A DNA stretch of 64,000 bases. Source: Microbacteriaceae bacterium PS02066. Lineage in GTDB: Bacteria > Actinomycetota > Actinomycetes > Actinomycetales > Microbacteriaceae. Position numbers and translations under genes: made by a program. The stretch is from positions 62,001 to 126,000 of the forward strand of contig JASCPH010000002.1 in NCBI GenBank assembly GCA_029959545.1, read 5' to 3'. Shown here in pieces: positions 1-64,000 of the stretch (position 1 is its first letter; every line of letters starts with the position of its first letter). A model generated the notes under the pieces. It was given only the letters and a program-made list of their open reading frames with translations, was not told the origin of the DNA and did not search any database.

Positions 1-1
1 A

Positions 2-856
2 GGTCGCGCAGACGAGCTCGACGACCTCCTGCGTGCGGACAACGCGTCGCCGAGAGTATCGCTCGCCGTGCTGCCCGGGCTCGCCGAACGGCCGTCCGAG
101 CTCGCACCGACCCGGTACTCGCCGGTGGGTGCCCTCTCTGCGGGCGGCGACCCCGAGCCGCTCATCCGCGCGTCCGGCGGCCGCATCCGCGTGCAGGATG
201 AGGGCTCGCAGCTGGCGGCGCTCGCGCTCAGTCGCGCCGAGCCGGTGCTCGCCGGCGAGCGATGGCTCGATCTGTGTGCGGGGCCCGGCGGCAAGACCGC
301 CCTGCTGGCCGCCGAGGCCGTCGCCGGCGGTGCCCTGCTGGAGGCCAACGAGATCGCGCCGGCCCGCGCGGGACTCGTGCGTCAGGCGCTCGCGGGTGTT
401 CCCGCAGAGGTGGCCGTCAGCGAGGAGGACGGGCGTTCGCGCGCGGGGCGCGGGCGTTACGACCGCATCCTGGTCGACGCGCCGTGCACGGGCCTGGGGG
501 CCCTTCGTCGTCGGCCCGAGGCGCGCTGGCGGAAGTCGCCGCAAGACGTGGCGGCGCTCGCGAGCCTGCAGCGCGAGCTGTTGGAGAGCGCGCTCGACGC
601 GCTGACGCCGGGCGGCATCGTCGCCTACGTCACGTGCTCGCCCCATCTGGCTGAGACGAGTGCCGTCGTGGCGGAGGTGCGAGAGGGCCGAGGGGACGAC
701 ATCGAGGAGATCGACGCCCGCGCCGTGCTGCAGGATGTCGCGAATCAGCCGATGGATCTCCCGACGCCCGCCGACGGCAGCGGACGAGCCCAGCTGTGGC
801 CCCACCGCCACGGCACGGACGCCATGTCGATCTCGCTGCTGCGGCGGCGTGCGTGA
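2..856 (+). CDS. rsmB: RsmB/NOP-family rRNA cytosine-C5 methyltransferase, 5'-truncated by window
   Basis: The reading frame is open from base 2, so the N-terminus lies outside the window; 284 residues are visible. The fold is a Rossmann SAM methyltransferase. The SAM-binding loop LDLCAGPGGKT lies near visible residue 90. The two cysteines typical of RNA m5C enzymes follow: DAPCTG near residue 158 and TCSP near residue 210. RsmB methylates a cytosine in 16S rRNA; which cytosine cannot be told from here. The missing part should hold the NusB-like RNA-binding domain. Stop is 20 bp before rpe, which has its own promoter hexamer. Family call firm, RsmB rather than another NOP paralogue probable. 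Confidence 0.88.
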   Translation, partial: GRADELDDLLRADNASPRVSLAVLPGLAERPSELAPTRYSPVGALSAGGDPEPLIRASGGRIRVQDEGSQLAALALSRAEPVLAGERWLDLCAGPGGKTALLAAEAVAGGALLEANEIAPARAGLVRQALAGVPAEVAVSEEDGRSRAGRGRYDRILVDAPCTGLGALRRRPEARWRKSPQDVAALASLQRELLESALDALTPGGIVAYVTCSPHLAETSAVVAEVREGRGDDIEEIDARAVLQDVANQPMDLPTPADGSGRAQLWPHRHGTDAMSISLLRRRA

Positions 857-864
857 CGCTCGCC

Positions 865-870
865 GATAAT
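865..870 (+). promoter_or_regulatory. -10-like hexamer of rpe
   Basis: GATAAT lies 6 nt before the GTG at 877, a spacing that would start the transcript on the start codon. Confidence 0.5.
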
Positions 871-876
871 GGCAGG

Positions 877-1551
877 GTGAGCGCTCCCCGCATCAACCCC
901 TCGATCCTCGCCGCCGACTTCGTCAACATGCAGGCCGAGCTCGGCCGCATCTCCGGCGCCGATTTCGTGCACGTCGACGTGATGGACAACCACTTCGTGC
1001 CGAACCTGACGTTCGGTCCGCAGATGGTCGAACGGGTGCAGGCGACGAGTCCCGTCCCTCTGGACGTGCACCTGATGATCGACGACCCCGACCGATGGGC
1101 GCCGGGATACGCAGAGCTGGGCGCGGCCTCGGTGACCTTCCATCTCGAAGCCGCCGCGGAGCCGGTTGCGCTCGCACGACGGCTGCGTCAGATCGGTGCA
1201 CGCGCCGGGGTCGCGATCAAGCCCGGGACCTCCGAGGAGCCGTTGCTGGAGTTGCTGCACGAGTTCGACCAGATCCTGGTGATGACCGTGGAGCCGGGCT
1301 TCGGCGGACAGTCGTTCATGCCCGAGACGATGCCGAAGCTCGCGCGCCTCGCCGACGCCGCGCGGCGTGTCGATTCGGCGGTCTGGCTCCAGGTCGACGG
1401 CGGCATCGCTCGGGGCACCATCGAACAGGCGGCGTCCGCGGGCGCCGACACGTTCGTCGCCGGATCCGCTGTGTTCGGCGCGGAGGATCCGGATGCGGCG
1501 ATCGCGGGGCTCCGGGCGCAGGCCGCCGGTGCGATGGCGCACCGGCACTGA
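877..1551 (+). CDS. rpe: Ribulose-phosphate 3-epimerase
   Basis: Interconverts ribulose 5-phosphate and xylulose 5-phosphate in the pentose phosphate pathway; cytosolic TIM barrel. The protein is 224 residues, the normal length. The signature [12 protein letters not shown] (residues 32-43) supplies metal ligands H32 and D34. [16 protein letters not shown] and VDGGI follow in the expected order. An upstream in-frame start at 796 would overlap the rsmB frame, while GTG 877 begins exactly where family members begin ([13 protein letters not shown]) and sits 6 nt after GATAAT. It precedes hisE by 41 bp. Confidence 0.95.
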
Positions 1552-1580
1552 GGGCGGCATCCGCGCCGGTCGGCGGACGG

Positions 1581-1586
1581 TACCCT
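1581..1586 (+). promoter_or_regulatory. -10-like hexamer of hisE
   Basis: TACCCT is 6 nt before GTG 1593, giving a predicted leaderless his transcript. Confidence 0.5.
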
Positions 1587-1592
1587 AGGACG

Positions 1593-1856
1593 GTGAAGAC
1601 GTTCGACGACCTGTTCGCGGAGCTCGAGCTCAAGGCCCGGACGCGCCCCGCCGGATCCGGCACCGTCGCGGAGCTGGATGCCGGTGTGCACGCGATCGGC
1701 AAGAAGATCGTCGAAGAGGCGGCAGAGGTCTGGATGGCCGCCGAGTACCAGAGCGACACCGAAGCGGCGGAGGAGATCTCCCAGCTGCTCTACCACCTCC
1801 AGGTGCTCATGTTGGCCAAGGGCCTGACGCCGGCGGACGTGTACCGACATCTCTGA
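1593..1856 (+). CDS. hisE: Phosphoribosyl-ATP pyrophosphatase
   Basis: Second step of histidine synthesis: releases pyrophosphate from phosphoribosyl-ATP. At 87 residues it is a stand-alone HisE, unlike HisIE fusions of enterobacteria. The MazG-like all-alpha metal site is visible as [12 protein letters not shown] (about residues 40-51) and [13 protein letters not shown] (about 59-71). The GTG start is chosen because [12 protein letters not shown] matches the usual N-terminus and because a -10-like hexamer ends 6 nt before it. It is followed 43 bp later by hisG, so hisEG look like one unit. Confidence 0.95.
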
Positions 1857-1899
1857 TGCCCGCACCCGCCGCATCCGTCACCTTCCAGAGAGTTTCCCC

Positions 1900-2742
1900 A
1901 TGCTGAGAATCGCCGTGCCCAACAAGGGCTCCCTTTCCGAGACCGCGGCGGCCATGCTCGCCGAAGCGGGGTACAAGGGCCGCCGCGATCCGAAGGATCT
2001 GCACGCCATCGACCCGCTCAACGACGTCGAGTTCTTCTACCTGCGTCCCAAGGACATCGCGACCTACGTCGGCTCGGGCGCCCTCGATGTCGGCATCACC
2101 GGGCGCGACCTGCTGCTGGATGCGCGCATGCCCGGCGCGCGCGAGATCGAAGCGCTCGGCTTCGGCGGTTCCACATTCCGCTTCGCCGGCCCCCCCGGTC
2201 GGTTCACCGAGCTCGCAGACCTCGAGGGGATGCGGGTCGCCACCGCCTATCCCGGTCTCGTCGACGCGTACCTCGACGAGCACGGCGTCGCGGTCGATCT
2301 CGTGCCGCTCGACGGCGCCGTGGAGTCGGCCGTAGAGCTCGGCGTCGCCGACGCGGTGGCCGACGTCGTGTCCACCGGCACCACGCTCCGCCAGGCTGGG
2401 CTCGAGATCTTCGGACCGGTGCTCCTGGAGTCGGATGCCGTGCTGATCACCGGCGCCCAGGAACCCGCAGGGCTCGAGACGCTGCTGCGGCGCCTGCGCG
2501 GTGTCATGGTCGCGCGTGAGTACGTGCTCATCGACTACGACCTGCCCGCCGACCTCGTCGACGAGGCGATCGCGGTCGCGCCGGGTATCGAATCGCCCAC
2601 GATCTCGCCTCTCCGGGACCCGTCGTGGGTCGCGGTGCGCGTCATGAGCCCGCGCAAGGGCGTCAACCAGGTCATGGACGCGCTCTACGCGATCGGGGCG
2701 CGGGCGATCCTGGTGACCGAGATCCACGCGGCGAGGCTCTGA
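1900..2742 (+). CDS. hisG: ATP phosphoribosyltransferase, long form
   Basis: Commits ATP and PRPP to histidine synthesis. The protein has 280 residues and begins [14 protein letters not shown]. It has the two-lobed periplasmic-binding-like catalytic core with the PRPP loop [16 protein letters not shown] near residues 152-167. The C-terminal ~75 residues form the ACT-like regulatory domain that binds histidine. This is therefore the HisG long form, which does not need HisZ, and no hisZ is seen nearby. The stop overlaps the hisF start by one base (TGATG), implying translational coupling. Confidence 0.96.
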
Positions 2743-3506
2743 TGAGCGTCGTCTGCCGAGTCATCCCGTGCCTGGATGTGGCGGCGGGACGCGTGGTCAA
2801 GGGCGTCAAGTTCGAGAACCTCCGCGACATGGGGGATCCCGTCGAGCTCGCGCGACTGTACTTCGAACAGGGCGCTGATGAGCTCACCTTCCTGGACGTC
2901 ACCGCGACCGTCGACGAACGGGCGACGACCTACGACGTCGTCCGTCGCACCGCGGAAGAGGTCTTCATCCCGCTGACGGTCGGCGGCGGTGTGCGTTCCG
3001 ATGAAGACGTCGCACGGCTGCTCGGGGTGGGCGCGGACAAGATCGGCGTCAACTCCGCGGCGATCGCCCGCCCGGCCCTCATCGACGAGATCGCGGACCG
3101 ATTCGGTGCCCAGGTGCTGGTCCTGTCGCTGGATGTGAAGCGCGCCGAAGGGATGCCGTCCGGCTTCGCCGTCACGACCCATGGCGGCCGAACGCTCACC
3201 CGCCTCGACGCGCTCGCCTGGGCCCGCGAGGCCATCGAACGCGGCGCCGGCGAGCTGCTGGTCAACTCGATCGACGCCGACGGCACGAAGAACGGTTTCG
3301 ACCTCGAGCTCGTCGCTCTGATGCGGGAGATCTCCCGCGTGCCGGTCATCGCCTCGGGCGGTGCCGGCCAGGTCGGTGACTTCGCACCCGCGATCCGTGC
3401 CGGTGCGGACGCGGTGCTGGCCGCATCCGTCTTCCACTCCGGCCAGCTCACGGTCGGCGATGTGAAGGACGCGCTGGTCGACGAGGGGATCGAGGTGCGG
3501 CGATGA
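2742..3506 (+). CDS. hisF: Imidazole glycerol phosphate synthase cyclase subunit
   Basis: With HisH, closes the imidazole ring and releases AICAR. The 254-residue (beta/alpha)8 barrel begins [13 protein letters not shown], where D12 is the first catalytic aspartate. The second lies in VLSLDVKR (about residue 130). Phosphate-binding glycines are in LTVGGGVRS and IASGGAG. A frame extends upstream into hisG, but ATG 2742 gives the conserved N-terminus and the one-base stop/start overlap. hisH, hisA, hisB, hisC and hisD are not in this window. The stop overlaps the hisI start by 4 nt. Confidence 0.96.
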
Positions 3507-3859
3507 GCGAGAGCGTCGACGAGCGCATCTCGCGGGTCCGTTTCAACGACCAGGGTCTGGTCGCAGCGATCGTGCAGCAGTGGGACACCCGTGAGGTGCT
3601 CATGATGGGCTGGATGGATGCGGAGGCGCTACGGCGCACCCTGACCTCCGGCCGTGCGACCTACTGGTCGCGATCGCGGCAGGAGTACTGGCGCAAGGGC
3701 GACACGTCCGGCCACATCCAGGTCGTGCGCGGTGCCCGTCTCGACTGCGACGGCGACGCCGTGCTCCTCTCGGTCGAGCAGACCGGCCCCGCCTGCCACA
3801 CCGGCACCCGCACCTGTTTCGACTCCGACGACCTGGAGCCCGTGCGAGGCGGCGAGTGA
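3503..3859 (+). CDS. hisI: Phosphoribosyl-AMP cyclohydrolase
   Basis: Opens the adenine ring of phosphoribosyl-AMP in histidine synthesis. At 118 residues it is the single-domain HisI. The zinc/magnesium signature is visible: [13 protein letters not shown] followed by [12 protein letters not shown] (about residues 80-105), which together supply the conserved Asp and Cys ligands. Its ATG overlaps the hisF stop (ATGA). Its own stop overlaps the GTG of the next gene in the same way, so the his unit runs directly into the tryptophan genes. Confidence 0.96.
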
Positions 3860-4461
3860 TCCGTCGCGCACGCTCGACCTCGGTTCTGGCGATCCTCGCG
3901 GCGGGCGCTGCGAGCACCCTGGCAGCCACGCAGACCTGGATCCACGTCTCGCTGACAGACGGTGCTGCCGCCGATGTGGCGGTCGCGGGAACGGCAGCCA
4001 TCCCCGTGCTGACGCCGCTGAGTCTGGCGGTGCTCGCGCTGGGCGCCGCGCTGTCGATCGTCGGCCGGGTGCTCCGTATCGTGTTCGGCGCGCTGACGGT
4101 CGCAGCGGCGATCGGTATCGCATCGGTCACGGCGCCCGTCGTCTTCGACGTGCCCATCGACGCGTACGCGCCGAGCGTGACGGAGACCACGGGGATCACC
4201 GGCGACTCCTCGGTGGCGGCACTCGTCGCGAGCGCCAGCGTCACCGGGTGGCCGGTCGTCGCCCTCCTCGCTGCCTTCCTGCTGCTGGTGGCGGGCTCCT
4301 TCGTCCTCGTGACCGGCTGGCGTTGGACGGGCGGAGGACGCAAGTACGACGCTGCACGCCGGCGGACCGTCGTCGCCGACGACGCACCTCTGGATGCGAT
4401 CGACTCGTGGGACGACCTCTCCCGCGGCGATGATCCGACCTTCCCCGACCCGCCCCGCTAG
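3856..4461 (+). CDS. Tryptophan-locus membrane protein (TIGR02234-type)
   Basis: A 201-residue integral membrane protein of the actinobacterial family found beside trp genes (Rv1610-like). About four hydrophobic segments are seen near residues 9-27, 46-64, 68-86 and 131-152, followed by a charged tail with [11 protein letters not shown] and a polar, acidic C-terminus. No catalytic motif is apparent and the function is unknown; association with tryptophan synthesis comes only from its location. The GTG start overlaps hisI by 4 nt. In M. tuberculosis trpE lies immediately upstream of this gene, and it does not here. Confidence 0.85.
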
Positions 4462-4502
4462 ACTGGATCCGGCCGTCACGTGGCCGCACCCGAAGGAGAG
4501 AC

Positions 4503-4733
4503 ATGAGCAATTCCATCGACGACCCCGGCCACGGACACTCCCCGGCAGCCTGGACGGCCGTGGTGATCATGCTCGTCGCCGTCGCGCTGGGCACGGTGTT
4601 CTTCGTGCTGGACATGCCCGTGCTCGTCTGGGCGTCGGTCGGTCTGCTCGTGGTGGGTCTGATCGTCGGGTGGGCGCTGGCCCGCGCCGGCTGGGGCGTC
4701 AACGGCCCGAAGTACGTCGCGAAAGAGCACTGA
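4503..4733 (+). CDS. HGxxPAAW-family small membrane protein
   Basis: A 76-residue protein whose N-terminus contains the family motif HGHSPAAW (residues 10-17). Two hydrophobic helices follow (about 18-36 and 41-62), then a short tail ending YVAKEH. The motif is shared by small actinobacterial proteins encoded between the tryptophan membrane protein and trpC. No function has been assigned that I know of. The start has a good ribosome-binding site (GAAGGAGAG just upstream), and its stop overlaps the trpC ATG by one base, so it is translated as part of the trp unit. Confidence 0.85.
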   Translation: MSNSIDDPGHGHSPAAWTAVVIMLVAVALGTVFFVLDMPVLVWASVGLLVVGLIVGWALARAGWGVNGPKYVAKEH

Positions 4734-5512
4734 TGGTGCTCGCCGACCTCACGGCCGGCGCAGTCGAGGATGCCCGCGAGCGTGAGGCGCGTACGCCTCT
4801 CGCGATCGTGGAGCGCGCTGCCCTGGACCGTCCCGCTGCGCTCGACGCCCTCGCGGCACTCGCCCCGGCGGACCGTGTGAAGATCATCGCCGAGGTGAAG
4901 CGCGCGAGCCCGTCGCGCGGCGATCTTGCGGCGATCCCGGATCCCGCCTTCCAAGCCTCGCGCTACGAAGAGGGTGGCGCGAGCGCGATCTCCGTGCTGA
5001 CGGAGGGCCGCAAGTTCAAGGGCAGCCTCGCGGACCTCGAAGCGGTCCGCGAACGCGTCTCCGTGCCGGTGCTGCGCAAGGACTTCATCGCCACGCCGTA
5101 TCAGGTGCTCGAGGCACGCGCGGCCGGTGCCGATCTGGTGCTGCTGATCGTCGCGGCCCTCGAGCAGCCGCTTCTCGCGCAGCTGCACGATCTCGTCCTC
5201 CAGCTCGGGATGACGCCGCTCGTGGAGACGCATTCCGCCGAGGAACTGTCCCGCGCATCCGATCTCGGAGCACGCCTCATCGGCGTGAATGCGCGCAACC
5301 TCAGCACCTTCGAACTCGATCGCGACCTGTTCGGCCGTCTCGCCGATTCGTTCCCGAGCGATGCCATCAAGATCGCCGAATCGGCGGTGCTCACACCCGA
5401 CGATGTCCGCCACTACCGCTCCAGCGGCGCGGACGTCGTCCTCATCGGCGAAGCACTCGTGACCTCGGAACCGGTCGCGACCCTGCACGCTTTCCTGGAG
5501 GCTGGATCATGA
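4733..5512 (+). CDS. trpC: Indole-3-glycerol-phosphate synthase
   Basis: Converts carboxyphenylamino-deoxyribulose phosphate to indole-3-glycerol phosphate, two steps before tryptophan. The protein has 259 residues, a stand-alone TrpC not fused to TrpF. Signature [13 protein letters not shown] (about residues 49-61) carries the substrate-binding lysine. The catalytic lysine is in VLRKDF, and [11 protein letters not shown] and IAESAV follow in order. A longer in-frame start exists inside the preceding gene, but ATG 4733 overlapping that gene's stop gives the expected N-terminus. The stop overlaps trpB by 4 nt. Confidence 0.96.
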
Positions 5513-6777
5513 GTCTGCGCGATGTCAAAGGGCCCTTCTACGGTCAATACGGCGGGCGCTACATGCCCGAGTCGCTCATCGCGGCGATCGACGAGCTGAC
5601 CGCCGTCTATGAGTCCGCCATCGTCGATCCCGCTTTCCAGGCCGAGTTCGCGGAGTTGCTCCACTCGTACGCCGGGCGTCCGTCGGTGTTGACCGAAGTG
5701 CCGCGATTCGCCGCCCACGCGGGGGGAGGGCGGGTGTTCCTCAAGCGCGAGGACCTCAACCACACCGGCTCGCACAAGATCAACAACGTGCTCGGGCAGG
5801 CGCTGCTCACCAAGCGCCTGGGTAAGACGCGTGTCATCGCGGAGACGGGGGCGGGCCAGCACGGCGTCGCGACCGCCACGGCTGCGGCGCTGTTCGGCTT
5901 CGAGTGCACGATCTACATGGGCGAGGTCGACACCGAGCGCCAGGCGCTGAACGTCGCGCGCATGCGGCTGCTGGGCGCCGAGGTCATCCCGGTCACGACG
6001 GGCTCTCGAACCCTCAAGGACGCGATCAACGAGGCATACCGCGACTGGGTGGCGAGCGTCGAGACGACGAACTACATCTTCGGGACCGCGGCAGGGCCGC
6101 ATCCGTTCCCCGCCCTCGTGCGTGACTTCCAGAAGGTCATCGGCGAGGAGGCGCGCGCCCAGCTGCTGGAGCAGGTGGGCCGGCTCCCCGACGCCGTGTT
6201 CGCCTGCGTCGGCGGCGGATCGAACGCGATCGGCATGTTCGACGCGTTCCTCGACGACGCGTCGGTGGCGCTCTACGGCGTCGAAGCGGCGGGCGACGGA
6301 GTCGACACGCCGAAGCATGCGGCCTCCATCGAGCGCGGCCGCGCCGGCATCCTGCACGGCGCCAAGACCTACGTGCTCCAGGACGAGGACGGACAGACCG
6401 TCGAGTCCCACTCCATCTCGGCGGGCCTGGACTACCCGGGCGTCGGCCCGGAGCACGCCTGGCTTGCCGATATCGGCCGCGCGTCCTACATCCCGGCGAC
6501 CGACGACGAGGCCATGCAGGCGTTGCGTCTGCTCTCGCGCACCGAGGGCATCATCCCCGCCATCGAATCGGCGCACGCGTTGGCCGGCGCTCTGCGCATC
6601 GGCAAGGAGCTCGGCCCCGACGCGGTCATCGCCATCAACCTGTCCGGTCGCGGCGACAAGGACATGGACACGGCCGCCCGCTACTTCGATCTGTACGACG
6701 CGGCCGGCGACGAGGGGTCGCCGGTCGACGTCGCGCCCCCGGCCGACGAGGCGCGGGGAGAGGGGACCGAGCTGTGA
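5509..6777 (+). CDS. trpB: Tryptophan synthase beta chain
   Basis: Condenses indole with serine using pyridoxal phosphate. The protein is 422 residues, slightly long because of an acidic, proline-containing C-terminal tail after about residue 400. The PLP lysine is in [13 protein letters not shown] (K90). The phosphate-binding glycine loop is [10 protein letters not shown] near residue 232. ETGAGQHG carries the glutamate that contacts indole. It begins [21 protein letters not shown], typical of TrpB1, and couples to trpA through a 4-nt overlap, as expected for the alpha2-beta2 complex. Confidence 0.97.
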
Positions 6778-7559
6778 GTTCACGCGTCGCCGCGGCCATC
6801 GAGGCCGCCCACGCCGAGGGACGCGGCGCGTTCGTCGGCTACCTGCCGCTCGGCTTCCCCGACATCGCCACGAGCATCGAGGCCGCTGTCGTGCTCGCCG
6901 AGAACGGCGCCGACATCATCGAACTCGGCCCGCCGTACTCCGACCCGGTGATGGACGGCCTGGTCATCCAGGAGGCGACCCAGGCCGCCCTGGCCGCAGG
7001 CTTCCGCCTGCGCGACCTGTTCCCGGCGATCAAGGAGATCACGAGCCGCGTCGACGTGCCCGTCGTCGTCATGACGTATTGGAATCCCGTGTTCCAGTAC
7101 GGCGTCGACCGGTACGCCGACGACCTGCTCGCCGCCGGGGGAGCGGGGCTCATCACCCCCGACATCACCCCCGAGGCCGCTGCCGAGTGGATCGCCGCGA
7201 GCGAGCGCACCGGGCTCGACCGGATCTTCCTCGCGGCCCCCACCTCGAGCGACGAGCGTCTCGAGCTGGTCGTGCAGAACTCCACGGGGTTCGTCTACAC
7301 GGTCTCGACGATGGGCATCACGGGGGAGCGCGCCGAGTTGGATGCGGCGGCACGCACACTCGTGTCGCGGCTGCGCGAGCGGGGGGTCGAGCACGCGGCC
7401 GTGGGCATCGGCATCTCGAACGCGGAGCAGGTCTCGGGCGTCCTGGAGTACGCCGACGGTGCGATCGTGGGCACCGCTCTGGTGCGGGCGCTCCGTGACG
7501 GCGGGCTCGAGGAACTGGCACGCACCGCCCGCGCTCTGGCCGACGGCACTCGTCGCTGA
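6774..7559 (+). CDS. trpA: Tryptophan synthase alpha chain
   Basis: Cleaves indole-3-glycerol phosphate to indole, which is channelled to TrpB. It is a TIM barrel of 261 residues. Both catalytic acids are present: E50 in [12 protein letters not shown] and D61 in PVMDG. GTG start overlapping the trpB stop. It is the last gene of the his-trp run; trpD, trpF and trpG are not in the window and trpE is missing from its usual place. No convincing terminator hairpin is visible in the 42 bp before the DUF805 remnant. Confidence 0.96.
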
Positions 7560-7588
7560 GCCCGCTCCCGCGCTGCGTGCGGTTCGCG

Positions 7589-7594
7589 TAGCGT
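7589..7594 (+). promoter_or_regulatory. -10-like hexamer before the DUF805 remnant
   Basis: TAGCGT is 7 nt from GTG 7602, so the truncated gene still has the geometry of a leaderless promoter. Confidence 0.4.
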
Positions 7595-7601
7595 CGCGGA
7601 G

Positions 7602-7814
7602 GTGACTTCCTCCACGATCCCGCTGTCGCACCCGCTCTACGGGGCGTCCTGGCCTCAGGCGATCGCGCGCTACTTCTTGAAGTACGCGACGTTCTCGGGC
7701 AGGGCGAGCCGCAGCGAGTTCTGGGGGTGGGTGCTGACGAACGCTCTCGTCCTGCTGGTGTTCACGACCGGGCGTTCCCGTCCCGCGGGCGCCCGCTTCG
7801 ACAGGTATCCCTGA
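7602..7814 (+). pseudogene. Truncated DUF805-family membrane protein remnant
   Basis: The first ~50 residues read like the start of DUF805 proteins: PLYGASWPQAIARYFLKYA then FSGRASRSEFWGWVL and the beginning of the first membrane helix. After TNALVLLVF the match is lost and the frame ends within ~19 unrelated Arg/Pro-rich residues at residue 70. DUF805 proteins normally have four membrane helices and over 100 residues, so about two thirds are missing. The tail DNA (CGCTTCGACAGG) looks like inserted or rearranged sequence. A promoter hexamer remains. I call it a pseudogene; a short functional peptide cannot be excluded. Confidence 0.65.
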
Positions 7815-7842
7815 GCGCGCACGAGGGCGCCATCGACGCCTT

Positions 7843-7848
7843 TAGACT
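7843..7848 (+). promoter_or_regulatory. -10-like hexamer of lgt
   Basis: TAGACT is 7 nt before ATG 7856 and supports that start over in-frame upstream codons. Confidence 0.5.
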
Positions 7849-7855
7849 CGTCGTC

Positions 7856-8863
7856 ATGACGTTCGCCCTCACGAGCGCGCCCGCAGGCGTGCTCGCCAGC
7901 ATCCCGAGCCCTCCGATCAACGGATTCAACCTGTGGCCGGGCGGCCCGGAGATCCGGTTCTACGCGCTGTGTATCATCGCCGGCATCGTCGTGGCCACAC
8001 TCCTCACGAACAGGCGCCTCACCAAGCGCGGGGGCGAGCCCTGGGTCGTGGTGGACATCGCGCTGTTCGCGATTCCGCTCGCGCTCATCGGCGCTCGAGC
8101 CTTCCACGTGCTCACGCACCCGGGGTTCTACTTCGGTGACGGCAAGAACACCTGGAACCCCTTCGAGCCGGGTTCCGTGTGGGCCATCTGGGAGGGCGGC
8201 ATCGCCATCTACGGCGCCCTGATCGGCGGCGCGATCGGCGCGCTCATCGGCTGCCGCTGGACCGGCATCCGGTTCTGGAGCTTCGCGGATGCCCTCGCTC
8301 CGGGCCTGATCATCGCCCAGGCGATGGGCCGTTTCGGTAACTACTTCAACCAGGAGCTGTTCGGTCAGCCGACCGACGCTTGGTGGGGGCTGGAGATCGC
8401 CCGACCCAACGACGCGATCCCCGTAGGACTGCCAGAGGGCACGCTTTTCCAGCCGACCTTCCTCTACGAGGTGATCTGGAATCTGCTGGGCGCGGCCGTC
8501 ATCCTGTGGGCCGGCAAGCGGTTCACGCTCCAGTGGGGTCGTCAGTTCGGTCTCTACCTCGTCTGGTACTCGGCGGGCCGAATCGTCTGGGAGAACATCC
8601 GTATCGACCCGAGTGAGGTGTTCCTCGGACTGCGCTCGAACGTGTGGGCCGCCATCCTCGGCGTCATCCTCGGCCTCGTCATCCTGGTCGTCCAGAGGGT
8701 GCGTCACACGGGCCTCGAGGCATCGCCGTACCGGCCCGGTCGCGAATGGGTGGACAAGACGGCTGTACAATCGCAGGACAGCGAGGACTTCGTCGATGTG
8801 AGCGCACCCCCCGCCGACGAAACCATCACGACTGGCAGCGCCACAAGCACCGCCGCCAAGTAA
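7856..8863 (+). CDS. lgt: Phosphatidylglycerol-prolipoprotein diacylglyceryl transferase
   Basis: Attaches diacylglycerol to the lipobox cysteine of prolipoproteins, the first step of lipoprotein maturation at the membrane; a substrate in this window is the lipoprotein at 36867. The protein has 335 residues and about seven membrane helices. Motifs: RAFHVLTHPGFYFG, WEGGIAIYGALIGG and the Lgt signature MGRFGNYFNQELFG (about residues 156-169) with its essential Arg and Asn. The C-terminal ~50 residues are a hydrophilic, low-complexity tail. The trpA-lgt order matches mycobacteria. Confidence 0.95.
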   Translation: MTFALTSAPAGVLASIPSPPINGFNLWPGGPEIRFYALCIIAGIVVATLLTNRRLTKRGGEPWVVVDIALFAIPLALIGARAFHVLTHPGFYFGDGKNTWNPFEPGSVWAIWEGGIAIYGALIGGAIGALIGCRWTGIRFWSFADALAPGLIIAQAMGRFGNYFNQELFGQPTDAWWGLEIARPNDAIPVGLPEGTLFQPTFLYEVIWNLLGAAVILWAGKRFTLQWGRQFGLYLVWYSAGRIVWENIRIDPSEVFLGLRSNVWAAILGVILGLVILVVQRVRHTGLEASPYRPGREWVDKTAVQSQDSEDFVDVSAPPADETITTGSATSTAAK

Positions 8864-8914
8864 CTCTCCGGGCCGACGTCGTCCCAGCAACAGCAACAAT
8901 CGAGGACGGTTGGT

Positions 8915-13496
<4,582 letters not shown>

Positions 13497-13504
<8 letters not shown>

Positions 13505-14963
13505 CCCCAAGGGCTTTTTGAAGGTGACCGAGCGGGAGCTGCCCGCGCGCCGTCCCGTACCCGTGCGCATCATGGACTGGAAAGAGGTCTATGAGCCCGG
13601 TGACTCGGCGGTGCTGCGCCGGCAGGCGGGCCGGTGCATGGATTGCGGCATCCCGTTCTGTCATAAGGGATGCCCGCTGGGCAACCTCATTCCGGAGTGG
13701 AACGACCTCACCTGGCGCGGCGAGGGACGCAGCGCCATCGAGCGTCTGCACGCCACCAACAACTTCCCGGAGTTCACGGGACGGCTGTGCCCCGCTCCCT
13801 GCGAGAGCGCCTGCGTGCTGGGCATCAACCAGCCCGCGGTGACCATCAAGCAGGTCGAGGTCTCGATCATCGACGAGGCCTTCTCGCACGGATGGGTCGA
13901 GCCGGAGCCGCCGGAGCGGCTGACCGGCAAGACGGTCGCCGTCGTCGGGTCGGGCCCCGCGGGCCTCGCTGCTGCTCAGCAGCTGACCCGTGCCGGTCAC
14001 ACGGTCGCGGTGTTCGAGCGCGACGACCGCATCGGTGGTCTGCTGCGCTACGGCATCCCGGACTTCAAGATGGAGAAGCGCCACCTCGAGCTTCGCCTGC
14101 GCCAGATGCAGGACGAGGGGACGCGGTTCCGCGCCGGCGTCGAGATCGGCCGCGACATCACGTGGGACGAGCTGCGCAGCCGGTACGACGCGGTCGTCGT
14201 CGCCACCGGCTCGACGGTGCCGCGCGATCTCTCCATCCCCGGTCGCGACCTGGCCGGTGTGCACTTCGCGATGGAGTACCTGGTCGAGTCGAACCGCGCG
14301 GTCGCGGGTGAGAAGCTCCACACGCAGATCAGCGCGGAGGGCAAGCATGTCGTCGTCATCGGCGGCGGCGACACCGGCGCCGACTGCATCGGCACCGCAC
14401 ACCGTCAGGGCGCGCTGAGCGTGACGAACCTCGCCATCGGCAAGCAGCCCCCCGCATCCCGCCCGGATGCGCAGCCCTGGCCGACGACGCCGACGATCTT
14501 CGAGGTGCAGTCGGCGCACGAGGAGGGCGGCGAGCGGGTCTTTCTGGCCTCCACCGTCGAGTTCCTCTCGAACGAGGTCGGCGAGGTGCGCGCGCTGCGT
14601 GTGGCCGAGACCGAGTACGTCGACGGCCGCCGGGTGCCCAAGAGCGGCACCGAGCGTGAGATCCCGGCCGACCTGGTGCTCATCGCGATGGGATTCACCG
14701 GGCCGGAGCGCACCGAGCTCGAGGGTCAGCTGCAGACGCAGTTCACCTCGCGCGGCAACGTCGAGCGCGACGACACCTACCAGACGACCACGCCCGGCGT
14801 GTTCGTGGCGGGCGATGCGGGTCGCGGCCAGTCGCTCATCGTGTGGGCGATCGCCGAAGGGCGTGCGGCCGCCGCATCCGTCGACCGTTATCTGATGGGT
14901 TCGACCTCTTTGCCGGCACCTGTACGGCCCACCGATATCGCGATCGGGTTGCAGCCCGCGTAG
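13497..14963 (+). CDS. gltD: Glutamate synthase (NADPH) small subunit
   Basis: FAD protein that passes electrons from NADPH through iron-sulfur clusters to GltB. The protein has 488 residues. The N-terminal cluster ligands are [16 protein letters not shown] (about 46-61) and [13 protein letters not shown] (about 97-109). The FAD loop [12 protein letters not shown] is near residue 148 and the NADPH loop [12 protein letters not shown] near 286. The C-terminus has the FAD-contacting [19 protein letters not shown] start overlapping the gltB stop by 8 nt is consistent with coupled synthesis of the two subunits. The pyk promoter hexamer overlaps its stop codon. Confidence 0.97.
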
Positions 14964-14966
14964 GCT
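14961..14966 (+). promoter_or_regulatory. -10-like hexamer of pyk
   Basis: TAGGCT overlaps the gltD stop; a start ~7 nt later would give pyk a ~40-nt leader with CGGAG near its ATG, so pyk can be expressed apart from gltBD. Confidence 0.4.
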
Positions 14967-15013
14967 GAACCTGCATCCCCTTCATCGCTAAAAGACCCGG
15001 AGTTCGAACTCGG

Positions 15014-16459
15014 ATGAGACGCGCGAAAATCGTCGCAACCCTAGGCCCGGCAACTTCCTCCTACGAGATGGTCCGCGCGATCATCGACGCAGGTGTGAAC
15101 GTCGCCCGCCTCAACCTCAGTCATGGTGACTACTCGGTCCACGACGCGAACTTCGCGAACGTGCGCCGTGCCGCGGAGGACGCCGGCTCCGCCGTCGCGA
15201 TCCTCGTCGACTTGCAGGGGCCCAAGATCCGCCTCGGCAAGTTCGCCGATGGCCCTCACGAGCTCGCCGTGGGAGACATCTTCAAGATCACGGTCGAGGA
15301 CATCCTCGGGACCAAGGAGATCGTCTCGACGACCTTCAAGGGCCTCCCGCAGGACGTCAAGCCCGGTGACTTCCTTCTGATCGATGACGGCAAGGTTCGT
15401 GTCGAGGTCGTCGAGACCGACGGCACCGTCGTCACCACGAAGGTCGTCGTCGCCGGCCCGGTCTCCAACAACAAGGGCATCAACCTCCCCGGCGTGGCCG
15501 TCAACGTCCCCGCACTGTCGGAGAAGGACGAGGCCGATCTTCGTTGGGGTCTGAACGCGGGTGCGGACATCATCGCGCTCTCGTTCGTGCGCAACGCCGA
15601 GGACGTCAACCGCGTGCACGAGATCATGGCGGAAGAGGGTCGGCGTGTGCCGGTCATCGCCAAGATCGAGAAGCCGCAGGCCGTCGACAATCTCGAGGAG
15701 ATCATCGACGCCTTCGACGGCATCATGGTCGCTCGAGGCGATCTCGGTGTGGAGCTTCCGCTGGAGGCCGTGCCGATCGTGCAGAAGCGCGCCGTCGAGC
15801 TGTGCCGTCGTATGGCGAAGCCGGTCATCGTGGCCACCCAGATGCTCGAGTCCATGATCGAGAACCCGGTCCCGACCCGCGCCGAGACGAGCGACGTCGC
15901 CAACGCCGTCCTCGACGGCGCGGACGCGGTCATGCTCTCGGGCGAGACCAGCGTCGGCAAGTACCCGGTCGGCGTCGTCGAGACGATGGCGCGCATCGTG
16001 GCCTCCACGGAGGAGCACGGACTCGACCGCATCGCTCCGTTGAACACGAAGCCGCGCACGCAGGGTGGCGCGATCACCCTGGCTGCGATGGAGGTCGCAC
16101 AGTTCGTCGAGGCGAGCTGGCTCTGCATCTTCACCGAGTCCGGCGACACCGCTCGTCGCATGTCGCGCCTGCGCCCCAGCATCCCGATGATGGCGTTCAC
16201 GCCTGACCCGGCGATCCGTCGCCGCATGGCCGTGACGTGGGGCATCCAGTCGGCGCTGGTGGAGCACGTGCCGCACACCGATCACATGTTCATGCAGGTG
16301 GACGAGTTCTTCCTGTCCAAGGGTCTGGCCAAGGAGGGTGACAAGGTCGTCGTGATCTCCGGTTCCCCTCCCGGAATCGCCGGGTCGACGAACGACATCC
16401 GCATCCACAAGATCGGTGACGCCGTCAACGGCCGCGCCCCGATCTGGTCGGGCGAGTAA
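15014..16459 (+). CDS. pyk: Pyruvate kinase
   Basis: Transfers phosphate from phosphoenolpyruvate to ADP in the last step of glycolysis. The protein has 481 residues and starts MRRAKIVATLGPATSS. The substrate and potassium site RLNLSHGDY is near residue 35. The active-site lysine region is VIAKIEKPQAVDN (about 216-228), and the metal ligands are in MVARGDLGVELPLE (about 240-253). The C-terminal ~130 residues form the allosteric domain. It stands alone as a transcription unit: upstream promoter-like hexamer, downstream strong hairpin. Confidence 0.97.
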   Translation: MRRAKIVATLGPATSSYEMVRAIIDAGVNVARLNLSHGDYSVHDANFANVRRAAEDAGSAVAILVDLQGPKIRLGKFADGPHELAVGDIFKITVEDILGTKEIVSTTFKGLPQDVKPGDFLLIDDGKVRVEVVETDGTVVTTKVVVAGPVSNNKGINLPGVAVNVPALSEKDEADLRWGLNAGADIIALSFVRNAEDVNRVHEIMAEEGRRVPVIAKIEKPQAVDNLEEIIDAFDGIMVARGDLGVELPLEAVPIVQKRAVELCRRMAKPVIVATQMLESMIENPVPTRAETSDVANAVLDGADAVMLSGETSVGKYPVGVVETMARIVASTEEHGLDRIAPLNTKPRTQGGAITLAAMEVAQFVEASWLCIFTESGDTARRMSRLRPSIPMMAFTPDPAIRRRMAVTWGIQSALVEHVPHTDHMFMQVDEFFLSKGLAKEGDKVVVISGSPPGIAGSTNDIRIHKIGDAVNGRAPIWSGE

Positions 16460-16469
16460 CCCGCGAGGT

Positions 16470-16514
16470 GCACAGAAGGGACCTTCCCCGAGGGGGAGGT
16501 CCCTTCTGCTGTGC
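16470..16514 (+). terminator. Hairpin terminator of pyk
   Basis: The arm AGAAGGGACCTTCCCC (16474-16489) pairs with 16492-16507, with one G-T wobble and a tiny GA apex; flanking CACAG/CTGTG can extend it. No T-run follows. The stem is long enough to end pyk transcription before the repeat field. Confidence 0.7.
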
Positions 16515-16526
16515 GGTGCCCCGAGC

Positions 16527-16656
16527 GCGCGTGCCCTGTGCGCGTGCCCGGTGCTCGTGCGTAGTGAGCGTGCCCTGTGCGCGTGCCCTGTGCGCGTGCG
16601 TTGTGCGCGTGCCCGGTGCTCGTGCGTTGTGCGCGTGCCCGGTGCTCGTGCGTAGG
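16527..16656. repeat. 13-bp minisatellite, ten head-to-tail units
   Basis: Ten consecutive 13-mers without gaps, consensus GCGCGTGCCCTGT. Variants include GCGCGTGCCCGGT (three times), GCTCGTGCGTAGT and GCGCGTGCGTTGT. CCCGGT and GCTCGTGCG units occur as pairs three times, so a 26-bp higher-order unit is likely. Because 13 is not a multiple of three, the reading frame shifts at each unit; the short Cys/Arg-rich open frames across it show no ribosome-binding site or homology that I recognise. It starts 12 bp after the pyk terminator. Confidence 0.9.
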
Positions 16657-16687
16657 GCACGCGGCGCACTCGCGATGTACGACGCCC

Positions 16688-17073
16688 GGATGCGTGTCTC
16701 AACCATTCACGACGTGAGCGCCGCCGGCGTGCACAGCTGAGACGCGAGGTGTCCGCGGTGTGCGGCACAGTGATGCGTGTCTCAACCATTCACGACGCGA
16801 GCGCCACAGGCGTGCACAAGTGAGACACGGAGGACCCGAGACGCCATGCACCGGATGCGTGTCTCAATCGTTCACGCCGTGAGGGCCGCGCGCGTGCACA
16901 AGTGAGACACGGAGGACACGGGACGCCATGCACCGGATGCGTGTCTCAATCGTTCACGCCGTGAGGGCCGCGCGCGTGCACAAGTGAGACACTAAGGACC
17001 CGCGACGCCATGCACCGGATCCGTGTCTCAACCGTTCACGCCGCGAGCGCCGCAGGCATGCACAAGTGAGACA
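16688..17073. repeat. Five-copy ~82-bp tandem repeat of stem-loop units
   Basis: The heptamer TGTCTCA begins at 16695, 16778, 16860, 16942 and 17024, a period of 83, 82, 82 and 82 bp. Each is followed about 43 bp on by the inverted heptamer TGAGACA (at 16903-16909 and 17067-17073, for example), forming a ~50-nt hairpin with 7-8 bp outer arms. Inside, TCACGCCGTGA is a second dyad in the central copies. The ~32-bp linker (ending GACGCCATGCACCGGAT) is also conserved, so copies 3 and 4 are almost identical and copies 1 and 5 are most diverged. No open frame of interest. Confidence 0.92.
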
Positions 17074-17103
17074 CGAAGTGTACGCGCGACCGCCACATGA
17101 TGT

Positions 17104-17189
17104 TGGTGCCGGCGGTGGGAGTCGAACCCACACACCCTTTCGAGTAACCGAGTTTGAGTCGGTCGCGTCTGCCATTCCGCCACGCCGGC
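17104..17189 (-). tRNA. tRNA-Leu (anticodon CAA)
   Basis: The minus strand folds as a class II tRNA with 7-bp acceptor GCCGGCG/CGCCGGC, discriminator A and an encoded CCA end. The anticodon stem ACCGA/TCGGT encloses loop CTCAAAC, giving anticodon CAA for UUG codons. A long variable arm and the T-loop TTCGACT are present. Its 3' end lies 30 bp from the last 82-bp repeat unit, so the repeat field lies downstream of the tRNA. Confidence 0.95.
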
Positions 17190-17368
17190 ATCGACCACGC
17201 AGGTGGCCGGATTCGACCCTATCGCACCGGCCGACCGCCGCCCGCCGTCGGGCTCTGCGGCCCGGTCGAGCGATTTCCTCGGGGGCGGAAGATCGCCTCG
17301 ACGCCCGAGGACGGCCGCATCCGCGCCGTCCGCGGTGTCGCATCCGGATGCGGACTGCCCGCGTGCCG

Positions 17369-17374
17369 TAGGAT
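17369..17374 (+). promoter_or_regulatory. -10-like hexamer of pdtaR
   Basis: TAGGAT is 6 nt before GTG 17381. Confidence 0.5.
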
Positions 17375-17380
17375 TCAAAG

Positions 17381-17995
17381 GTGACTGAGCAGGAAACCGC
17401 CGCGACCAACCCGACCGCACCCCGCCGCGTGGTGGTGGCAGAGGACGAGTCGCTCATCCGCCTCGACATCGTCGAGATCCTCCGCGACAACGGCTTCGAC
17501 GTCGTCGGTGAGGCCGGAGACGGTGAGACCGCCGTGCAGCTCGCCACTGATCTGCGTCCCGACCTCGTCATCATGGACGTCAAGATGCCCCAGCTCGACG
17601 GCATCAGCGCCGCGGAGAAGCTGAACAAGAACCACATCGCCCCCGTCGTGCTGCTGACGGCCTTCAGCCAGAAGGAGCTCGTGGAGCGTGCGAGCGAGGC
17701 AGGGGCTCTGGCCTACGTCGTCAAGCCGTTCACGCCGAACGACCTGCTGCCCGCGATCGAGATCGCCCTGGCGCGCTACGAGCAGATCATCACGCTCGAG
17801 GCCGAGGTCGCTGACATGGTCGAGCGCTTCGAGACCCGCAAGCTCGTCGACCGCGCCAAGGGCCTGCTGAACGAGAAGATGGGCCTGAGCGAGCCCGAGG
17901 CGTTCCGCTGGATCCAGAAGGCGTCGATGGACCGCCGCCTGACGATGCAGGACGTCGCCAAGGCGATCATCGAGCAACTCGCACCCAAGAAGTGA
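17381..17995 (+). CDS. pdtaR: ANTAR-domain response regulator, PdtaR-like
   Basis: Cytosolic two-component regulator that in mycobacteria (Rv1626) acts on RNA through its ANTAR domain. The 204 residues hold a receiver domain (about 14-135) with acidic pocket AEDE (residues 20-23), phospho-acceptor D66 in VIMDVKMPQLDG, the conserved Thr in LLTAFS and Lys in VVKPF. A linking helix precedes the C-terminal ANTAR three-helix domain (about 145-200), with AKGLLNEKMGLSEPEAFRWI. No cognate PdtaS kinase gene is nearby. Its position between pyk and polA matches other actinobacteria. Confidence 0.92.
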   Translation: MTEQETAATNPTAPRRVVVAEDESLIRLDIVEILRDNGFDVVGEAGDGETAVQLATDLRPDLVIMDVKMPQLDGISAAEKLNKNHIAPVVLLTAFSQKELVERASEAGALAYVVKPFTPNDLLPAIEIALARYEQIITLEAEVADMVERFETRKLVDRAKGLLNEKMGLSEPEAFRWIQKASMDRRLTMQDVAKAIIEQLAPKK

Positions 17996-18002
17996 CGCGT
18001 CC

Positions 18003-18025
18003 CGCCTGATCCGATCGATCAGGCG
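18003..18025. terminator. Bidirectional hairpin between pdtaR and the thioesterase gene
   Basis: CGCCTGATC and GATCAGGCG form a perfect 9-bp stem around a 5-nt loop. The right arm contains the thioesterase stop codon. It separates two converging genes. Confidence 0.6.
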
Positions 18026-18450
18026 ATTCCGGCGGCGTCCTTCACGAGGTTCGTGATGCGCACGGTCGAGCAGCGGCGCCCCGCGTCGTCCGAGAGGACG
18101 ATCTCGTGCACCATCAGCGTGCGTCCGACGTGCAGGGGTGTGCACACTCCCGTGACGAATCCGGATGTGGCCGAGCGCGTGTGCGTCGCGTTGATGTCGA
18201 CGCCGACGGCGAGGCGCCCCGGGCCGGCGAGGTAGTTCGCGTGCATCGAGCCCAGCGATTCGCCCAGGACGACGTAGGCCCCGCCGTGGAACAGGCCCAC
18301 CGGCTGCGTGTTGCCCTCGACGGGCATGCGGGCGATCGCGCGCTCGGTCGTGAACTCGAGCCACTCAAGCCCCATCTTGTCGGCGAGGGCGCCCGTGCCG
18401 CGGCGCGTCACCCATTCCAGCGGATCGATCGTGTACTCGGGCGCGGTCAT
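18019..18450 (-). CDS. Hotdog-fold thioesterase, PaaI/menaquinone type
   Basis: A 143-residue acyl-CoA thioesterase of the PaaI-like hotdog family. The active-site helix motif is VGLFHGGAYVVLGES (about 51-65), with the conserved glycines and catalytic acid. VGVDINATHTRSATSGFVTG follows in the central strands, the usual arrangement. Members include phenylacetyl-CoA-pathway and dihydroxynaphthoyl-CoA hydrolases; the substrate cannot be told here. ATG is preceded by AGGAGCAGC as ribosome-binding site. Divergent from polA and convergent with pdtaR. Confidence 0.85.
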   Translation of the reverse strand: MTAPEYTIDPLEWVTRRGTGALADKMGLEWLEFTTERAIARMPVEGNTQPVGLFHGGAYVVLGESLGSMHANYLAGPGRLAVGVDINATHTRSATSGFVTGVCTPLHVGRTLMVHEIVLSDDAGRRCSTVRITNLVKDAAGIA

Positions 18451-18491
18451 GCTGCTCCTGGGCTCCGGGGTGTCGTGTCCGCAGGCCTTAC

Positions 18492-18497
18492 TAGGCT
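18492..18497 (+). promoter_or_regulatory. -10-like hexamer of polA
   Basis: TAGGCT is 6 nt before GTG 18504. Confidence 0.5.
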
Positions 18498-18503
18498 GTC
18501 AGG

Positions 18504-21149
18504 GTGACGGACTCCGAAAAGCCTACTCTGCTCGTCGTCGACGGCCACTCGCTCGCCTTCCGGGCGTTCTACGCCCTTCCCGTCGACAACTTCACGACGA
18601 AGGACGGCCAGCACACCAACGGCGTCTACGGCTTCCTCTCCATGTTCGTGAACCTTCTGAAGGCCGAGAAGCCGACGCATCTCGCGGTGGCGTTCGACAC
18701 CTCGCGCGTCTCGTTCCGCACTCGTGAGTACCCCGAGTACAAGGCGACCCGCAGCGAGACCCCGCCCGAGTTCTCCGGGCAGATCCCCCTTCTGCAGGAG
18801 TGCCTGCGCGCCATGAACGTCACGGTGTTGACCAAGGAGGACATCGAGGCGGATGACATCCTCGCCACCCTGGCGACCGAAGGAGTCGCTGCGGGCTACG
18901 ACGTGCTCGTCTGCTCCGGCGACCGCGACACCATCCAGCTCGTGACCGACGAGGTCACGCTGCTCTACCCGAGCGTGCAGGGCGTCTCGCAACTCAAGCG
19001 CTACACCCCCGAGACGGTGCGCGAGCGCTACGGGGTGGCCCCGGCGCAGTACCCCGAGATCGCGGCGCTCGTAGGGGAGACGAGCGACAACCTGCCCGGA
19101 GTTCCCAAGGTCGGCGAGAAGACGGCCGTGAAGTGGCTCACGCAGTGGGGATCTCTCGACGAGCTGCTGGCCAACGCCGACAAGGTCACCGGCGTCGTGG
19201 GCAACAACCTGCGCGAGCACATCGACGACGTGCGTCGCAACCGCGCGCTCAACCGACTCCTGCGCGATGTCGAGCTGCCGGTGACGCCGCAGGATCTCGC
19301 CGTGCGTCCGATCGACGCGCAGGGCGTGCGCGACATCTTCGCCCGGCTCGAGTTCCGCACGCTGCTGCCGCGCGTGTTCGAGGCCACCGGAGCGGATGCG
19401 GCCGGCGCCGTCGCCGACGAGGCACCGGTCGTCGCGGCCCCGTCCCCCGTGGAGGCGACGGACCCCGCGATGCTCACCGCGTGGCTCGACGAGGCCGGTG
19501 ACGCGGAGGTCGGGGTGACCGTCGTGCTGGGCGCTTCCGTGCCTACCCGGATCGGTCTCGCCCGCGCCGGCGCCGTCATCGAGGCGGGGTGGAGCGAGGG
19601 CGTCGCCGACGCCCTCGCTCCCTGGCTCGCCTCAGACCGCCCGAAGACGTTCACCGACGCCAAGGGTCAGGTGAAGGCATTGCGGCGTGCGGGACTGAAG
19701 GTCGCCGGGGTGGCGTTCGACACGCTCCTCGCCGGCTGGCTCATCCGTCCGAGCCTTCCCGACAAGTCGCTCGGCGATCTCGTCGACCGTTACCTCGGAG
19801 AGAAGCTCCCCGAGGCCGACCCGTCGCAGCTCGTTCCCGAGACGGAGGGGGCGACTCCCGGCCAGCTGGCGTGGTACACGATCCGGGTGGCTGAGCCCCT
19901 GCGTGCCGCTCTGGGCGACGGTCCGTCCTCCGTGCTCACCGATATCGAGCTGCCTACGCTGCTCGCCCTGGCCGACATGGAGCTTGCGGGCGTGGCGGTG
20001 TCGCACGAGGTGTTGTCAGGGTTCTCGGCCGAACTGGCCGAGCGCGCGGACGGCCTCGCGCAGCGCGCCTACGCGGCGATCGATCGCGAGGTCAACCTCG
20101 GCTCACCGAAGCAGCTGCAAGAGGTGCTGTTCGAGCAGCTCCAGCTGCCCAAGACCCGCAAGACGAAGACCGGTTACTCGACGGATGCGACCGTCCTCGC
20201 CGACCTGCAGGAGTCCCACCCGCACCCCTTCCTCGATCTGCTGCTGCAGCACCGCGAGGCGACGAAGCTGCGTCAGATCATCGAGACGCTCGACGCGGCG
20301 ATCGCCGCGGACGGACGCATCCACACGACCTACCTGCAGACCGGTTCGCAGACCGGCCGGCTGTCGAGCACCGACCCCAACCTGCAGAACATCCCGATCC
20401 GCACCGAGGAGAGCCGCCGCATCCGTTCGGCATTCCAGGTGGGCGCGGGCTATGAGACGCTCCTCACGGCCGACTACTCGCAGATCGAGATGCGCATCAT
20501 GGCGCACCTGTCGGAAGATCCCGGGCTGATCGAAGCGTTCAACACGGGGGAGGATCTGCACCGGTTCGTCGGCGCGCGCGTGTTCGGAGTGACCCCGGAG
20601 GAGGTCACACCGCAGATGCGCACGAAGGTCAAGGCGATGTCCTACGGTCTCGTCTACGGTCTGTCCGCGTTCGGGCTCTCCAAGCAGCTGCGCATCGATC
20701 AGTCCGAGGCGAAGCAGCTGATGGGGGAGTACTTCGCGCGCTTCGGTGCGGTGCGCGACTATCTGCGCGCATCCGTCGAGAAGGCCCGCGAAGACGGTTA
20801 CACCGAGACGATCTTCCAGCGGCGTCGTCCGTTCCCCGACTTCGCCAGTCCCAACCGGGTGCTGCGCGAGAACGCGGAGCGTGCAGCGCTCAACGCCCCC
20901 ATCCAGGGGAGTGCGGCCGACATCATGAAGATCGCGCTGTTCCGGATCCACGCAGAGTTCCAGGAGCGTCGACTGGCCTCGCGCGTGCTGCTGCAGATCC
21001 ACGATGAACTCGTCGTCGAGGTCGCTGCGGGTGAGTGGGACCAGGCCGAGCAGATCGTGCGCGCGCGCATGGGGGATGCGGCGCAGCTCACGGTCCCGCT
21101 CGACGTGCAGATCGGCCGCGGCGTTGATTGGAACGCGGCCGGGCACTGA
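18504..21149 (+). CDS. polA: DNA polymerase I
   Basis: Repairs gaps and removes RNA primers. The 881 residues start with the 5'-nuclease domain (about 1-300), including VDGHSLAFRAFYALP, EADDILATLA and the helix-hairpin-helix around DNLPGVPKVGEKTA. The middle (about 310-490) has the 3'-5' exonuclease fold, but I find no DxE exonuclease I motif, so proofreading is probably absent, as in other actinobacterial PolA. The polymerase domain (about 500-881) shows motif A TADYSQIEMRIMA, motif B around KVKAMSYGLVYG and motif C LLQIHDELVVEV. Confidence 0.97.
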   Translation: MTDSEKPTLLVVDGHSLAFRAFYALPVDNFTTKDGQHTNGVYGFLSMFVNLLKAEKPTHLAVAFDTSRVSFRTREYPEYKATRSETPPEFSGQIPLLQECLRAMNVTVLTKEDIEADDILATLATEGVAAGYDVLVCSGDRDTIQLVTDEVTLLYPSVQGVSQLKRYTPETVRERYGVAPAQYPEIAALVGETSDNLPGVPKVGEKTAVKWLTQWGSLDELLANADKVTGVVGNNLREHIDDVRRNRALNRLLRDVELPVTPQDLAVRPIDAQGVRDIFARLEFRTLLPRVFEATGADAAGAVADEAPVVAAPSPVEATDPAMLTAWLDEAGDAEVGVTVVLGASVPTRIGLARAGAVIEAGWSEGVADALAPWLASDRPKTFTDAKGQVKALRRAGLKVAGVAFDTLLAGWLIRPSLPDKSLGDLVDRYLGEKLPEADPSQLVPETEGATPGQLAWYTIRVAEPLRAALGDGPSSVLTDIELPTLLALADMELAGVAVSHEVLSGFSAELAERADGLAQRAYAAIDREVNLGSPKQLQEVLFEQLQLPKTRKTKTGYSTDATVLADLQESHPHPFLDLLLQHREATKLRQIIETLDAAIAADGRIHTTYLQTGSQTGRLSSTDPNLQNIPIRTEESRRIRSAFQVGAGYETLLTADYSQIEMRIMAHLSEDPGLIEAFNTGEDLHRFVGARVFGVTPEEVTPQMRTKVKAMSYGLVYGLSAFGLSKQLRIDQSEAKQLMGEYFARFGAVRDYLRASVEKAREDGYTETIFQRRRPFPDFASPNRVLRENAERAALNAPIQGSAADIMKIALFRIHAEFQERRLASRVLLQIHDELVVEVAAGEWDQAEQIVRARMGDAAQLTVPLDVQIGRGVDWNAAGH

Positions 21150-21168
21150 ACGGCGCCGACCGTCGGCG

Positions 21169-21174
21169 TAGGCT
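21169..21174 (+). promoter_or_regulatory. -10-like hexamer of the DUF885 gene
   Basis: TAGGCT is 7 nt before ATG 21182 and argues for that start rather than an upstream one overlapping polA. Confidence 0.5.
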
Positions 21175-21181
21175 CGAATCC

Positions 21182-22858
21182 ATGAGTGAAACGTCCCGCC
21201 CCACCACTCCCATCGACACCATCGCCGACGCGTGGGTCGACACCGTGGCCGAGCTGTCTCCCACGACCGCCACGTACATCGGTCGGTTCGAGTTCAACGA
21301 CCGATTCGGGGACTACTCGCCCGAGGGGGCCGAGCGCTACGCCGAGGCAGCCCGCCGCACTCTCGCCGACCTCGATGCGGCCGCGCCCGTCGACGACATC
21401 GACGCCGTCACGAAGACGGACCTGTCGCGCGAGCTGCGCCTGGACCTCGAACTGCACGAGGCCCAGGCGAGCCTGCGCGACCTCAACGTCATCGCATCCC
21501 CCGCACAGGACATCCGGTCGGTGTTCGATCTCATGCCCACCGACACGATCGAGGACTGGGAGGTCGTCGCCCGCCGTCTGCAGGCCGTGCCCGCGGCGAT
21601 CGACGGCTACATCGCGACACTTCGGGCGGGGATCGCGGCGGGAACCGTCCCCGCTCGCCGCCAGGTGCTGGAGGTCGTCACGCAGATCGAGCGGTACACC
21701 GCGGAGAGCGGGTTCTTCGCGACGTTCGCCGGAGATGCCGCCCCCGGCGAGGGACAACTGCCCGCATCCCTCGCTCGCGAACTCGCCGATCAGTCGGGCG
21801 CCGCCCGCGTCGCGTACGACGATCTCGCACGTTTTCTGTCTGCGGAGCTCGCCCCGGTGGCCGGCGACCAGGATGCGGTGGGTCGGGAGCTCTACGCCCT
21901 GCATTCGCGTCGTTTCCTGGGTGCCGAGATCGACCTCGACGAGACGTACGAGTGGGGCATCGAGGAACTGGCCCGGATGGTCGCCGAGCAGGAGTCCATC
22001 GCGAACGAGATCCTGCCCGGCGCGAGCGTCGCTGAAGCCGTCGCGCACTTGGAGGCGGACCCGTCGCGCAAGCTGCACGGCACCCGCGCGCTGCAGGAGT
22101 GGATGCAGGCGACGAGCGACCGTGCGGTCGCCGAGCTCGGCCGCACCCACTTCGACATCGCGGAACCGATCCGCACGCTCGAGTGCATGATCGCGCCGAC
22201 GCAGGAGGGCGGGATCTACTACACGGGCCCGACCGACGACTTCTCCCGGCCGGGCCGCATGTGGTGGTCGGTACCCGAGGGGGTCACCGAATTCGACACG
22301 TGGCGCGAACTGACCACCGTCTATCACGAGGGCGTCCCGGGGCACCATCTGCAGATCGCGCAGGCCGTCTACAACCGCGCGCAGCTCAACTCCTGGCGGC
22401 GTCTGCTTGCGGGAACCTCCGGACACGCCGAGGGCTGGGCCCTGTACGCCGAGCGCCTCATGGAGCAGTTGGGGTACCTCGACGACCCCGCCGACCGCCT
22501 GGGCATGCTCGACGGACAGCGGATGCGGGCGGCCCGCGTCGTTCTGGACATCGGCGTGCACCTGGGCAAGCAGCGCCCGGACGGCGCCGGCGTCTGGGAC
22601 CATGATTTCGCTCTCGCGTTCATGCGGCAGAACGTCAACATGCCGGACGCGTTCATCCAGTTCGAGGTGAACCGCTACCTCGGGTGGCCGGGACAGGCGC
22701 CTTCCTACAAGGTCGGTCAGCGGATCTGGGAGCAGATCCGAGACGATGCGCGTCAGGCGCAGGGCGAAGCCTTCTCGATCAAGCAGTTCCACAAGCGGGC
22801 TCTCGACATCGGCGGTGTCGGTCTCGACACGCTGCGCGACGCGCTGCGCGATCACTGA
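21182..22858 (+). CDS. DUF885 family protein, probable zinc peptidase-like
   Basis: A 558-residue, mostly helical cytosolic protein of the DUF885 family. The family motif VYHEGVPGHHLQIAQ lies near residues 380-394. Its HExxxHH-type arrangement resembles a gluzincin metal site, and a downstream Glu in HAEGWALYAERLMEQLGY could be the third ligand. This supports a metallopeptidase-like activity by family resemblance; no substrate is known. There is no signal peptide. Start chosen for the promoter hexamer 7 nt upstream; a longer frame would overlap polA. Confidence 0.85.
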   Translation: MSETSRPTTPIDTIADAWVDTVAELSPTTATYIGRFEFNDRFGDYSPEGAERYAEAARRTLADLDAAAPVDDIDAVTKTDLSRELRLDLELHEAQASLRDLNVIASPAQDIRSVFDLMPTDTIEDWEVVARRLQAVPAAIDGYIATLRAGIAAGTVPARRQVLEVVTQIERYTAESGFFATFAGDAAPGEGQLPASLARELADQSGAARVAYDDLARFLSAELAPVAGDQDAVGRELYALHSRRFLGAEIDLDETYEWGIEELARMVAEQESIANEILPGASVAEAVAHLEADPSRKLHGTRALQEWMQATSDRAVAELGRTHFDIAEPIRTLECMIAPTQEGGIYYTGPTDDFSRPGRMWWSVPEGVTEFDTWRELTTVYHEGVPGHHLQIAQAVYNRAQLNSWRRLLAGTSGHAEGWALYAERLMEQLGYLDDPADRLGMLDGQRMRAARVVLDIGVHLGKQRPDGAGVWDHDFALAFMRQNVNMPDAFIQFEVNRYLGWPGQAPSYKVGQRIWEQIRDDARQAQGEAFSIKQFHKRALDIGGVGLDTLRDALRDH

Positions 22859-22913
22859 GGGAATGACGGCGCTCGCCCGCGAGTTGTATCCGTCTGAATG
22901 AAAGGTGGTCGCG

Positions 22914-23951
22914 ATGACCGTGGAGTTCGGACTGGACACTTTCGGTGACGTCACCGTCGACGCGCAGGGCGTGCCGCTGACGGACGCGCAGACGATCCGC
23001 AACGTGGTCGAGCAGGCCGTGCGCGCCGACGAGGTCGGGCTGGCGTTCTTCGGCGTGGGGGAGCACCATCGCAAGGAGTTCGCGGTCTCCAGCCCTGAGA
23101 TCGTGCTCGCCGCCGCTGCTGCACGAACGCGCGACATCCACCTCGGCACCGCCGTGACGGTTCTCTCGTCCGATGACCCGGTGCGCGTGTACGAGCGCTT
23201 CGCGACGCTGGATGCGGTCTCGAACGGGCGCGCGGAGGTCATCCTCGGGCGCGGATCATTCATCGAGTCGTTCCCGCTCTTCGGCTTCGACCTCGCCGAC
23301 TACGAGGTGCTCTTCGACGAACGCCTCGATCTGTTCAGCAGGCTGCGCGACGAGAAGCCGGTCACGTGGCAGGGGAGCACCCGGGCCGCTTTGAACAACG
23401 CCGACGTGTTCCCCAAGACGGAGAACGGCTTCCGCGCGTGGGTGGGCGTCGGTGGCTCGCCGGAGTCCGTCGTGCGCGCCGCACACCACGGGTACGCGCT
23501 GATGCTCGCGATCATCGGGGGAGCGGCGGCCCGATTCCGCCCGTACGTAGACCTCTTCCACCGCACACGTGACGCGATGGGTGCCCCGCGTCTTCCCGTC
23601 GGCGTGCACTCGCCGGGCCACATCGCCGACACGGACGAGCAGGCATGGGACGAGATGTATCCGGCGATGGAAGCCAATCGCAACGCGATCGGACGAGAGC
23701 GGGGCTGGCCGCCGTATAGCCGCGCGCAGTTCCAGAACGACGTCGGCCCCGACGGCGCCGTGTACGCCGGATCGCCGGAGACCGTGGCACGCAAGCTCGC
23801 GGCCACCGTGCGGACCCTCGCAATCGACCGGTTCGACCTGAAGTTCTCGAACGGCACGCTCGCGCACGACAAGATGCTGCACTCGATCGAGCTCTACGGC
23901 ACAGAGGTGGCCCCGCGGGTGCGGGAGTTGCTGGCCGAGGGCGGCGAGTAG
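22914..23951 (+). CDS. Luciferase-like flavin-dependent oxidoreductase
   Basis: A 345-residue TIM barrel of the bacterial-luciferase/LLM superfamily, which uses reduced FMN or F420. It begins VEFGLDTFGDV; LAFFGVGEHHRKEFAVSSPE and TAVTVLSSDDPVRVYERFATLD are typical of the clade of oxidoreductases with a conserved EHH. The C-terminal part includes PDGAVYAGSPETVARKLA. Which flavin and which substrate are not visible. ATG 22914 is preferred over GTG 22905 because AAAGGTGG ends about 6 nt before it. It follows the DUF885 gene by 55 bp on the same strand. Confidence 0.88.
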   Translation: MTVEFGLDTFGDVTVDAQGVPLTDAQTIRNVVEQAVRADEVGLAFFGVGEHHRKEFAVSSPEIVLAAAAARTRDIHLGTAVTVLSSDDPVRVYERFATLDAVSNGRAEVILGRGSFIESFPLFGFDLADYEVLFDERLDLFSRLRDEKPVTWQGSTRAALNNADVFPKTENGFRAWVGVGGSPESVVRAAHHGYALMLAIIGGAAARFRPYVDLFHRTRDAMGAPRLPVGVHSPGHIADTDEQAWDEMYPAMEANRNAIGRERGWPPYSRAQFQNDVGPDGAVYAGSPETVARKLAATVRTLAIDRFDLKFSNGTLAHDKMLHSIELYGTEVAPRVRELLAEGGE

Positions 23952-23995
23952 GCTCGACAGGTCCGGCGCAGGGAGCCGGCGGAACAGGGGGACGC

Positions 23996-24757
23996 GTGCC
24001 CGAGATCCGGTACGTCGCGATCGGCGACTCGTTCACCGAGGGAGTCGGGGACGAACTTCCGGACGGCCGTGTGCGCGGTTGGGCGGACCTCACCGCGCAG
24101 GGCTGGGCGAACTCGCTCGGTCACGAGATCTCCTATGCGAACCTCGCCATCCGCGGAAAGCTGATCTGGCCGATCGTTGCCGAGCAACTCGAGCCCGCGC
24201 TCGCGCTGAGGCCGACGCATCTCTCGTTCAATGGCGGCGGAAACGACATGCTGCGACCGCGGACCGCCATCTCGCACTTGGCGGATGCCTTCGACCAGGT
24301 GCTGCGCCGGTGCGACGAGGAGGGCGTGACCCTCATCGTACTCAGCGGCGCGAATCCCGCGCCGCACCTGCCGATGGGGCGCCTCATCCAGCGCCGCGGT
24401 GACGAGCTGTCGGCGGCGGTGGTGTCGCGCATCGAGCACCGTCCGGACGTCGTCCAGGCACTGAACTGGCCGGACACCGAGCTGTCGTCGCGGGGTTACT
24501 GGTCGGACGACCGCCTGCACATGAGCGCGCGAGGTCACCACCGCGTGGCAGCGCGCGTGCTCGAGTCCCTCGGCGAGACCCCGGATCCGTCGTGGTGGTC
24601 GCTTCCGACCGAGACCGACGGGCGCACGAGCTCTGGCCTCGCGTACTACCGCACGCACGTGGGTCCCTGGGTGCAGCGTCGCCTGACCGGCCGCTCGTCG
24701 GGCGACGACCGAGTACCGAAGTTCGGCGACTGGGTCACGGTGTCACCGACAGCGTGA
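23996..24757 (+). CDS. SGNH/GDSL hydrolase (paralogue 1)
   Basis: A 253-residue esterase-like protein of the SGNH family. Block I is AIGDSFTEGVGD with nucleophile Ser12; block II includes ANLAIRGK; block III is NGGGNDM with its Asn; block V has DDRLHMSARGHHR, supplying the Asp-His pair. The C-terminal ~45 residues, with YYRTHVGPWVQRRLTGRSSGDD, have no catalytic block but are echoed in the second SGNH protein at 45381. No signal peptide, so probably cytosolic. GTG start 44 bp after the oxidoreductase gene. Substrate unknown. Confidence 0.88.
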   Translation: MPEIRYVAIGDSFTEGVGDELPDGRVRGWADLTAQGWANSLGHEISYANLAIRGKLIWPIVAEQLEPALALRPTHLSFNGGGNDMLRPRTAISHLADAFDQVLRRCDEEGVTLIVLSGANPAPHLPMGRLIQRRGDELSAAVVSRIEHRPDVVQALNWPDTELSSRGYWSDDRLHMSARGHHRVAARVLESLGETPDPSWWSLPTETDGRTSSGLAYYRTHVGPWVQRRLTGRSSGDDRVPKFGDWVTVSPTA

Positions 24758-24759
24758 CC

Positions 24760-24803
24760 TGCGCGAAGGGTCCGTTTCCCGGTTGGTCCGGAAACGTTGC
24801 GCA
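24760..24803 (+). terminator. Extended stem-loop after the SGNH gene
   Basis: TGCGC/GCGCA outer arms enclose CGTTTCC (24773-24779) pairing with GGAAACG (24790-24796), just after the stop. No T-run. Probably a terminator. Confidence 0.5.
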
Positions 24804-24868
24804 CCACCCGGGATTCGCCGCTGCGGCGTCAGCGTGCCCGAGCAGAGGAGTGTCCACACGATCTTGGT

Positions 24869-24903
24869 TTGACATAATGTGCATTATCGGTAATCACGTT
24901 ACC
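24869..24903. promoter_or_regulatory. AT-rich double dyad upstream of the AEC transporter
   Basis: TTGACA (24869-24874) overlaps ATAATG-TG-CATTAT (24874-24887), followed at once by GGTAA-TCACG-TTACC (24889-24903). The AT content stands out from its surroundings and the two dyads lie ~65 bp before GTG 24970. Operator or promoter role is inferred. Confidence 0.45.
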
Positions 24904-24957
24904 CGCCCGCCGCGTCGTCGAAGCGCAGAGCAGAGGGCTTTGCGCACAGACCCCGCA

Positions 24958-24963
24958 TAGGCT
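24958..24963 (+). promoter_or_regulatory. -10-like hexamer of the AEC transporter gene
   Basis: TAGGCT is 6 nt before GTG 24970. Confidence 0.5.
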
Positions 24964-24969
24964 GAAGAC

Positions 24970-25884
24970 GTGCTGGAGACGCTGACCGGGTTCGCCGTTG
25001 TCGGTACCGCGATCAGCGTCGGCTACATCATCGGACGTATCGACCTGCTCGGTCCGCACGCACGGCACGTGCTGAGCCGGCTCACGTTCTACGTTCTCTC
25101 GCCCTTCCTCCTCTTCGCGGTGCTCAGCCAGGCGGACATCACGACGCTGTTCTCCGCACTGCTTCCGGTGTCCACGATCGCCGCCGCCGTGATCATCGGG
25201 CTGCAATGGCTCCTGTCTCGCTTCGTATGGCGACGCAGCGTCGCGGATGCGACGATCTCCGCGCTGTCGGCGGGTCAGGTCAATTCCAACAACATCGGAA
25301 TCCCTCTGTCGCTGTACCTGCTGGGCAGCGCCGCATACCCGGCGCCGGTCATCCTCATGCAGCTGTTGCTGCTGACTCCCGTCGCGCTCGCGATCCTGGA
25401 TGCTGCCACCACCGGCACCAGATCCTTCTGGCGCGTACTGGGGCGAACCGCCCGCAATCCCATCGTGATCGGCTCGGCGCTCGGCACGCTCGTGTCACTG
25501 TCGAACATCGAGCTTCCGACGATCGTGCTGGAGCCCGCGTTGCTGATTGCGAACGCCTGCGTCCCCATCCTTCTGATCAGCTACGGCATCTCGCTCCACG
25601 GTCAGCGCGTCCTGGCGGATGCTCGCCGCCGCGGTGAGGTCCTGATCGCGAGCGCGCTCAAACTGTTCGCGATGCCCGCTGCCGCGTGGGCCCTGGCGGC
25701 ACTCTTCGGGCTCTCAGCGCATGAGGTCCTCGTCGTCACTGTGCTCGCGGCTCTGCCAACCGCGCAGAACGTCTTCAACTACGCCCAGCGCTACGCCGTC
25801 GGCGAGGCTGGCGCACGCGACACGATCTTCCTCACGACCCTCGGGAGTGTGCCCGTGCTGCTGGGGATCGTGCTCGTGCTGTGA
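24970..25884 (+). CDS. AEC-family (auxin efflux carrier-type) transporter
   Basis: A 304-residue membrane protein with about ten hydrophobic helices in two inverted halves, as in the AEC/bile-acid-sodium-symporter fold. Family features include GYIIGRIDLLG near the N-terminus, the broken-helix stretch AGQVNSNNIGIPLSLYLLG (about 100-118), and LPTAQNVFNYAQRY in the second half (about 262-275). Bacterial members carry malate, malonate or other carboxylates; the cargo cannot be inferred. It stands alone with an apparently leaderless promoter and an unusual AT-rich dyad cluster upstream. Confidence 0.87.
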   Translation: MLETLTGFAVVGTAISVGYIIGRIDLLGPHARHVLSRLTFYVLSPFLLFAVLSQADITTLFSALLPVSTIAAAVIIGLQWLLSRFVWRRSVADATISALSAGQVNSNNIGIPLSLYLLGSAAYPAPVILMQLLLLTPVALAILDAATTGTRSFWRVLGRTARNPIVIGSALGTLVSLSNIELPTIVLEPALLIANACVPILLISYGISLHGQRVLADARRRGEVLIASALKLFAMPAAAWALAALFGLSAHEVLVVTVLAALPTAQNVFNYAQRYAVGEAGARDTIFLTTLGSVPVLLGIVLVL

Positions 25885-25973
25885 CGCGCTGCGTCGAGCA
25901 CCACTCCCCTGCGACGCGTCCTCGCGCTACTGTGGAATCGTACACTCAGCTTCTTCTCAGAAAAGAGCACGAA

Positions 25974-26531
25974 ATGTCCGAGACTGTCATCCCCGGCGCC
26001 GACAAGACGTTCGTCAACGGCAGCCGCACCGCCTTCGGCATCGGTGGCGCCATCGCCCTCATCGTCGGCATTCTGATCCTCGTGTGGCCGCTGAAGACGG
26101 CCGCCGTAGGAACCGCGATCATCGCCGTCTACGCCATCGCATCGGGGCTCGTGTACGCGGGTCTCGGGATTTTCTCGAAGACCCTCGGCGGGTGGTCGCG
26201 CGTCGGTCATATCGCCCTCGGCGTGGTGTTCGTGGCCGCCGGAGTGGTCGCACTCGCGAACCTCGGCGACACCACGGTTTTCCTCGCCATCTTCGTGGGA
26301 GTGTTCATCGGCATCACCTGGATCGTCGAAGGTGTCGTCGCGCTCACAACCCTCGGCAACAGCGCCTCACGGGGTTGGACCATCTTCTTCGCGGTGATGA
26401 GCATCATCGCCGGCGTCATCCTGGTGTTCTCGCCGCTCTACGTGGCGCTGCTCTGGCTGTTCGTGGGCGCCTCGCTCGTCGTTCTGGGGATCATCCAGAT
26501 CGTGCGCGCCTTTACCTTCGGCCGCGCCTGA
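25974..26531 (+). CDS. HdeD/DUF308-family membrane protein
   Basis: A 185-residue protein with six predicted membrane helices and short loops, arranged as repeated two-helix units; helix pairs lie near 20-60, 75-115 and 130-180. The pattern GGAIALIVGILILVWPLKTA is characteristic of HdeD-like proteins, whose E. coli member is linked to acid resistance. In actinobacteria the role is unknown. ATG 25974 is preferred over the longer frame because it follows GAAAAGAGCACGAA. The gene ends at a strong shared terminator. Confidence 0.8.
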   Translation: MSETVIPGADKTFVNGSRTAFGIGGAIALIVGILILVWPLKTAAVGTAIIAVYAIASGLVYAGLGIFSKTLGGWSRVGHIALGVVFVAAGVVALANLGDTTVFLAIFVGVFIGITWIVEGVVALTTLGNSASRGWTIFFAVMSIIAGVILVFSPLYVALLWLFVGASLVVLGIIQIVRAFTFGRA

Positions 26532-26539
26532 CAGCACGA

Positions 26540-26573
26540 GAACGGCCCCGGATCCGTGGATCCGGGGCCGTTC
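26540..26573. terminator. Bidirectional terminator between the HdeD-like and SDR genes
   Basis: GAACGGCCCCGGATCC and GGATCCGGGGCCGTTC are perfect 16-nt inverse complements separated by GT; the transcript would fold with a slightly larger loop. Genes converge on it from both sides. Confidence 0.85.
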
Positions 26574-26580
26574 TGCATTC

Positions 26581-27354
26581 TCACTCGGCGACGAAGGAGC
26601 TGGTCTCCCCCACGAGCCGCGTGTTGTCCGCGGGAACCGGTTCCACGGCGGCGAGGGCGACCTCGGCAGCGAACTCGGACACGTTGTAGAGCTTGCCGGC
26701 ATCCTCACGGCGCAGCGCGATGGCTCCCGGATTGGCGCGCTCGAGCAGCGTGGCGGTGATGGTGCCCTCGATCATGTCGCCCGAGACGACGACGAACTCG
26801 ACGCCGCGCTCGGTCAGAGCGGGAATCCGCTCACGAAGCGCATCTTCACCGGCACGCTTCGAGAGCGCGACCGGCTCGTACTCCGGCATCGTGGGCGTGG
26901 TGTGGATGAAATGCGCCTGGTGGCTCGTCACGAACACGACGCGCGATCCCGAACCCAGCAGCGGCAGAGCCTTCTCGAGAACGCGCACCTGCGCGTCGCG
27001 ATTCAGCTGCAGCGCATAGTCCGCGGCCATGCCGCCCTCCATGCCGCCGGAGGCGTTGAGCACCAAGATGTCGAGGGATCCGAACGTCTGCTCCACCTCC
27101 GAGAACATCGCCTCGACGGATGCCGCATCCGTCAGGTCCGCTCCGACCACGAGGACCTCCGCGCCGAGTTCGCGCAGCTGCGTGGCGAGCTTCTCGGCGC
27201 GCGGCGCCTTGTTGCGGAAGTTGATGACGACATTCGCGCCTGCCTGCGCGAAGTAGCGCACGGTGTCGGCTCCGATGCCGCGCGACGAACCGGTCACGAG
27301 GGCGGTCTTGCCGGCGAGGGAACCGGCGGCGAGGGGGGTGAGCGAATCGGTCAC
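26581..27354 (-). CDS. SDR-family oxidoreductase with altered catalytic spacing
   Basis: A 257-residue Rossmann protein. The cofactor loop TGSSRGIG is at residues 21-28; VVINFRNKAP (Arg after the second strand) suggests NADP. LVLNASGG replaces the usual NNAG. The canonical YxxxK is not present: the conserved lysine lies in YEPVALSKRAGED, seven residues after the tyrosine, with Val where Tyr normally sits; a serine is in VTSHQAHF. Activity may be modified or lost. GTG 27354 is chosen because the longer frame has no SDR-like sequence. Convergent with the HdeD-like gene. Confidence 0.8.
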   Translation of the reverse strand: MTDSLTPLAAGSLAGKTALVTGSSRGIGADTVRYFAQAGANVVINFRNKAPRAEKLATQLRELGAEVLVVGADLTDAASVEAMFSEVEQTFGSLDILVLNASGGMEGGMAADYALQLNRDAQVRVLEKALPLLGSGSRVVFVTSHQAHFIHTTPTMPEYEPVALSKRAGEDALRERIPALTERGVEFVVVSGDMIEGTITATLLERANPGAIALRREDAGKLYNVSEFAAEVALAAVEPVPADNTRLVGETSSFVAE

Positions 27355-27455
27355 GGGCACTCCTGAATCTGGTGCGAAAGGACGTCGCCGGGCTCCGAAA
27401 CGGCGCATCAGGGCGACACCCGACCCTACCAATCCCCGCTCGGCGTCGCGCGCGA

Positions 27456-27461
27456 TAGCGT
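27456..27461 (+). promoter_or_regulatory. -10-like hexamer of the GDPD gene
   Basis: TAGCGT overlaps the upstream GTG 27460 and is 7 nt before GTG 27469, arguing for the latter as the start. Confidence 0.5.
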
Positions 27462-27468
27462 GGGCGCC

Positions 27469-28248
27469 GTGACGCATCCGTACCTGGGCGGTACACCTCG
27501 CCCCCGGGTCCTCGCTCATCGAGGACTCGTCCCCGCGAATAATCCCGAGGTGGTCGAGAACTCTTTCGCGGCGATCGCCGCCGCGCATGCCGCCGGCGCC
27601 GTCTACGTCGAGTCGGATTGCCATCTCACACGTGACGGCGAGGTCGTGCTCTTCCACGACGACGACCTCTCGCGGGTGGCCGGGGATCCCCGCCTGGTTC
27701 GAGATGTGACGCTGCGCGAGCTCGAGGATCTCATGGCCGACCGCGGCGGGCTGGCGAACTTCGAACAGGCGCTGGAGAGCTTCCCCGACGTACGTTTCAA
27801 CATCGACGTCAAGGCGGATGCGGCCGCCGAGCCCGCCGGGCGTCTTGCCTCGAGCGCGGCGGAGCGTGTTCTGCTCACGAGCTTCTCCGAGCGTCGGCGC
27901 CGAGCCGCCATCGCCGCAGCAGCGCGCGCCCGCTCATCGCTGCTGCCCGCCACATCCGCGGGGGCGACGCTGGTCGCGCGTGCGGCCGCTGCCGCCCTCA
28001 GCGGCTCGCGCCGGCTCATGCGCCGAACCCTGGCGGGCATCGACGCCCTCCAGGTGCCGGAGTATCAGAACCGCATCCGTCTCGTGACGCCCCGCTTCCT
28101 TGATGCAGTGCACGATGCGGGGGTCGAAATGCATGTCTGGACTGTCAACGACGAGGAGGACATGCGACGGCTGATCGAGATGGGAGTTGACGGCCTCGTG
28201 ACCGACCATGCGGATCTCGCGCTGCGGATTCTCGGCTCTGGTCGCTGA
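27469..28248 (+). CDS. Glycerophosphodiester phosphodiesterase
   Basis: Hydrolyses glycerophosphodiesters to glycerol 3-phosphate and an alcohol. The 259-residue TIM barrel carries the GDPD signature: VLAHRGL (H17, R18), YVESDCHLTRDGEVVLFHD (metal-binding Glu/Asp and catalytic His), and the C-terminal VWTVNDEEDMRRLIEMGVDG. There is no signal peptide, so it is probably cytosolic, degrading deacylated phospholipids. The start at 27469 follows from the promoter hexamer. It precedes rbpA by 100 bp. Confidence 0.92.
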   Translation: MTHPYLGGTPRPRVLAHRGLVPANNPEVVENSFAAIAAAHAAGAVYVESDCHLTRDGEVVLFHDDDLSRVAGDPRLVRDVTLRELEDLMADRGGLANFEQALESFPDVRFNIDVKADAAAEPAGRLASSAAERVLLTSFSERRRRAAIAAAARARSSLLPATSAGATLVARAAAAALSGSRRLMRRTLAGIDALQVPEYQNRIRLVTPRFLDAVHDAGVEMHVWTVNDEEDMRRLIEMGVDGLVTDHADLALRILGSGR

Positions 28249-28348
28249 AGATAGACTGTGAGTTGTGCTCCGTCATAGCCGCCTCGGATGATCCTCCCAC
28301 CTCGACGCGTTATACCGGGTAAGCACCACGCGACGAGAGGACCACACA

Positions 28349-28726
28349 ATGGCAGACCGCAGTCTTCGCGGCATCCGACTCGGCGCCCAGAGCCTACAGA
28401 GCGAAGAGGGCGTCGTTTTTCATGAGCGCACGCAGCAGACCTACGTCTGCAGCGTGTGTTCGAAAGAGACCACACTGACTTTCGCGGCAGACGCTGAGCC
28501 GCCGCAGACCTGGGAATGCCGCGCCTGCGGCGGAGAGGCACTGCTGCGCGTGGGCGAGCAGACCGTCTCCGTCGACCACAGCGACGACAAGGCCGCGCGC
28601 ACCCACTGGGACATGCTGCTCGAGCGCCGCACGATCCCGGAGCTCGAGGAGCTTCTCGAGGAGCGTCTCGCCTTCGTCCGCGCCCGTCGCGGCGCCGGTG
28701 ACGACGTCACCAAGAAGACCGCCTGA
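28349..28726 (+). CDS. rbpA: RNA polymerase-binding protein RbpA
   Basis: Actinobacteria-specific transcription factor that binds the principal sigma factor and RNA polymerase and stabilises promoter opening. The 125 residues include the N-terminal tail with ADRSLRGIRLGAQS, then the RbpA core (about 27-70), whose paired cysteines in VCSVC and CRAC form a zinc-ribbon-like fold. The C-terminal sigma-interaction helices follow (about 88-113: WDMLLERRTIPELEELLEER). Its presence fits the many extended or start-proximal -10 promoters seen here. It stands alone and ends at a strong terminator. Confidence 0.95.
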   Translation: MADRSLRGIRLGAQSLQSEEGVVFHERTQQTYVCSVCSKETTLTFAADAEPPQTWECRACGGEALLRVGEQTVSVDHSDDKAARTHWDMLLERRTIPELEELLEERLAFVRARRGAGDDVTKKTA

Positions 28727-28739
28727 GCGCAGTCGTCCG

Positions 28740-28770
28740 AAACGGCGCCGCCCCTCGGGGTGGCGCCGTT
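28740..28770. terminator. Bidirectional terminator between rbpA and lnt
   Basis: AACGGCGCC pairs with GGCGCCGTT and the inner CCCC with GGGG, leaving a TC apex. It is followed by CTTC on the plus strand and lies 6 bp from the lnt stop. Confidence 0.8.
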
Positions 28771-28775
28771 CTTCG

Positions 28776-30308
28776 TCATCCGCGGTTCTCGCGCGCTCCG
28801 CGCACCTTCGCCCCGAGCCCCGCTGCCAGCAGCACGATCAGACTCCCCCAGGCGAACACGGCGTGCAGCGCCGGGCCCAGCACCATCGCAGCGGTCGTGC
28901 CGTTGCGCAGCGGCACCTCCGTCAGCATCGCCCCGGCGGTGTCGGCGGCGATGCCGTCGATGACCTCGCCCGTGGGCGCGATCACCTGACTGGTGCCGAC
29001 GGTCGAGATGTTCACGACGGCGCGTCCCGTTTCGATCGCTCGTGCGCGCGCGAATGCCAGCTGCTGGAGATTCTCGTCGGTGCCCCGGAAGTCCGCGTTG
29101 TTCGTCTGATAGACGAACACCTGGGCGCCGCCGTCAGAGGCCGCCCACACCACGTCGTCGTAGATGACGTCGAAGCAGATGGCGAGGCCGATCGGGGTTT
29201 CGCCGAGCTCGACGACGGGTTCGGCCGTACCCGGCGTGTACTCCCGTTGGATGAGGTTGATGAGATCCGGCGCCAGTGCGGCGAAGAAGGGGCGATCCGG
29301 AACATATTCCCCGAACGGCACGGGGTGGATCTTGTCGTAGGAGGCGACGACGCCTTCGCCGGCGTTCCACAGCATCGAGGTGTTGAAGTAGCGGTCGCCG
29401 CGCGCGGTGGCGGCGTTCACGAGCAGGGGCGCACCGATACGGTTCGACAGTGTGTTCAGCGTGGCGGCCGTGGTCCGGTTGCTCGTGGGATCCGAATCGA
29501 TGCCCCCCTCGGGCCACACGAGCAGATCCATACGATCATCGGCGATCGCCTCGGTGGCCTTCAGCTGTGCATCGAGCAGCGCACCCCGCGTGCGCTGGTC
29601 GAAGTACCCCGCCGGCCCGTTGCCCTGCACCGACCCGATGCGCAACGTGCCGGCGGCGGCCGTGGCGAACGCGGGCGTGACGACGGCGATCACGGCCACC
29701 AGGAGCGTGGGGACGATCGTGCGGACATCGCGGAACCGCCGGACGCGCACATACTCGATCGCCGACGCGCACAGGAAGACGACCACGAAACCGACGCCCG
29801 ACATCCCGACCCACGACAGGAGCGGGGCAAGCGGGCCGTTCACCTGCGTCACACCGACCCTCCCCCACGGAAAGCCGCCGTAGGGGAATGTCCCGACCCA
29901 TTGTTCGCGCAGCACCCAGAGGCCCGCGACGAGCAAGGGAAGCACGATCAGGCGAGGCCACGTCCCGCGCAGCGCCCGGGGCACCCACCGATACGCCCAG
30001 GTGATGAGGATGGCCGCAGCACCGGTGAGGACGGCTTCCAGCACGGACAGGGCGAGCCAGGGCACGGGCCCCAGATAGCGCGCGGTGAAGGACACGTTCA
30101 CCAGGAAGAACGCGGCGCCGTACGCCGTGCCGACGAGGAACGCACCGCCGACGCTGCGGCCGATGAGCGACACGAGCGCGAGCGGGATCGCGACGAAGAC
30201 CATCGGCCACCAGCTCAGCGCCGGGAACGCCGTCGTCAGGGCGAGCCCACCGAGAACGGATGCCAGCACAGCAGCCCAGAGCGGAAGGAGGGCACGCGGT
30301 CTCGGCAC
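28776..30308 (-). CDS. lnt: Apolipoprotein N-acyltransferase
   Basis: Adds the third acyl chain to lipoproteins at the cytoplasmic membrane. The 510 residues have about six N-terminal membrane helices (to ~200), a nitrilase-like periplasmic domain (~210-470) and a final helix. The catalytic triad is visible: Glu in VWPEGGID, Lys in YDKIHPVPFGEYVP, Cys in LAICFDVIYDD. GTG is 7 nt from TAGGCT. Together with lgt at 7856 it implies triacylated lipoproteins. It reads in the same direction as helY, 38 bp behind it. Confidence 0.93.
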   Translation of the reverse strand: MPRPRALLPLWAAVLASVLGGLALTTAFPALSWWPMVFVAIPLALVSLIGRSVGGAFLVGTAYGAAFFLVNVSFTARYLGPVPWLALSVLEAVLTGAAAILITWAYRWVPRALRGTWPRLIVLPLLVAGLWVLREQWVGTFPYGGFPWGRVGVTQVNGPLAPLLSWVGMSGVGFVVVFLCASAIEYVRVRRFRDVRTIVPTLLVAVIAVVTPAFATAAAGTLRIGSVQGNGPAGYFDQRTRGALLDAQLKATEAIADDRMDLLVWPEGGIDSDPTSNRTTAATLNTLSNRIGAPLLVNAATARGDRYFNTSMLWNAGEGVVASYDKIHPVPFGEYVPDRPFFAALAPDLINLIQREYTPGTAEPVVELGETPIGLAICFDVIYDDVVWAASDGGAQVFVYQTNNADFRGTDENLQQLAFARARAIETGRAVVNISTVGTSQVIAPTGEVIDGIAADTAGAMLTEVPLRNGTTAAMVLGPALHAVFAWGSLIVLLAAGLGAKVRGARENRG

Positions 30309-30315
30309 GGTCTCC

Positions 30316-30321
30316 AGCCTA
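30316..30321 (-). promoter_or_regulatory. -10-like hexamer of lnt
   Basis: Minus-strand TAGGCT is 7 nt before the lnt GTG at 30308. Confidence 0.5.
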
Positions 30322-30346
30322 GGCGGATCCTGCTATGGGCCCGCCG

Positions 30347-32818
30347 TCAGACGCCGGCGTACGCGACGATGCCGCGTCGCACCGAGTCGAGAGCAGTGCG
30401 CGCGGTCGTGGCCAGTGGCGCATCCGCGACGAGCGAGAGCTGATCGAGCAGATCGATCGTCTGTTTGGCCCACCGCACGAAGTCACCGGCCGCCATGTCG
30501 GCCTCGGTGAGGACACGGTCGAGGATCGACCCGCGCGCCCACGAGTACATCGCCTGCGACAGCCCCACCGCGGGTGGCGTGGAACCGGGCAGGTGGTGAT
30601 CGCGTTCGATGTCGTCGAGCCGCTGCCACAGGTCCTCGGTGGCGGTGAGGGCGGTGCGGAAGGCGCCGCGCGGCAGGCCGCGCTCCCCCACTCCCGCCTC
30701 GTCGCGTCGGGGCTCGTACACGAGTGCGCACACCAGCGCCGCCAGTGATGGGGCGTCCAATCGGTCCCAGATGCCGGTGCGCAGAGACTCCGCGACGAGG
30801 AGATCGCGCTCTCCGTAGATCCGCCGCATCCGCCGGCCCGATGCGGTGAGGATGGTGCGCCCCTCGTCGTCATGGGCGACGTAGTCGAGTTCACTCAAGA
30901 CGTCGACGACTCGGTCGAAGACGCGCGCGACCGTTCCGGTACGCGAGGAGATCTGGGCGCGCATGCGTTCCACACGCTTGTTCAGCTTGAGATAGCGCTC
31001 GGCCCATCGTGCGTGAGACTCACGGTCCGGGCAGGAGTGGCACGGGTGATGCTGGAGCCGACGACGGAGCGATTGAATGCGACGGGTGCGTTCGTCACGG
31101 GTCGCCCGGGAGGCGTTCGCGTCTTTGCGCCCGAGCTTCTCCAGTTCGGAGACCTCCTGTCGCAGCTGCGCGTACTCCGCGTAGTCGCCACGGTCGCAGG
31201 TCATCGCCTCGCGGTAGCCCGCCAGCGACTCCTCCGCCGCGCGCACCTCCCGAGCCAGTCCCACGACAGAGCGGTCCGCCTGGAACTGCGCGAACGAGGA
31301 TTCGAGGATCTCGCGGGCGCGCGGGCGCCCGAACTGGTCGATCAGATTGACCGCCATGTTGTAGGTGGGTCGGAAGCTCGAGTTCAGTGGATAGGTGCGG
31401 CGGGATGCGAGGGCCGCCACCGCCTGCGGGTCCATCGTCTCGCTCCACTGCACCACCGCGTGCCCCTCGACGTCGATGCCCCGACGCCCCGCCCGGCCGG
31501 TCAGCTGGGTGTACTCCCCCGACGTGATGGCGACACGCGCTTCGCCGTTGAACTTCTCGAGCTTCTCGAGCACCACCGTGCGGGCGGGCATGTTGATCCC
31601 CAGCGCCAGCGTCTCGGTCGCGAAGACGACCTTGACGAGCTTCCGGCGGAAGAGCTCCTCGACGATCTCCTTGAAGGCGGGCAGAAGTCCGGCGTGGTGG
31701 GCCGCGACCCCGCGTTCGAGGTTCTCTCGCCACTCCCAGAAGCCGAGAACAGCCAGATCTTCGTCCGGTAGGTTGCGTGTGCGTTCCTCCACGATCTCTC
31801 TGATCGCGCGACGCTCGTCGGCGTCGGTGAGGCGGAGTCCTGATCGCCGCACCTGCTGCACGGCACCGTCGCAACCCGCACGCGAGAAGATGAAGAAGAT
31901 CGCGGGGAGCAGGTTGGCGCGTCCCAGCAGGTCGACGACCTCGGGGCGGTCGATCCGTTCGAGCCGTCGGGTGTTTCCCGATCGGAGCTGCTTCGTTCCG
32001 TGCCGATGCGGACGACGATGAGCGTCGGCATCCCGCCGCGCCTGCTGCCCGTAGCGCTTGCGGTCGTGTCCCGGTCCCCCGCCGGAGCGGATGCGGAGCA
32101 GCTCCTGGTTGACTTGGGCGGCGGCGACACCGGCGCGATCGTCGAACAGGGGCAGAAGGTCTCCACGCACCAGGACGTGCTGCTCGAGAGGGACGGGTCG
32201 CGTCTCGGAGACGATGATGTCGGTCTCGCCGCGCACCGTGTCCAACCAGTCGCCGAACTCCTCGGCGTTGGAGACCGTGGCAGACAGGGAGACGAGCCGG
32301 ACGCTCTCCGGGAGGTGGATGATCACCTCTTCCCAGACCGCGCCGCGGAAGCGATCGGCCAGGTAGTGCACTTCGTCCATCACGACGAAACGGAGATCGC
32401 GCAACGCGGAGGAACCCGCATAGAGCATGTTGCGTAGCACCTCGGTCGTCATCACCACGATGCGCGCATTGCCGTTGATGTTGGTGTCGCCGGTGAGCAG
32501 GCCCACGTTCTCCGGTCCGTAGACCTCGGTCAGCTCGCGGAACTTCTGGTTCGACAGCGCCTTCATGGGCGTCGTGTAGAAGGCCTTGTCGCGCGAGGTG
32601 AGCATGGCCAGATGGATGGCGAACTCCCCCACGATGGTCTTTCCGGCGCCCGTGGGCGCGGCGACGAGGACACTTCGCCCTTCTTCGAGAGAGGCGCATC
32701 CCTCGAGCTGGAACGGGTCGAGCTCGAAGCGCTGGGCGGCCGCGAACGCCGCCGTCTCGGGATGTGAAGCCCGCGACTGTGCGGCGGCGAACCTCTCTGC
32801 GGCGGAGAGTTCGGTCAC
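30347..32818 (-). CDS. helY: Ski2-like DEAD/DEAH RNA helicase HelY
   Basis: An 823-residue superfamily 2 helicase of the Ski2/Mtr4 type found beside tatC in actinobacteria. Motif I is VAAPTGAGKTIVGE (about 51-64), motif II VVMDEVHYLADRFRG, motif III LSATVSNAEEF, and motif VI QLTGRAGRRGID. The C-terminal half contains the DSHCT-type helical region with zinc-like HHPCHSCPDRESHARW near residue 640. An Arg/His/Asp-rich insert occupies residues ~245-285. The role is presumed RNA turnover or processing; no substrate is known. Its start overlaps the tatC stop by 4 nt. Confidence 0.93.
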   Translation of the reverse strand: MTELSAAERFAAAQSRASHPETAAFAAAQRFELDPFQLEGCASLEEGRSVLVAAPTGAGKTIVGEFAIHLAMLTSRDKAFYTTPMKALSNQKFRELTEVYGPENVGLLTGDTNINGNARIVVMTTEVLRNMLYAGSSALRDLRFVVMDEVHYLADRFRGAVWEEVIIHLPESVRLVSLSATVSNAEEFGDWLDTVRGETDIIVSETRPVPLEQHVLVRGDLLPLFDDRAGVAAAQVNQELLRIRSGGGPGHDRKRYGQQARRDADAHRRPHRHGTKQLRSGNTRRLERIDRPEVVDLLGRANLLPAIFFIFSRAGCDGAVQQVRRSGLRLTDADERRAIREIVEERTRNLPDEDLAVLGFWEWRENLERGVAAHHAGLLPAFKEIVEELFRRKLVKVVFATETLALGINMPARTVVLEKLEKFNGEARVAITSGEYTQLTGRAGRRGIDVEGHAVVQWSETMDPQAVAALASRRTYPLNSSFRPTYNMAVNLIDQFGRPRAREILESSFAQFQADRSVVGLAREVRAAEESLAGYREAMTCDRGDYAEYAQLRQEVSELEKLGRKDANASRATRDERTRRIQSLRRRLQHHPCHSCPDRESHARWAERYLKLNKRVERMRAQISSRTGTVARVFDRVVDVLSELDYVAHDDEGRTILTASGRRMRRIYGERDLLVAESLRTGIWDRLDAPSLAALVCALVYEPRRDEAGVGERGLPRGAFRTALTATEDLWQRLDDIERDHHLPGSTPPAVGLSQAMYSWARGSILDRVLTEADMAAGDFVRWAKQTIDLLDQLSLVADAPLATTARTALDSVRRGIVAYAGV

Positions 32819-33624
32819 AGCGTCGTATCCAGCAGCGCCGCCTCGCGCTTGCGGCGCCGGCGGTCGAAGATGATCGACAGGCCCGCGGCCGCGAAGAACA
32901 GCACGATCAGGATGGCGCCGAGCAGCAGCATGCTGACGACGTCAGCGGCCGGGGTCGCGACGGCGGCGAAGATCGTCGCGACGAGCACGGCCACCCGCCA
33001 TCCCTTCAGAATGGCCATTCCCGACATGATGCCCGCGAGGTTGAGCGCCACCAGGAACACGGGCAGCACGAACGAGACGCCCACGACGATCATCAGTTTG
33101 AAGATGAAGTCGTAGTACTCGGATGCGGAGTAGAAGTTCACGGCGCCTTGGGGAGTGAAGCTCCACATGACCTCGATGACGTGCGGCATGACGAGGACCG
33201 CGACGTAGCACCCCGCGAAGAACAGCGGGATGGCGGCCGCGACGAAGCCGATCGTGTAGCGAATCTCCTTACGCGTCAGACCCGGCATGATGAACGCCCA
33301 GATCTGCCAGAGCCACACAGGAGCCGAGAAGAAGATGCCGATCGTGACCGCGATCCGCATCCTCATCTCGAACGCAGAGGTGACCGTCGGAAAGTTCAGC
33401 GCGGAGAAGTCGTCGCCTCGCTGCCTCGCCACGTACTCGATGGGTGCCATCAGCCAGTCGAGGATCGGCTGAGTGACGAACAGCGCGACGATCATCGCCA
33501 CAACGAGCGCGATGGCGCCGATCATCAGACGACGCCGCAGCTCGATGAGGTGCTGTCCCAGCGACATCCGCTTCTCGCGGCGTGGTTCTTCAGCTCCCGT
33601 GATGGGCGAGGCCGGGGCCGTCAC
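32815..33624 (-). CDS. tatC: Sec-independent protein translocase TatC
   Basis: Core receptor of the twin-arginine translocase, which moves folded proteins across the membrane; a client in this window is the phosphoesterase at 48635. The 269 residues have six membrane helices. The family region MSLGQHLIELRRRLM lies near residue 20, and FEMRMRIAVTIGIFFSAPVW holds the conserved Glu-containing loop. GTG start only 6 bp after tatA. The C-terminal tail is basic (FDRRRRKREAALL). The C-terminal end overlaps helY. Confidence 0.95.
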   Translation of the reverse strand: MTAPASPITGAEEPRREKRMSLGQHLIELRRRLMIGAIALVVAMIVALFVTQPILDWLMAPIEYVARQRGDDFSALNFPTVTSAFEMRMRIAVTIGIFFSAPVWLWQIWAFIMPGLTRKEIRYTIGFVAAAIPLFFAGCYVAVLVMPHVIEVMWSFTPQGAVNFYSASEYYDFIFKLMIVVGVSFVLPVFLVALNLAGIMSGMAILKGWRVAVLVATIFAAVATPAADVVSMLLLGAILIVLFFAAAGLSIIFDRRRRKREAALLDTTL

Positions 33625-33630
33625 GGCCGG

Positions 33631-33885
33631 TCAGGCGCGAGTGTCGGGCGAGGTCCCCGTGTCGGGAGCCTTCGGCGTGGACTCTGCCGGAGCCGGGGAC
33701 GGCGCAACGGTCGTCGCTGTGGACGACGCCGCGGCGTCGTCTTCCTTCATGGCCTTCATCTCTCCGCGGAACACCCGGGCGGACTGTCCCACGCTCTTGG
33801 CCAGAGCCGGCAGCTTGGCAGCGCCGAAGAGGAGCAGAATCACCGCGAGGATGACCAGCAGGTGCGGCCAACCGAAAGCGCCCAT
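33631..33885 (-). CDS. tatA: Sec-independent protein translocase TatA
   Basis: Forms the Tat pore or membrane-thinning oligomer with TatC. The 84 residues begin with one membrane helix (about 5-21), then the hinge FGAAKLPALAKSVGQSARVFRGEM, an amphipathic helix, and an Ala/Ser/Thr/Pro-rich acidic tail. ATG 33885 is preferred over a longer frame because TatA proteins begin directly at the helix and TTGGAGATCTCC supplies the ribosome-binding site. A TACACT hexamer ~30 bp upstream may be its own promoter, although pafC lies just ahead on the same strand. Confidence 0.93.
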   Translation of the reverse strand: MGAFGWPHLLVILAVILLLFGAAKLPALAKSVGQSARVFRGEMKAMKEDDAAASSTATTVAPSPAPAESTPKAPDTGTSPDTRA

Positions 33886-33948
33886 GGAGATCTCCAAAAG
33901 TTCGAGGTGCCCCCAGTGTAACCCGCGCACCTGCGACGGGGCCGGGGA

Positions 33949-34920
33949 TCAGTCGGAGTGTTCGTACTGCGCCAGACCTGCGTGCGCCCAGGATGCGGCG
34001 GCTCGGCGGGCCGCCTCGGGTGCCAGGATCTCGACGTCACCGGCGCGGCGGGCGGCGAGCCGCCGCAGCACGCCTTCATCCGCCAGGCGCACCGTGGCGG
34101 TCGCCATGCCGCCGGAGCTCTCGATCTCGGCGTGCGTCAGGAACTCGCCGAGAAGCGGTGCCACTGCCTCCGGGAACCGCAGACGCGCGACGATATCGCC
34201 CTGGAGGGTGTCGAACAGGGCGGGCAGCGGATCCGCGCCGTGCGTCACCGGGATGTGGGTGACCTCGACGTCGGACACACGGTCGAGGTGGAACGTGCGC
34301 GTGGCCTGGCGCAGGTGGCACCAGCCCTGCAGATACCACTGTCCTTCGGCGATGTGCACCTTGACCGGGTCGACCGTGCGGGTCGTCGCGGCCGCATCCG
34401 GGGTCTTGTACGAGAACGAGACCGCACGACCGCGGCGGAGTGCCTCGTCGACGCGCTCGCGCACGTGGTCGACGGGGGCGGGGGCGACGATGACGTCGGC
34501 CGGCGCCGATGCCGCGCCGCGCGCGAGTTTCGCCAGGAGGCCCTTCAGGAGGGCGGAATCGCTCACTCCGGGCAGCGAGCCCGTGAGCTGGAGGCCGGCG
34601 AGCAGCGCCGCGGCCTCGCGCGCCGTCAGGCGAGGGGTGCGCTCCAGGCCGACGGTGTGCGTCAGCGCGATGCGGTCCTGCGTGTCGAGCAGATCCCAAT
34701 CGATGTCGAAGAGGTCGCCGGGCAGCGACCAGAAGCCGCCCTCCCCGGGACGGCCGATGACCGTCAGCTTCTCGACCATTCCCCGCATCTGCGCGGGGCT
34801 CACTTCGAAGTCGCGCGCGGCGTCGTCCAGGGCGACATCGCCGCGTTCGAGCAGATAGGGCACGAGTTGCATGATCAAGGCGGCGCGCTCGGTGGCGACC
34901 AGCGGACGCGAAGCGTTCAC
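33949..34920 (-). CDS. pafC: WYL-domain transcriptional regulator PafC
   Basis: Partner of PafB in the heterodimeric activator of the mycobacterial DNA-damage response. The 323 residues contain an N-terminal winged-helix (about 8-60: DAARDFEVSPAQMRGMVEKL). The middle holds the WYL sensor domain (~140-220) with GQWYLQGWCHLRQATRTFHLDR, and a C-terminal WCX domain follows. WYL domains bind single-stranded nucleic acid in studied members. GTG start overlaps the pafB stop by 4 nt; the longer frame upstream is not PafC-like. tatA follows. Confidence 0.92.
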   Translation of the reverse strand: MNASRPLVATERAALIMQLVPYLLERGDVALDDAARDFEVSPAQMRGMVEKLTVIGRPGEGGFWSLPGDLFDIDWDLLDTQDRIALTHTVGLERTPRLTAREAAALLAGLQLTGSLPGVSDSALLKGLLAKLARGAASAPADVIVAPAPVDHVRERVDEALRRGRAVSFSYKTPDAAATTRTVDPVKVHIAEGQWYLQGWCHLRQATRTFHLDRVSDVEVTHIPVTHGADPLPALFDTLQGDIVARLRFPEAVAPLLGEFLTHAEIESSGGMATATVRLADEGVLRRLAARRAGDVEILAPEAARRAAASWAHAGLAQYEHSD

Positions 34921-35912
34921 GCGCGTCCTCCATGCAGCGCCATCACTGCGCGCAGGCGCTCGACCACGAGATCGCGCAGGTGGGGTGGGTCCACCACGCG
35001 TGCCTCGGGGCCATAGGAGGCGAGCTCGTCGGCGAGGATGTGCGCGTCGACGTACGGCACCAGGATGCCTTGAGCGGCCGAGCGGCCACGGCGGGAGAGG
35101 CGCAGCGCGGCCTCGGTTCCCGGGTGCACTTCGATGAGGGCCTCCTGTCGCGCCGCGAGCTCCTGGAGCTCGCGGAGGGCGCGTTCCCCCGCGCCCGCGC
35201 GCAAAGAGGGGTCGAAGCTCTCCTTGGTGATCTGGACCGCGTCGGTAATGCGGGAGAGGAGGAATGTGCGCTCCGCACCGAGCGTCACATCCGTGCCGTA
35301 CACGTGCCAACGGGCCTCGTACTCGACAAGGGCGAGCGGCCGCACCCGGCGCCGGCGCGCTGTCGACTCCCCCGGGCGCACATAGGTGAACGAGACGACG
35401 CGCGCCTGCTCGATGGCACGCTGCAGCGGGGCGAACGCCGTGTCGCGCACGCTGATGCGCGGCGCATAACCGACGATCTCCGCGTCGACCTCGTTGCCCA
35501 GGGCTCGGATCTTCCGTAGCCCGCTCCGTGCCGGCAACGACATGCTGTTCTCGCTCCAGACAGAGCCCGCCAGATTCAGCAGGGCGATCTCCGCGGGCGT
35601 GAACGTAATGTCGTCGGGGAGCGCGTACTCCGCGGTCGGCACACGATAGCGGGCCTCGCGGAGGTCATCCGGGTCGGCGTGGTCACCGATGGTCTCGATC
35701 GGCACTCCCAGCGCGCGCAGGTTCTCCTTGTCGCGCTCGAACATCTTCTCCAGAGCGGTCTTCGACGCCCCGGCCTCCGCCTGCTCCCGGTACCCCGAGA
35801 CCGATCGCAGGATCGTGTCCTTGGTGAGGCCCTGTTCCGTCGCCATGAGCGCGACGGCGAGGTTCACCAAGCGCTCCTCTGGCGCGACGGAACTCGCTTC
35901 GTTCATGGGCAC
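34917..35912 (-). CDS. pafB: WYL-domain transcriptional regulator PafB
   Basis: First half of the PafBC regulator. The 331 residues have an N-terminal winged helix (~15-75: LTKDTILRSVSGYREQ), then a WYL domain with EYEARWHVYGTDVTLGAERTF (~205-225) and a C-terminal WCX domain. Three starts are possible at 35918 (ATG), 35912 (GTG) and 35906 (ATG). GTG is chosen because TAGGAT ends 6 nt before it; the later ATG has a Shine-Dalgarno-like GGGGGTG instead. It is the first gene of a pafBC-tatAC-helY run. The proteasome genes usually upstream are absent. Confidence 0.9.
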   Translation of the reverse strand: MPMNEASSVAPEERLVNLAVALMATEQGLTKDTILRSVSGYREQAEAGASKTALEKMFERDKENLRALGVPIETIGDHADPDDLREARYRVPTAEYALPDDITFTPAEIALLNLAGSVWSENSMSLPARSGLRKIRALGNEVDAEIVGYAPRISVRDTAFAPLQRAIEQARVVSFTYVRPGESTARRRRVRPLALVEYEARWHVYGTDVTLGAERTFLLSRITDAVQITKESFDPSLRAGAGERALRELQELAARQEALIEVHPGTEAALRLSRRGRSAAQGILVPYVDAHILADELASYGPEARVVDPPHLRDLVVERLRAVMALHGGRA

Positions 35913-35918
35913 CCCCAT

Positions 35919-35924
35919 ATCCTA
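35919..35924 (-). promoter_or_regulatory. -10-like hexamer of pafB
   Basis: Minus-strand TAGGAT, 6 nt before GTG 35912. Confidence 0.45.
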
Positions 35925-35955
35925 GGCGCGCCACCGAGCGCCGGCGCGGCGGGGT

Positions 35956-36867
35956 TCAGCCCAGCGAGCCGAGGATGTCGATCACGTAGATCGAGGCGTC
36001 GGAAGAGGCATCGGCGGGCGGCTCGACGACCAGCACCTGCGAGCCGATCGGAAGGCCGGCGATCGTCTGCGAGACGACCGAGTCTCCCCCCAGCGCGACC
36101 GCGTCGGGCTTGTCGTCCCAGGTGGTCTTCGTGACGCGCTTGCTCTTCCAGTCGACCTGCAGCACGTTCACGACGACAGTGGACCCGTCGGCGGGCACGT
36201 CGTGGTCGCCCTTCTTCAGGACCTCCACCTTGCGCTCGGACGGGGCGGTGCCATCGGGAACCACCACGCCGGGGTGGCCGTCGTCGGTGAGCACGACCGA
36301 CGGCATGCCGTGCGCCTCGTTGTACTGCGGTGCGCCGTCCGCTGCCGGGAGCATCACCGAGCGCAGGTCCAGGACCGCGACGAGCGGAGTGCCTTCGGCG
36401 AGCCGCAGCTGCTCGAGGAAGCCTGCTTCGACCTGATCGCCGGAGAGACCCACGACGATCTTCGACCCCCCGGTCGCGCACTCCAGCGCGCTCTTGATCC
36501 CCGGCATCGCCTGGGTCAGGCTCGTCAGCGGCAGATAGAGCGGCTGCCCGTAGCCCTCCGCAGCCAGAACTTCGCCGCTCGTCGCATCGGCGAGGGTGAA
36601 GCCCACGTCTACCACCTGGTTGTCGGAGACGATGGCATTTCCGTCGCCGGTAACGAGGTCGTCGTACTGCACGCCGTCGATATTGATCGGCGAGGACACC
36701 TGGACCGTGGGTGCGACGGTGCTGTCGTCGCCGGAGACGGCGACGAGCGAACCGATCGCGCCGACGGAATCAGGGCGATCGCAACCCGATGCTGCCGAGG
36801 ACGAGCAGCCGACGAGGGCCAGGGTCATCAGGCCGACTGCGGCGGCCGCGGCGGGGAGTCTGCGCAC
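35956..36867 (-). CDS. FKBP-type peptidyl-prolyl isomerase-like lipoprotein
   Basis: A 303-residue exported lipoprotein. The signal peptide ends in lipobox LVGC (residues 18-21), so it is lipidated by Lgt and anchored outside the membrane. Two FKBP-like segments follow. The first is around residues 60-170, with QPLYLPLTSLTQAMPGIKSA; the second is around 190-300, with VLKKGD, VVVNVLQVDW and QTIAGLPIGSQVLVVEPP. Several aromatic pocket residues of active FKBPs seem absent in the first, so only the second may be an isomerase. GTG is 6 nt from TAGACT. trmI ends 4 bp upstream. Confidence 0.78.
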   Translation of the reverse strand: MRRLPAAAAAVGLMTLALVGCSSSAASGCDRPDSVGAIGSLVAVSGDDSTVAPTVQVSSPINIDGVQYDDLVTGDGNAIVSDNQVVDVGFTLADATSGEVLAAEGYGQPLYLPLTSLTQAMPGIKSALECATGGSKIVVGLSGDQVEAGFLEQLRLAEGTPLVAVLDLRSVMLPAADGAPQYNEAHGMPSVVLTDDGHPGVVVPDGTAPSERKVEVLKKGDHDVPADGSTVVVNVLQVDWKSKRVTKTTWDDKPDAVALGGDSVVSQTIAGLPIGSQVLVVEPPADASSDASIYVIDILGSLG

Positions 36868-36871
36868 CGGA

Positions 36872-37888
36872 TCAGTCTACGTGCTCGTGGGCGGCGTCCT
36901 CCGCCGCCGCTTGGCGTGCACCGGCAGCCGCGCGCTGCGCCTCGCGCACGCGCTTGCGGAGGTTCTTGTCGGTGATCTGCCGCTCCCCCACCGCTCCCGG
37001 CGTCCACAGCTCCACATCCTCGTCGCTGTAGCTCGACTTGGAGGCCCGCCGTTTCTGCGCGGGAAGCACGGCGCCGGGAGCGAGTCGCCGCGCCGTCAGC
37101 AGGAACCCGGTGTGCGCGACCATGCGGTGATCCGGGCGCACCGCGAGCCCCTCGACGTGCCAGCCGCGCACGAGCGTTTCGCTCGCCTCCGGGTCGGTGA
37201 AGAGCTCGCTCTGGCGGATGTACTCCGCGACACGGCTGAGCTGCGTCGCGGTGGCGACGTAGCAGATCACCACGCCGCCGGGCGCGAGGGCATCGGCGAC
37301 CGCATCGATGCACTCCCACGGCGCCAGCATGTCGAGCACGACGCGGTCGACGGATGCCGGTTCGACCGCTTGCGGCAAGCGCTCGACGAGATCCCCGACC
37401 TCGAGCGTCCAGTTCTCGGGCACGGAGCCGAGGAAGGTCTCGACGTTCGCGCGCGCGACCTCGGCGAAGTCCTCCCGCCGCTCGAAGGACGTCAGCCGTC
37501 CCGCCGCTCCGACTCCACGCAGGAGCCAGAGCGCGAGCGCACCCGACCCGACACCCGCTTCGACGACGACCGCCCCGGGGAAGATGTCGGCCTGCGCGAC
37601 GATCTGCGCCGCGTCCTTCGGGTAGACGATCGCCGCGCCGCGCGGCATCGACATGACGAAATCACGCAGCAGCGGACGCAGGGCGAGGTACTCGTGGCCG
37701 CCGCTGTTGGCGACGACGGAGCCGTCAGGCAGGCCCTCGAGGTCGCGATGACGCAGCACGCCGTGATGCGTGTGCAGCTCGCCGCCGTCCTTCAGCGTGA
37801 TCGTGTGCAGTCGACCCTTCGGTCCCGTCAACTGGATGCGATCGCCGAAGCGGAAGGGGCCGCGGGGTGCGGAGGCGGGAGCGGTCAT
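36872..37888 (-). CDS. trmI: tRNA (adenine-N1)-methyltransferase TrmI
   Basis: Makes m1A58 in the T-loop of tRNAs, using SAM. The 338 residues start with a small beta-barrel (~10-70, RFGDRIQLTGPKGRLHTI) and continue with the Rossmann domain. The SAM loop is VVEAGVGSGALALWLLR (~115-131), and the catalytic motif is VVLDMLAPWECI (~200-211). The C-terminal ~60 residues are a charged Ala/Glu/Arg-rich tail. ATG is chosen by family N-terminus and by the 4-nt overlap with the upstream HAD gene. In mycobacteria (Rv2118c) the proteasome genes lie downstream of this gene. Confidence 0.94.
   Translation of the reverse strand: MTAPASAPRGPFRFGDRIQLTGPKGRLHTITLKDGGELHTHHGVLRHRDLEGLPDGSVVANSGGHEYLALRPLLRDFVMSMPRGAAIVYPKDAAQIVAQADIFPGAVVVEAGVGSGALALWLLRGVGAAGRLTSFERREDFAEVARANVETFLGSVPENWTLEVGDLVERLPQAVEPASVDRVVLDMLAPWECIDAVADALAPGGVVICYVATATQLSRVAEYIRQSELFTDPEASETLVRGWHVEGLAVRPDHRMVAHTGFLLTARRLAPGAVLPAQKRRASKSSYSDEDVELWTPGAVGERQITDKNLRKRVREAQRAAAGARQAAAEDAAHEHVD
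36874..36879 (-). promoter_or_regulatory. -10-like hexamer of the FKBP gene
   Basis: Minus-strand TAGACT, 6 nt before GTG 36867 and inside the end of trmI. Confidence 0.45.
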
Positions 37889-38571
37889 CGTGCGACGTCC
37901 TCGAATTCGTGGTGTGCGGTGAACAGACGCGCGATGTCGTCCGCGTCGGTGTCGGTGAGCGAGGGCCACAGGGCGGCTGCCCCGACGCCCTCGAGCGACA
38001 CCATGTGGGGAACGCCGAGTGCGACGGTGCCGGCCGCGATGGCGGAGCGCAGCCCGTTCGGCGAGTCCTCGATCGCGACGGTGCGCGCCGGATCGACGCC
38101 GAGCGAGTCGCAGGCCTGCAGGTACGGATCCGGGAAAGGCTTCGGGCGGGTCGCCTCGTCTCCGGCGATCACGAGGTCGAACGCATCGAAGTCGATGAGC
38201 TCGACGACCGCGTCCGCCATGCGACGCAGGGACATGGTCACCAGGGCCGTGCGCACGCCTGCAGCGCGCAGACTGGCCAGCAGCTCCCGGGCCCCAGGAC
38301 GGAAGGGCACGCCGTCCTCCCTCAGCGACTGCATGACACGCGCGGTCAGGGTGTCGATGATCTGATGTTCGGGAAGGCGGACGCCAGCGTCCTGAAGAAG
38401 ACGGGCCGCGTCGTCGAGCCCGAGGCCGACCAGCCCCAGCGCCTGTTCGTGGGTCCAGACGCCGCCGTAGGAGGCGACGAGCGGCCCCTCGGCGGCCATC
38501 CAATAGGGCTCAGTGTCGACGAGAGTGCCGTCCATGTCCCACAGGACGGCCTCGGGAAGCTGGGGGTTCAC
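37885..38571 (-). CDS. HAD-superfamily hydrolase, beta-phosphoglucomutase/phosphatase type
   Basis: A 228-residue haloacid-dehalogenase phosphatase. Motif I is LWDMDGTLVDTEPYW with nucleophile D12 and acid/base D14. Motif II is the Thr/Ser in ALVTMSLR (~113), and motif III/IV are KPFPDPYL and VAIEDSPNGLRSA. The helical cap between motifs I and II is of the C1 type. Substrates in this group are sugar phosphates or nucleotides; no choice can be made. GTG is 6 nt from TAGCAT, so this gene begins the transcript that includes trmI through a 4-nt overlap. Confidence 0.9.
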   Translation of the reverse strand: MNPQLPEAVLWDMDGTLVDTEPYWMAAEGPLVASYGGVWTHEQALGLVGLGLDDAARLLQDAGVRLPEHQIIDTLTARVMQSLREDGVPFRPGARELLASLRAAGVRTALVTMSLRRMADAVVELIDFDAFDLVIAGDEATRPKPFPDPYLQACDSLGVDPARTVAIEDSPNGLRSAIAAGTVALGVPHMVSLEGVGAAALWPSLTDTDADDIARLFTAHHEFEDVAR

Positions 38572-38577
38572 CGTCCC

Positions 38578-38583
38578 ATGCTA
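38578..38583 (-). promoter_or_regulatory. -10-like hexamer of the HAD gene
   Basis: Minus-strand TAGCAT, 6 nt before GTG 38571. Confidence 0.45.
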
Positions 38584-38675
38584 CGAGGCGCCCCGACCGG
38601 ACCCGCGCCACGCGGCGTCGCTGCACCTATCCTGGAACGATCCCCGCGGCGCTCAGCTGCAGCGGAAGAGAGGGA

Positions 38676-39545
38676 GTGACGGTGGAGGGACTCGGTCGGC
38701 GCGTTCTGGTCGCCGCCTTCGACGGCTGGAACGACGCGGGTGAGGCGGCCTCGGCCGCCGTTGCGCTCCTGCGCGCCGAGGGCGAGTACGAGAGCGTGTA
38801 CTCGGTGGATCCCGAACTGTACTTCGACTATCAGTACACCCGCCCCACGGTGAGCCTGGATGCGGAGGGCAATCGCGCGCTCTCGTGGCCGGAGGCGACG
38901 CTGCTGCGCCCTGCGCAGCAGACCCGGGGCACGCAGCTGTGGCTGCTGACCGGCGTCGAGCCTGCGCGAGCGTGGAAGGCGTTCGCCTCCGAACTCGTCG
39001 ACTTCGCTCTCGCCGAGGACATCACCGGCTTCGTCGCGCTCGGCTCGATGATGGCGGATGTGCCGCACACCCGTCCGATCTCGATCTTCGCGGGCAGCGA
39101 CAGCGACGCGCTGCGCACCGGCCTGGGCCTCGAGAGAAGCTCCTACGAAGGACCCGTCGGCATCCTGAGCGTACTCGCCCATGTCGCTGAACAGGCCGGC
39201 ATCCCGGCGGCGTCGCTGTGGGCCAGCGTTCCGCACTACGTCGCGGGACACACGCCCTCTCCGAAGGCCACGCTGGCGCTGCTGGACCGTCTGGAGGACA
39301 TCACCGGTGCGAAAGTGCCCCGGGGCGAGCTGTCGACGCAGGCCGCCGCGTGGGAGGCATCCATCGACGCGGCCGCCGCCGACGACGAGGAGATGACCGA
39401 GTACATCCGCGGACTCGAGCGCACGCGCGACACGTGGGACTCCCCGGATGCGTCCGGCGACGCGATCGCCCGTGAGTTCGAGCAGTACCTGCGTCGCCGC
39501 GGCGACGGGCCGGGCAAGCCCGGCCGCGACGAGCCGCGGCGCTGA
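38676..39545 (+). CDS. PAC2-family protein
   Basis: A 289-residue protein of the PAC2 family, related to archaeal and eukaryotic proteasome-assembly chaperone 2. It begins with VEGLGRRVLVAAFDGWNDAGEAAS (residues 3 onward), the family hallmark, and contains EDITGFVALGSMMADVPHTRP and PVGILSVLAHVAEQAGIP. The C-terminal ~50 residues are acidic then basic and look disordered. Actinobacterial PAC2 genes are often near proteasome genes, none of which is present here. Start GTG is preceded by GAGAGGGAGTGAC; a TATCCT hexamer lies ~45 bp upstream. Function unproven. Confidence 0.85.
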   Translation: MTVEGLGRRVLVAAFDGWNDAGEAASAAVALLRAEGEYESVYSVDPELYFDYQYTRPTVSLDAEGNRALSWPEATLLRPAQQTRGTQLWLLTGVEPARAWKAFASELVDFALAEDITGFVALGSMMADVPHTRPISIFAGSDSDALRTGLGLERSSYEGPVGILSVLAHVAEQAGIPAASLWASVPHYVAGHTPSPKATLALLDRLEDITGAKVPRGELSTQAAAWEASIDAAAADDEEMTEYIRGLERTRDTWDSPDASGDAIAREFEQYLRRRGDGPGKPGRDEPRR

Positions 39546-39558
39546 CGCTGGAGCGTGA

Positions 39559-40395
39559 TCAGGCGGCGATCACGCCCGTCACGAGCATGATCATCACGAA
39601 CGCACCCAACGCGACGCGATAGATCACGAACGGCAGGAAGCTGCGCTTGGAGATCCACGCCATGAAGTACTTGATCACCACGAGCGCGACGAAGAACGCG
39701 ACGATGGTCGCGGCCCCCGTCTCCCACAGGTTGAAGACGGGGTCGACCTCGGGCTCGCGGAGCACTTTGAACAGCTGGTAAAACCCGCTGCCGAACACCG
39801 CAGGAATCGCGAGCAGGAACGCGTATCGCGCCGCCGCCGCACGCTCGTATCCGAGGAAGAGACCCGCGGTGATGGTGCCGCCGGAGCGCGAGACCCCCGG
39901 CACGAGCGCGAGCGACTGCGCCAGGCCGAAGACGATGCCGTGGCCGACCGTGAGGTCCTTGAGCTTGCGGCGGTGTGCGCCGACCGCATCGGCGATGCCG
40001 AGAAGGACGCCGAAGAAGATGAGCATGCCCGCGACCAGCCAGAGCGAGCGGAACACGCCCTCGATCTGATCCTGGAAGAAGAGCCCCAGCGCGACGATCG
40101 GCACCGACCCGACGATGATCAACCAGCCCATCCGCGCGTCGGGATCGTTGCGCGGGACGCGTCCGGTGAACGAGCCGAACCAGTGCGAGATGATGCGGAC
40201 GATGTCCTTCCAGAAGAAGATCACGACCGCGGCCTCGGTCCCGATCTGCGTGATCGCCGTGAATGCCGCTCCCGGATCCTGCGCGGAAGGCAGGAAGGCT
40301 CCGAGGATCGCGAGATGCGCACTGGATGAGACCGGGAGAAACTCGGTGAGACCTTGGACGAGGCCCAGGAGGAGCGCTTCGAGAAAATTCTGCAT
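39559..40395 (-). CDS. uppP: Undecaprenyl-diphosphatase
   Basis: Recycles undecaprenyl diphosphate to the monophosphate carrier lipid used for peptidoglycan precursors. The 278-residue membrane protein has about eight helices. The BacA/UppP motifs are present: [13 protein letters not shown] (~16-28) with the catalytic Glu and Ser, and [15 protein letters not shown] (~165-179) with the active-site Arg. ATG preceded by GAAAGG. It converges on the PAC2 gene with 13 bp between stops and sits 30 bp downstream of the M20 gene on the same strand. Confidence 0.95.
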
Positions 40396-40425
40396 CGACG
40401 GCCTTTCGCCTTATCGGATGACGGG

Positions 40426-41739
40426 TCAGCAGGTGCGGAGGAAGTCGGTCAGCACGCGCTGCCCGAACACGAGGGAATCGATCGGGACGCGTTCGTCGAC
40501 ACCGTGGAACATACCGGTGAAATCCATGCCCTGCGGAAGGCGCAACGGCGCGAACCCGTAACCGGTGATCCCCAGACGCGACAGCGCCTTGTTGTCGGTT
40601 CCCGCGCCGAGCAGGTACGGGATGACGGGCGCCTCGGGATCATGTCGCGCGAGGGCTGCGACCATGCGATCGACGAGGTCGCCGTCGAAGGTCGTCTCCA
40701 GGCCGACGTCACGCACGACCGTGTCGATCTCGATCCCCTCACCGACGATCCGACGGATGTCCGCGAGCGCCTCCTCCTCGGTCCCGGGCAGCACACGGAC
40801 GTCGATCAGCGCCTCGGCCCGGTCGGGGATCACGTTGTGCTTGTAACCGGCGGCCAGCCCCGTCGCGTTCGCCGTCGTGCGCAGACTCGCCCGAAGGAAC
40901 GCGGATGCGGGACCGGCGGCGTCGGCCAGCGCATCGGGATCGTCGGCATCCATCCCGGTGAGACGCGACATCTCGGCGAGGAAGCGCTCGGTGGTGGCGG
41001 TGAGCCGCAGGGGCCACTCGGTGCGCCCGAGTGCTGCGACGGCCTCGGCGAGGCGGACCACGGCGTTGTCCGGGTGGAATCTGCTGCCGTGGCCGGCCGC
41101 GCCGCGCGCCACCAGCCGCAACCAGAGAAGCGCCTTCTCCCCCACCTGGAGGAGGTAGGCACGTCGAGAGCCGACGTCCACGGAGAAGCCGCCCACCTCG
41201 CTGATCGCCTCGGTCGCGCCGGCGAAGATCTCCGGTCGATGCTCCACGACGAGCGAGGAGCCCTCGACGCCGCCGTTCTCCTCGTCTGCGAAGAAGGCCA
41301 ACACCAGATCGCGCTCCGGCTGCTCCCCCGCTCTCACGAGCTCCGCGACCGAGGTGAGGATCATGGCGTCCATGTTCTTCATGTCCACCGCACCGCGACC
41401 CCACAGCATCCCGTCACGGACGACGCCCGCGAACGGATCGACGCTCCAGTCCTCCGCCACCGCGGGGACGACGTCGAGGTGACCGTGCACGACGAGAGCC
41501 GGCCGAGTGCTGTCCCGCCCCGGCACACGCGCGAACACGTTGGTGCGGCGCTCGATCGGCTCGTAATACTGCGTGTCGAGACCGAGCTGCTCGAGGTAGG
41601 CGCCGACGTACTCGGCGGCCTCACGTTCGCCGACAGCACGACCGCCGCCGTAGTTCGTCGTGTCGATGCGGATGAGATCGCGCGCGATCCGCGCGACCTC
41701 GGGCAGATCGGGCGCGCCAGCGGCAGTCGCGTCCGTCAT
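40426..41739 (-). CDS. M20-family metallo-hydrolase (dipeptidase/deacylase type)
   Basis: A 437-residue di-zinc hydrolase. The metal ligands are in LVVHGHLDVVPA (~86-97), LWGRGAVDMKNMDA (~110-123) and FADEENGGVEGS (~152-163). A dimerisation lid domain lies between ~200 and 320. M20 enzymes hydrolyse dipeptides, N-acyl amino acids or related amides; the substrate here is unknown. The ATG is 7 nt from its TAGCCT hexamer, and an IS110 element inserts about 10 bp beyond that hexamer, so the -35 region is now foreign DNA. Confidence 0.9.
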   Translation of the reverse strand: MTDATAAGAPDLPEVARIARDLIRIDTTNYGGGRAVGEREAAEYVGAYLEQLGLDTQYYEPIERRTNVFARVPGRDSTRPALVVHGHLDVVPAVAEDWSVDPFAGVVRDGMLWGRGAVDMKNMDAMILTSVAELVRAGEQPERDLVLAFFADEENGGVEGSSLVVEHRPEIFAGATEAISEVGGFSVDVGSRRAYLLQVGEKALLWLRLVARGAAGHGSRFHPDNAVVRLAEAVAALGRTEWPLRLTATTERFLAEMSRLTGMDADDPDALADAAGPASAFLRASLRTTANATGLAAGYKHNVIPDRAEALIDVRVLPGTEEEALADIRRIVGEGIEIDTVVRDVGLETTFDGDLVDRMVAALARHDPEAPVIPYLLGAGTDNKALSRLGITGYGFAPLRLPQGMDFTGMFHGVDERVPIDSLVFGQRVLTDFLRTC

Positions 41740-41746
41740 GCGGTTC

Positions 41747-41752
41747 AGGCTA
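41747..41752 (-). promoter_or_regulatory. -10-like hexamer of the M20 gene, cut off by the IS
   Basis: Minus-strand TAGCCT, 7 nt before ATG 41739. The proposed IS boundary at ~41763 falls between this hexamer and where a -35 would be. Confidence 0.5.
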
Positions 41753-41762
41753 CCGGCTCTGT

Positions 41763-42057
41763 GAGTCTTGAGTCGGCTGGTCTGGGACTAGCTGCCAGGA
41801 TGGTGTCGGCCGCACCGCCCGACGTGTGACTCATACCGGCTATGTCCTCCCACGGGGTGCCTTCATTGCGGACATGTCCACGTTGAGCGGGTGACCGGCG
41901 CCGTCCCGGCACACTCGGCGACTTGATCAGAAGATTGCCCGATCCTGTGCGGTCGTGGCCCGTCACAGAGCTGTCCCGGAGTGACTCCTTCCCGGTCCGG
42001 CGCCGGCCTCAGCGACCGGTCCCTGTTCCCTGAACCCAGGAAGGAGCCTCGATCGCC
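41763..42057 (+). ncRNA. Candidate IS110 bridge RNA region (left non-coding end)
   Basis: The gene-free left end, where IS110-group elements encode the bridge RNA that guides the recombinase. At 41834-41847 it reads TACCGGCTATGTCC; the reconstructed insertion site reads TACCGGCTCTGTCC, 13 of 14 identical. CACGG (41851-41855) is complementary to CCGTG of the right flank (43135-43139). Further on, AGAAGA (41929-41934) equals the last six bases of the proposed right end (43127-43132). These could be left-target, right-target and left-donor guides in the usual order. ATGTCC/GGACAT (41842-41847, 41871-41876) can form a stem. RNA ends are not defined. Confidence 0.45.
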
Positions 42058-43119
42058 TTGGCTATCGTCGCGCATACCCATCCCTTTGTCATCGGCGTCG
42101 ACGCCCACGCGAAGACGCATACTCTGGCGATCCTCGCCGCACCGTTGGGAGAACTGGTCGACTCGGCCCAGTTCCCGACCACTCACGCGGGTCTTCAACG
42201 CGCGCTCGACTGGGCCGCGCGGCGCACCGGCGCGGACCTGGACGTCCTGTGGGTCATCGAGGGAATCGGCTCCTACGGTGCTCAGCTTGCGAAGACAGCC
42301 GCCCAGACCGGCTACCAGGTCGCCGAAGCACCCCGGATGAACGCGCGCGCGAACCGCGGAGTCGGCAAGTCCGACCCCCTCGATGCCCGCCGAATCGCAG
42401 CAGCCGCGCTGCCCCTGGAGACGACGCGCCTGAGGAGCCCGCGCGATGATGACGGCGAACGCGCCGCCCTGCGCGTCCTCGTCGCCGCCCGCGAGCACAT
42501 GACTACCGAACGCACCGCCACCCTCAACGCTCTGACCGGGCTCTTGCGGATCGTCGACCTCGGCATCGACGCTCGTCGACCGCTGTCCAGCACTCGGATC
42601 GCCGAGATCACACGGTGGCGAGTCCGCGACGAAACCATCGCCGCCGCTACAGCCCGGGCTGAAGCGATCCGCCTCGCCCAACGAGTGGCTGCCCTCGACG
42701 ACGATCTCACCGAGAACCGATCCCGAATGGACACCCTCGTGCAGGAAACACCAGCCGCGGCCCTGCTCGACGAGCCGGGTATCGGAACCGTCACGGCAGC
42801 GATCGCGATGACCGCCTGGTCCCACGCCGGCAGGCTCCGCTCCGAGGCGGCATTCGCGTCCCTCGCGGGGGTGAACCCCATCCCTGCGTCCTCAGGAAAC
42901 ACCACACGACACCGACTCAACCGAGGCGGAGACAGGCGACTGAACCGCGCCCTGCACATGGCCGTCGTCACCCGCATGCGCTGCGACCCGGAAACCCGCG
43001 CCTACGTTGAGCGCCGAACCGCTGAAGGACGCAGCACCAAGGAGATCCGTCGATGCCTCAAGCGTTACCTCGCCCGACGCATCTACCGCCAGCTGAACCG
43101 TGCAGCAACCCTGACTTGA
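42058..43119 (+). CDS. IS110-family transposase (DEDD RuvC-like plus serine domain)
   Basis: The 353-residue recombinase appears intact. The N-terminal RuvC-like domain has D15 in VIGVDAHAKTH, E68 in WVIEGIGS, and D106/D109 in GVGKSDPLDARR. A coiled-coil-like linker spans ~180-230. The C-terminal Tnp domain has LDEPGIGTVTAAIAM and GVNPIPASSGNTTRHRLNR with the likely catalytic serine at 278 or 279. The start is TTG at 42058, with AGGAAGGAG ~12 nt upstream; no ATG or GTG fits the conserved N-terminus. The stop codon lies within TTGACA (43116-43121), a -35-like sequence at the right end. Confidence 0.92.
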   Translation: MAIVAHTHPFVIGVDAHAKTHTLAILAAPLGELVDSAQFPTTHAGLQRALDWAARRTGADLDVLWVIEGIGSYGAQLAKTAAQTGYQVAEAPRMNARANRGVGKSDPLDARRIAAAALPLETTRLRSPRDDDGERAALRVLVAAREHMTTERTATLNALTGLLRIVDLGIDARRPLSSTRIAEITRWRVRDETIAAATARAEAIRLAQRVAALDDDLTENRSRMDTLVQETPAAALLDEPGIGTVTAAIAMTAWSHAGRLRSEAAFASLAGVNPIPASSGNTTRHRLNRGGDRRLNRALHMAVVTRMRCDPETRAYVERRTAEGRSTKEIRRCLKRYLARRIYRQLNRAATLT

Positions 43120-43241
43120 CAGACATAGAAGAGTCCGTGTGTCCGTCCCGTGACGTGCGACACACGCGGGGCGATCCGGATTAACGACCGGACACGGGAC
43201 GTGGTAACGTTGCTCCTCGTTGCGAAAGCGACGAAAACACT

Positions 43242-43326
43242 GCGCGGGTGGCGGAATAGGTAGACGCGCTAGCTTGAGGTGCTAGTGCCCGTATAGGGCG
43301 TGGGGGTTCAAGTCCCCCCTCGCGCA
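43242..43326 (+). tRNA. tRNA-Leu (anticodon GAG)
   Basis: Class II tRNA with acceptor GCGCGGG/CTCGCGC (one G-T pair). The anticodon stem CTAGC/GCTAG encloses loop TTGAGGT, giving anticodon GAG for CUC/CUU codons. A long variable arm, T-stem GGGGG/CCCCC with loop TTCAAGT and discriminator A are present. CCA is not encoded. The IS110 right end lies ~110 bp upstream. Confidence 0.96.
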
Positions 43327-43335
43327 CAGTGACAG

Positions 43336-43369
43336 AAGAGGGTCCCGGAAGGGGCCCTCTTCTTCTTTT
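43336..43369 (+). terminator. Rho-independent terminator of tRNA-Leu(GAG)
   Basis: AAGAGGGTCCC pairs with GGGGCCCTCTT around a GGAA tetraloop, followed by CTTCTTTT. This is the only hairpin in the window with a proper T-run. Confidence 0.9.
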
Positions 43370-43407
43370 GTGCGTGTGCCATCCCGCACGCCGACGCGCT
43401 GCCTCGC

Positions 43408-45273
43408 TCAGCTGTGGACACGCTTGCGCAACAGTTCGATCCGGGCTTGAAGCTGAGCGACGGTCGCGTGCGAAACCGCAGGTCCCCCGCACAGGCGACG
43501 CAGTTCGGTGTGCACCGCGCCGTGCGGCTCGCCGCTCTGTCGCGCGTACAGCCCCACCAGGCTGTTGAGCAGCTGTCGCTGTTCCTTGAGCGTGCGGTGC
43601 AGGGGCGCGGGGATGTCGCTCGGCGGCTCCTGCTCCCCCGCCGCCTCGCGCGCTTCGCGCGCGGAGCGATGGCGTCCCTGACGGGCCTGGCGTTGCATCA
43701 GGAGTTCGTGCACGTGCTCCGGTTCGAGCAGCCCCGGGATGCCCAGGAACTCCTCCTCCTCCGGCGTGCCGGGCACGGCGAGCTGACCGAACTCCTTGCC
43801 GTCGAACAGCACTCGGTCGAAGTGGGCGTTCGCGCCGAGCGCCTGGTACGCGAACTCCTCGGTGAGAGCGTCGGAGGCGGAGTCCTCGCGCTCCGCCTGA
43901 TTCATCATGTCCTCTTCGGCGTCCCACATGTCCTCCGCGTCGCTCTCGCGATCGAGCGCGTGGTCGCGCTGGCGCTCCATCTCGTTGGCGAGGGTCAGCA
44001 GCTGCGGGACGTTCGGGAGGAACACGCTCGCGGTCTCACCGCGGCGCCTGGCACGCACGAAACGACCGATCGCCTGCGCGAAGAACAGCGGGGTCGACGC
44101 AGAGGTCGCGTACACGCCGACGGCGAGGCGCGGCACGTCGACACCTTCCGACACCATCCTCACGGCCACCATCCAGCGAGAATCCGAGGCGGAGAAGGTC
44201 TCGATGCGAGAGGACGCCTCGGCCTCGTCGGAGAGGACGACGGTGACGGACTCACCGGAGATCTGCTGCAGGATGTCGGCGTACGCGCGCGCCGCCGTCT
44301 GGTCGGTCGCGATGACGAGGCCGCCCGCATCCGGAACCTGTTCCCGCACCTCCGAGAGGCGGCGATCGGCCGACCGCAGGACGGCGGAGATCCACTCCCC
44401 CTCCGGCGCGAGCGCCGTACGCCACGCCTGGGACGTGATGTCCTTCGTGTTGTCCTGCCCGAGCTGCGCTTCCATCTCGTCGCCGGTCTTCGTACGCCAT
44501 CGCATGTGACCGGCGTAGACCATGAACAGCACCGGTCGCACGACGCCGTCCTCGAGCGCGCGACGGTAGCCGTACGCATAGTCGGTACGCGAGACGCGGT
44601 TGCCCTTGGCATCCGGGTGGTACTCGACGAACGGGATGGGGGCCGTGTCGGAGCGGAAGGGTGTCCCCGACAGGAGCAGCCGGCGCGTGGCACGACCGTA
44701 CGCCTCACGCAGCGCATCGCCCCAGCTGAGGGCGTCGCCGCCGTGATGCACCTCGTCGAGGATCACGAGGCTGCGCTTCTCGATCGTCAGGTACTGATGC
44801 ACGGACGCCTTCACGGCAACCTGCGCGTACGTCACGGCGACGCCGTGGTACTGCCGAGCCGGAACGGTGTGGCGGTTGCTGAAGTGGGGATCGAGCCGGA
44901 TGCCCACCCGCGCCGCCGCATCCGCCCACTGTGTCTTGAGGTGCTCCGTCGGCGCGACCACGATGATGCGGTCGACGACCCCGCGGCGCAGTAGCTCGCT
45001 GGCAAGACGCAGCGCGAAGGTGGTCTTTCCGGCGCCCGGCGTGGCGGCGGCCAGGAAGTCACGCGGCCCCTTGCCCACACCGTCGGGACCGTCCAGCGAG
45101 AAGTACTGGTCGAGGGCCTCGGCCTGCCAGGCGCGTAGGCGCTGCGCGGTGCCCCAGGGCGCTCGTTGCGGATATGTCGGGGAGAGGTGCTCGGCGGCGA
45201 AACTGCCGATGTGTTCGGCTCCGTGCTCGTCGATCCGATCGGTGTCGATGGTCGTCCTCCGCTCGTCGTCCAT
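43408..45273 (-). CDS. DEAD/DEAH-box superfamily 2 helicase
   Basis: A 621-residue helicase of the restriction-helicase-like SF2 group common in actinobacteria. Motif I is AATPGAGKTTFALRL (~77-91), motif II VILDEVHHGGDA (~160-171), motif III LLLSGTPFRSD, and motif VI AQAIGRFVRARRRGE (~400-414). The C-terminal ~170 residues, acidic and helical, have no recognisable nuclease domain. No methylase or other restriction gene is adjacent, so it is not obviously part of a defence island. ATG is preceded by GGAGGTGCG. Divergent from SGNH hydrolase 2. Function unknown. Confidence 0.85.
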   Translation of the reverse strand: MDDERRTTIDTDRIDEHGAEHIGSFAAEHLSPTYPQRAPWGTAQRLRAWQAEALDQYFSLDGPDGVGKGPRDFLAAATPGAGKTTFALRLASELLRRGVVDRIIVVAPTEHLKTQWADAAARVGIRLDPHFSNRHTVPARQYHGVAVTYAQVAVKASVHQYLTIEKRSLVILDEVHHGGDALSWGDALREAYGRATRRLLLSGTPFRSDTAPIPFVEYHPDAKGNRVSRTDYAYGYRRALEDGVVRPVLFMVYAGHMRWRTKTGDEMEAQLGQDNTKDITSQAWRTALAPEGEWISAVLRSADRRLSEVREQVPDAGGLVIATDQTAARAYADILQQISGESVTVVLSDEAEASSRIETFSASDSRWMVAVRMVSEGVDVPRLAVGVYATSASTPLFFAQAIGRFVRARRRGETASVFLPNVPQLLTLANEMERQRDHALDRESDAEDMWDAEEDMMNQAEREDSASDALTEEFAYQALGANAHFDRVLFDGKEFGQLAVPGTPEEEEFLGIPGLLEPEHVHELLMQRQARQGRHRSAREAREAAGEQEPPSDIPAPLHRTLKEQRQLLNSLVGLYARQSGEPHGAVHTELRRLCGGPAVSHATVAQLQARIELLRKRVHS

Positions 45274-45380
45274 CGCACCTCCGTTCTCGAACGCGAGAAT
45301 CCACGATAGGCGAGATCGCGGACACCCGGCCCCGGCCCGACCTCAGGACCCGGGGCTACGCTGAGAGGTCAGGAGGAACG

Positions 45381-46232
45381 ATGACCACCGAATCGGCTCT
45401 GCCCCACCGCACCCCGTACGTCGCAAACGATCAGGGGCACCCGTGGCGGCGATTCGTCGCCATCGGCGACTCCTTCACCGAGGGCCTCGGCGATCCGTCC
45501 CCCGACTCGCCGGGCGGCAATCGCGGTTGGGCGGATCGCGTCGCCGAGGTGCTGGGCGCCGGCGTCGACGACTTCGCCTACGCGAACCTCGCGGTGCGCG
45601 GACGCCTGATCGGCCAGATCGTCGCGGAGCAGATCGAGCCCGCGCTCGCGCTCTCCCCCGACCTCATCAGCTTCTGCGCGGGCGGCAACGACGTCATCCG
45701 CCCCGGCACCGATCCGGACGAGATCTCGCAGCAGTTCGAGGATGCCGTCATCCGCCTCTCGTCGACCGGGGCGACCGTCGTCGTGTTCACCGGCATCGAC
45801 ACGAACTTCTCGCCGGTGTTCCGCGGCTTCCGCGGGAAGGTCGCGATCTACAACGAGAACCTTCGTGCCATCGCCGACCGGTACGACTGCATCGTCGCGG
45901 ACCAGTGGGGCCTGAAGGAGATCCAGGACGCCCGCTTCTTCGCGGACGACCGTCTCCACCTGAACGCCCTCGGTCATCACGAGGTCGCGCGGATGGTGCT
46001 GCGGGCGTTGAACGTCCCCAACGATCTGACACCGATGCAGCCGGCGCCGATCGCGGTGCGCAACTGGCGTGCGGCCCGGGCCGACGATCTCGTCTGGGCG
46101 CGGACCTACCTCGTCCCCTGGGTGCTGCGCCGTCTGCGTCACCAGTCGTCGGGCGACCATGTGACGGCGAAGCGCCCGGAGCCCTCGAGCGTGGTGCGCC
46201 TCGACGATCAGACCCCTCCCGCGGGCGGGTGA
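45381..46232 (+). CDS. SGNH/GDSL hydrolase (paralogue 2)
   Basis: A 283-residue SGNH esterase-like protein. Block I is AIGDSFTEGLGD (~32-43), block II ANLAVRGRL, block III CAGGNDVIRPG, and block V DDRLHLNALGHHEV with the Asp-His pair. The C-terminal tail has WARTYLVPWVLRRLRHQSSGD, closely echoing WVQRRLTGRSSGD in the paralogue at 23996, so the tail is part of the family. ATG follows AGGAGGAACG, and TACGCT lies ~20 bp before that. No signal peptide. Its last 25 bp overlap the convergent methyltransferase gene. Confidence 0.88.
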   Translation: MTTESALPHRTPYVANDQGHPWRRFVAIGDSFTEGLGDPSPDSPGGNRGWADRVAEVLGAGVDDFAYANLAVRGRLIGQIVAEQIEPALALSPDLISFCAGGNDVIRPGTDPDEISQQFEDAVIRLSSTGATVVVFTGIDTNFSPVFRGFRGKVAIYNENLRAIADRYDCIVADQWGLKEIQDARFFADDRLHLNALGHHEVARMVLRALNVPNDLTPMQPAPIAVRNWRAARADDLVWARTYLVPWVLRRLRHQSSGDHVTAKRPEPSSVVRLDDQTPPAGG

Positions 46233-47026
46233 GCGAGCGCCCAGAGCGCCACGGCGCCGGCTGAGGCCACGTTGAGCGAGTCGACACCGCCCGACATGGG
46301 GATCGTCACCACGGTGTCGGCTGCACGCAGCGCCCCGCGGCTCAGACCATCGCCCTCGGCGCCGAGCAACAATGCCACCCGCTCGGGTCTCGACGCCGCG
46401 AACGACTCGAGCGCGATGGCGGCGTCGGCGAGAGCGAGGGCGGCCAGGTGGAATCCCGCCTCGTCGAAGAGGCGTCTCGCCTCGGGCCACGCGGGCAGGC
46501 GCGTCCAGGGGACCTGGAAGACGGTTCCCATGCTCACGCGCACACTGCGCCTATAGAGCGGATCCGCGCACCTCTCGGTCACGAGCACCGCATCCGCCCC
46601 CATCCCCGCGGCAGCGCGGATCGCCGCCCCGACGTTCGTGTGGTCGACGATGTCCTCGAGGACGAGCACCGTGCGGGCGTCGCGCAACAGCCTGGCAACA
46701 TCCGGCAGCTCCGGCCGGTGCATCGCCGCGAGCGCACCGCGGTGCACGCTGTAGCCCGTCACCGACTCGGCGACTTCAGCCGGGACGACGTACACCGGCG
46801 TGTCGGTGTGCGCCAGGAGCGCCGACACTTCGTCGACCCACTTGCGCTGCACGAGCACGGAACGAGGCCGATGTCCGGCCGCCAGCGCCCGCGCAATCAC
46901 CTTCGCGGATTCCGCGATGTACAACCCTTCCGCCGGCTCCGACACACGCCGCAGCGCGACGTCCGTCAGGTCGCGGTAATCGCGCAACCGCATGTCGTCG
47001 GCGTCGGTGATCTCTTCCAGGTGCAT
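46208..47026 (-). CDS. SPOUT (TrmH/SpoU) RNA 2'-O-methyltransferase
   Basis: A 272-residue RNA ribose methyltransferase. The N-terminal substrate-binding domain (~1-95) resembles L30e-like SpoU proteins. The SPOUT domain has its three motifs in order: VLVLEDIVDHTNVGAAIRAA (~120-139) with the catalytic-region Asn and Arg, ALLLGAEGDGLS (~219-230), and IPMSGGVDSLNVASAGAV (~242-259), which form the SAM-binding knot. The target nucleotide is unknown. ATG follows GAGGAGGGATGT. It overlaps the convergent SGNH gene by 25 bp. Confidence 0.92.
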   Translation of the reverse strand: MHLEEITDADDMRLRDYRDLTDVALRRVSEPAEGLYIAESAKVIARALAAGHRPRSVLVQRKWVDEVSALLAHTDTPVYVVPAEVAESVTGYSVHRGALAAMHRPELPDVARLLRDARTVLVLEDIVDHTNVGAAIRAAAGMGADAVLVTERCADPLYRRSVRVSMGTVFQVPWTRLPAWPEARRLFDEAGFHLAALALADAAIALESFAASRPERVALLLGAEGDGLSRGALRAADTVVTIPMSGGVDSLNVASAGAVALWALAHPPAGGV

Positions 47027-47118
47027 ACATCCCTCCTCGTCCAGCTAACCAGCCTCAGAAGCCAGCGACGAAACATGCCCGCAAACCGGCAGGCGTAGGC
47101 TCGGCAGCAGGAGGTACT

Positions 47119-47970
47119 GTGCCACTCGTGACGGAACCCGATCCGACCGCCCTCGCCGAGCTGGAGCGCGCGATCGACGCGCTGGCCGGTCGACGGGTCG
47201 CCGTCCTCACCGGCGCCGGAGTGTCGACCGATTCCGGGATCCCGGACTACCGCGGGCAGGGCGCTCCGGTGCGCAAGCCCATGAGTGTCGAGCAGTTCCT
47301 CTCCGAGGAGAGCGCCAGGCGGCGCTATTGGGTCGGCAGCCACCTCGGGTGGCGGCGCTTCGCCGCAGCGCAGCCCAACGAAGGCCATCGCGCGCTCGCC
47401 CAGCTGGAAGCCGCGGACATCACGAGCGGGGTCATCACCCAGAACGTCGACGGTCTGCACGTGCGTGCCGGCTCCCGTCGCGTGGTCGAGCTGCACGGCA
47501 CCATGCGCCGCGTGGGCTGCCTGCAATGCGGTCAGGTGTTCGACCGACGTGATCTCGCAGTGAGGGTGGAGGCGGACAACCCCTGGCTGAGCGAGACGGA
47601 GGAGCTGCCGCTCGGGCCGGACGGCGACGTCGCGGGCGCCGAGGTGGAGGGCTTCCGCATCCCCGAGTGCAGCGTGTGCGGGGGCGTGCTCAAGCCGGAT
47701 GTCGTCTTCTTCGGCGAGTTCATCCCTGCCGAGCGGTTCCGCGAGGCCGAGCAGCTCGTGCGCGCCGCGGACGCGCTTCTCGTGGCGGGCTCGTCCCTGG
47801 TCGTGAACTCGGGTATCAGATTGGTCGAGCGCGCCCGGCGACGTAGGCTTCCGGTGGTCATCGTCAACCGCGGACAGACCCGAGCCGATGCTCGGGCCAC
47901 GGTCAAGGTCGACGCCGGGACGAGTGAGGTGCTCACCGCCCTGGCGGAGGCGCTCCCCCGCCGACGCTGA
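47119..47970 (+). CDS. Sir2-family NAD-dependent protein deacylase
   Basis: Sirtuin of 283 residues that removes acyl groups from lysines using NAD. The NAD pocket is VLTGAGVSTDSGIPDYRG (~33-50), with TQNVDGLH and the catalytic His in VELHGTM (~120). The zinc ribbon has VGCLQCGQVFD and PECSVCGGVL, and the second NAD loop is VAGSSLVVNSG. The sequence around GIPDYRGQG is typical of class II/bacterial sirtuins. Start GTG 47119 has GGAGG nearby; GTG 47128 is also possible. It precedes the histidine phosphatase gene by 25 bp. Confidence 0.9.
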   Translation: MPLVTEPDPTALAELERAIDALAGRRVAVLTGAGVSTDSGIPDYRGQGAPVRKPMSVEQFLSEESARRRYWVGSHLGWRRFAAAQPNEGHRALAQLEAADITSGVITQNVDGLHVRAGSRRVVELHGTMRRVGCLQCGQVFDRRDLAVRVEADNPWLSETEELPLGPDGDVAGAEVEGFRIPECSVCGGVLKPDVVFFGEFIPAERFREAEQLVRAADALLVAGSSLVVNSGIRLVERARRRRLPVVIVNRGQTRADARATVKVDAGTSEVLTALAEALPRRR

Positions 47971-47995
47971 CTCACTTCGACACACCGACAGGCCC

Positions 47996-48589
47996 GTGAC
48001 CCACCTCATCCTCATCCGCCACGGCGAGACCGACTGGAACCGTGCACGCCGCATCCAGGGCGCGACAGACATCCCCCTCAACGAGACCGGACGCACACAG
48101 GCCCGCGACGCCGGCCTCGCCCTGCGCGACCGTCTCGACGCAGACACGCCGCTGCTGCTCGTCTCGAGCGATCTGCAGCGCGCAGCCGAGACGGCGGACA
48201 TCATAGGGGCAATCCTGGAGCGGCCCGTGGCGGGGAGATATCCGGAGCTGAGGGAGCGTTCGTACGGCGAGGCCGAAGGCGTATCCATCGACGAGCTCGC
48301 CGAGCGCTGGGGACGGGGACCCGACGCCCGTGTGCCGGGAGCCGAGACCCGAGAACAGCTGCGCGAGCGCGCGCTGAGCGGTCTCGCGCGGGTGATCGCC
48401 GACGCATCTGCGGACGAGCCGTCCCCCGTGGTGGTCGCCGTCGCACACGGCGCCCTCATCCGCGAGGTGCTGGCCTTCGCCACCGACGAGCAGCTCCCCG
48501 CCGACGGCGATCGGCTCGGCAACGGCTCTGCGCAGGAGTTCTCGTGGCAGGACGGCGTACTGCGGCTTCTCTCCTACTCCGCCGCCTGA
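47996..48589 (+). CDS. Histidine phosphatase (phosphoglycerate mutase-like)
   Basis: A 197-residue protein of histidine phosphatase branch 1. The catalytic motif LIRHGETDWN (~6-15) contains His9, and the second catalytic His is in VVAVAHGALIREV (~148-160). Conserved Arg and Glu appear in SSDLQRAAETA and ELRERSYGEAEG. The family includes dPGM-type mutases and small-molecule phosphatases such as CobC/GpgP; the clade cannot be fixed. GTG 47996 gives MTHLILIRHGE; a longer frame overlaps the sirtuin gene. Co-directional with the sirtuin, suggesting a two-gene unit. Confidence 0.9.
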   Translation: MTHLILIRHGETDWNRARRIQGATDIPLNETGRTQARDAGLALRDRLDADTPLLLVSSDLQRAAETADIIGAILERPVAGRYPELRERSYGEAEGVSIDELAERWGRGPDARVPGAETREQLRERALSGLARVIADASADEPSPVVVAVAHGALIREVLAFATDEQLPADGDRLGNGSAQEFSWQDGVLRLLSYSAA

Positions 48590-48634
48590 GTCGCTGAGTC
48601 GGCTCGACGGCGATGCCGTAGCCTGACACACACG

Positions 48635-50383
48635 ATGAGCCGTCGACCGAAGAACGATCCACCCCCGGACGCCGGAGCCGCATCCCGGCGCGACTTCCTC
48701 CGCGTGGGCGGACTCGCCCTCGGCGGACTGGCCCTGGGCGGCGCCGCCGGAGCGGGCGCGGCGACGGTGCAGGCCTCGACGCGCCCCTCTCGCGCCGCGA
48801 ACGAACCCGCGTTCTCGCACGTGGTGGTCCTCATGGGCGAGAACCGGTCGTTCGACAACCTCCTCGGCCACCTCTACACACCGGCCACCGTGCCCACCGG
48901 AGCGCGTTTCGACGGCCTCGCATTCGGCGACTACTCGAACCCCGCACCTGACGGCCGAACGGTGCCTGCGCACGTGTACACGGGCAGCACCGATGAGATC
49001 ATGTGCTCACCCGACCCGGATCCAGGCGAGACGTACCCACACGTGAACACCCAGATCTTCGGCACGGTCGACCCGGCGTCCAACGAGACCTCGTGGCATC
49101 GACCGCTGCGCGCGCCCTGGAACGCGCCGTCTGCCGACACGATCCCGACCATGCAGGGATTCGTCCGCGACTACGTCGCCAACTACCGGCGCACGAGCAA
49201 GGGCAAGGAGCCGTCGCCCGCCGACGCCGACGTGATCATGGGCGGATTCTCCCCCGAGATGCTGCCCGTGCTCTCGACGCTGGCTCAGGGGTTCGCCGTC
49301 TACGACCACTGGCACTGCGCGGTGCCGAGCCAGACGTACTGCAACCGCTCCTTTTTCCACGCCTCCACGTCACACGGATTCGTCACCAATCGCGGTGGCG
49401 GCGGCTACGGCAAGTGGTTGGATGCGCCTGCGGCGCCGACGATCTTCAATCGCCTGGAGGAGGCCGGCCGCAGCTGGCGCATCTACTTCGACGAACAGCA
49501 GCTCGTCTCGCTGACCGGCGTCATGCACGCGCCCGTGCTGGAGAAGTACTGGCGGAGCGAACATTTCGCGTACATGGACCAGTTCTTCGCGGACGCGAAG
49601 GCGGGAACCCTGCCCGACTACGCATTCATCGAGCCCCGGATGGTCTACAACCACAACGACTTCCACCCTCCCTTCGGCGTCGTGCGCGGGAGCGACGTCG
49701 ACGGCTCCCCCGTGTTCGATTCGGCGGTCTCGGACGTCCGCGCCGGCGAAGCGCTCGTGGCGAGCGTCTACGACGCGATCCGCACCTCCGCCAGCAGCGA
49801 CGGATCCAACGCGCTCAACACGCTCCTGCTCATCACGTTCGACGAGCACGGCGGTACCTACGACCACGTCGTCCCACCCAAGGCCACCCCTCCGGATCCT
49901 GAGGCCGCCGACGGTGAGATGGGGTTCCGTTTCAACCGACTCGGCCTGCGCGTGCCGGCGATCGCCGTGTCGGCGTACACGAGGGCGGGCACGATCATCA
50001 ACGAGGAGATCCATCACGCCGCCGTCATCGCGACCCTGTGTCAGCTGCACGGCCTCGAGCCGCTGACCGATCGTGACCGCGGCGCCCCGACCCTGTTCAG
50101 TGCGACCAATCTCACCGAGCCCCGCGATCCATCCACCTGGCCCACAGTGAGTCCCGCCTACGTACCGCCGCTGCGGGAAGAGGACGAGCTGGAGGAGATC
50201 CGCACCTCAGACAAGCCGCTGACGTCACCCGCGAAAGGCCTGCTCGGACTCCTTCTGGAGCGTTACGGCCCGAGCGGCGCGCCGGAGCCGGAGACCTACG
50301 CCGACGCCTACAACATCCTCAAGGCGCACGGACTGGGGCTCTTCACGACTCAGGGCGCATCCCCGACGCCGACGGCGACGTAG
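48635..50383 (+). CDS. Tat-exported phosphoesterase (phospholipase C/acid phosphatase family)
   Basis: A 582-residue secreted protein. The Tat signal ASRRDFLRVGGLALGGLALG (from ~residue 16) has the twin Arg and a hydrophobic stretch, so export by TatAC is expected. The phosphoesterase domain (PF04185-like) begins with VVLMGENRSFDNLLGHLY (~63-80), the family's metal and nucleophile region. HWHCAVPSQTYCNRSFFHA and LLITFDEHGGTYDHVVPP complete the active site. Members are bacterial phospholipases C and acid phosphatases; the substrate is uncertain. TAGCCT lies 10 nt before the ATG. Confidence 0.9.
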   Translation: MSRRPKNDPPPDAGAASRRDFLRVGGLALGGLALGGAAGAGAATVQASTRPSRAANEPAFSHVVVLMGENRSFDNLLGHLYTPATVPTGARFDGLAFGDYSNPAPDGRTVPAHVYTGSTDEIMCSPDPDPGETYPHVNTQIFGTVDPASNETSWHRPLRAPWNAPSADTIPTMQGFVRDYVANYRRTSKGKEPSPADADVIMGGFSPEMLPVLSTLAQGFAVYDHWHCAVPSQTYCNRSFFHASTSHGFVTNRGGGGYGKWLDAPAAPTIFNRLEEAGRSWRIYFDEQQLVSLTGVMHAPVLEKYWRSEHFAYMDQFFADAKAGTLPDYAFIEPRMVYNHNDFHPPFGVVRGSDVDGSPVFDSAVSDVRAGEALVASVYDAIRTSASSDGSNALNTLLLITFDEHGGTYDHVVPPKATPPDPEAADGEMGFRFNRLGLRVPAIAVSAYTRAGTIINEEIHHAAVIATLCQLHGLEPLTDRDRGAPTLFSATNLTEPRDPSTWPTVSPAYVPPLREEDELEEIRTSDKPLTSPAKGLLGLLLERYGPSGAPEPETYADAYNILKAHGLGLFTTQGASPTPTAT

Positions 50384-50390
50384 CGTCGGC
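50368..50390 (+). terminator. Weak hairpin at the end of the phosphoesterase gene
   Basis: GCCGACG pairs with CGTCGGC around a 9-nt loop that includes the stop codon. No T-run. Confidence 0.35.
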
Positions 50391-50391
50391 C

Positions 50392-50438
50392 GCGCAATAT
50401 GCGCAAACGGTGCCGCTCACTACTGCTAGCGTTGCGCA
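50392..50438 (+). promoter_or_regulatory. Operator-like dyads before the Lrp/AsnC gene
   Basis: GCGCA-ATA-TGCGC (50392-50404) is a perfect dyad. Its right half TGCGCAA (50400-50406) is repeated inverted as TTGCGCA (50432-50438) with 25 bp between. These spaced half-sites bracket TAGCGT (50427-50432), the probable -10 of the regulator gene, and suggest autoregulation. Confidence 0.55.
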
Positions 50439-50440
50439 TC

Positions 50441-50914
50441 ATGCCCGCCTTGGACCGTATCGACATCGAGCTACTCCGCGCGCTTGCTGACGACCATCGC
50501 GCAACGGTCGTCGCTCTCGCCGAGCGCCTGCAGCTGTCCCGCAACACCATCCAGGCGCGGCTCGCCCGCCTCGATCGCACGGGAGCCTTCCTCAGCTACC
50601 AGCGCGCCCTGTCGACCGCCGCCCTCGGGTTCCCCATCGAGGCCTACGTCAGCGTGACTGTGCGACAGCACGAGCTGCCGCGTATCCGAGAGCAGCTGGC
50701 GGAGGTGCCGGAGGTCCTGCAGGCTCACGGCCTGGCGGGTTCGGTCGATCTTCTCGTCCGGGTCGCGTGTCGCGATGCGCAGCATCTGTTCGACACCGAC
50801 GCCCGCATCCTGGCGATCAGCGGGGTGGAACGCACGGAGACCTCCCTCGTCATGGACGAGGTCATCCCCTACCGCGTGACGCCCCTCATGGGGTTGGCGC
50901 AACCGCAGCGATAG
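50441..50914 (+). CDS. Lrp/AsnC-family transcriptional regulator
   Basis: A 157-residue DNA-binding regulator. The N-terminal helix-turn-helix is LDRIDIELLRALADDHRAT then LAERLQLSRNTIQARLARL (~28-46), and the C-terminal part is the RAM (alpha/beta) effector domain of ~75 residues. Lrp/AsnC proteins respond to amino acids and form octamers on spaced sites. ATG 50441 gives the family N-terminus; the frame upstream carries the operator-like dyads. The stop overlaps the convergent DMT-transporter gene by 29 bp, so the transporter may be a regulatory neighbour. Confidence 0.9.
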   Translation: MPALDRIDIELLRALADDHRATVVALAERLQLSRNTIQARLARLDRTGAFLSYQRALSTAALGFPIEAYVSVTVRQHELPRIREQLAEVPEVLQAHGLAGSVDLLVRVACRDAQHLFDTDARILAISGVERTETSLVMDEVIPYRVTPLMGLAQPQR

Positions 50915-51869
50915 GCGCCGCTGACGGGGACGTGTCCATTCTCACCAGCACGACCCCGACGATCAGGACCACGCCGCCGACGATCTGCACCGGAGCGGGC
51001 GCCTCGCCCAGAAGCGCCCAGGCGAACAGCAGCGCGAAGAGGACCTCGGAAAGACCGACGAAGGATGCGACCCGAGAGCCGAGCATCGGCACGGCGATCA
51101 CTCCGAGGGCGTACCCGAGGGTCGTCGCGACAGCACCGACCCAACCGATGGCGACCCATGCCGGGAGCTGGATCCCCGCCAGGGCGACGGAGACGTCGGG
51201 GGCGGCGAACGGCAAGAGGCCGGTCATGCACAGGAAGGCCATGAGAAGGGCTCCGACGATGAGCCCGCCCGCGGCGAGAGCCAGGGCCGGCAGCTCTTCG
51301 CCGGTGCGCTCGGACAGGAGGAAGTACGCGCCGACGCAGACCGCGGCGCCCAGCGCGAACACGGTGCCGAGCAGGTCGAAGCGCGCGCCGGCGATGTCCA
51401 CGACCAGCACGAGGCCGACGATCGCGACTGCCGATCCCATGAGCACCAGTCGCGACGGAGCGCGACGGGTACGCACCCATGCGAGCAGCACCAGAAGCAC
51501 GGGGGCGAGGTACTGCACGAGGAGGGCCACGGCCACCGGCATCCGTTGCATGGCAGCGAAGTAGAAGATCTGGCAACCCGCGACGCCCGTCAGGCCGAAG
51601 CCGACGATGAGGGGCCACTGGCGGCGCAGGAGTCCCGGCCGGCGCCGAACGGCCCGCACGAGAGCGGGCGACAGGATGAGTGCCGCGAGCGACATCCTCA
51701 CCAGGAGAGCCGCGCCGAGAGTCCACCCGGCCTCGATGAGCGGCTTCACGACGGGGCCGCTGGACGAGAAGGCCAGCGCAGAGGCGAGCCCGACCGCGAG
51801 TCCCGCGACACGGCGCCCCGGGACGGGCACCGGCGCGACCACGGCGAGGGAGGAGGTCTGGGCGACCAT
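50886..51869 (-). CDS. EamA/DMT-family exporter
   Basis: A 327-residue membrane protein with ten predicted helices, two EamA repeats (about 25-150 and 165-300). Typical features include ALAFSSSGPVVKPLIEAGW, LVQYLAPVLLVLLAWV and SEVLFALLFAWALLGEAP. EamA proteins often export amino acids or metabolites; its position tail-to-tail with an Lrp/AsnC regulator suits amino-acid efflux, but this is inference. ATG follows CGGAGACGCC. Divergent from the CGNR gene. Substrate unknown. Confidence 0.88.
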   Translation of the reverse strand: MVAQTSSLAVVAPVPVPGRRVAGLAVGLASALAFSSSGPVVKPLIEAGWTLGAALLVRMSLAALILSPALVRAVRRRPGLLRRQWPLIVGFGLTGVAGCQIFYFAAMQRMPVAVALLVQYLAPVLLVLLAWVRTRRAPSRLVLMGSAVAIVGLVLVVDIAGARFDLLGTVFALGAAVCVGAYFLLSERTGEELPALALAAGGLIVGALLMAFLCMTGLLPFAAPDVSVALAGIQLPAWVAIGWVGAVATTLGYALGVIAVPMLGSRVASFVGLSEVLFALLFAWALLGEAPAPVQIVGGVVLIVGVVLVRMDTSPSAAPIAAVAPTP

Positions 51870-51891
51870 CGGCGTCTCCGGATGTCAGGAG

Positions 51892-51897
51892 TAAACT
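51892..51897 (+). promoter_or_regulatory. -10-like hexamer of the CGNR gene
   Basis: TAAACT lies 12 nt before GTG 51910 and ~45 nt before the alternative TTG 51943. It allows a short leader with AGAGGA. Confidence 0.4.
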
Positions 51898-51909
51898 AGA
51901 GGAACGCTG

Positions 51910-52503
51910 GTGACGCTATCCCCCATCGAGTCAGGAGTCAACTTGATCTTCACCCCTGACACGCGCTCGTCTCTCGTCATGACCGCGGACATGGTGAACA
52001 CGCTGCCCGGCACGGCCTCACCGGACCTGGACGGCCTCGTCGATCTCGACGATCTCGCCGCATATCTTCGGGTGCACCCATACTCCGGAACGATTCGTCT
52101 CGACGCCGCCGAGCTCGACGCGATCCGCCGCATCCGGCCGCGCCTGCGAGAGCTCTGGTCCGTCGACCGCGACGCCGCGGTGCCCCTCGTGAACGCCATG
52201 CTGCACGAGAGCAACGCGGTGCCGCGTCTCGTGCGCCACGATGCGTACGACTGGCACATCCACGCGACGCCGGACGACGGCCCTCTTGCCGATCGCATCC
52301 TGATCGAAGCGGCGATGGCGTTCGTCGATGTCATCCGCGCAGACGCGTATGAGCGGATCCGCGTCTGCTCGGCCGACGATTGCGGAGCGGTCTACGTCGA
52401 CTTCTCCCGCAACGGATCCAAGCGCTACTGCGACACCGGCAACTGCGGCAACCGGATGAACGTCAACGCGTACCGTCAGCGGAAGGCGAGAGAAAGCGAC
52501 TGA
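51910..52503 (+). CDS. CGNR zinc-finger (ABATE-domain) protein
   Basis: A 197-residue actinobacterial putative regulator. The N-terminal stress-type ABATE domain (~20-135) precedes the CGNR zinc finger near the C-terminus: CSADDCGAVYVDFSRNGSKR then YCDTGNCGNRMNVNAYRQR (~152-188), with four cysteines. Such proteins are presumed DNA-binding regulators, but function is uncertain. Start is ambiguous: GTG 51910 has AGAGGA upstream, while TTG 51943 follows AGGAG with 5-nt spacing and would give a protein 11 residues shorter. Tail-to-tail overlap of 41 bp with the hydrolase gene. Confidence 0.85.
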   Translation: MTLSPIESGVNLIFTPDTRSSLVMTADMVNTLPGTASPDLDGLVDLDDLAAYLRVHPYSGTIRLDAAELDAIRRIRPRLRELWSVDRDAAVPLVNAMLHESNAVPRLVRHDAYDWHIHATPDDGPLADRILIEAAMAFVDVIRADAYERIRVCSADDCGAVYVDFSRNGSKRYCDTGNCGNRMNVNAYRQRKARESD

Positions 52504-53362
52504 TCGCGGCCGCTGCCGGCTCCGGCGTCTCGTAGTGGATGAGATGGCCGACGCCGGGGATCTCGACGAGCTCGGCATTGCGGAACAGCGTACGCAGGGT
52601 GCGCTCGGCCTCGATCGGCGTGATGTCGTCGAGCTGAGCCGCGACGAGCAGCGTGGGCTGGGAGATGCGCGGCGCGAACTCGCGCACGTCATGCGAGACG
52701 GAAGCCACGAACACCTGCAGGAGCACGTCGCGGTCGGCGAAGCGCGAGAAGTAGCGGTCGTGCTGGTCGTGGACGAACCGGCGCAGCAGTGGCTGACGCG
52801 TCTTGACCATGGCGACGCTCATGCCCCGCACGATCGCCCGGTTGCGCAGCAGCGCGTCACCGATGGGCGCCGGGAGACGCGCCGCCGCACGGTAGTAGAA
52901 CACCGCGAGGCGCGTGAGGACGCCGCGCGGCCCCTCCAGCGCCGGCGCTCCGATCGGGTTCACGAGCACGAGTCGGTCCGTGGCGAGGCCTGCGGCGACC
53001 GCCGCGGAGGCCACGATCGACCCGAACGAGTGACCGAGGATCGGTGATCCTGCCGCGACCTCCTGGGCGAAACCATGCAACCACTCCGCATAGAGCTCCA
53101 GGTCGTGCACGCGGTGCGGAACAGGTTCGGTCTCGCCGAAGCCCGGAAGATCGGGAGCGATCACCCGGAAGCCCGGCAGATTCGCGACGACAGGCTCGAG
53201 TCCGTGGTGGTCCCCGCGGAAGCCGTGCACAAGCAGCAGCGTCATGTGGGCGTCTTCGTCGCCGTACTCCCAGTAGACGGTCGCGCCACCCAGGACCTCG
53301 ACGGTGCGCCGCCGCACGGGGATGGGCGCGAGCTTGTCGGCATAGGGATGCGGCGCGGTCAC
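52463..53362 (-). CDS. Alpha/beta hydrolase
   Basis: A 299-residue soluble alpha/beta hydrolase. The oxyanion/HG motif is LLVHGFRGD (~44-52), the nucleophile elbow SPILGHSFGSIVAS (~105-118) with Ser in GHSFG, and the catalytic His is in GVGHLIHYETPE near residue 276. An acidic member is presumably in QLDDITPIE (~245). Cap-domain details do not identify the substrate; esterases and C-C hydrolases look alike. GTG is 6 nt from minus-strand TAGACT. Divergent from the exonuclease gene with both promoters in a 68-bp gap. Confidence 0.88.
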   Translation of the reverse strand: MTAPHPYADKLAPIPVRRRTVEVLGGATVYWEYGDEDAHMTLLLVHGFRGDHHGLEPVVANLPGFRVIAPDLPGFGETEPVPHRVHDLELYAEWLHGFAQEVAAGSPILGHSFGSIVASAAVAAGLATDRLVLVNPIGAPALEGPRGVLTRLAVFYYRAAARLPAPIGDALLRNRAIVRGMSVAMVKTRQPLLRRFVHDQHDRYFSRFADRDVLLQVFVASVSHDVREFAPRISQPTLLVAAQLDDITPIEAERTLRTLFRNAELVEIPGVGHLIHYETPEPAAAAISRFLSPSADGTR

Positions 53363-53368
53363 CGTTCG

Positions 53369-53374
53369 AGTCTA
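53369..53374 (-). promoter_or_regulatory. -10-like hexamer of the alpha/beta hydrolase gene
   Basis: Minus-strand TAGACT, 6 nt before GTG 53362. Confidence 0.5.
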
Positions 53375-53418
53375 CGTCGCACCCGGCGTGGTCGTCCGAG
53401 CGTGGGGGTGGTCTCCCG

Positions 53419-53424
53419 TAGCGT
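53419..53424 (+). promoter_or_regulatory. -10-like hexamer of the exonuclease gene
   Basis: TAGCGT, 6 nt before ATG 53431. Confidence 0.5.
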
Positions 53425-53430
53425 GATCGC

Positions 53431-54195
53431 ATGCCCGACCACCCCGTCGCCGCCGGCGCCCCCGAGGCGCTCTTCGACCTCGAGGAGTTCCTGACACCGC
53501 GTCCTCCCGAGTGGGTCAGGCGCATCGGCGTCTTCGACCTCGAGACGACCGGCGTCGATGTGACCCACGACCGTATCGTGACCGCGCACGTCGGCGTCCT
53601 GGACGAGACCGGCTCCGTGATCCAGGCGCGCTCGTGGCTCGCGGATCCGGGAGTCGAGATCCCCCAGGGCGCGCAGGCGGTGCACGGCATCTCCACCGCG
53701 CACGCCCGAACCCATGGGCGTCCCGCTCCAGAGGTCGTCGCCGAGGTCTGCGCCGCGCTCTCGGAGCTCTTCGCAGCGGGCACGCCGGTCGTCGCCTATA
53801 ACGCCCCGTACGATTTCTCCCTGCTGCGATACGAGGCCGCCCGACATTCCGTGCCGCCGATCGAAGACCCGGCTCCCGTCATCGACCCGCTGGTGCTCGA
53901 CAAGGCGTTCGACACGTATCGTCGCGGCAAGCGGACGCTGAGCGTCGTCGCCGAGCACTATCGGGTCGTTCTCGAGGGTGCGCACGAAGCCGCAGCGGAT
54001 GCGGTCGCCGCAGGAAGGGTCGCGCTCGCCCTCTGCGAGAGGTACGGCGATCTGCTGCCGGCAGCCGTCTCAGAGCTCCACACGAACCAGATCGCGTGGG
54101 CGAGGTCTCAGGCGGAGAGTCTCACCGAGTACTTCGTCCGCATCGGCCGCATCGATCCACTCGATCCCGTCGACGGACGCTGGCCGATCCGGTGA
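53431..54195 (+). CDS. DnaQ-like 3'-5' exonuclease
   Basis: A 254-residue DEDDh exonuclease. ExoI is VFDLETTGVD (~34-43) with the first Asp/Glu pair, ExoII includes YNAPYDFSLLRYE with its Asp, and ExoIII is EGAHEAAADAVAA with the expected His and Asp. The C-terminal ~60 residues contain ELHTNQIAWARSQAESLTEYF, typical of stand-alone actinobacterial DnaQ-like proteins. It may proofread, or degrade RNA or DNA ends. It is not in an operon. It ends at a strong shared terminator. Confidence 0.9.
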   Translation: MPDHPVAAGAPEALFDLEEFLTPRPPEWVRRIGVFDLETTGVDVTHDRIVTAHVGVLDETGSVIQARSWLADPGVEIPQGAQAVHGISTAHARTHGRPAPEVVAEVCAALSELFAAGTPVVAYNAPYDFSLLRYEAARHSVPPIEDPAPVIDPLVLDKAFDTYRRGKRTLSVVAEHYRVVLEGAHEAAADAVAAGRVALALCERYGDLLPAAVSELHTNQIAWARSQAESLTEYFVRIGRIDPLDPVDGRWPIR

Positions 54196-54237
54196 CACCA
54201 CGAAGGGCCCCGCGATATCGCGGGGCCCTTCGTGGTG
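54196..54237. terminator. Perfect 42-nt palindromic terminator
   Basis: CACCACGAAGGGCCCCGCGAT (54196-54216) is the exact inverse complement of 54217-54237, centred on GAT-ATC. Genes converge from both sides: the exonuclease and rpmE2. Confidence 0.9.
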
Positions 54238-54245
54238 AAGGCGCC

Positions 54246-54497
54246 TTACTTGGCGCCGAAGTTCTTGAAGCGCTGGTTGAACTTCTCGACGCGACCGGCC
54301 GAGTCCATGATGCGCTGCTTGCCCGTGTAGAACGGGTGCGAGGCGGAGGAGATCTCGACGTCGACGACGGGGTACTCGACACCGTCGAGCTCGATCGTCT
54401 TGTCGCTCGAGACCGTCGAGCGGGTGAGGAAGGTCTCGCCCGAGCCGAGGTCGCGGAAAACGACGTCGCGGTAGTCGGGGTGGATGTCAGTCTTCAT
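54246..54497 (-). CDS. rpmE2: Type B 50S ribosomal protein L31
   Basis: An 83-residue ribosomal protein of the large subunit. It begins [16 protein letters not shown] and contains [24 protein letters not shown]. There is no CxxC pair, so this is the zinc-independent type B form; in several bacteria this paralogue is expressed when zinc is scarce, replacing the zinc-binding form. The zinc-type rpmE is not in this window. No Zur-like box was recognised upstream. ATG 54497 gives the standard N-terminus; a longer frame extends over a T-rich leader that is probably not translated. Confidence 0.95.
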
Positions 54498-54596
54498 GGT
54501 GTTCCTTGCGGGAGTGCTTCGGAGGAAAGTCTGCGGTGCCGGAAGCACCAAAAGACGAGTCTAACAGCAGGAGCGGCGCTTCGCCGCATCCGGTGG

Positions 54597-55382
54597 TCAG
54601 CGCGCCGCGCGCGCGGCGTAGCGACCGTCGGCCTCGGTGACCACGATCGGCATGCCGAACGTCTCGGAGAGGTTCTCGGCGGTCAGCGTCTCGGCGATCG
54701 GCCCCTCGGCCACCACGGCGCCCGCGCGCAGCAGTAGCACGTGGGTGAACCCGACCGGGATCTCTTCGACGTGGTGCGTGACCATGACCATCGCCGGCGT
54801 CGTGGGCGCCTGCGCGTAGCCGCTCAGAAGCTCGAGGAGTTCCTCACGCGCGCCGAGGTCGAGGCTCGCGGTCGGCTCGTCGAGCAGCAGCAGTTCGGGG
54901 TCGGTCATGACGGCGCGAGCGATCTGGACACGCTTCTGCTCGCCGTCCGACAGCGTGCCGAACGTGCGATCGGCGAGGTGGTCGAGCTTCCACTCCGCCA
55001 GCACCCGCAGCGCCCGGCGCTCGTCGATGCGGTCGTACTGTTCGTTCCAACGCCCGAGCACGGAGAAGGCCGCCGTCAGCACGACGTTCAGCACGGTCTC
55101 CTCGGCCGGGATGCGCTTGGCCATCGCGCTGGAGGCGAACCCGATGCGGGGACGAAGCTCGAACACGTCGGTGCGACCGAGACGCTCCCCCAGGATGGTC
55201 ACCGCGCCCGAGGTCGGGTGATCGAGGGTCGCGGCCAGCTGCAGAATGGTGGTCTTGCCCGCCCCATTCGCGCCGAGGACCACCCATCGCTGGTCGCCGT
55301 CCACCTGCCAGTCCAGATGGGAGACGATGTCCTTTGCGTTGCGGCGGACGACGACGTCGGAGAAATCCAGCACCTGCGGCAT
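54597..55382 (-). CDS. ABC transporter ATP-binding protein (YlmA/ModF-like)
   Basis: A 261-residue single ABC ATPase domain. Walker A is VLGANGAGKTTIL (~42-54), the signature FGTLSDGEQKRVQIA (~138-152), Walker B LLLLDEPTAS, and a switch His in VMVTHHVEEIP. No membrane protein gene is adjacent, so it may be a soluble stand-alone ATPase of the YlmA kind; partner unknown. ATG 55382 (MPQVLDF) is chosen over a longer frame because TAGGCT lies 7 nt upstream. Confidence 0.88.
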   Translation of the reverse strand: MPQVLDFSDVVVRRNAKDIVSHLDWQVDGDQRWVVLGANGAGKTTILQLAATLDHPTSGAVTILGERLGRTDVFELRPRIGFASSAMAKRIPAEETVLNVVLTAAFSVLGRWNEQYDRIDERRALRVLAEWKLDHLADRTFGTLSDGEQKRVQIARAVMTDPELLLLDEPTASLDLGAREELLELLSGYAQAPTTPAMVMVTHHVEEIPVGFTHVLLLRAGAVVAEGPIAETLTAENLSETFGMPIVVTEADGRYAARAAR

Positions 55383-55389
55383 GTTCTTC

Positions 55390-55395
55390 AGCCTA
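55390..55395 (-). promoter_or_regulatory. -10-like hexamer of the ABC ATPase gene
   Basis: Minus-strand TAGGCT, 7 nt before ATG 55382. Confidence 0.5.
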
Positions 55396-55423
55396 CCGGG
55401 CCGGCGGTTCATGCCGAGCCGGA

Positions 55424-56614
55424 TCAGCGAGCCTCGAGCACCTCACGGTAGAGCTGCTCGGTCTGCGCGGCGATGCGCGTCCAGCTGAACTCCTCGACCG
55501 CGCGGCGACGACCGGCAGCCCCGTAGCGGGCGGCCTGTTCGGGGTCGGAAACGACCTCGATGAGCACCCGGGCGAGGTCCTCGACGAAGCGGTCGGGATC
55601 CAGCGGCGTCCCCGTTCCGTCCTGGACCTGTTCGATCGGCACGAGGCGCCCCGTCTCGCCATCGACCACGACCTCCGGAATCCCGCCCGTGGCGGTTCCG
55701 ACCACCGCCGCGCCGCAGGCCATGGCCTCCAGATTCACGATCCCCAGCGGCTCGTAGATGGACGGACACACGAACGTCGTCGCAGCCGTCAGGATGGCGG
55801 ACAGTTCCGGGCGCGGCAGGTGCCGGTCGATCCAGATCACCCCATCGCGCGTCTCCTGCAGCTCGCGGACCAGACCCTCGACCTCCGCCATGATCTCGGG
55901 CGTGTCGGGAGCTCCCGCGCAGAGCACCAGCTGCACCCCGGGGGGCAGGAGCCTCGCGGCGCGCAGCAGATACGGCAGACCCTTCTGTCGCGTGATGCGC
56001 CCGACGAAGACCACGGACGGCCTCGTCGGCTCGATGCCGAGCGCGCGGAGGAGATCCTCGTTCTGCGTCGGTTGCCACGCCTCGGCGTCGATGCCGTTGT
56101 AGATGACGCGCACACGCGCCGGATCCACGTGCGGGTACGCGCGCAGGATGTCGGCCCGCATCCCCTCGCTGACGGCGACGACCGCCGCGGCGGACTCGTA
56201 GGCGGTGCGTTCGACCCAGCTGGACACCGCGTATCCGCCCCCGAGCTGTTCGGCCTTCCAGGGCCGCAGCGGTTCGAGCGAGTGCGCGGTGACGACGTGC
56301 GGAATACCGTGCAGAAGAGAGGCGAGGTGGCTCGCGAAGTTCGCGTACCAGGTGTGGCTGTGCACGATGTCGGCCCCGGCGACGTCTCCGACGATCTCCA
56401 GATCGGTGCCGAGCGTCTTCACGGCGGGGTTCGCGTGCGCGAGCTCCGCGGGCGTCGCGTACGACGTCGTGTCCGCCTCGTCGCGCGGCTCCCCGAAGGC
56501 GCGAACCTGCACCTCGATACGCTCACGCAGCGCGCGGACGAGCTCGGCGACGTGGACTCCGGCCCCGCCGTAGATCTCGGGCGGGTATTCCTTGGAGACG
56601 ATGTCGACGCGCAT
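55424..56614 (-). CDS. glgA: Actinobacterial glycogen synthase, GT4 type
   Basis: Extends alpha-1,4-glucan or makes maltose 1-phosphate from ADP-glucose. The 396-residue GT-B enzyme starts MRVDIVSKEYPPEIYGGAG, with the donor-loop glycines. The middle has HVVTAHSLEPLRPWK, the second domain VVFVGRITRQKGLPYLL (~205-221), and the catalytic motif YEPLGIVNLEAMACG (~310-324). It belongs to the TIGR02149 clade (mycobacterial Rv1212c, GlgM). It lies head-to-head with glgC across a 46-bp gap, as in mycobacteria. ATG is 7 nt from minus-strand TAGCGT. Confidence 0.93.
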   Translation of the reverse strand: MRVDIVSKEYPPEIYGGAGVHVAELVRALRERIEVQVRAFGEPRDEADTTSYATPAELAHANPAVKTLGTDLEIVGDVAGADIVHSHTWYANFASHLASLLHGIPHVVTAHSLEPLRPWKAEQLGGGYAVSSWVERTAYESAAAVVAVSEGMRADILRAYPHVDPARVRVIYNGIDAEAWQPTQNEDLLRALGIEPTRPSVVFVGRITRQKGLPYLLRAARLLPPGVQLVLCAGAPDTPEIMAEVEGLVRELQETRDGVIWIDRHLPRPELSAILTAATTFVCPSIYEPLGIVNLEAMACGAAVVGTATGGIPEVVVDGETGRLVPIEQVQDGTGTPLDPDRFVEDLARVLIEVVSDPEQAARYGAAGRRRAVEEFSWTRIAAQTEQLYREVLEAR

Positions 56615-56621
56615 GTCATGG

Positions 56622-56627
56622 ACGCTA
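56622..56627 (-). promoter_or_regulatory. -10-like hexamer of glgA
   Basis: Minus-strand TAGCGT, 7 nt before ATG 56614; it faces the glgC hexamer 21 bp away. Confidence 0.5.
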
Positions 56628-56648
56628 GTACAGGGGGTGCGTGCGGCA

Positions 56649-56654
56649 TAGTCT
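56649..56654 (+). promoter_or_regulatory. -10-like hexamer of glgC
   Basis: TAGTCT, 6 nt before ATG 56661. The -35 regions of glgC and glgA must overlap the opposite -10, so the two promoters could interfere. Confidence 0.5.
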
Positions 56655-56660
56655 GGTGCC

Positions 56661-57902
56661 ATGCCGGCACCCAAGGTCTTCGGAATCATCCTCGCGGGTG
56701 GCGAAGGTAAGCGACTCATGCCGTTGACGGCCGACCGGGCTAAGCCGGCGGTGCCGTTCGGCGGACAGTACCGACTCATCGACTTCGCCATCTCGAACCT
56801 CATCAACTCGGGACTGCGACAGATCGTCGTCCTCACGCAGTACAAGTCGCACAGCCTCGACCGTCACGTCTCCCAGACCTGGCGCATGTCGGCGCTGCTC
56901 GACTCCTACGTGACCTCGGTGCCGGCCCAGCAGCGCCTCGGCAAGCGGTGGTTCTCGGGTTCCGCCGACGCGATCCTGCAGAGCCTGAACCTCATCAACG
57001 ACGAGCAGCCCGACATCGTCGTCGTGGTCGGTGCCGACCACGTCTACCGCATGGACTTCCAGCAGATGCTGGACGCGCACATCTCGTCCGGGGCGCGGGC
57101 GACGGTCGCCGGCATCCGACAGCCGATCGGACTCGCGAACCAGTTCGGCGTCATCGACGTCGAGCCCGACGACCCGACCCGCATCCGCGAGTTCCTCGAG
57201 AAGCCGCAGAATCCGGCGGGGCTCGTCGATAGCCCGCACGAGGTGCTCGCCTCGATGGGCAACTACATCTTCAACACCGATGCGCTCATCGAAGCCGTCG
57301 AAGCGGACGGCGAACTTCCCACCTCCAACCACGACATGGGCGGCGACATCGTGCCGTACTTCGTCGACCGCGGTGAGGCCGGCGTCTACGACTTCATCCG
57401 CAACGAGGTGCCCGGTTCCACCGACCGCGACCGGGCGTACTGGCGGGATGTCGGCACGATCGACTCGTTCTACGACGCGCACCTCGATCTGATCTCGACA
57501 CTGCCGATCTTCAATCTCTACAACATGCAGTGGTCCATCCACTCCCAGCTCGTGAACTCGCCCCCCGCGAAGTTCGTGCGGGACGCGGTGGGGCGCATCG
57601 GGAACGCCATCGACTCCGTCGTCTCCCTCGGATCGGTGCTGTCGGGGACGCATCTGGAGCGCAGCGTCGTGGGCCCGTGGACGCTGGCGGGCGGCGGATC
57701 GACCATCACCGACTCCGTCCTCTTCGACCGGGTCCGCGTCGGAGCCGGTGCACGCATCCACCGGGCGATCCTCGACAAGAACGTCGTGCTGGCCGACGGC
57801 GCGACCGTCGGCGTCGATCGCGAACGCGATCTGGCGAGGGGATTCACAGTGACCGACTCGGGGATCACGGTCGTCGGCAAGAACGTGCGCGTCGAGCCGT
57901 AG
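56661..57902 (+). CDS. glgC: Glucose-1-phosphate adenylyltransferase
   Basis: Makes ADP-glucose from glucose 1-phosphate and ATP, the substrate of GlgA and the committing step of glycogen synthesis. The 413 residues include the nucleotide-binding [20 protein letters not shown] (~7-26), the metal-binding [14 protein letters not shown], and EFLEKPQNP (~178-186), then a left-handed beta-helix (about 300-413) with the allosteric site. Residues K and R in [20 protein letters not shown] are conserved. Divergent from glgA. Confidence 0.96.
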
Positions 57903-57941
57903 CGGCGAGGGCACCCGTGCGGAGCGTGCGGCGGCGCGCGC

Positions 57942-57947
57942 TAGCGT
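57942..57947 (+). promoter_or_regulatory. -10-like hexamer of serB
   Basis: TAGCGT, 6 nt before ATG 57954. Confidence 0.5.
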
Positions 57948-57953
57948 TGACGG

Positions 57954-58598
57954 ATGCGTGAGAACCGCCCCCGCCGTTTGCTCGTCGTCCTGGATGCCGA
58001 CTCCACCCTCATCCGCAACGAGGTCATCGAACTGATCGCGGACGAAGCCGGACGCGGCGCGGAGGTCGCGGCGGCGACCGAGGCGGCCATGCGGGGCGAG
58101 GTCGACTTCGCGATGAGCCTGCGCTCCCGCGTCGCCCAGCTCCGCGGTGTGCCCACCGCATCCTTCGCGCGCGTGCGCTCGCGCATCGAGCCGACGCCGG
58201 GCGTGCGCGAGCTGATCGACGCCGTCCATGCCCGCGACGGCATCGTCGGCGTGGTCTCCGGCGGCTTCCACGAGATCCTCGACGACGTGGCGTCCGCCCT
58301 GGGCGTCGACCTGTGGCGCGCCAACCGCCTCGAGGTCGCCGCCGGCGCGCTGACCGGCGTCGTGGCGGGCGCCATCGTGGACGCCGAGGCCAAGGCGTCC
58401 CAGCTCCTCGAATGGGCCGCGGAGCACAAGATCGATCCGCGCCGCACAATCGCCATCGGCGACGGCGCCAACGACCTCAGGATGATGCGCGCGGCGGCTC
58501 TGGGCCTCGCGTTCAACGCGAAGCCCGCGGTGCGAGCCTCCGCGGATCTCGTCATCGGCCCCGTGGACCTGCGCGAGGTCATCCCGCTTCTGCCCTGA
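57954..58598 (+). CDS. serB: Phosphoserine phosphatase
   Basis: Last step of serine synthesis: phosphoserine to serine. A 214-residue HAD phosphatase with a single catalytic domain and no ACT domain. Motif I is VVLDADSTLIRNE (~10-22) with the nucleophile Asp and Asp+2. Motif II is the Ser in VVSGGFHE (~98), and motif III/IV KASQLLEWA and IAIGDGANDLRMM (~164-176). It has an apparently leaderless promoter and precedes an alpha/beta hydrolase gene by 31 bp. Serine is also a TrpB substrate. Confidence 0.94.
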   Translation: MRENRPRRLLVVLDADSTLIRNEVIELIADEAGRGAEVAAATEAAMRGEVDFAMSLRSRVAQLRGVPTASFARVRSRIEPTPGVRELIDAVHARDGIVGVVSGGFHEILDDVASALGVDLWRANRLEVAAGALTGVVAGAIVDAEAKASQLLEWAAEHKIDPRRTIAIGDGANDLRMMRAAALGLAFNAKPAVRASADLVIGPVDLREVIPLLP

Positions 58599-58617
58599 CG
58601 GCGTCCGGGGCCGGGCG

Positions 58618-58623
58618 TAGAGT
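58618..58623 (+). promoter_or_regulatory. -10-like hexamer of the downstream alpha/beta hydrolase
   Basis: TAGAGT, 6 nt before ATG 58630. Confidence 0.45.
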
Positions 58624-58629
58624 CCGGGC

Positions 58630-59304
58630 ATGCAGCTCATCCTCATCCCGGGCCTCTGGCTCGACGCCGGATCATGGCACGACGTGGTGCCCACGATCGA
58701 CGACGCGGGCTTCGACGCCCTTCCCGTCACCCTTCCGAACGCCCCCGAGGCGCACCTGACCGACTGGGTCGCCGCCGTCGTGGCGCACATCGACGCCGCC
58801 GACGAGCCCGTGGCCCTCGTGGGGCACAGCGGCGGGGGCAACGTTGCCTGGGGCGCCGCAGACGCGCGTCCGGAGTCGATCGCGCGCGTGGTGTTCGTCG
58901 ACACCGTGCCCGTTCCGGATGGCGCGGACATCACGGGGTTCCCGGTCGTCGACGGCGTCATCCCCTTCCCCGGCTGGGACACATTCGATACGTCCGACAT
59001 CGCCGATCTCGACGCGGCTACGCGTGAGCACATCGCCGCCGAGGCGCTCGCGGTCCCCGCGGCGGTTCCGACCGATCCGCTGCACCTGCACGACACGCGC
59101 CGACACGGCATCCCCGTCACGGTTCTCTCGGGGGGTGCAGACGCAGAAGAGCTCGACGCGCAGTTGTCGCACTGGCCGAGCTACCACGATGAGTGGCGCG
59201 CGATCGCCGACCGCGAGGTCGTGCGCATCGGCTCAGGCCATTGGCCGCAGTTCTCCCAGCCGCAACGGCTGGGAGCGCTCATCGTGCGCGCGATCGAGCG
59301 CTGA
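58630..59304 (+). CDS. Small alpha/beta hydrolase
   Basis: A 224-residue esterase-like protein that begins LILIPGLWLDAGSWHDV, the HG-type N-terminus of the salicylic-acid-binding/MES-like group. The nucleophile elbow is VALVGHSGGGNVAWG (~61-75). The catalytic His is in IGSGHWPQFSQP near residue 207 and an acid is likely in SGGADAEEL. Substrate unknown. Its stop is 3 bp from the fabG stop, so it converges on fabG without a visible terminator. Confidence 0.87.
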   Translation: MQLILIPGLWLDAGSWHDVVPTIDDAGFDALPVTLPNAPEAHLTDWVAAVVAHIDAADEPVALVGHSGGGNVAWGAADARPESIARVVFVDTVPVPDGADITGFPVVDGVIPFPGWDTFDTSDIADLDAATREHIAAEALAVPAAVPTDPLHLHDTRRHGIPVTVLSGGADAEELDAQLSHWPSYHDEWRAIADREVVRIGSGHWPQFSQPQRLGALIVRAIER

Positions 59305-59307
59305 CGA

Positions 59308-60018
59308 TCAGTGGCCCATCCCGAGGCCGCCGTCGACCGGGATGACCGCGCCGGAGACGTAGGCGGCGTCGTCTGAGGCGAGCCACGCCACGACCGCCGC
59401 CACCTCCGCCGCGGTGCCGTAGCGTCCGGCCGGAATGGCCTTCTTGTACTCAGCCTGTGTCTCGGCAGGCAGCTCCGCCGTCATGTCCGTCTCGATGAAG
59501 CCGGGGGCGACGACGTTCGTCGTGACGCCTCGCGCGCCGAGCTCGCGGGTCAGCGAGCGGGCGAAGCCGACAAGCGCACTCTTGGAGCTGGCGTAGTTGA
59601 TCTGGCCCGCCGAGCCGTAGAGGCCCACGACACTGGAGATGAGGATCACGCGACCCCACCGCGCGCGGACGAGCCCCTTTGCGGCGCGCTTGACCACGCG
59701 GAAGGTGCCGCCGAGGTTGGTGTCGATCACGTCGTCGAAGTCATCCTCGCTCATGCGCAGAAGCAGCATGTCGCGCGTGATGCCCGCATTGGCGACGAGG
59801 ATGGTCACAGGGCCGAGCTTCTCCTCGACCTCGGTGTAAGCGGCGTCCAGCGCGGCGGCGTCCGTCACGTCGGCGCGCACCGTGAGGGTCCCTTCCGGCC
59901 CCTCACCCGAACGAGCCGTCACGGCGACGCGGTACCCGTCGGACACGAAGCGTTCGGCGATCGCGCGGCCGATGCCACGGTTTCCTCCGGTGATGAGCAC
60001 GACACGATCGCTCGACAT
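59308..60018 (-). CDS. fabG: 3-oxoacyl-ACP reductase FabG
   Basis: NADPH-dependent reduction step of fatty-acid elongation. A 236-residue SDR. The cofactor motif is LITGGNRGIG (~8-17), VANAGI supplies the NAG motif, and the catalytic Ser-Tyr-Lys is SSV then YASSKSALVGF (~140-150). Near the C-terminus PVDGGLGMGH resembles FabG1/MabA. ATG 60018 has GAGGAGAACC directly upstream; longer frames lack SDR sequence. Divergent from the DUF4190 gene with a TAGGCT hexamer ~30 bp upstream. Other fatty-acid genes are not adjacent. Confidence 0.92.
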   Translation of the reverse strand: MSSDRVVLITGGNRGIGRAIAERFVSDGYRVAVTARSGEGPEGTLTVRADVTDAAALDAAYTEVEEKLGPVTILVANAGITRDMLLLRMSEDDFDDVIDTNLGGTFRVVKRAAKGLVRARWGRVILISSVVGLYGSAGQINYASSKSALVGFARSLTRELGARGVTTNVVAPGFIETDMTAELPAETQAEYKKAIPAGRYGTAAEVAAVVAWLASDDAAYVSGAVIPVDGGLGMGH

Positions 60019-60125
60019 GGTTCTCCTCGTCAGTTTCAGGCAGAGCCTCCAGCCTATCGACAGGCCCGTTTGACACCGCCCAGCGGACACTGGAAGGCTT
60101 CCCTCACAGACTGAAAGGCATCCAG

Positions 60126-60746
60126 ATGAGCGATCAGAACAACGACCTTCCCACCCCCGCATCCGCGGGAGAAGGCGGCACGCCCGACGCTCAGCCCGCA
60201 CCTGCGGAGCCCTCCGCCGCGGCCCCGGCGTCGCCGGACTACCAGGCGCCTGCCTACACACCGCCGTCCTACCCGGCTCCGTCGACCCCGCCCCCCTCCT
60301 ATGCAGCGCCCGCCGCCTACCCGGGATACAGCGCACCGCCCGCCGCACCCGCGGCCTACCCCGCCTACGGCACGCCCCCGACGGCCCCCGCGTATCCCCC
60401 GGCCTACCAGGGCGCACCGGCCTACGGAGTCCCGCAGACGTACACGCCCTACCCCGCGGGGCCGAAGACCAACAGTCTCGCGATCGTGTCGCTGGTCTCC
60501 GCGATCGTCGGCGTCGTCCTCCTGCCGTTCATCGGTTCCATCGTCGGCATCATCACCGGCCACATCTCGCTCAAGCAGATCCGCGAACGCGAGGAGGGCG
60601 GCCGCGGACTGGCGCTCGCGGGCACCATCACGGGTTACGCGGGCCTGGCGCTCTACGCGGTCATCACCGTGCTCGTGGTCCTCTGGATCATCTGGGTCGT
60701 GAATCTCGCCAACGGCGCCTACTACGACTACAGCTACTCCTCCTGA
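60126..60746 (+). CDS. DUF4190 proline-rich membrane protein
   Basis: A 206-residue protein. The first ~115 residues are Pro/Ala/Tyr/Ser/Thr-rich, repeating YPxYxxPPxAPAAYP, probably disordered. The C-terminal DUF4190 domain has two helices (~120-145, ~170-195), joined by a conserved segment GHISLKQIREREEGGRGLALAG (split over the loop). The topology puts the repeat tail in the cytosol or outside; the sequence does not say. Function unknown. ATG is preceded by ACTGAAAGG. Confidence 0.83.
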   Translation: MSDQNNDLPTPASAGEGGTPDAQPAPAEPSAAAPASPDYQAPAYTPPSYPAPSTPPPSYAAPAAYPGYSAPPAAPAAYPAYGTPPTAPAYPPAYQGAPAYGVPQTYTPYPAGPKTNSLAIVSLVSAIVGVVLLPFIGSIVGIITGHISLKQIREREEGGRGLALAGTITGYAGLALYAVITVLVVLWIIWVVNLANGAYYDYSYSS

Positions 60747-60788
60747 CCGACCCCGCGAGCGGTGCCTCCGGCGTACTCTGGAAGCACT

Positions 60789-61142
60789 GTGAAGCACCCC
60801 TCCCCACCGCAGTCGGCGACCTCGCTCCCCCACGCACCGCGTGACGAGTCGAGCTCCCGCATGCTCAAGTACGTCATCATGATGGGCGTGCGGGTGGCCT
60901 GCTTCGTCGCGATGATCCTCGTCACCCCCTACGGCTGGCACACCTGGCTGTTCGCGGCGGGGGCGGTCTTCCTTCCCTACATCGCGGTCGTGATCGCGAA
61001 CGTGGGCCAGGAATCCCGCGCCGCGCCGGCCGAGACGGTGACGCTGCCCGCTCTCGATCAGCGAGCCGAGCAACCCTCCCCGACTCCGCACACCCAGGTG
61101 ATCACCATCGCCGAGACACCCCCGACCCCGCGCGACGCATGA
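60789..61142 (+). CDS. DUF3099-family membrane protein
   Basis: A 117-residue actinobacterial protein with two hydrophobic helices (~32-50 and ~56-73) preceded by a short Ser/His-rich N-terminus. The helix region YVIMMGVRVACFVAM is typical of DUF3099. The C-terminal 40 residues are polar. No catalytic residues are apparent. GTG 60789 is chosen over an upstream frame because TACTCT lies about 10 nt before it. It overlaps the next gene by 4 nt (ATGA), starting a three-gene run to SURF1. Confidence 0.82.
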   Translation: MKHPSPPQSATSLPHAPRDESSSRMLKYVIMMGVRVACFVAMILVTPYGWHTWLFAAGAVFLPYIAVVIANVGQESRAAPAETVTLPALDQRAEQPSPTPHTQVITIAETPPTPRDA

Positions 61143-61345
61143 GCGACGAACCCATCTGCTCGAGAGCGGGATGTCGCGACGGTGCCCTCTGGCGAGTGCT
61201 GTGGCGCAATCCGCGCATCCATGACGCGGATCGACGGAAGATCTGGTTGGCCTGCGACGCGCACGTCGCGTATCTCCGTGACTTCCTCGCGACCCGGTCC
61301 TTCCCGGTCGCGGTCGACCCCTTCGCCACGCAGGACGCGTCGTGA
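61139..61345 (+). CDS. Small conserved Cys/His protein
   Basis: A 68-residue protein with CSRAGC near residue 7 and WRNPRIHDADRRKIWLACDAH in the middle (given only in part here: NPRIHD, WLACDAH). Four potential metal ligands are Cys7, Cys12, Cys40 and His43, suggesting a small zinc site. Similar small proteins sit next to DUF3099 and SURF1 genes in other actinobacteria; some databases label them acetone carboxylase, which the sequence does not support. It overlaps its neighbours by 4 nt on both sides, so its translation is tightly coupled to DUF3099 and SURF1. Confidence 0.75.
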   Translation: MSDEPICSRAGCRDGALWRVLWRNPRIHDADRRKIWLACDAHVAYLRDFLATRSFPVAVDPFATQDAS

Positions 61346-62181
61346 GCATCCGTCGTGACACGGCTCTGCGGTGGACGGCGTACGTCGCGGTGGCCATCGC
61401 ATTCGCGATCGCATGCGTCTTCCTCTCGAACTGGCAGTTCGCGCGCAACGGTGAGAGGGCTGCGCAACTGGCTCTCGTCGAGCGGAACTACGACGCCGAC
61501 GCGATTCCGCTGGACGAGATGCTCCCCTCGGATCAGCTCGATCCCGAGTCCGAATGGCACCCCGTGGTCGTCGTCGGCGAGTACGTGCCCGAGCAGCAGA
61601 CCGTGGTGCGCAATCGGCCCCACGGCGGCACGAGCGCGTTCGAAGTTCTGACGCCTCTGCGCACGTCCGACGGGCGCGTGCTGATCGTCGACCGCGGATG
61701 GATTCCGCCGGCGGAGAGCGGCGACGGCCCCTCGGCGATCCCCGCGCCGCCGTCCGGCACGGTGAGCGTCGTGGTGCGCCTGCGCGCCCCCGAGGCGCTG
61801 CCGACCTCGGGGCGCACCGCGCCAGCCGGACAGGTCCCGACCATCAATCTCCCTCTCGTCGCAGAGACGACCGGTCCCACGACACTCACCTCCGCCTATG
61901 GCGTGCTGGTGAGTGAATCGCCCGCCGTCGCAGAGATGCCCTACGCGCTCGACGCCCCGTCGGAGGATCCTGGACCGCATCTGTCCTACGCGATCCAGTG
62001 GATCCTGTTCGCCGTGATGGGCTTCGTGTTCATCGGCTACATCATCCGCACGGAACGTCGCAAGCGCGCCGAGGACGACGACGAGACGACTCCGACGGCG
62101 TCGCCCGTCGTCCGTCGCCCTGCGCGCGTGGATCGGGACGCCGAGCAGGAGGACGCGATCCTGGACCGCGCCGACGCCTGA
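61342..62181 (+). CDS. SURF1-family cytochrome oxidase assembly protein
   Basis: A 279-residue protein of the SURF1 family, which assists cytochrome c oxidase assembly. Two membrane helices flank a periplasmic domain: about residues 10-30 and 213-233. The conserved blocks are WQFARNGERA, NRPHGGTSAFEVLTPL and VLIVDRGWIPP (~111-121), then LSYAIQWILFAVMGFVFIGY. The C-terminal ~45 residues are an acidic cytosolic tail. GTG start in a 4-nt overlap. No oxidase subunits are in the window. The stop is 4 bp from the convergent ABC-F gene. Confidence 0.9.
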   Translation: MSIRRDTALRWTAYVAVAIAFAIACVFLSNWQFARNGERAAQLALVERNYDADAIPLDEMLPSDQLDPESEWHPVVVVGEYVPEQQTVVRNRPHGGTSAFEVLTPLRTSDGRVLIVDRGWIPPAESGDGPSAIPAPPSGTVSVVVRLRAPEALPTSGRTAPAGQVPTINLPLVAETTGPTTLTSAYGVLVSESPAVAEMPYALDAPSEDPGPHLSYAIQWILFAVMGFVFIGYIIRTERRKRAEDDDETTPTASPVVRRPARVDRDAEQEDAILDRADA

Positions 62182-62185
62182 GAGA

Positions 62186-63784
62186 TCAGGCCAGGGTGAT
62201 CAGGTCGACGTAGTCACGACCCCAGATGTCCTCGACCCCGTCGGGCAGGATGAGGACCCGCTCCGGATTGAGTGCCTCGACGGCCCCTGCGTCGTGCGAG
62301 ACGAGCACCACAGCGCCCTCGTAGTGCGCGAGGGCGCCGAGGATCTCCTCACGTGAGGCCGGGTCGAGGTTGTTCGTCGGCTCGTCGAGAAGCAGCATGT
62401 TGGCGCTCGAGACGACGAGAGTCGCCAGCGACAGGCGCGTCTTCTCCCCGCCGGAAAGCACACCGGCAGGCTTGAGCACGTCGTCACCCGTGAACAGGAA
62501 CGAACCGAGGACCTTGCGCGCCTCTGTCGCGGTGATGTCCGGCGCTGCCGACATCATGTTCTCCAGGACAGATCGGGACACGTCGAGGTTCTCGTGCTCC
62601 TGCGCGTAGTACCCGATCTTCAGACCGTGCCCGGGTTCGATCGTTCCTGTGTCGGGAGCATCCACTCCCGCCAGCATGCGCAGCAGCGTCGTCTTTCCTG
62701 CGCCGTTCAGCCCCAGGACGACGACCTTCGAACCGCGATCGATCGCGAGGTCCACGTCGGCGAAGATCTCCAGCGACCCGTACGACTTCGACAGGCCACG
62801 CGCCATCAGCGGAGTCTTTCCGCACGGAGCAGGCTTCGGGAAGCGGAGCTTCGCGACCCGATCCTCCTGACGCACATCGTCCAGACCCGAGAGCATCTTC
62901 TCCGCGCGTGCCACCATCTGATGCGCAGCCGCGGCCTTCGAGGCCTTCGCCCCGAAGCGCGCCGCCTGCAACTGCAGGGCGGTCGTCTTCTTCTCGACGT
63001 TGACGCGCTCTTTCTTACGACGTTCCTCGTCGGCCACCCGCTGACGCTGGTAGTTCTTCCAGTTCATGTTGTAGATGTCGATGACCTGACGGTTGGCGTC
63101 GAGGTAGAAGACACGGTTCACGGTCTCGCCGACGAGCTCCACGTCGTGGCTGATGACGATGAGTCCACCCTTGTAGTTCTTCAGGAACTCGCGGAGCCAG
63201 ACCACGCTGTCGGCGTCGAGGTGGTTCGTCGGCTCGTCGAGGATCATCGTGTCGGCATCCGAGAACAGGATGCGAGCGAGCTCGATGCGCCGGCGCTGTC
63301 CGCCCGAGAGCGTCTTCAGCGGTTGATCGAGGATGCGGTCCGGAAGCGAGAGGTTGTGGGCGATCGATGCCGCCTCCGCTTCGGCCGCGTAGCCACCGAG
63401 CGACTCAAAGCGCTCCGTGAGCGTTCCGTAACGCCGCATGGCCTTGGCAGCGACCTCCGGGTCGTCGTCGGCCATCGCGAGCGAGGCCTCCTGCATCCCG
63501 AGCGCGAGTGTTCCCAGCCCACGCGCGTCGAGGATGCGTGTACGTGCCAGCATCTCCGGGTCTCCGGACCGAGGGTCCTGTGGGAGATAGCCGAGCTCTC
63601 CGCCGCGCTGCACCTCTCCCGCCGAAGGCAGCAGGTCGCCGGCGAGGACCTTCGTGAGCGTCGTCTTGCCCGCTCCGTTGCGACCGACCAGACCGATCTT
63701 GTCGCCTCGGGAGACGCGGAAGGCGACCTCGGACATGAGAACGCGCGCGCCGACGCGGATCTCGAGGTCATGCACGGCGAGCAC
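62186..63784 (-). CDS. ABC-F family ATPase
   Basis: A 532-residue soluble protein with two ABC domains and no membrane segment, the ABC-F layout of ribosome-acting ATPases. Walker A: GLVGRNGAGKTTL (~32-44) and VVLGLNGAGKTTL (~345). Signatures: LSGGQRRRIELA and LSGGEKTRLSLA. The linker (~255-320) between domains is long and charged, as expected for the P-site tRNA interaction motif. Start: GTG 63784 gives the family N-terminus (LAVHDLEIRVG); ATG 63832, 5 nt from TAGACT, would add 16 residues. Function among ABC-F subtypes is open. Confidence 0.88.
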   Translation of the reverse strand: MLAVHDLEIRVGARVLMSEVAFRVSRGDKIGLVGRNGAGKTTLTKVLAGDLLPSAGEVQRGGELGYLPQDPRSGDPEMLARTRILDARGLGTLALGMQEASLAMADDDPEVAAKAMRRYGTLTERFESLGGYAAEAEAASIAHNLSLPDRILDQPLKTLSGGQRRRIELARILFSDADTMILDEPTNHLDADSVVWLREFLKNYKGGLIVISHDVELVGETVNRVFYLDANRQVIDIYNMNWKNYQRQRVADEERRKKERVNVEKKTTALQLQAARFGAKASKAAAAHQMVARAEKMLSGLDDVRQEDRVAKLRFPKPAPCGKTPLMARGLSKSYGSLEIFADVDLAIDRGSKVVVLGLNGAGKTTLLRMLAGVDAPDTGTIEPGHGLKIGYYAQEHENLDVSRSVLENMMSAAPDITATEARKVLGSFLFTGDDVLKPAGVLSGGEKTRLSLATLVVSSANMLLLDEPTNNLDPASREEILGALAHYEGAVVLVSHDAGAVEALNPERVLILPDGVEDIWGRDYVDLITLA

Positions 63785-63837
63785 GGCGTACGTCCGTTCT
63801 GTTCGGGTGGGATGGCGGCCGGAGAAGACCATCGTTC

Positions 63838-63843
63838 AGTCTA
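63838..63843 (-). promoter_or_regulatory. -10-like hexamer of the ABC-F gene
   Basis: Minus-strand TAGACT, 5 nt before ATG 63832; this supports the longer start or a ~48-nt leader to GTG 63784. Confidence 0.4.
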
Positions 63844-63912
63844 CCGGGCGTGCATCGGCGCCGTCGTTCCCGCCGTACGGGTGGGCGAACGCGGTCGAAA
63901 TCGGATGCGGAG

Positions 63913-63931
63913 TTAGGGTAGCCTCGCCTAG
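63913..63931 (+). promoter_or_regulatory. DtxR/IdeR-type iron box
   Basis: TTAGGGTAGCCTCGCCTAG matches the consensus TTAGGTTAGGCTAACCTAA at 14 of 19 positions, ~29 bp before ATG 63960. Repression by iron-loaded DtxR/IdeR is expected. Confidence 0.75.
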
Positions 63932-63959
63932 CACCCCCTTCAGAAAGGCCCGCCTCGTC

Positions 63960-64000
63960 ATGCAGCTCAAGCGTTGGACCGCCGTCGCGGTCGCCGCCGT
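63960..64000 (+). CDS. Start of an exported protein, probably iron-regulated; cut by window end
   Basis: Only MQLKRWTAVAVAA is visible: a basic residue pair followed by a hydrophobic stretch, the start of a signal peptide. AGAAAGGCC lies ~10 nt before the ATG as ribosome-binding site. The iron box upstream suggests a siderophore-binding or other iron-uptake lipoprotein, but the coding sequence needed to say so lies beyond the window. Confidence 0.5.
   Translation, partial: MQLKRWTAVAVAA

Follow-up and report, generated by a model that had tools for sequence, protein, structure and literature searches.

Microbacteriaceae bacterium PS02066 and all other Microbacteriaceae sampled lack detectable Pup-proteasome genes while retaining the regulator genes pafB and pafC beside the place where these genes stand in other families. 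We infer, with a probability of about 0.85, that an ancestor of the family deleted the whole Pup block and kept PafBC as a DNA-damage regulator independent of protein degradation. This agrees with the proposal of the first-pass annotation that the degradation system was lost and PafBC retained, to which the present analysis adds that the loss is family-wide, where its breakpoint lies and that promoters of the PafBC type are conserved.

Coordinates refer to the window, that is, the whole 64-kb stretch of PS02066 DNA analysed. On its minus strand, a HAD-family hydrolase gene, trmI, a lipoprotein gene, pafB, pafC, tatA, tatC and a helY-type helicase gene follow one another in a single direction, with a PAC2 gene diverging upstream:

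30347..32818, minus strand: helY-type Ski2/MTR4-like helicase (PF08148, PF00270)
32815..33624, minus strand: tatC (Pfam and gene order)
33631..33930, minus strand: tatA (Pfam and gene order)
33949..34920, minus strand: pafC, GTG start (PF19187, WYL, WCX; 6sj9 at E=5.1e-32)
34917..35918, minus strand: pafB (WYL, WCX; 6sj9 at E=6.9e-39)
35956..36867, minus strand: lipoprotein gene, positional counterpart of the FKBP-like lipoprotein gene that follows pafA elsewhere (lipobox LVGC by eye)
36868..36871: 4-bp spacer separating trmI from the lipoprotein gene, at the site of ARC-dop-pup-(prcB-prcA)-pafA in other families (coordinates and cross-family order)
36872..37888, minus strand: trmI, tRNA methyltransferase, left border of the putative lost block (PF14801, PF08704)
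37885..38571, minus strand: HAD-family hydrolase, 5' of trmI (PF13419)
38676..39545, plus strand: PAC2-family protein, divergent, upstream of HAD-trmI (PF09754)

Coordinates and Pfam matches bear out the order read earlier, with trmI, a lipoprotein gene 4 bp on, pafB and an intact distal order; the pafC start at 34920 overlaps the pafB stop, which corrects the earlier annotation. TrmI has its best match, at 85% identity, in Microbacterium, as are nearly all of the 30 top matches, and the window thus belongs to this genus or a very close one. The Arthrobacter PafBC structure 6sj9 was the top match to both PafB and PafC in a PDB sequence search, each protein aligning to its own half of the solved PafBC. 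PafC matches the PafC-type helix-turn-helix (HTH), WYL and WCX models in Pfam. The HTH region of PafB has no Pfam match, the HTH model being for PafC only, yet lies inside the 6sj9 alignment.

The label "FKBP lipoprotein" given to the intervening gene holds as to position, but the window protein has no Pfam match at 1e-3 and matches mycobacterial FKBP12 with E=0.14 at best. It also lacks the FDSSW-like motif F[DE][SAT][ST][YWFM], which we take to be the active-site pattern of FKBP-type prolyl isomerases and which occurs in 40 of 104 family ORFs and 8 of 11 ORFs from other families. Position, together with tblastn matches to proteins encoded at the corresponding site elsewhere, which we read as FKBP by eye, suggests that the lipoprotein is FKBP-derived. 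The PAC2 gene is likewise present as described at 38676, and in 98 of 104 Microbacteriaceae loci. Its product is nearest to the PAC2-family entries 3mnf and 5un0, the latter a homologue of Rv2125; given these Rv2125-type neighbors, we rejected the protein as a relic of the proteasome, and the proteasome link proposed for it did not stand.

PafC (PF19187) was matched in 195 of 199 Microbacteriaceae genomes, 193 of them over the curated cut-off, and because this model at E<=0.001 also matches Escherichia coli and Bacillus subtilis, the weakest matches, as in small genomes, are no proof of PafC. The four genomes without a match are small (0.9–1.9 Mb).

Promoters of the PafBC type are conserved at recA in the family. 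The mycobacterial consensus is tTGTCRgtg followed after 8 nt by TannnT (PMC5656591; this and the other papers cited by PMC number were available in part). We found recA in 40/40 family genomes searched and took the 30 best-scoring as loci; the 300 bases upstream contain TGTCRGNG-N8-TANNNT in 27 of these 30, PS02066 included, a count that involves some circularity at the relaxed positions, the motif having been loosened once the recA regions had been viewed. The relaxed pattern did not arise in 100 dinucleotide-preserving shuffles of the upstream regions (mean 0, maximum 0) or at recA with a spacer of 7 or 9 instead of 8 (0/30), and the remaining three regions carry TGTC-N12-TANNNT. Exact TGTCRGTG is present at recA in 14/30 genomes and full TTGTCRGTG in 1/30. 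The PS02066 site, TGTCGGAGGCCCTGCCTACCGT, begins 125 bases upstream of recA.

Genome-wide, PS02066 has 24 sites with the relaxed motif versus 4 with the reversed pattern, and the gene content of the non-recA sites played no part in choosing that motif. Nine of the 24 lie on contig C82, whose ends show no overlap from 20 to 399 bases, so that circularity of this contig is unsupported. Eight of the 15 sites outside C82 precede DNA-repair or DNA-acting genes, namely recA, mfd, xth, a UvrD-type helicase gene, Tag (a methyladenine glycosylase gene), and genes for an AlkZ-like glycosylase, a TM0106-type RecB-like nuclease and an SNF2 helicase; the mfd match covers the first 499 residues, being cut by the locus end, and both it and the SNF2 helicase score under their NCBIfam model cut-offs. 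A further two precede DUF222 genes, and the other five precede genes for a CvpA/trypsin protein and an EamA transporter or, in three cases, have no family match or clear ORF (L206, which lay outside the family scan, L220 and L221). By eye we take the ORF at L220, which has no Pfam match, to resemble a DNA glycosylase. The ORF start lies 23–32 nt from the motif start at 9 of the 15 sites, which fits leaderless transcripts. The PS02066 genome has a single strict TTGTCRGTG, and no repair gene could be recognised downstream of it. When a weight matrix was built on the 27 recA sites, it detected no promoter of the PafBC type within the window, and we therefore claim no autoregulation of pafBC.

Retention of PafBC combined with repair-gene promoters indicates that PafBC probably acts on its own as an activator of the DNA-damage response in this family. 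In Mycobacterium smegmatis, single-stranded DNA at the WYL domains activates PafBC, and sigma A is adapted to -26 promoters (PMC11804915); of 56 replication and repair genes induced by damage in Mycobacterium tuberculosis, 38 are reported to carry the motif (PMC8151990). By analogy, single-stranded DNA would bind the WYL domains of the PS02066 proteins, and PafBC would make promoters that carry a -26 element accessible to the housekeeping RNA polymerase. The regulon would thus have persisted, in the form of the -26/-10 promoter at recA across the family and at further repair genes in PS02066. Encoded just outside the deleted block, PafBC would have stayed under selection because its job needs no protein degradation, and the fact that deletion of pafBC in M. 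smegmatis leaves pupylation unaffected (PMC5656591) fits such separability. Many M. smegmatis repair proteins are later removed by the proteasome (PMC6789036); in Microbacteriaceae their clearance would presumably fall to other proteases such as Clp, Lon and FtsH.

PafBC could instead have been kept for another role or be decaying, with the motif used by a different regulator. ClgR is reported to act on the same P1 motif in mycobacteria (PMC5656591), so conservation of the motif is no proof of its use by PafBC, and our case for PafBC as its user is drawn from promoter sequence. We nevertheless consider this explanation unlikely: PafC is retained almost throughout the sampled family, as counted above, the WYL and WCX domains are intact in both proteins, and the element, its spacing and the kind of target gene agree with the published PafBC promoter.

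The Pup-proteasome genes, reported missing between trmI and pafB by the first-pass annotation, do not reappear elsewhere in PS02066. That annotation had proposed searching the genome for pup, dop, pafA, mpa and prcBA and mapping their presence across Microbacteriaceae, and both were done. The PS02066 assembly (3.19 Mb in 157 contigs, with a stated completeness of 99.99) yielded no match to Pup, to the PafA/Dop family (PF03136), to Mpa/ARC at the chosen threshold of E<=1e-100, or to the 20S/HslV family that includes prcB and prcA (PF00227). In the same searches the control genome of Corynebacterium glutamicum gave matches to Pup, PafA/Dop and Mpa, and PF00227 was positive in 10 of 14 control genomes. 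Across the family, sampled as genomes at least 90% complete drawn evenly from the larger group, the absence holds in every genome: PF03136 was matched in none of 299 genomes from 78 genera, Pup and the 20S subunits each in 0/149 (for the latter, PS02066 included), and Mpa in 0/100 at E<=1e-100, again with PS02066 among them.

Outside the family the genes are widespread. In the order, PF03136 was matched in 266 of 297 genomes drawn, which amounts to 266 of at most 273 outside Microbacteriaceae; all 20 misses listed are Microbacteriaceae. Of 279 newly drawn order genomes, 13 have no PF03136 match, 6 of these being Microbacteriaceae and the other seven G301, G346, G462, G482, G520, G557 and G576. 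Judged by their place in the draw, about six of the seven fall in family f4, other members of which carry the genes, and each of the other 18 families that the order search numbered gave PF03136 matches. In the class, 322 of 394 genomes have PF03136 and 72 do not; among 347 newly drawn genomes 48 are without it, and 32 further families are listed with matches. Gaps in draw position suggest that a second family, f37, is probably mostly without PafA/Dop genes (the one f37 genome listed, G852, has PF03136), and the loss in Microbacteriaceae would then not be unique.

The breakpoint is shared across Microbacteriaceae. We read one locus per family for 15 of the 18 other order families, plus a Kocuria locus (L200), and compared them using as queries the window proteins together with ARC, Dop, Pup, PrcB, PrcA and PafA from two of those loci, these six being named by eye and expected order, without Pfam. 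Pup-system genes are present in 16/16 outside loci, and in all 10 that show both borders they lie between trmI and the FKBP-like gene. The incomplete loci are L058, cut by a contig end, L053, which stops before trmI, L061, which has Dop and Pup alone and no trmI, and L054, L056 and L064, in which no FKBP-like match was found. Wherever it was detected in other families, the FKBP-like lipoprotein gene lies 3' of pafA (by gene order, with ORFs read in four loci), and the lost block would therefore be bounded by trmI and the FKBP-like gene.

None of the six Pup-system proteins was matched in 104 Microbacteriaceae loci (25 plus 79, at least three counted twice; tblastn, E<=1e-3), five of which (L130, L170, L173, L187 and L199) were placed in the family by TrmI identity of 66–82%. 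The succession of trmI and pafB without a Pup gene recurs throughout these loci, and the arrangement is thus not due to chance. The gap between trmI and pafB has a median of 1.1 kb and is at most 1.5 kb in 100 of the 104 family loci, compared with 6.7–15 kb in the eight measurable loci of other families. Of the four longer family gaps, two contain lipoprotein genes in tandem (L073, L201) and two contain other ORFs (L124, L189).

On grounds of parsimony, deletion of the whole block between trmI and the FKBP-like gene as a single event in the Microbacteriaceae ancestor would be the simplest account of these loci. That the family never had a Pup system, and that other families gained it later at the same spot, would agree with the lack of any remnant among the 104 loci, but is very improbable given the matches in all 18 other order families and 32 further class families, as well as the identical position in the 10 loci with both borders, which would require many insertions at one spot. 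That the genes are present in PS02066 and were missed in a draft of 157 contigs has a negligible chance of being correct, the locus being unbroken, with trmI and the lipoprotein gene 4 bp apart, and such an artefact was excluded by single-contig relatives (e.g. G096 and G195) that likewise have no match and by the high recovery of PF03136 elsewhere in the order.

Covariation between paired arms suggests that recA mRNA in most Microbacteriaceae examined would carry an extra paired leader. A scan of five recA loci against Rfam gave no match up to E=1, however; most of 26 recA leaders, folded singly, were no more stable than shuffles, and an RNAalifold consensus of the leaders kept only 7 pairs. 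A more far-reaching version of the deletion account, which we regard as possible though doubtful, is that the PafBC response was both fully uncoupled from degradation and rewired, the covarying leader tuning recA post-transcriptionally and the small genes of a probable mobile element standing under arrays of PafBC-like promoters with an overlaid operator, so that their expression would be tied to host DNA damage.

A review describes the Pup locus as present in all Actinobacteria (PMC8223512, in the part available), to which Microbacteriaceae are an exception and f37 is probably another. Pup has similarly been placed in all major actinobacterial lineages, with two FKBP genes in the Arthrobacter and Streptomyces neighborhoods (available text of PMC2588565), and the accessible part of a survey with Clavibacter, Leifsonia and Microbacterium among its species gives proteasomes as nearly universal (PMC4255298). 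In the open-licence literature we found no report of Pup-proteasome loss in Microbacteriaceae, which may be recorded elsewhere, including in figures or tables, and none of PafBC in Microbacterium. The family offers a natural experiment on whether PafBC needs anything of pupylation and on how repair proteins are cleared without it; its damage response probably works without the proteasome after which PafBC is named.

The Pup locus of Mycobacterium and Streptomyces has the same flanks as that of PS02066, with trmI on one side and the FKBP-like gene, pafB, pafC, tatA and tatC on the other (PMC8223512 and PMC2588565, as far as available), whereas PS02066 has no ARC/Mpa, Dop, Pup, PrcB, PrcA or PafA between trmI and the FKBP-like gene. 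Corynebacterium (PMC3511204, available part) and Kocuria (the locus read here) resemble PS02066 in the absence of 20S subunits but keep ARC, Dop, Pup and PafA, while PS02066 is without pupylation itself. With the PafBC response of M. smegmatis, PS02066 shares the gene pair, the WYL and WCX domains and the -26/-10 promoter at recA and repair genes. It differs in lacking both pupylation and a proteasome by which the induced proteins could be cleared, in a slightly relaxed motif (ATGTCRGNG), and perhaps in the extra paired recA leader predicted for most Microbacteriaceae examined.

Between the PafBC motif (TGTCRGNG-N8-TANNNT) and the recA start, two arms, GCCYTGYC and GRCAG...GGC, recur in 25 of the 30 Microbacteriaceae leaders compared (L092–L121). 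One base pair between the arms is T-A in 18 of these 25 leaders and C-G in the other 7, with no mismatches. For the recA locus of the window's own genome (L109) the 5' arm picked by the script was wrong, and the arm read by eye is likewise C-G. Scanning five of the loci against Rfam gave no match at E ≤ 1, and folding energies of the leaders were unremarkable. From the pattern of paired bases, this region is a possible new recA leader RNA.

The absence of PafA/Dop probably extends beyond the Microbacteriaceae, the family profile PF03136 being missing from 48 of 347 newly drawn genomes in the class-level search. A second family, f37 as judged by draw position, seems to be mostly without PafA/Dop.

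At the pafBC locus, trmI adjoins the following gene:

35956–36867, minus strand, FKBP-like lipoprotein lacking the active-site motif

The motif is present in 40 of 104 Microbacteriaceae ORFs versus 8 of 11 other ORFs, and its absence from the window copy and many orthologues suggests a non-enzymatic role. A nearby ORF (42058–43119) has the look of an IS110-type transposase. Among the trmI–pafB loci of relatives, a Microbacterium-type locus (L130; TrmI identity 82%) was found in a record titled Planococcus sp. APC 4015, which is probably mislabelled or contaminated.

Another contig of the genome, C82 (37,420 bases; stretches L226 and L227), carries 18 copies of the palindrome GTGAATGTGACATTCAC, allowing up to three mismatches. 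No end overlap of 20 to 399 bases indicative of circularity was found. Read by eye, 16 of the 18 copies immediately follow a TGTC-N12-TA promoter, and nine sites on the contig fit the PafBC-type motif. C82 may be a mobile element whose small genes would share a damage-type promoter and operator.
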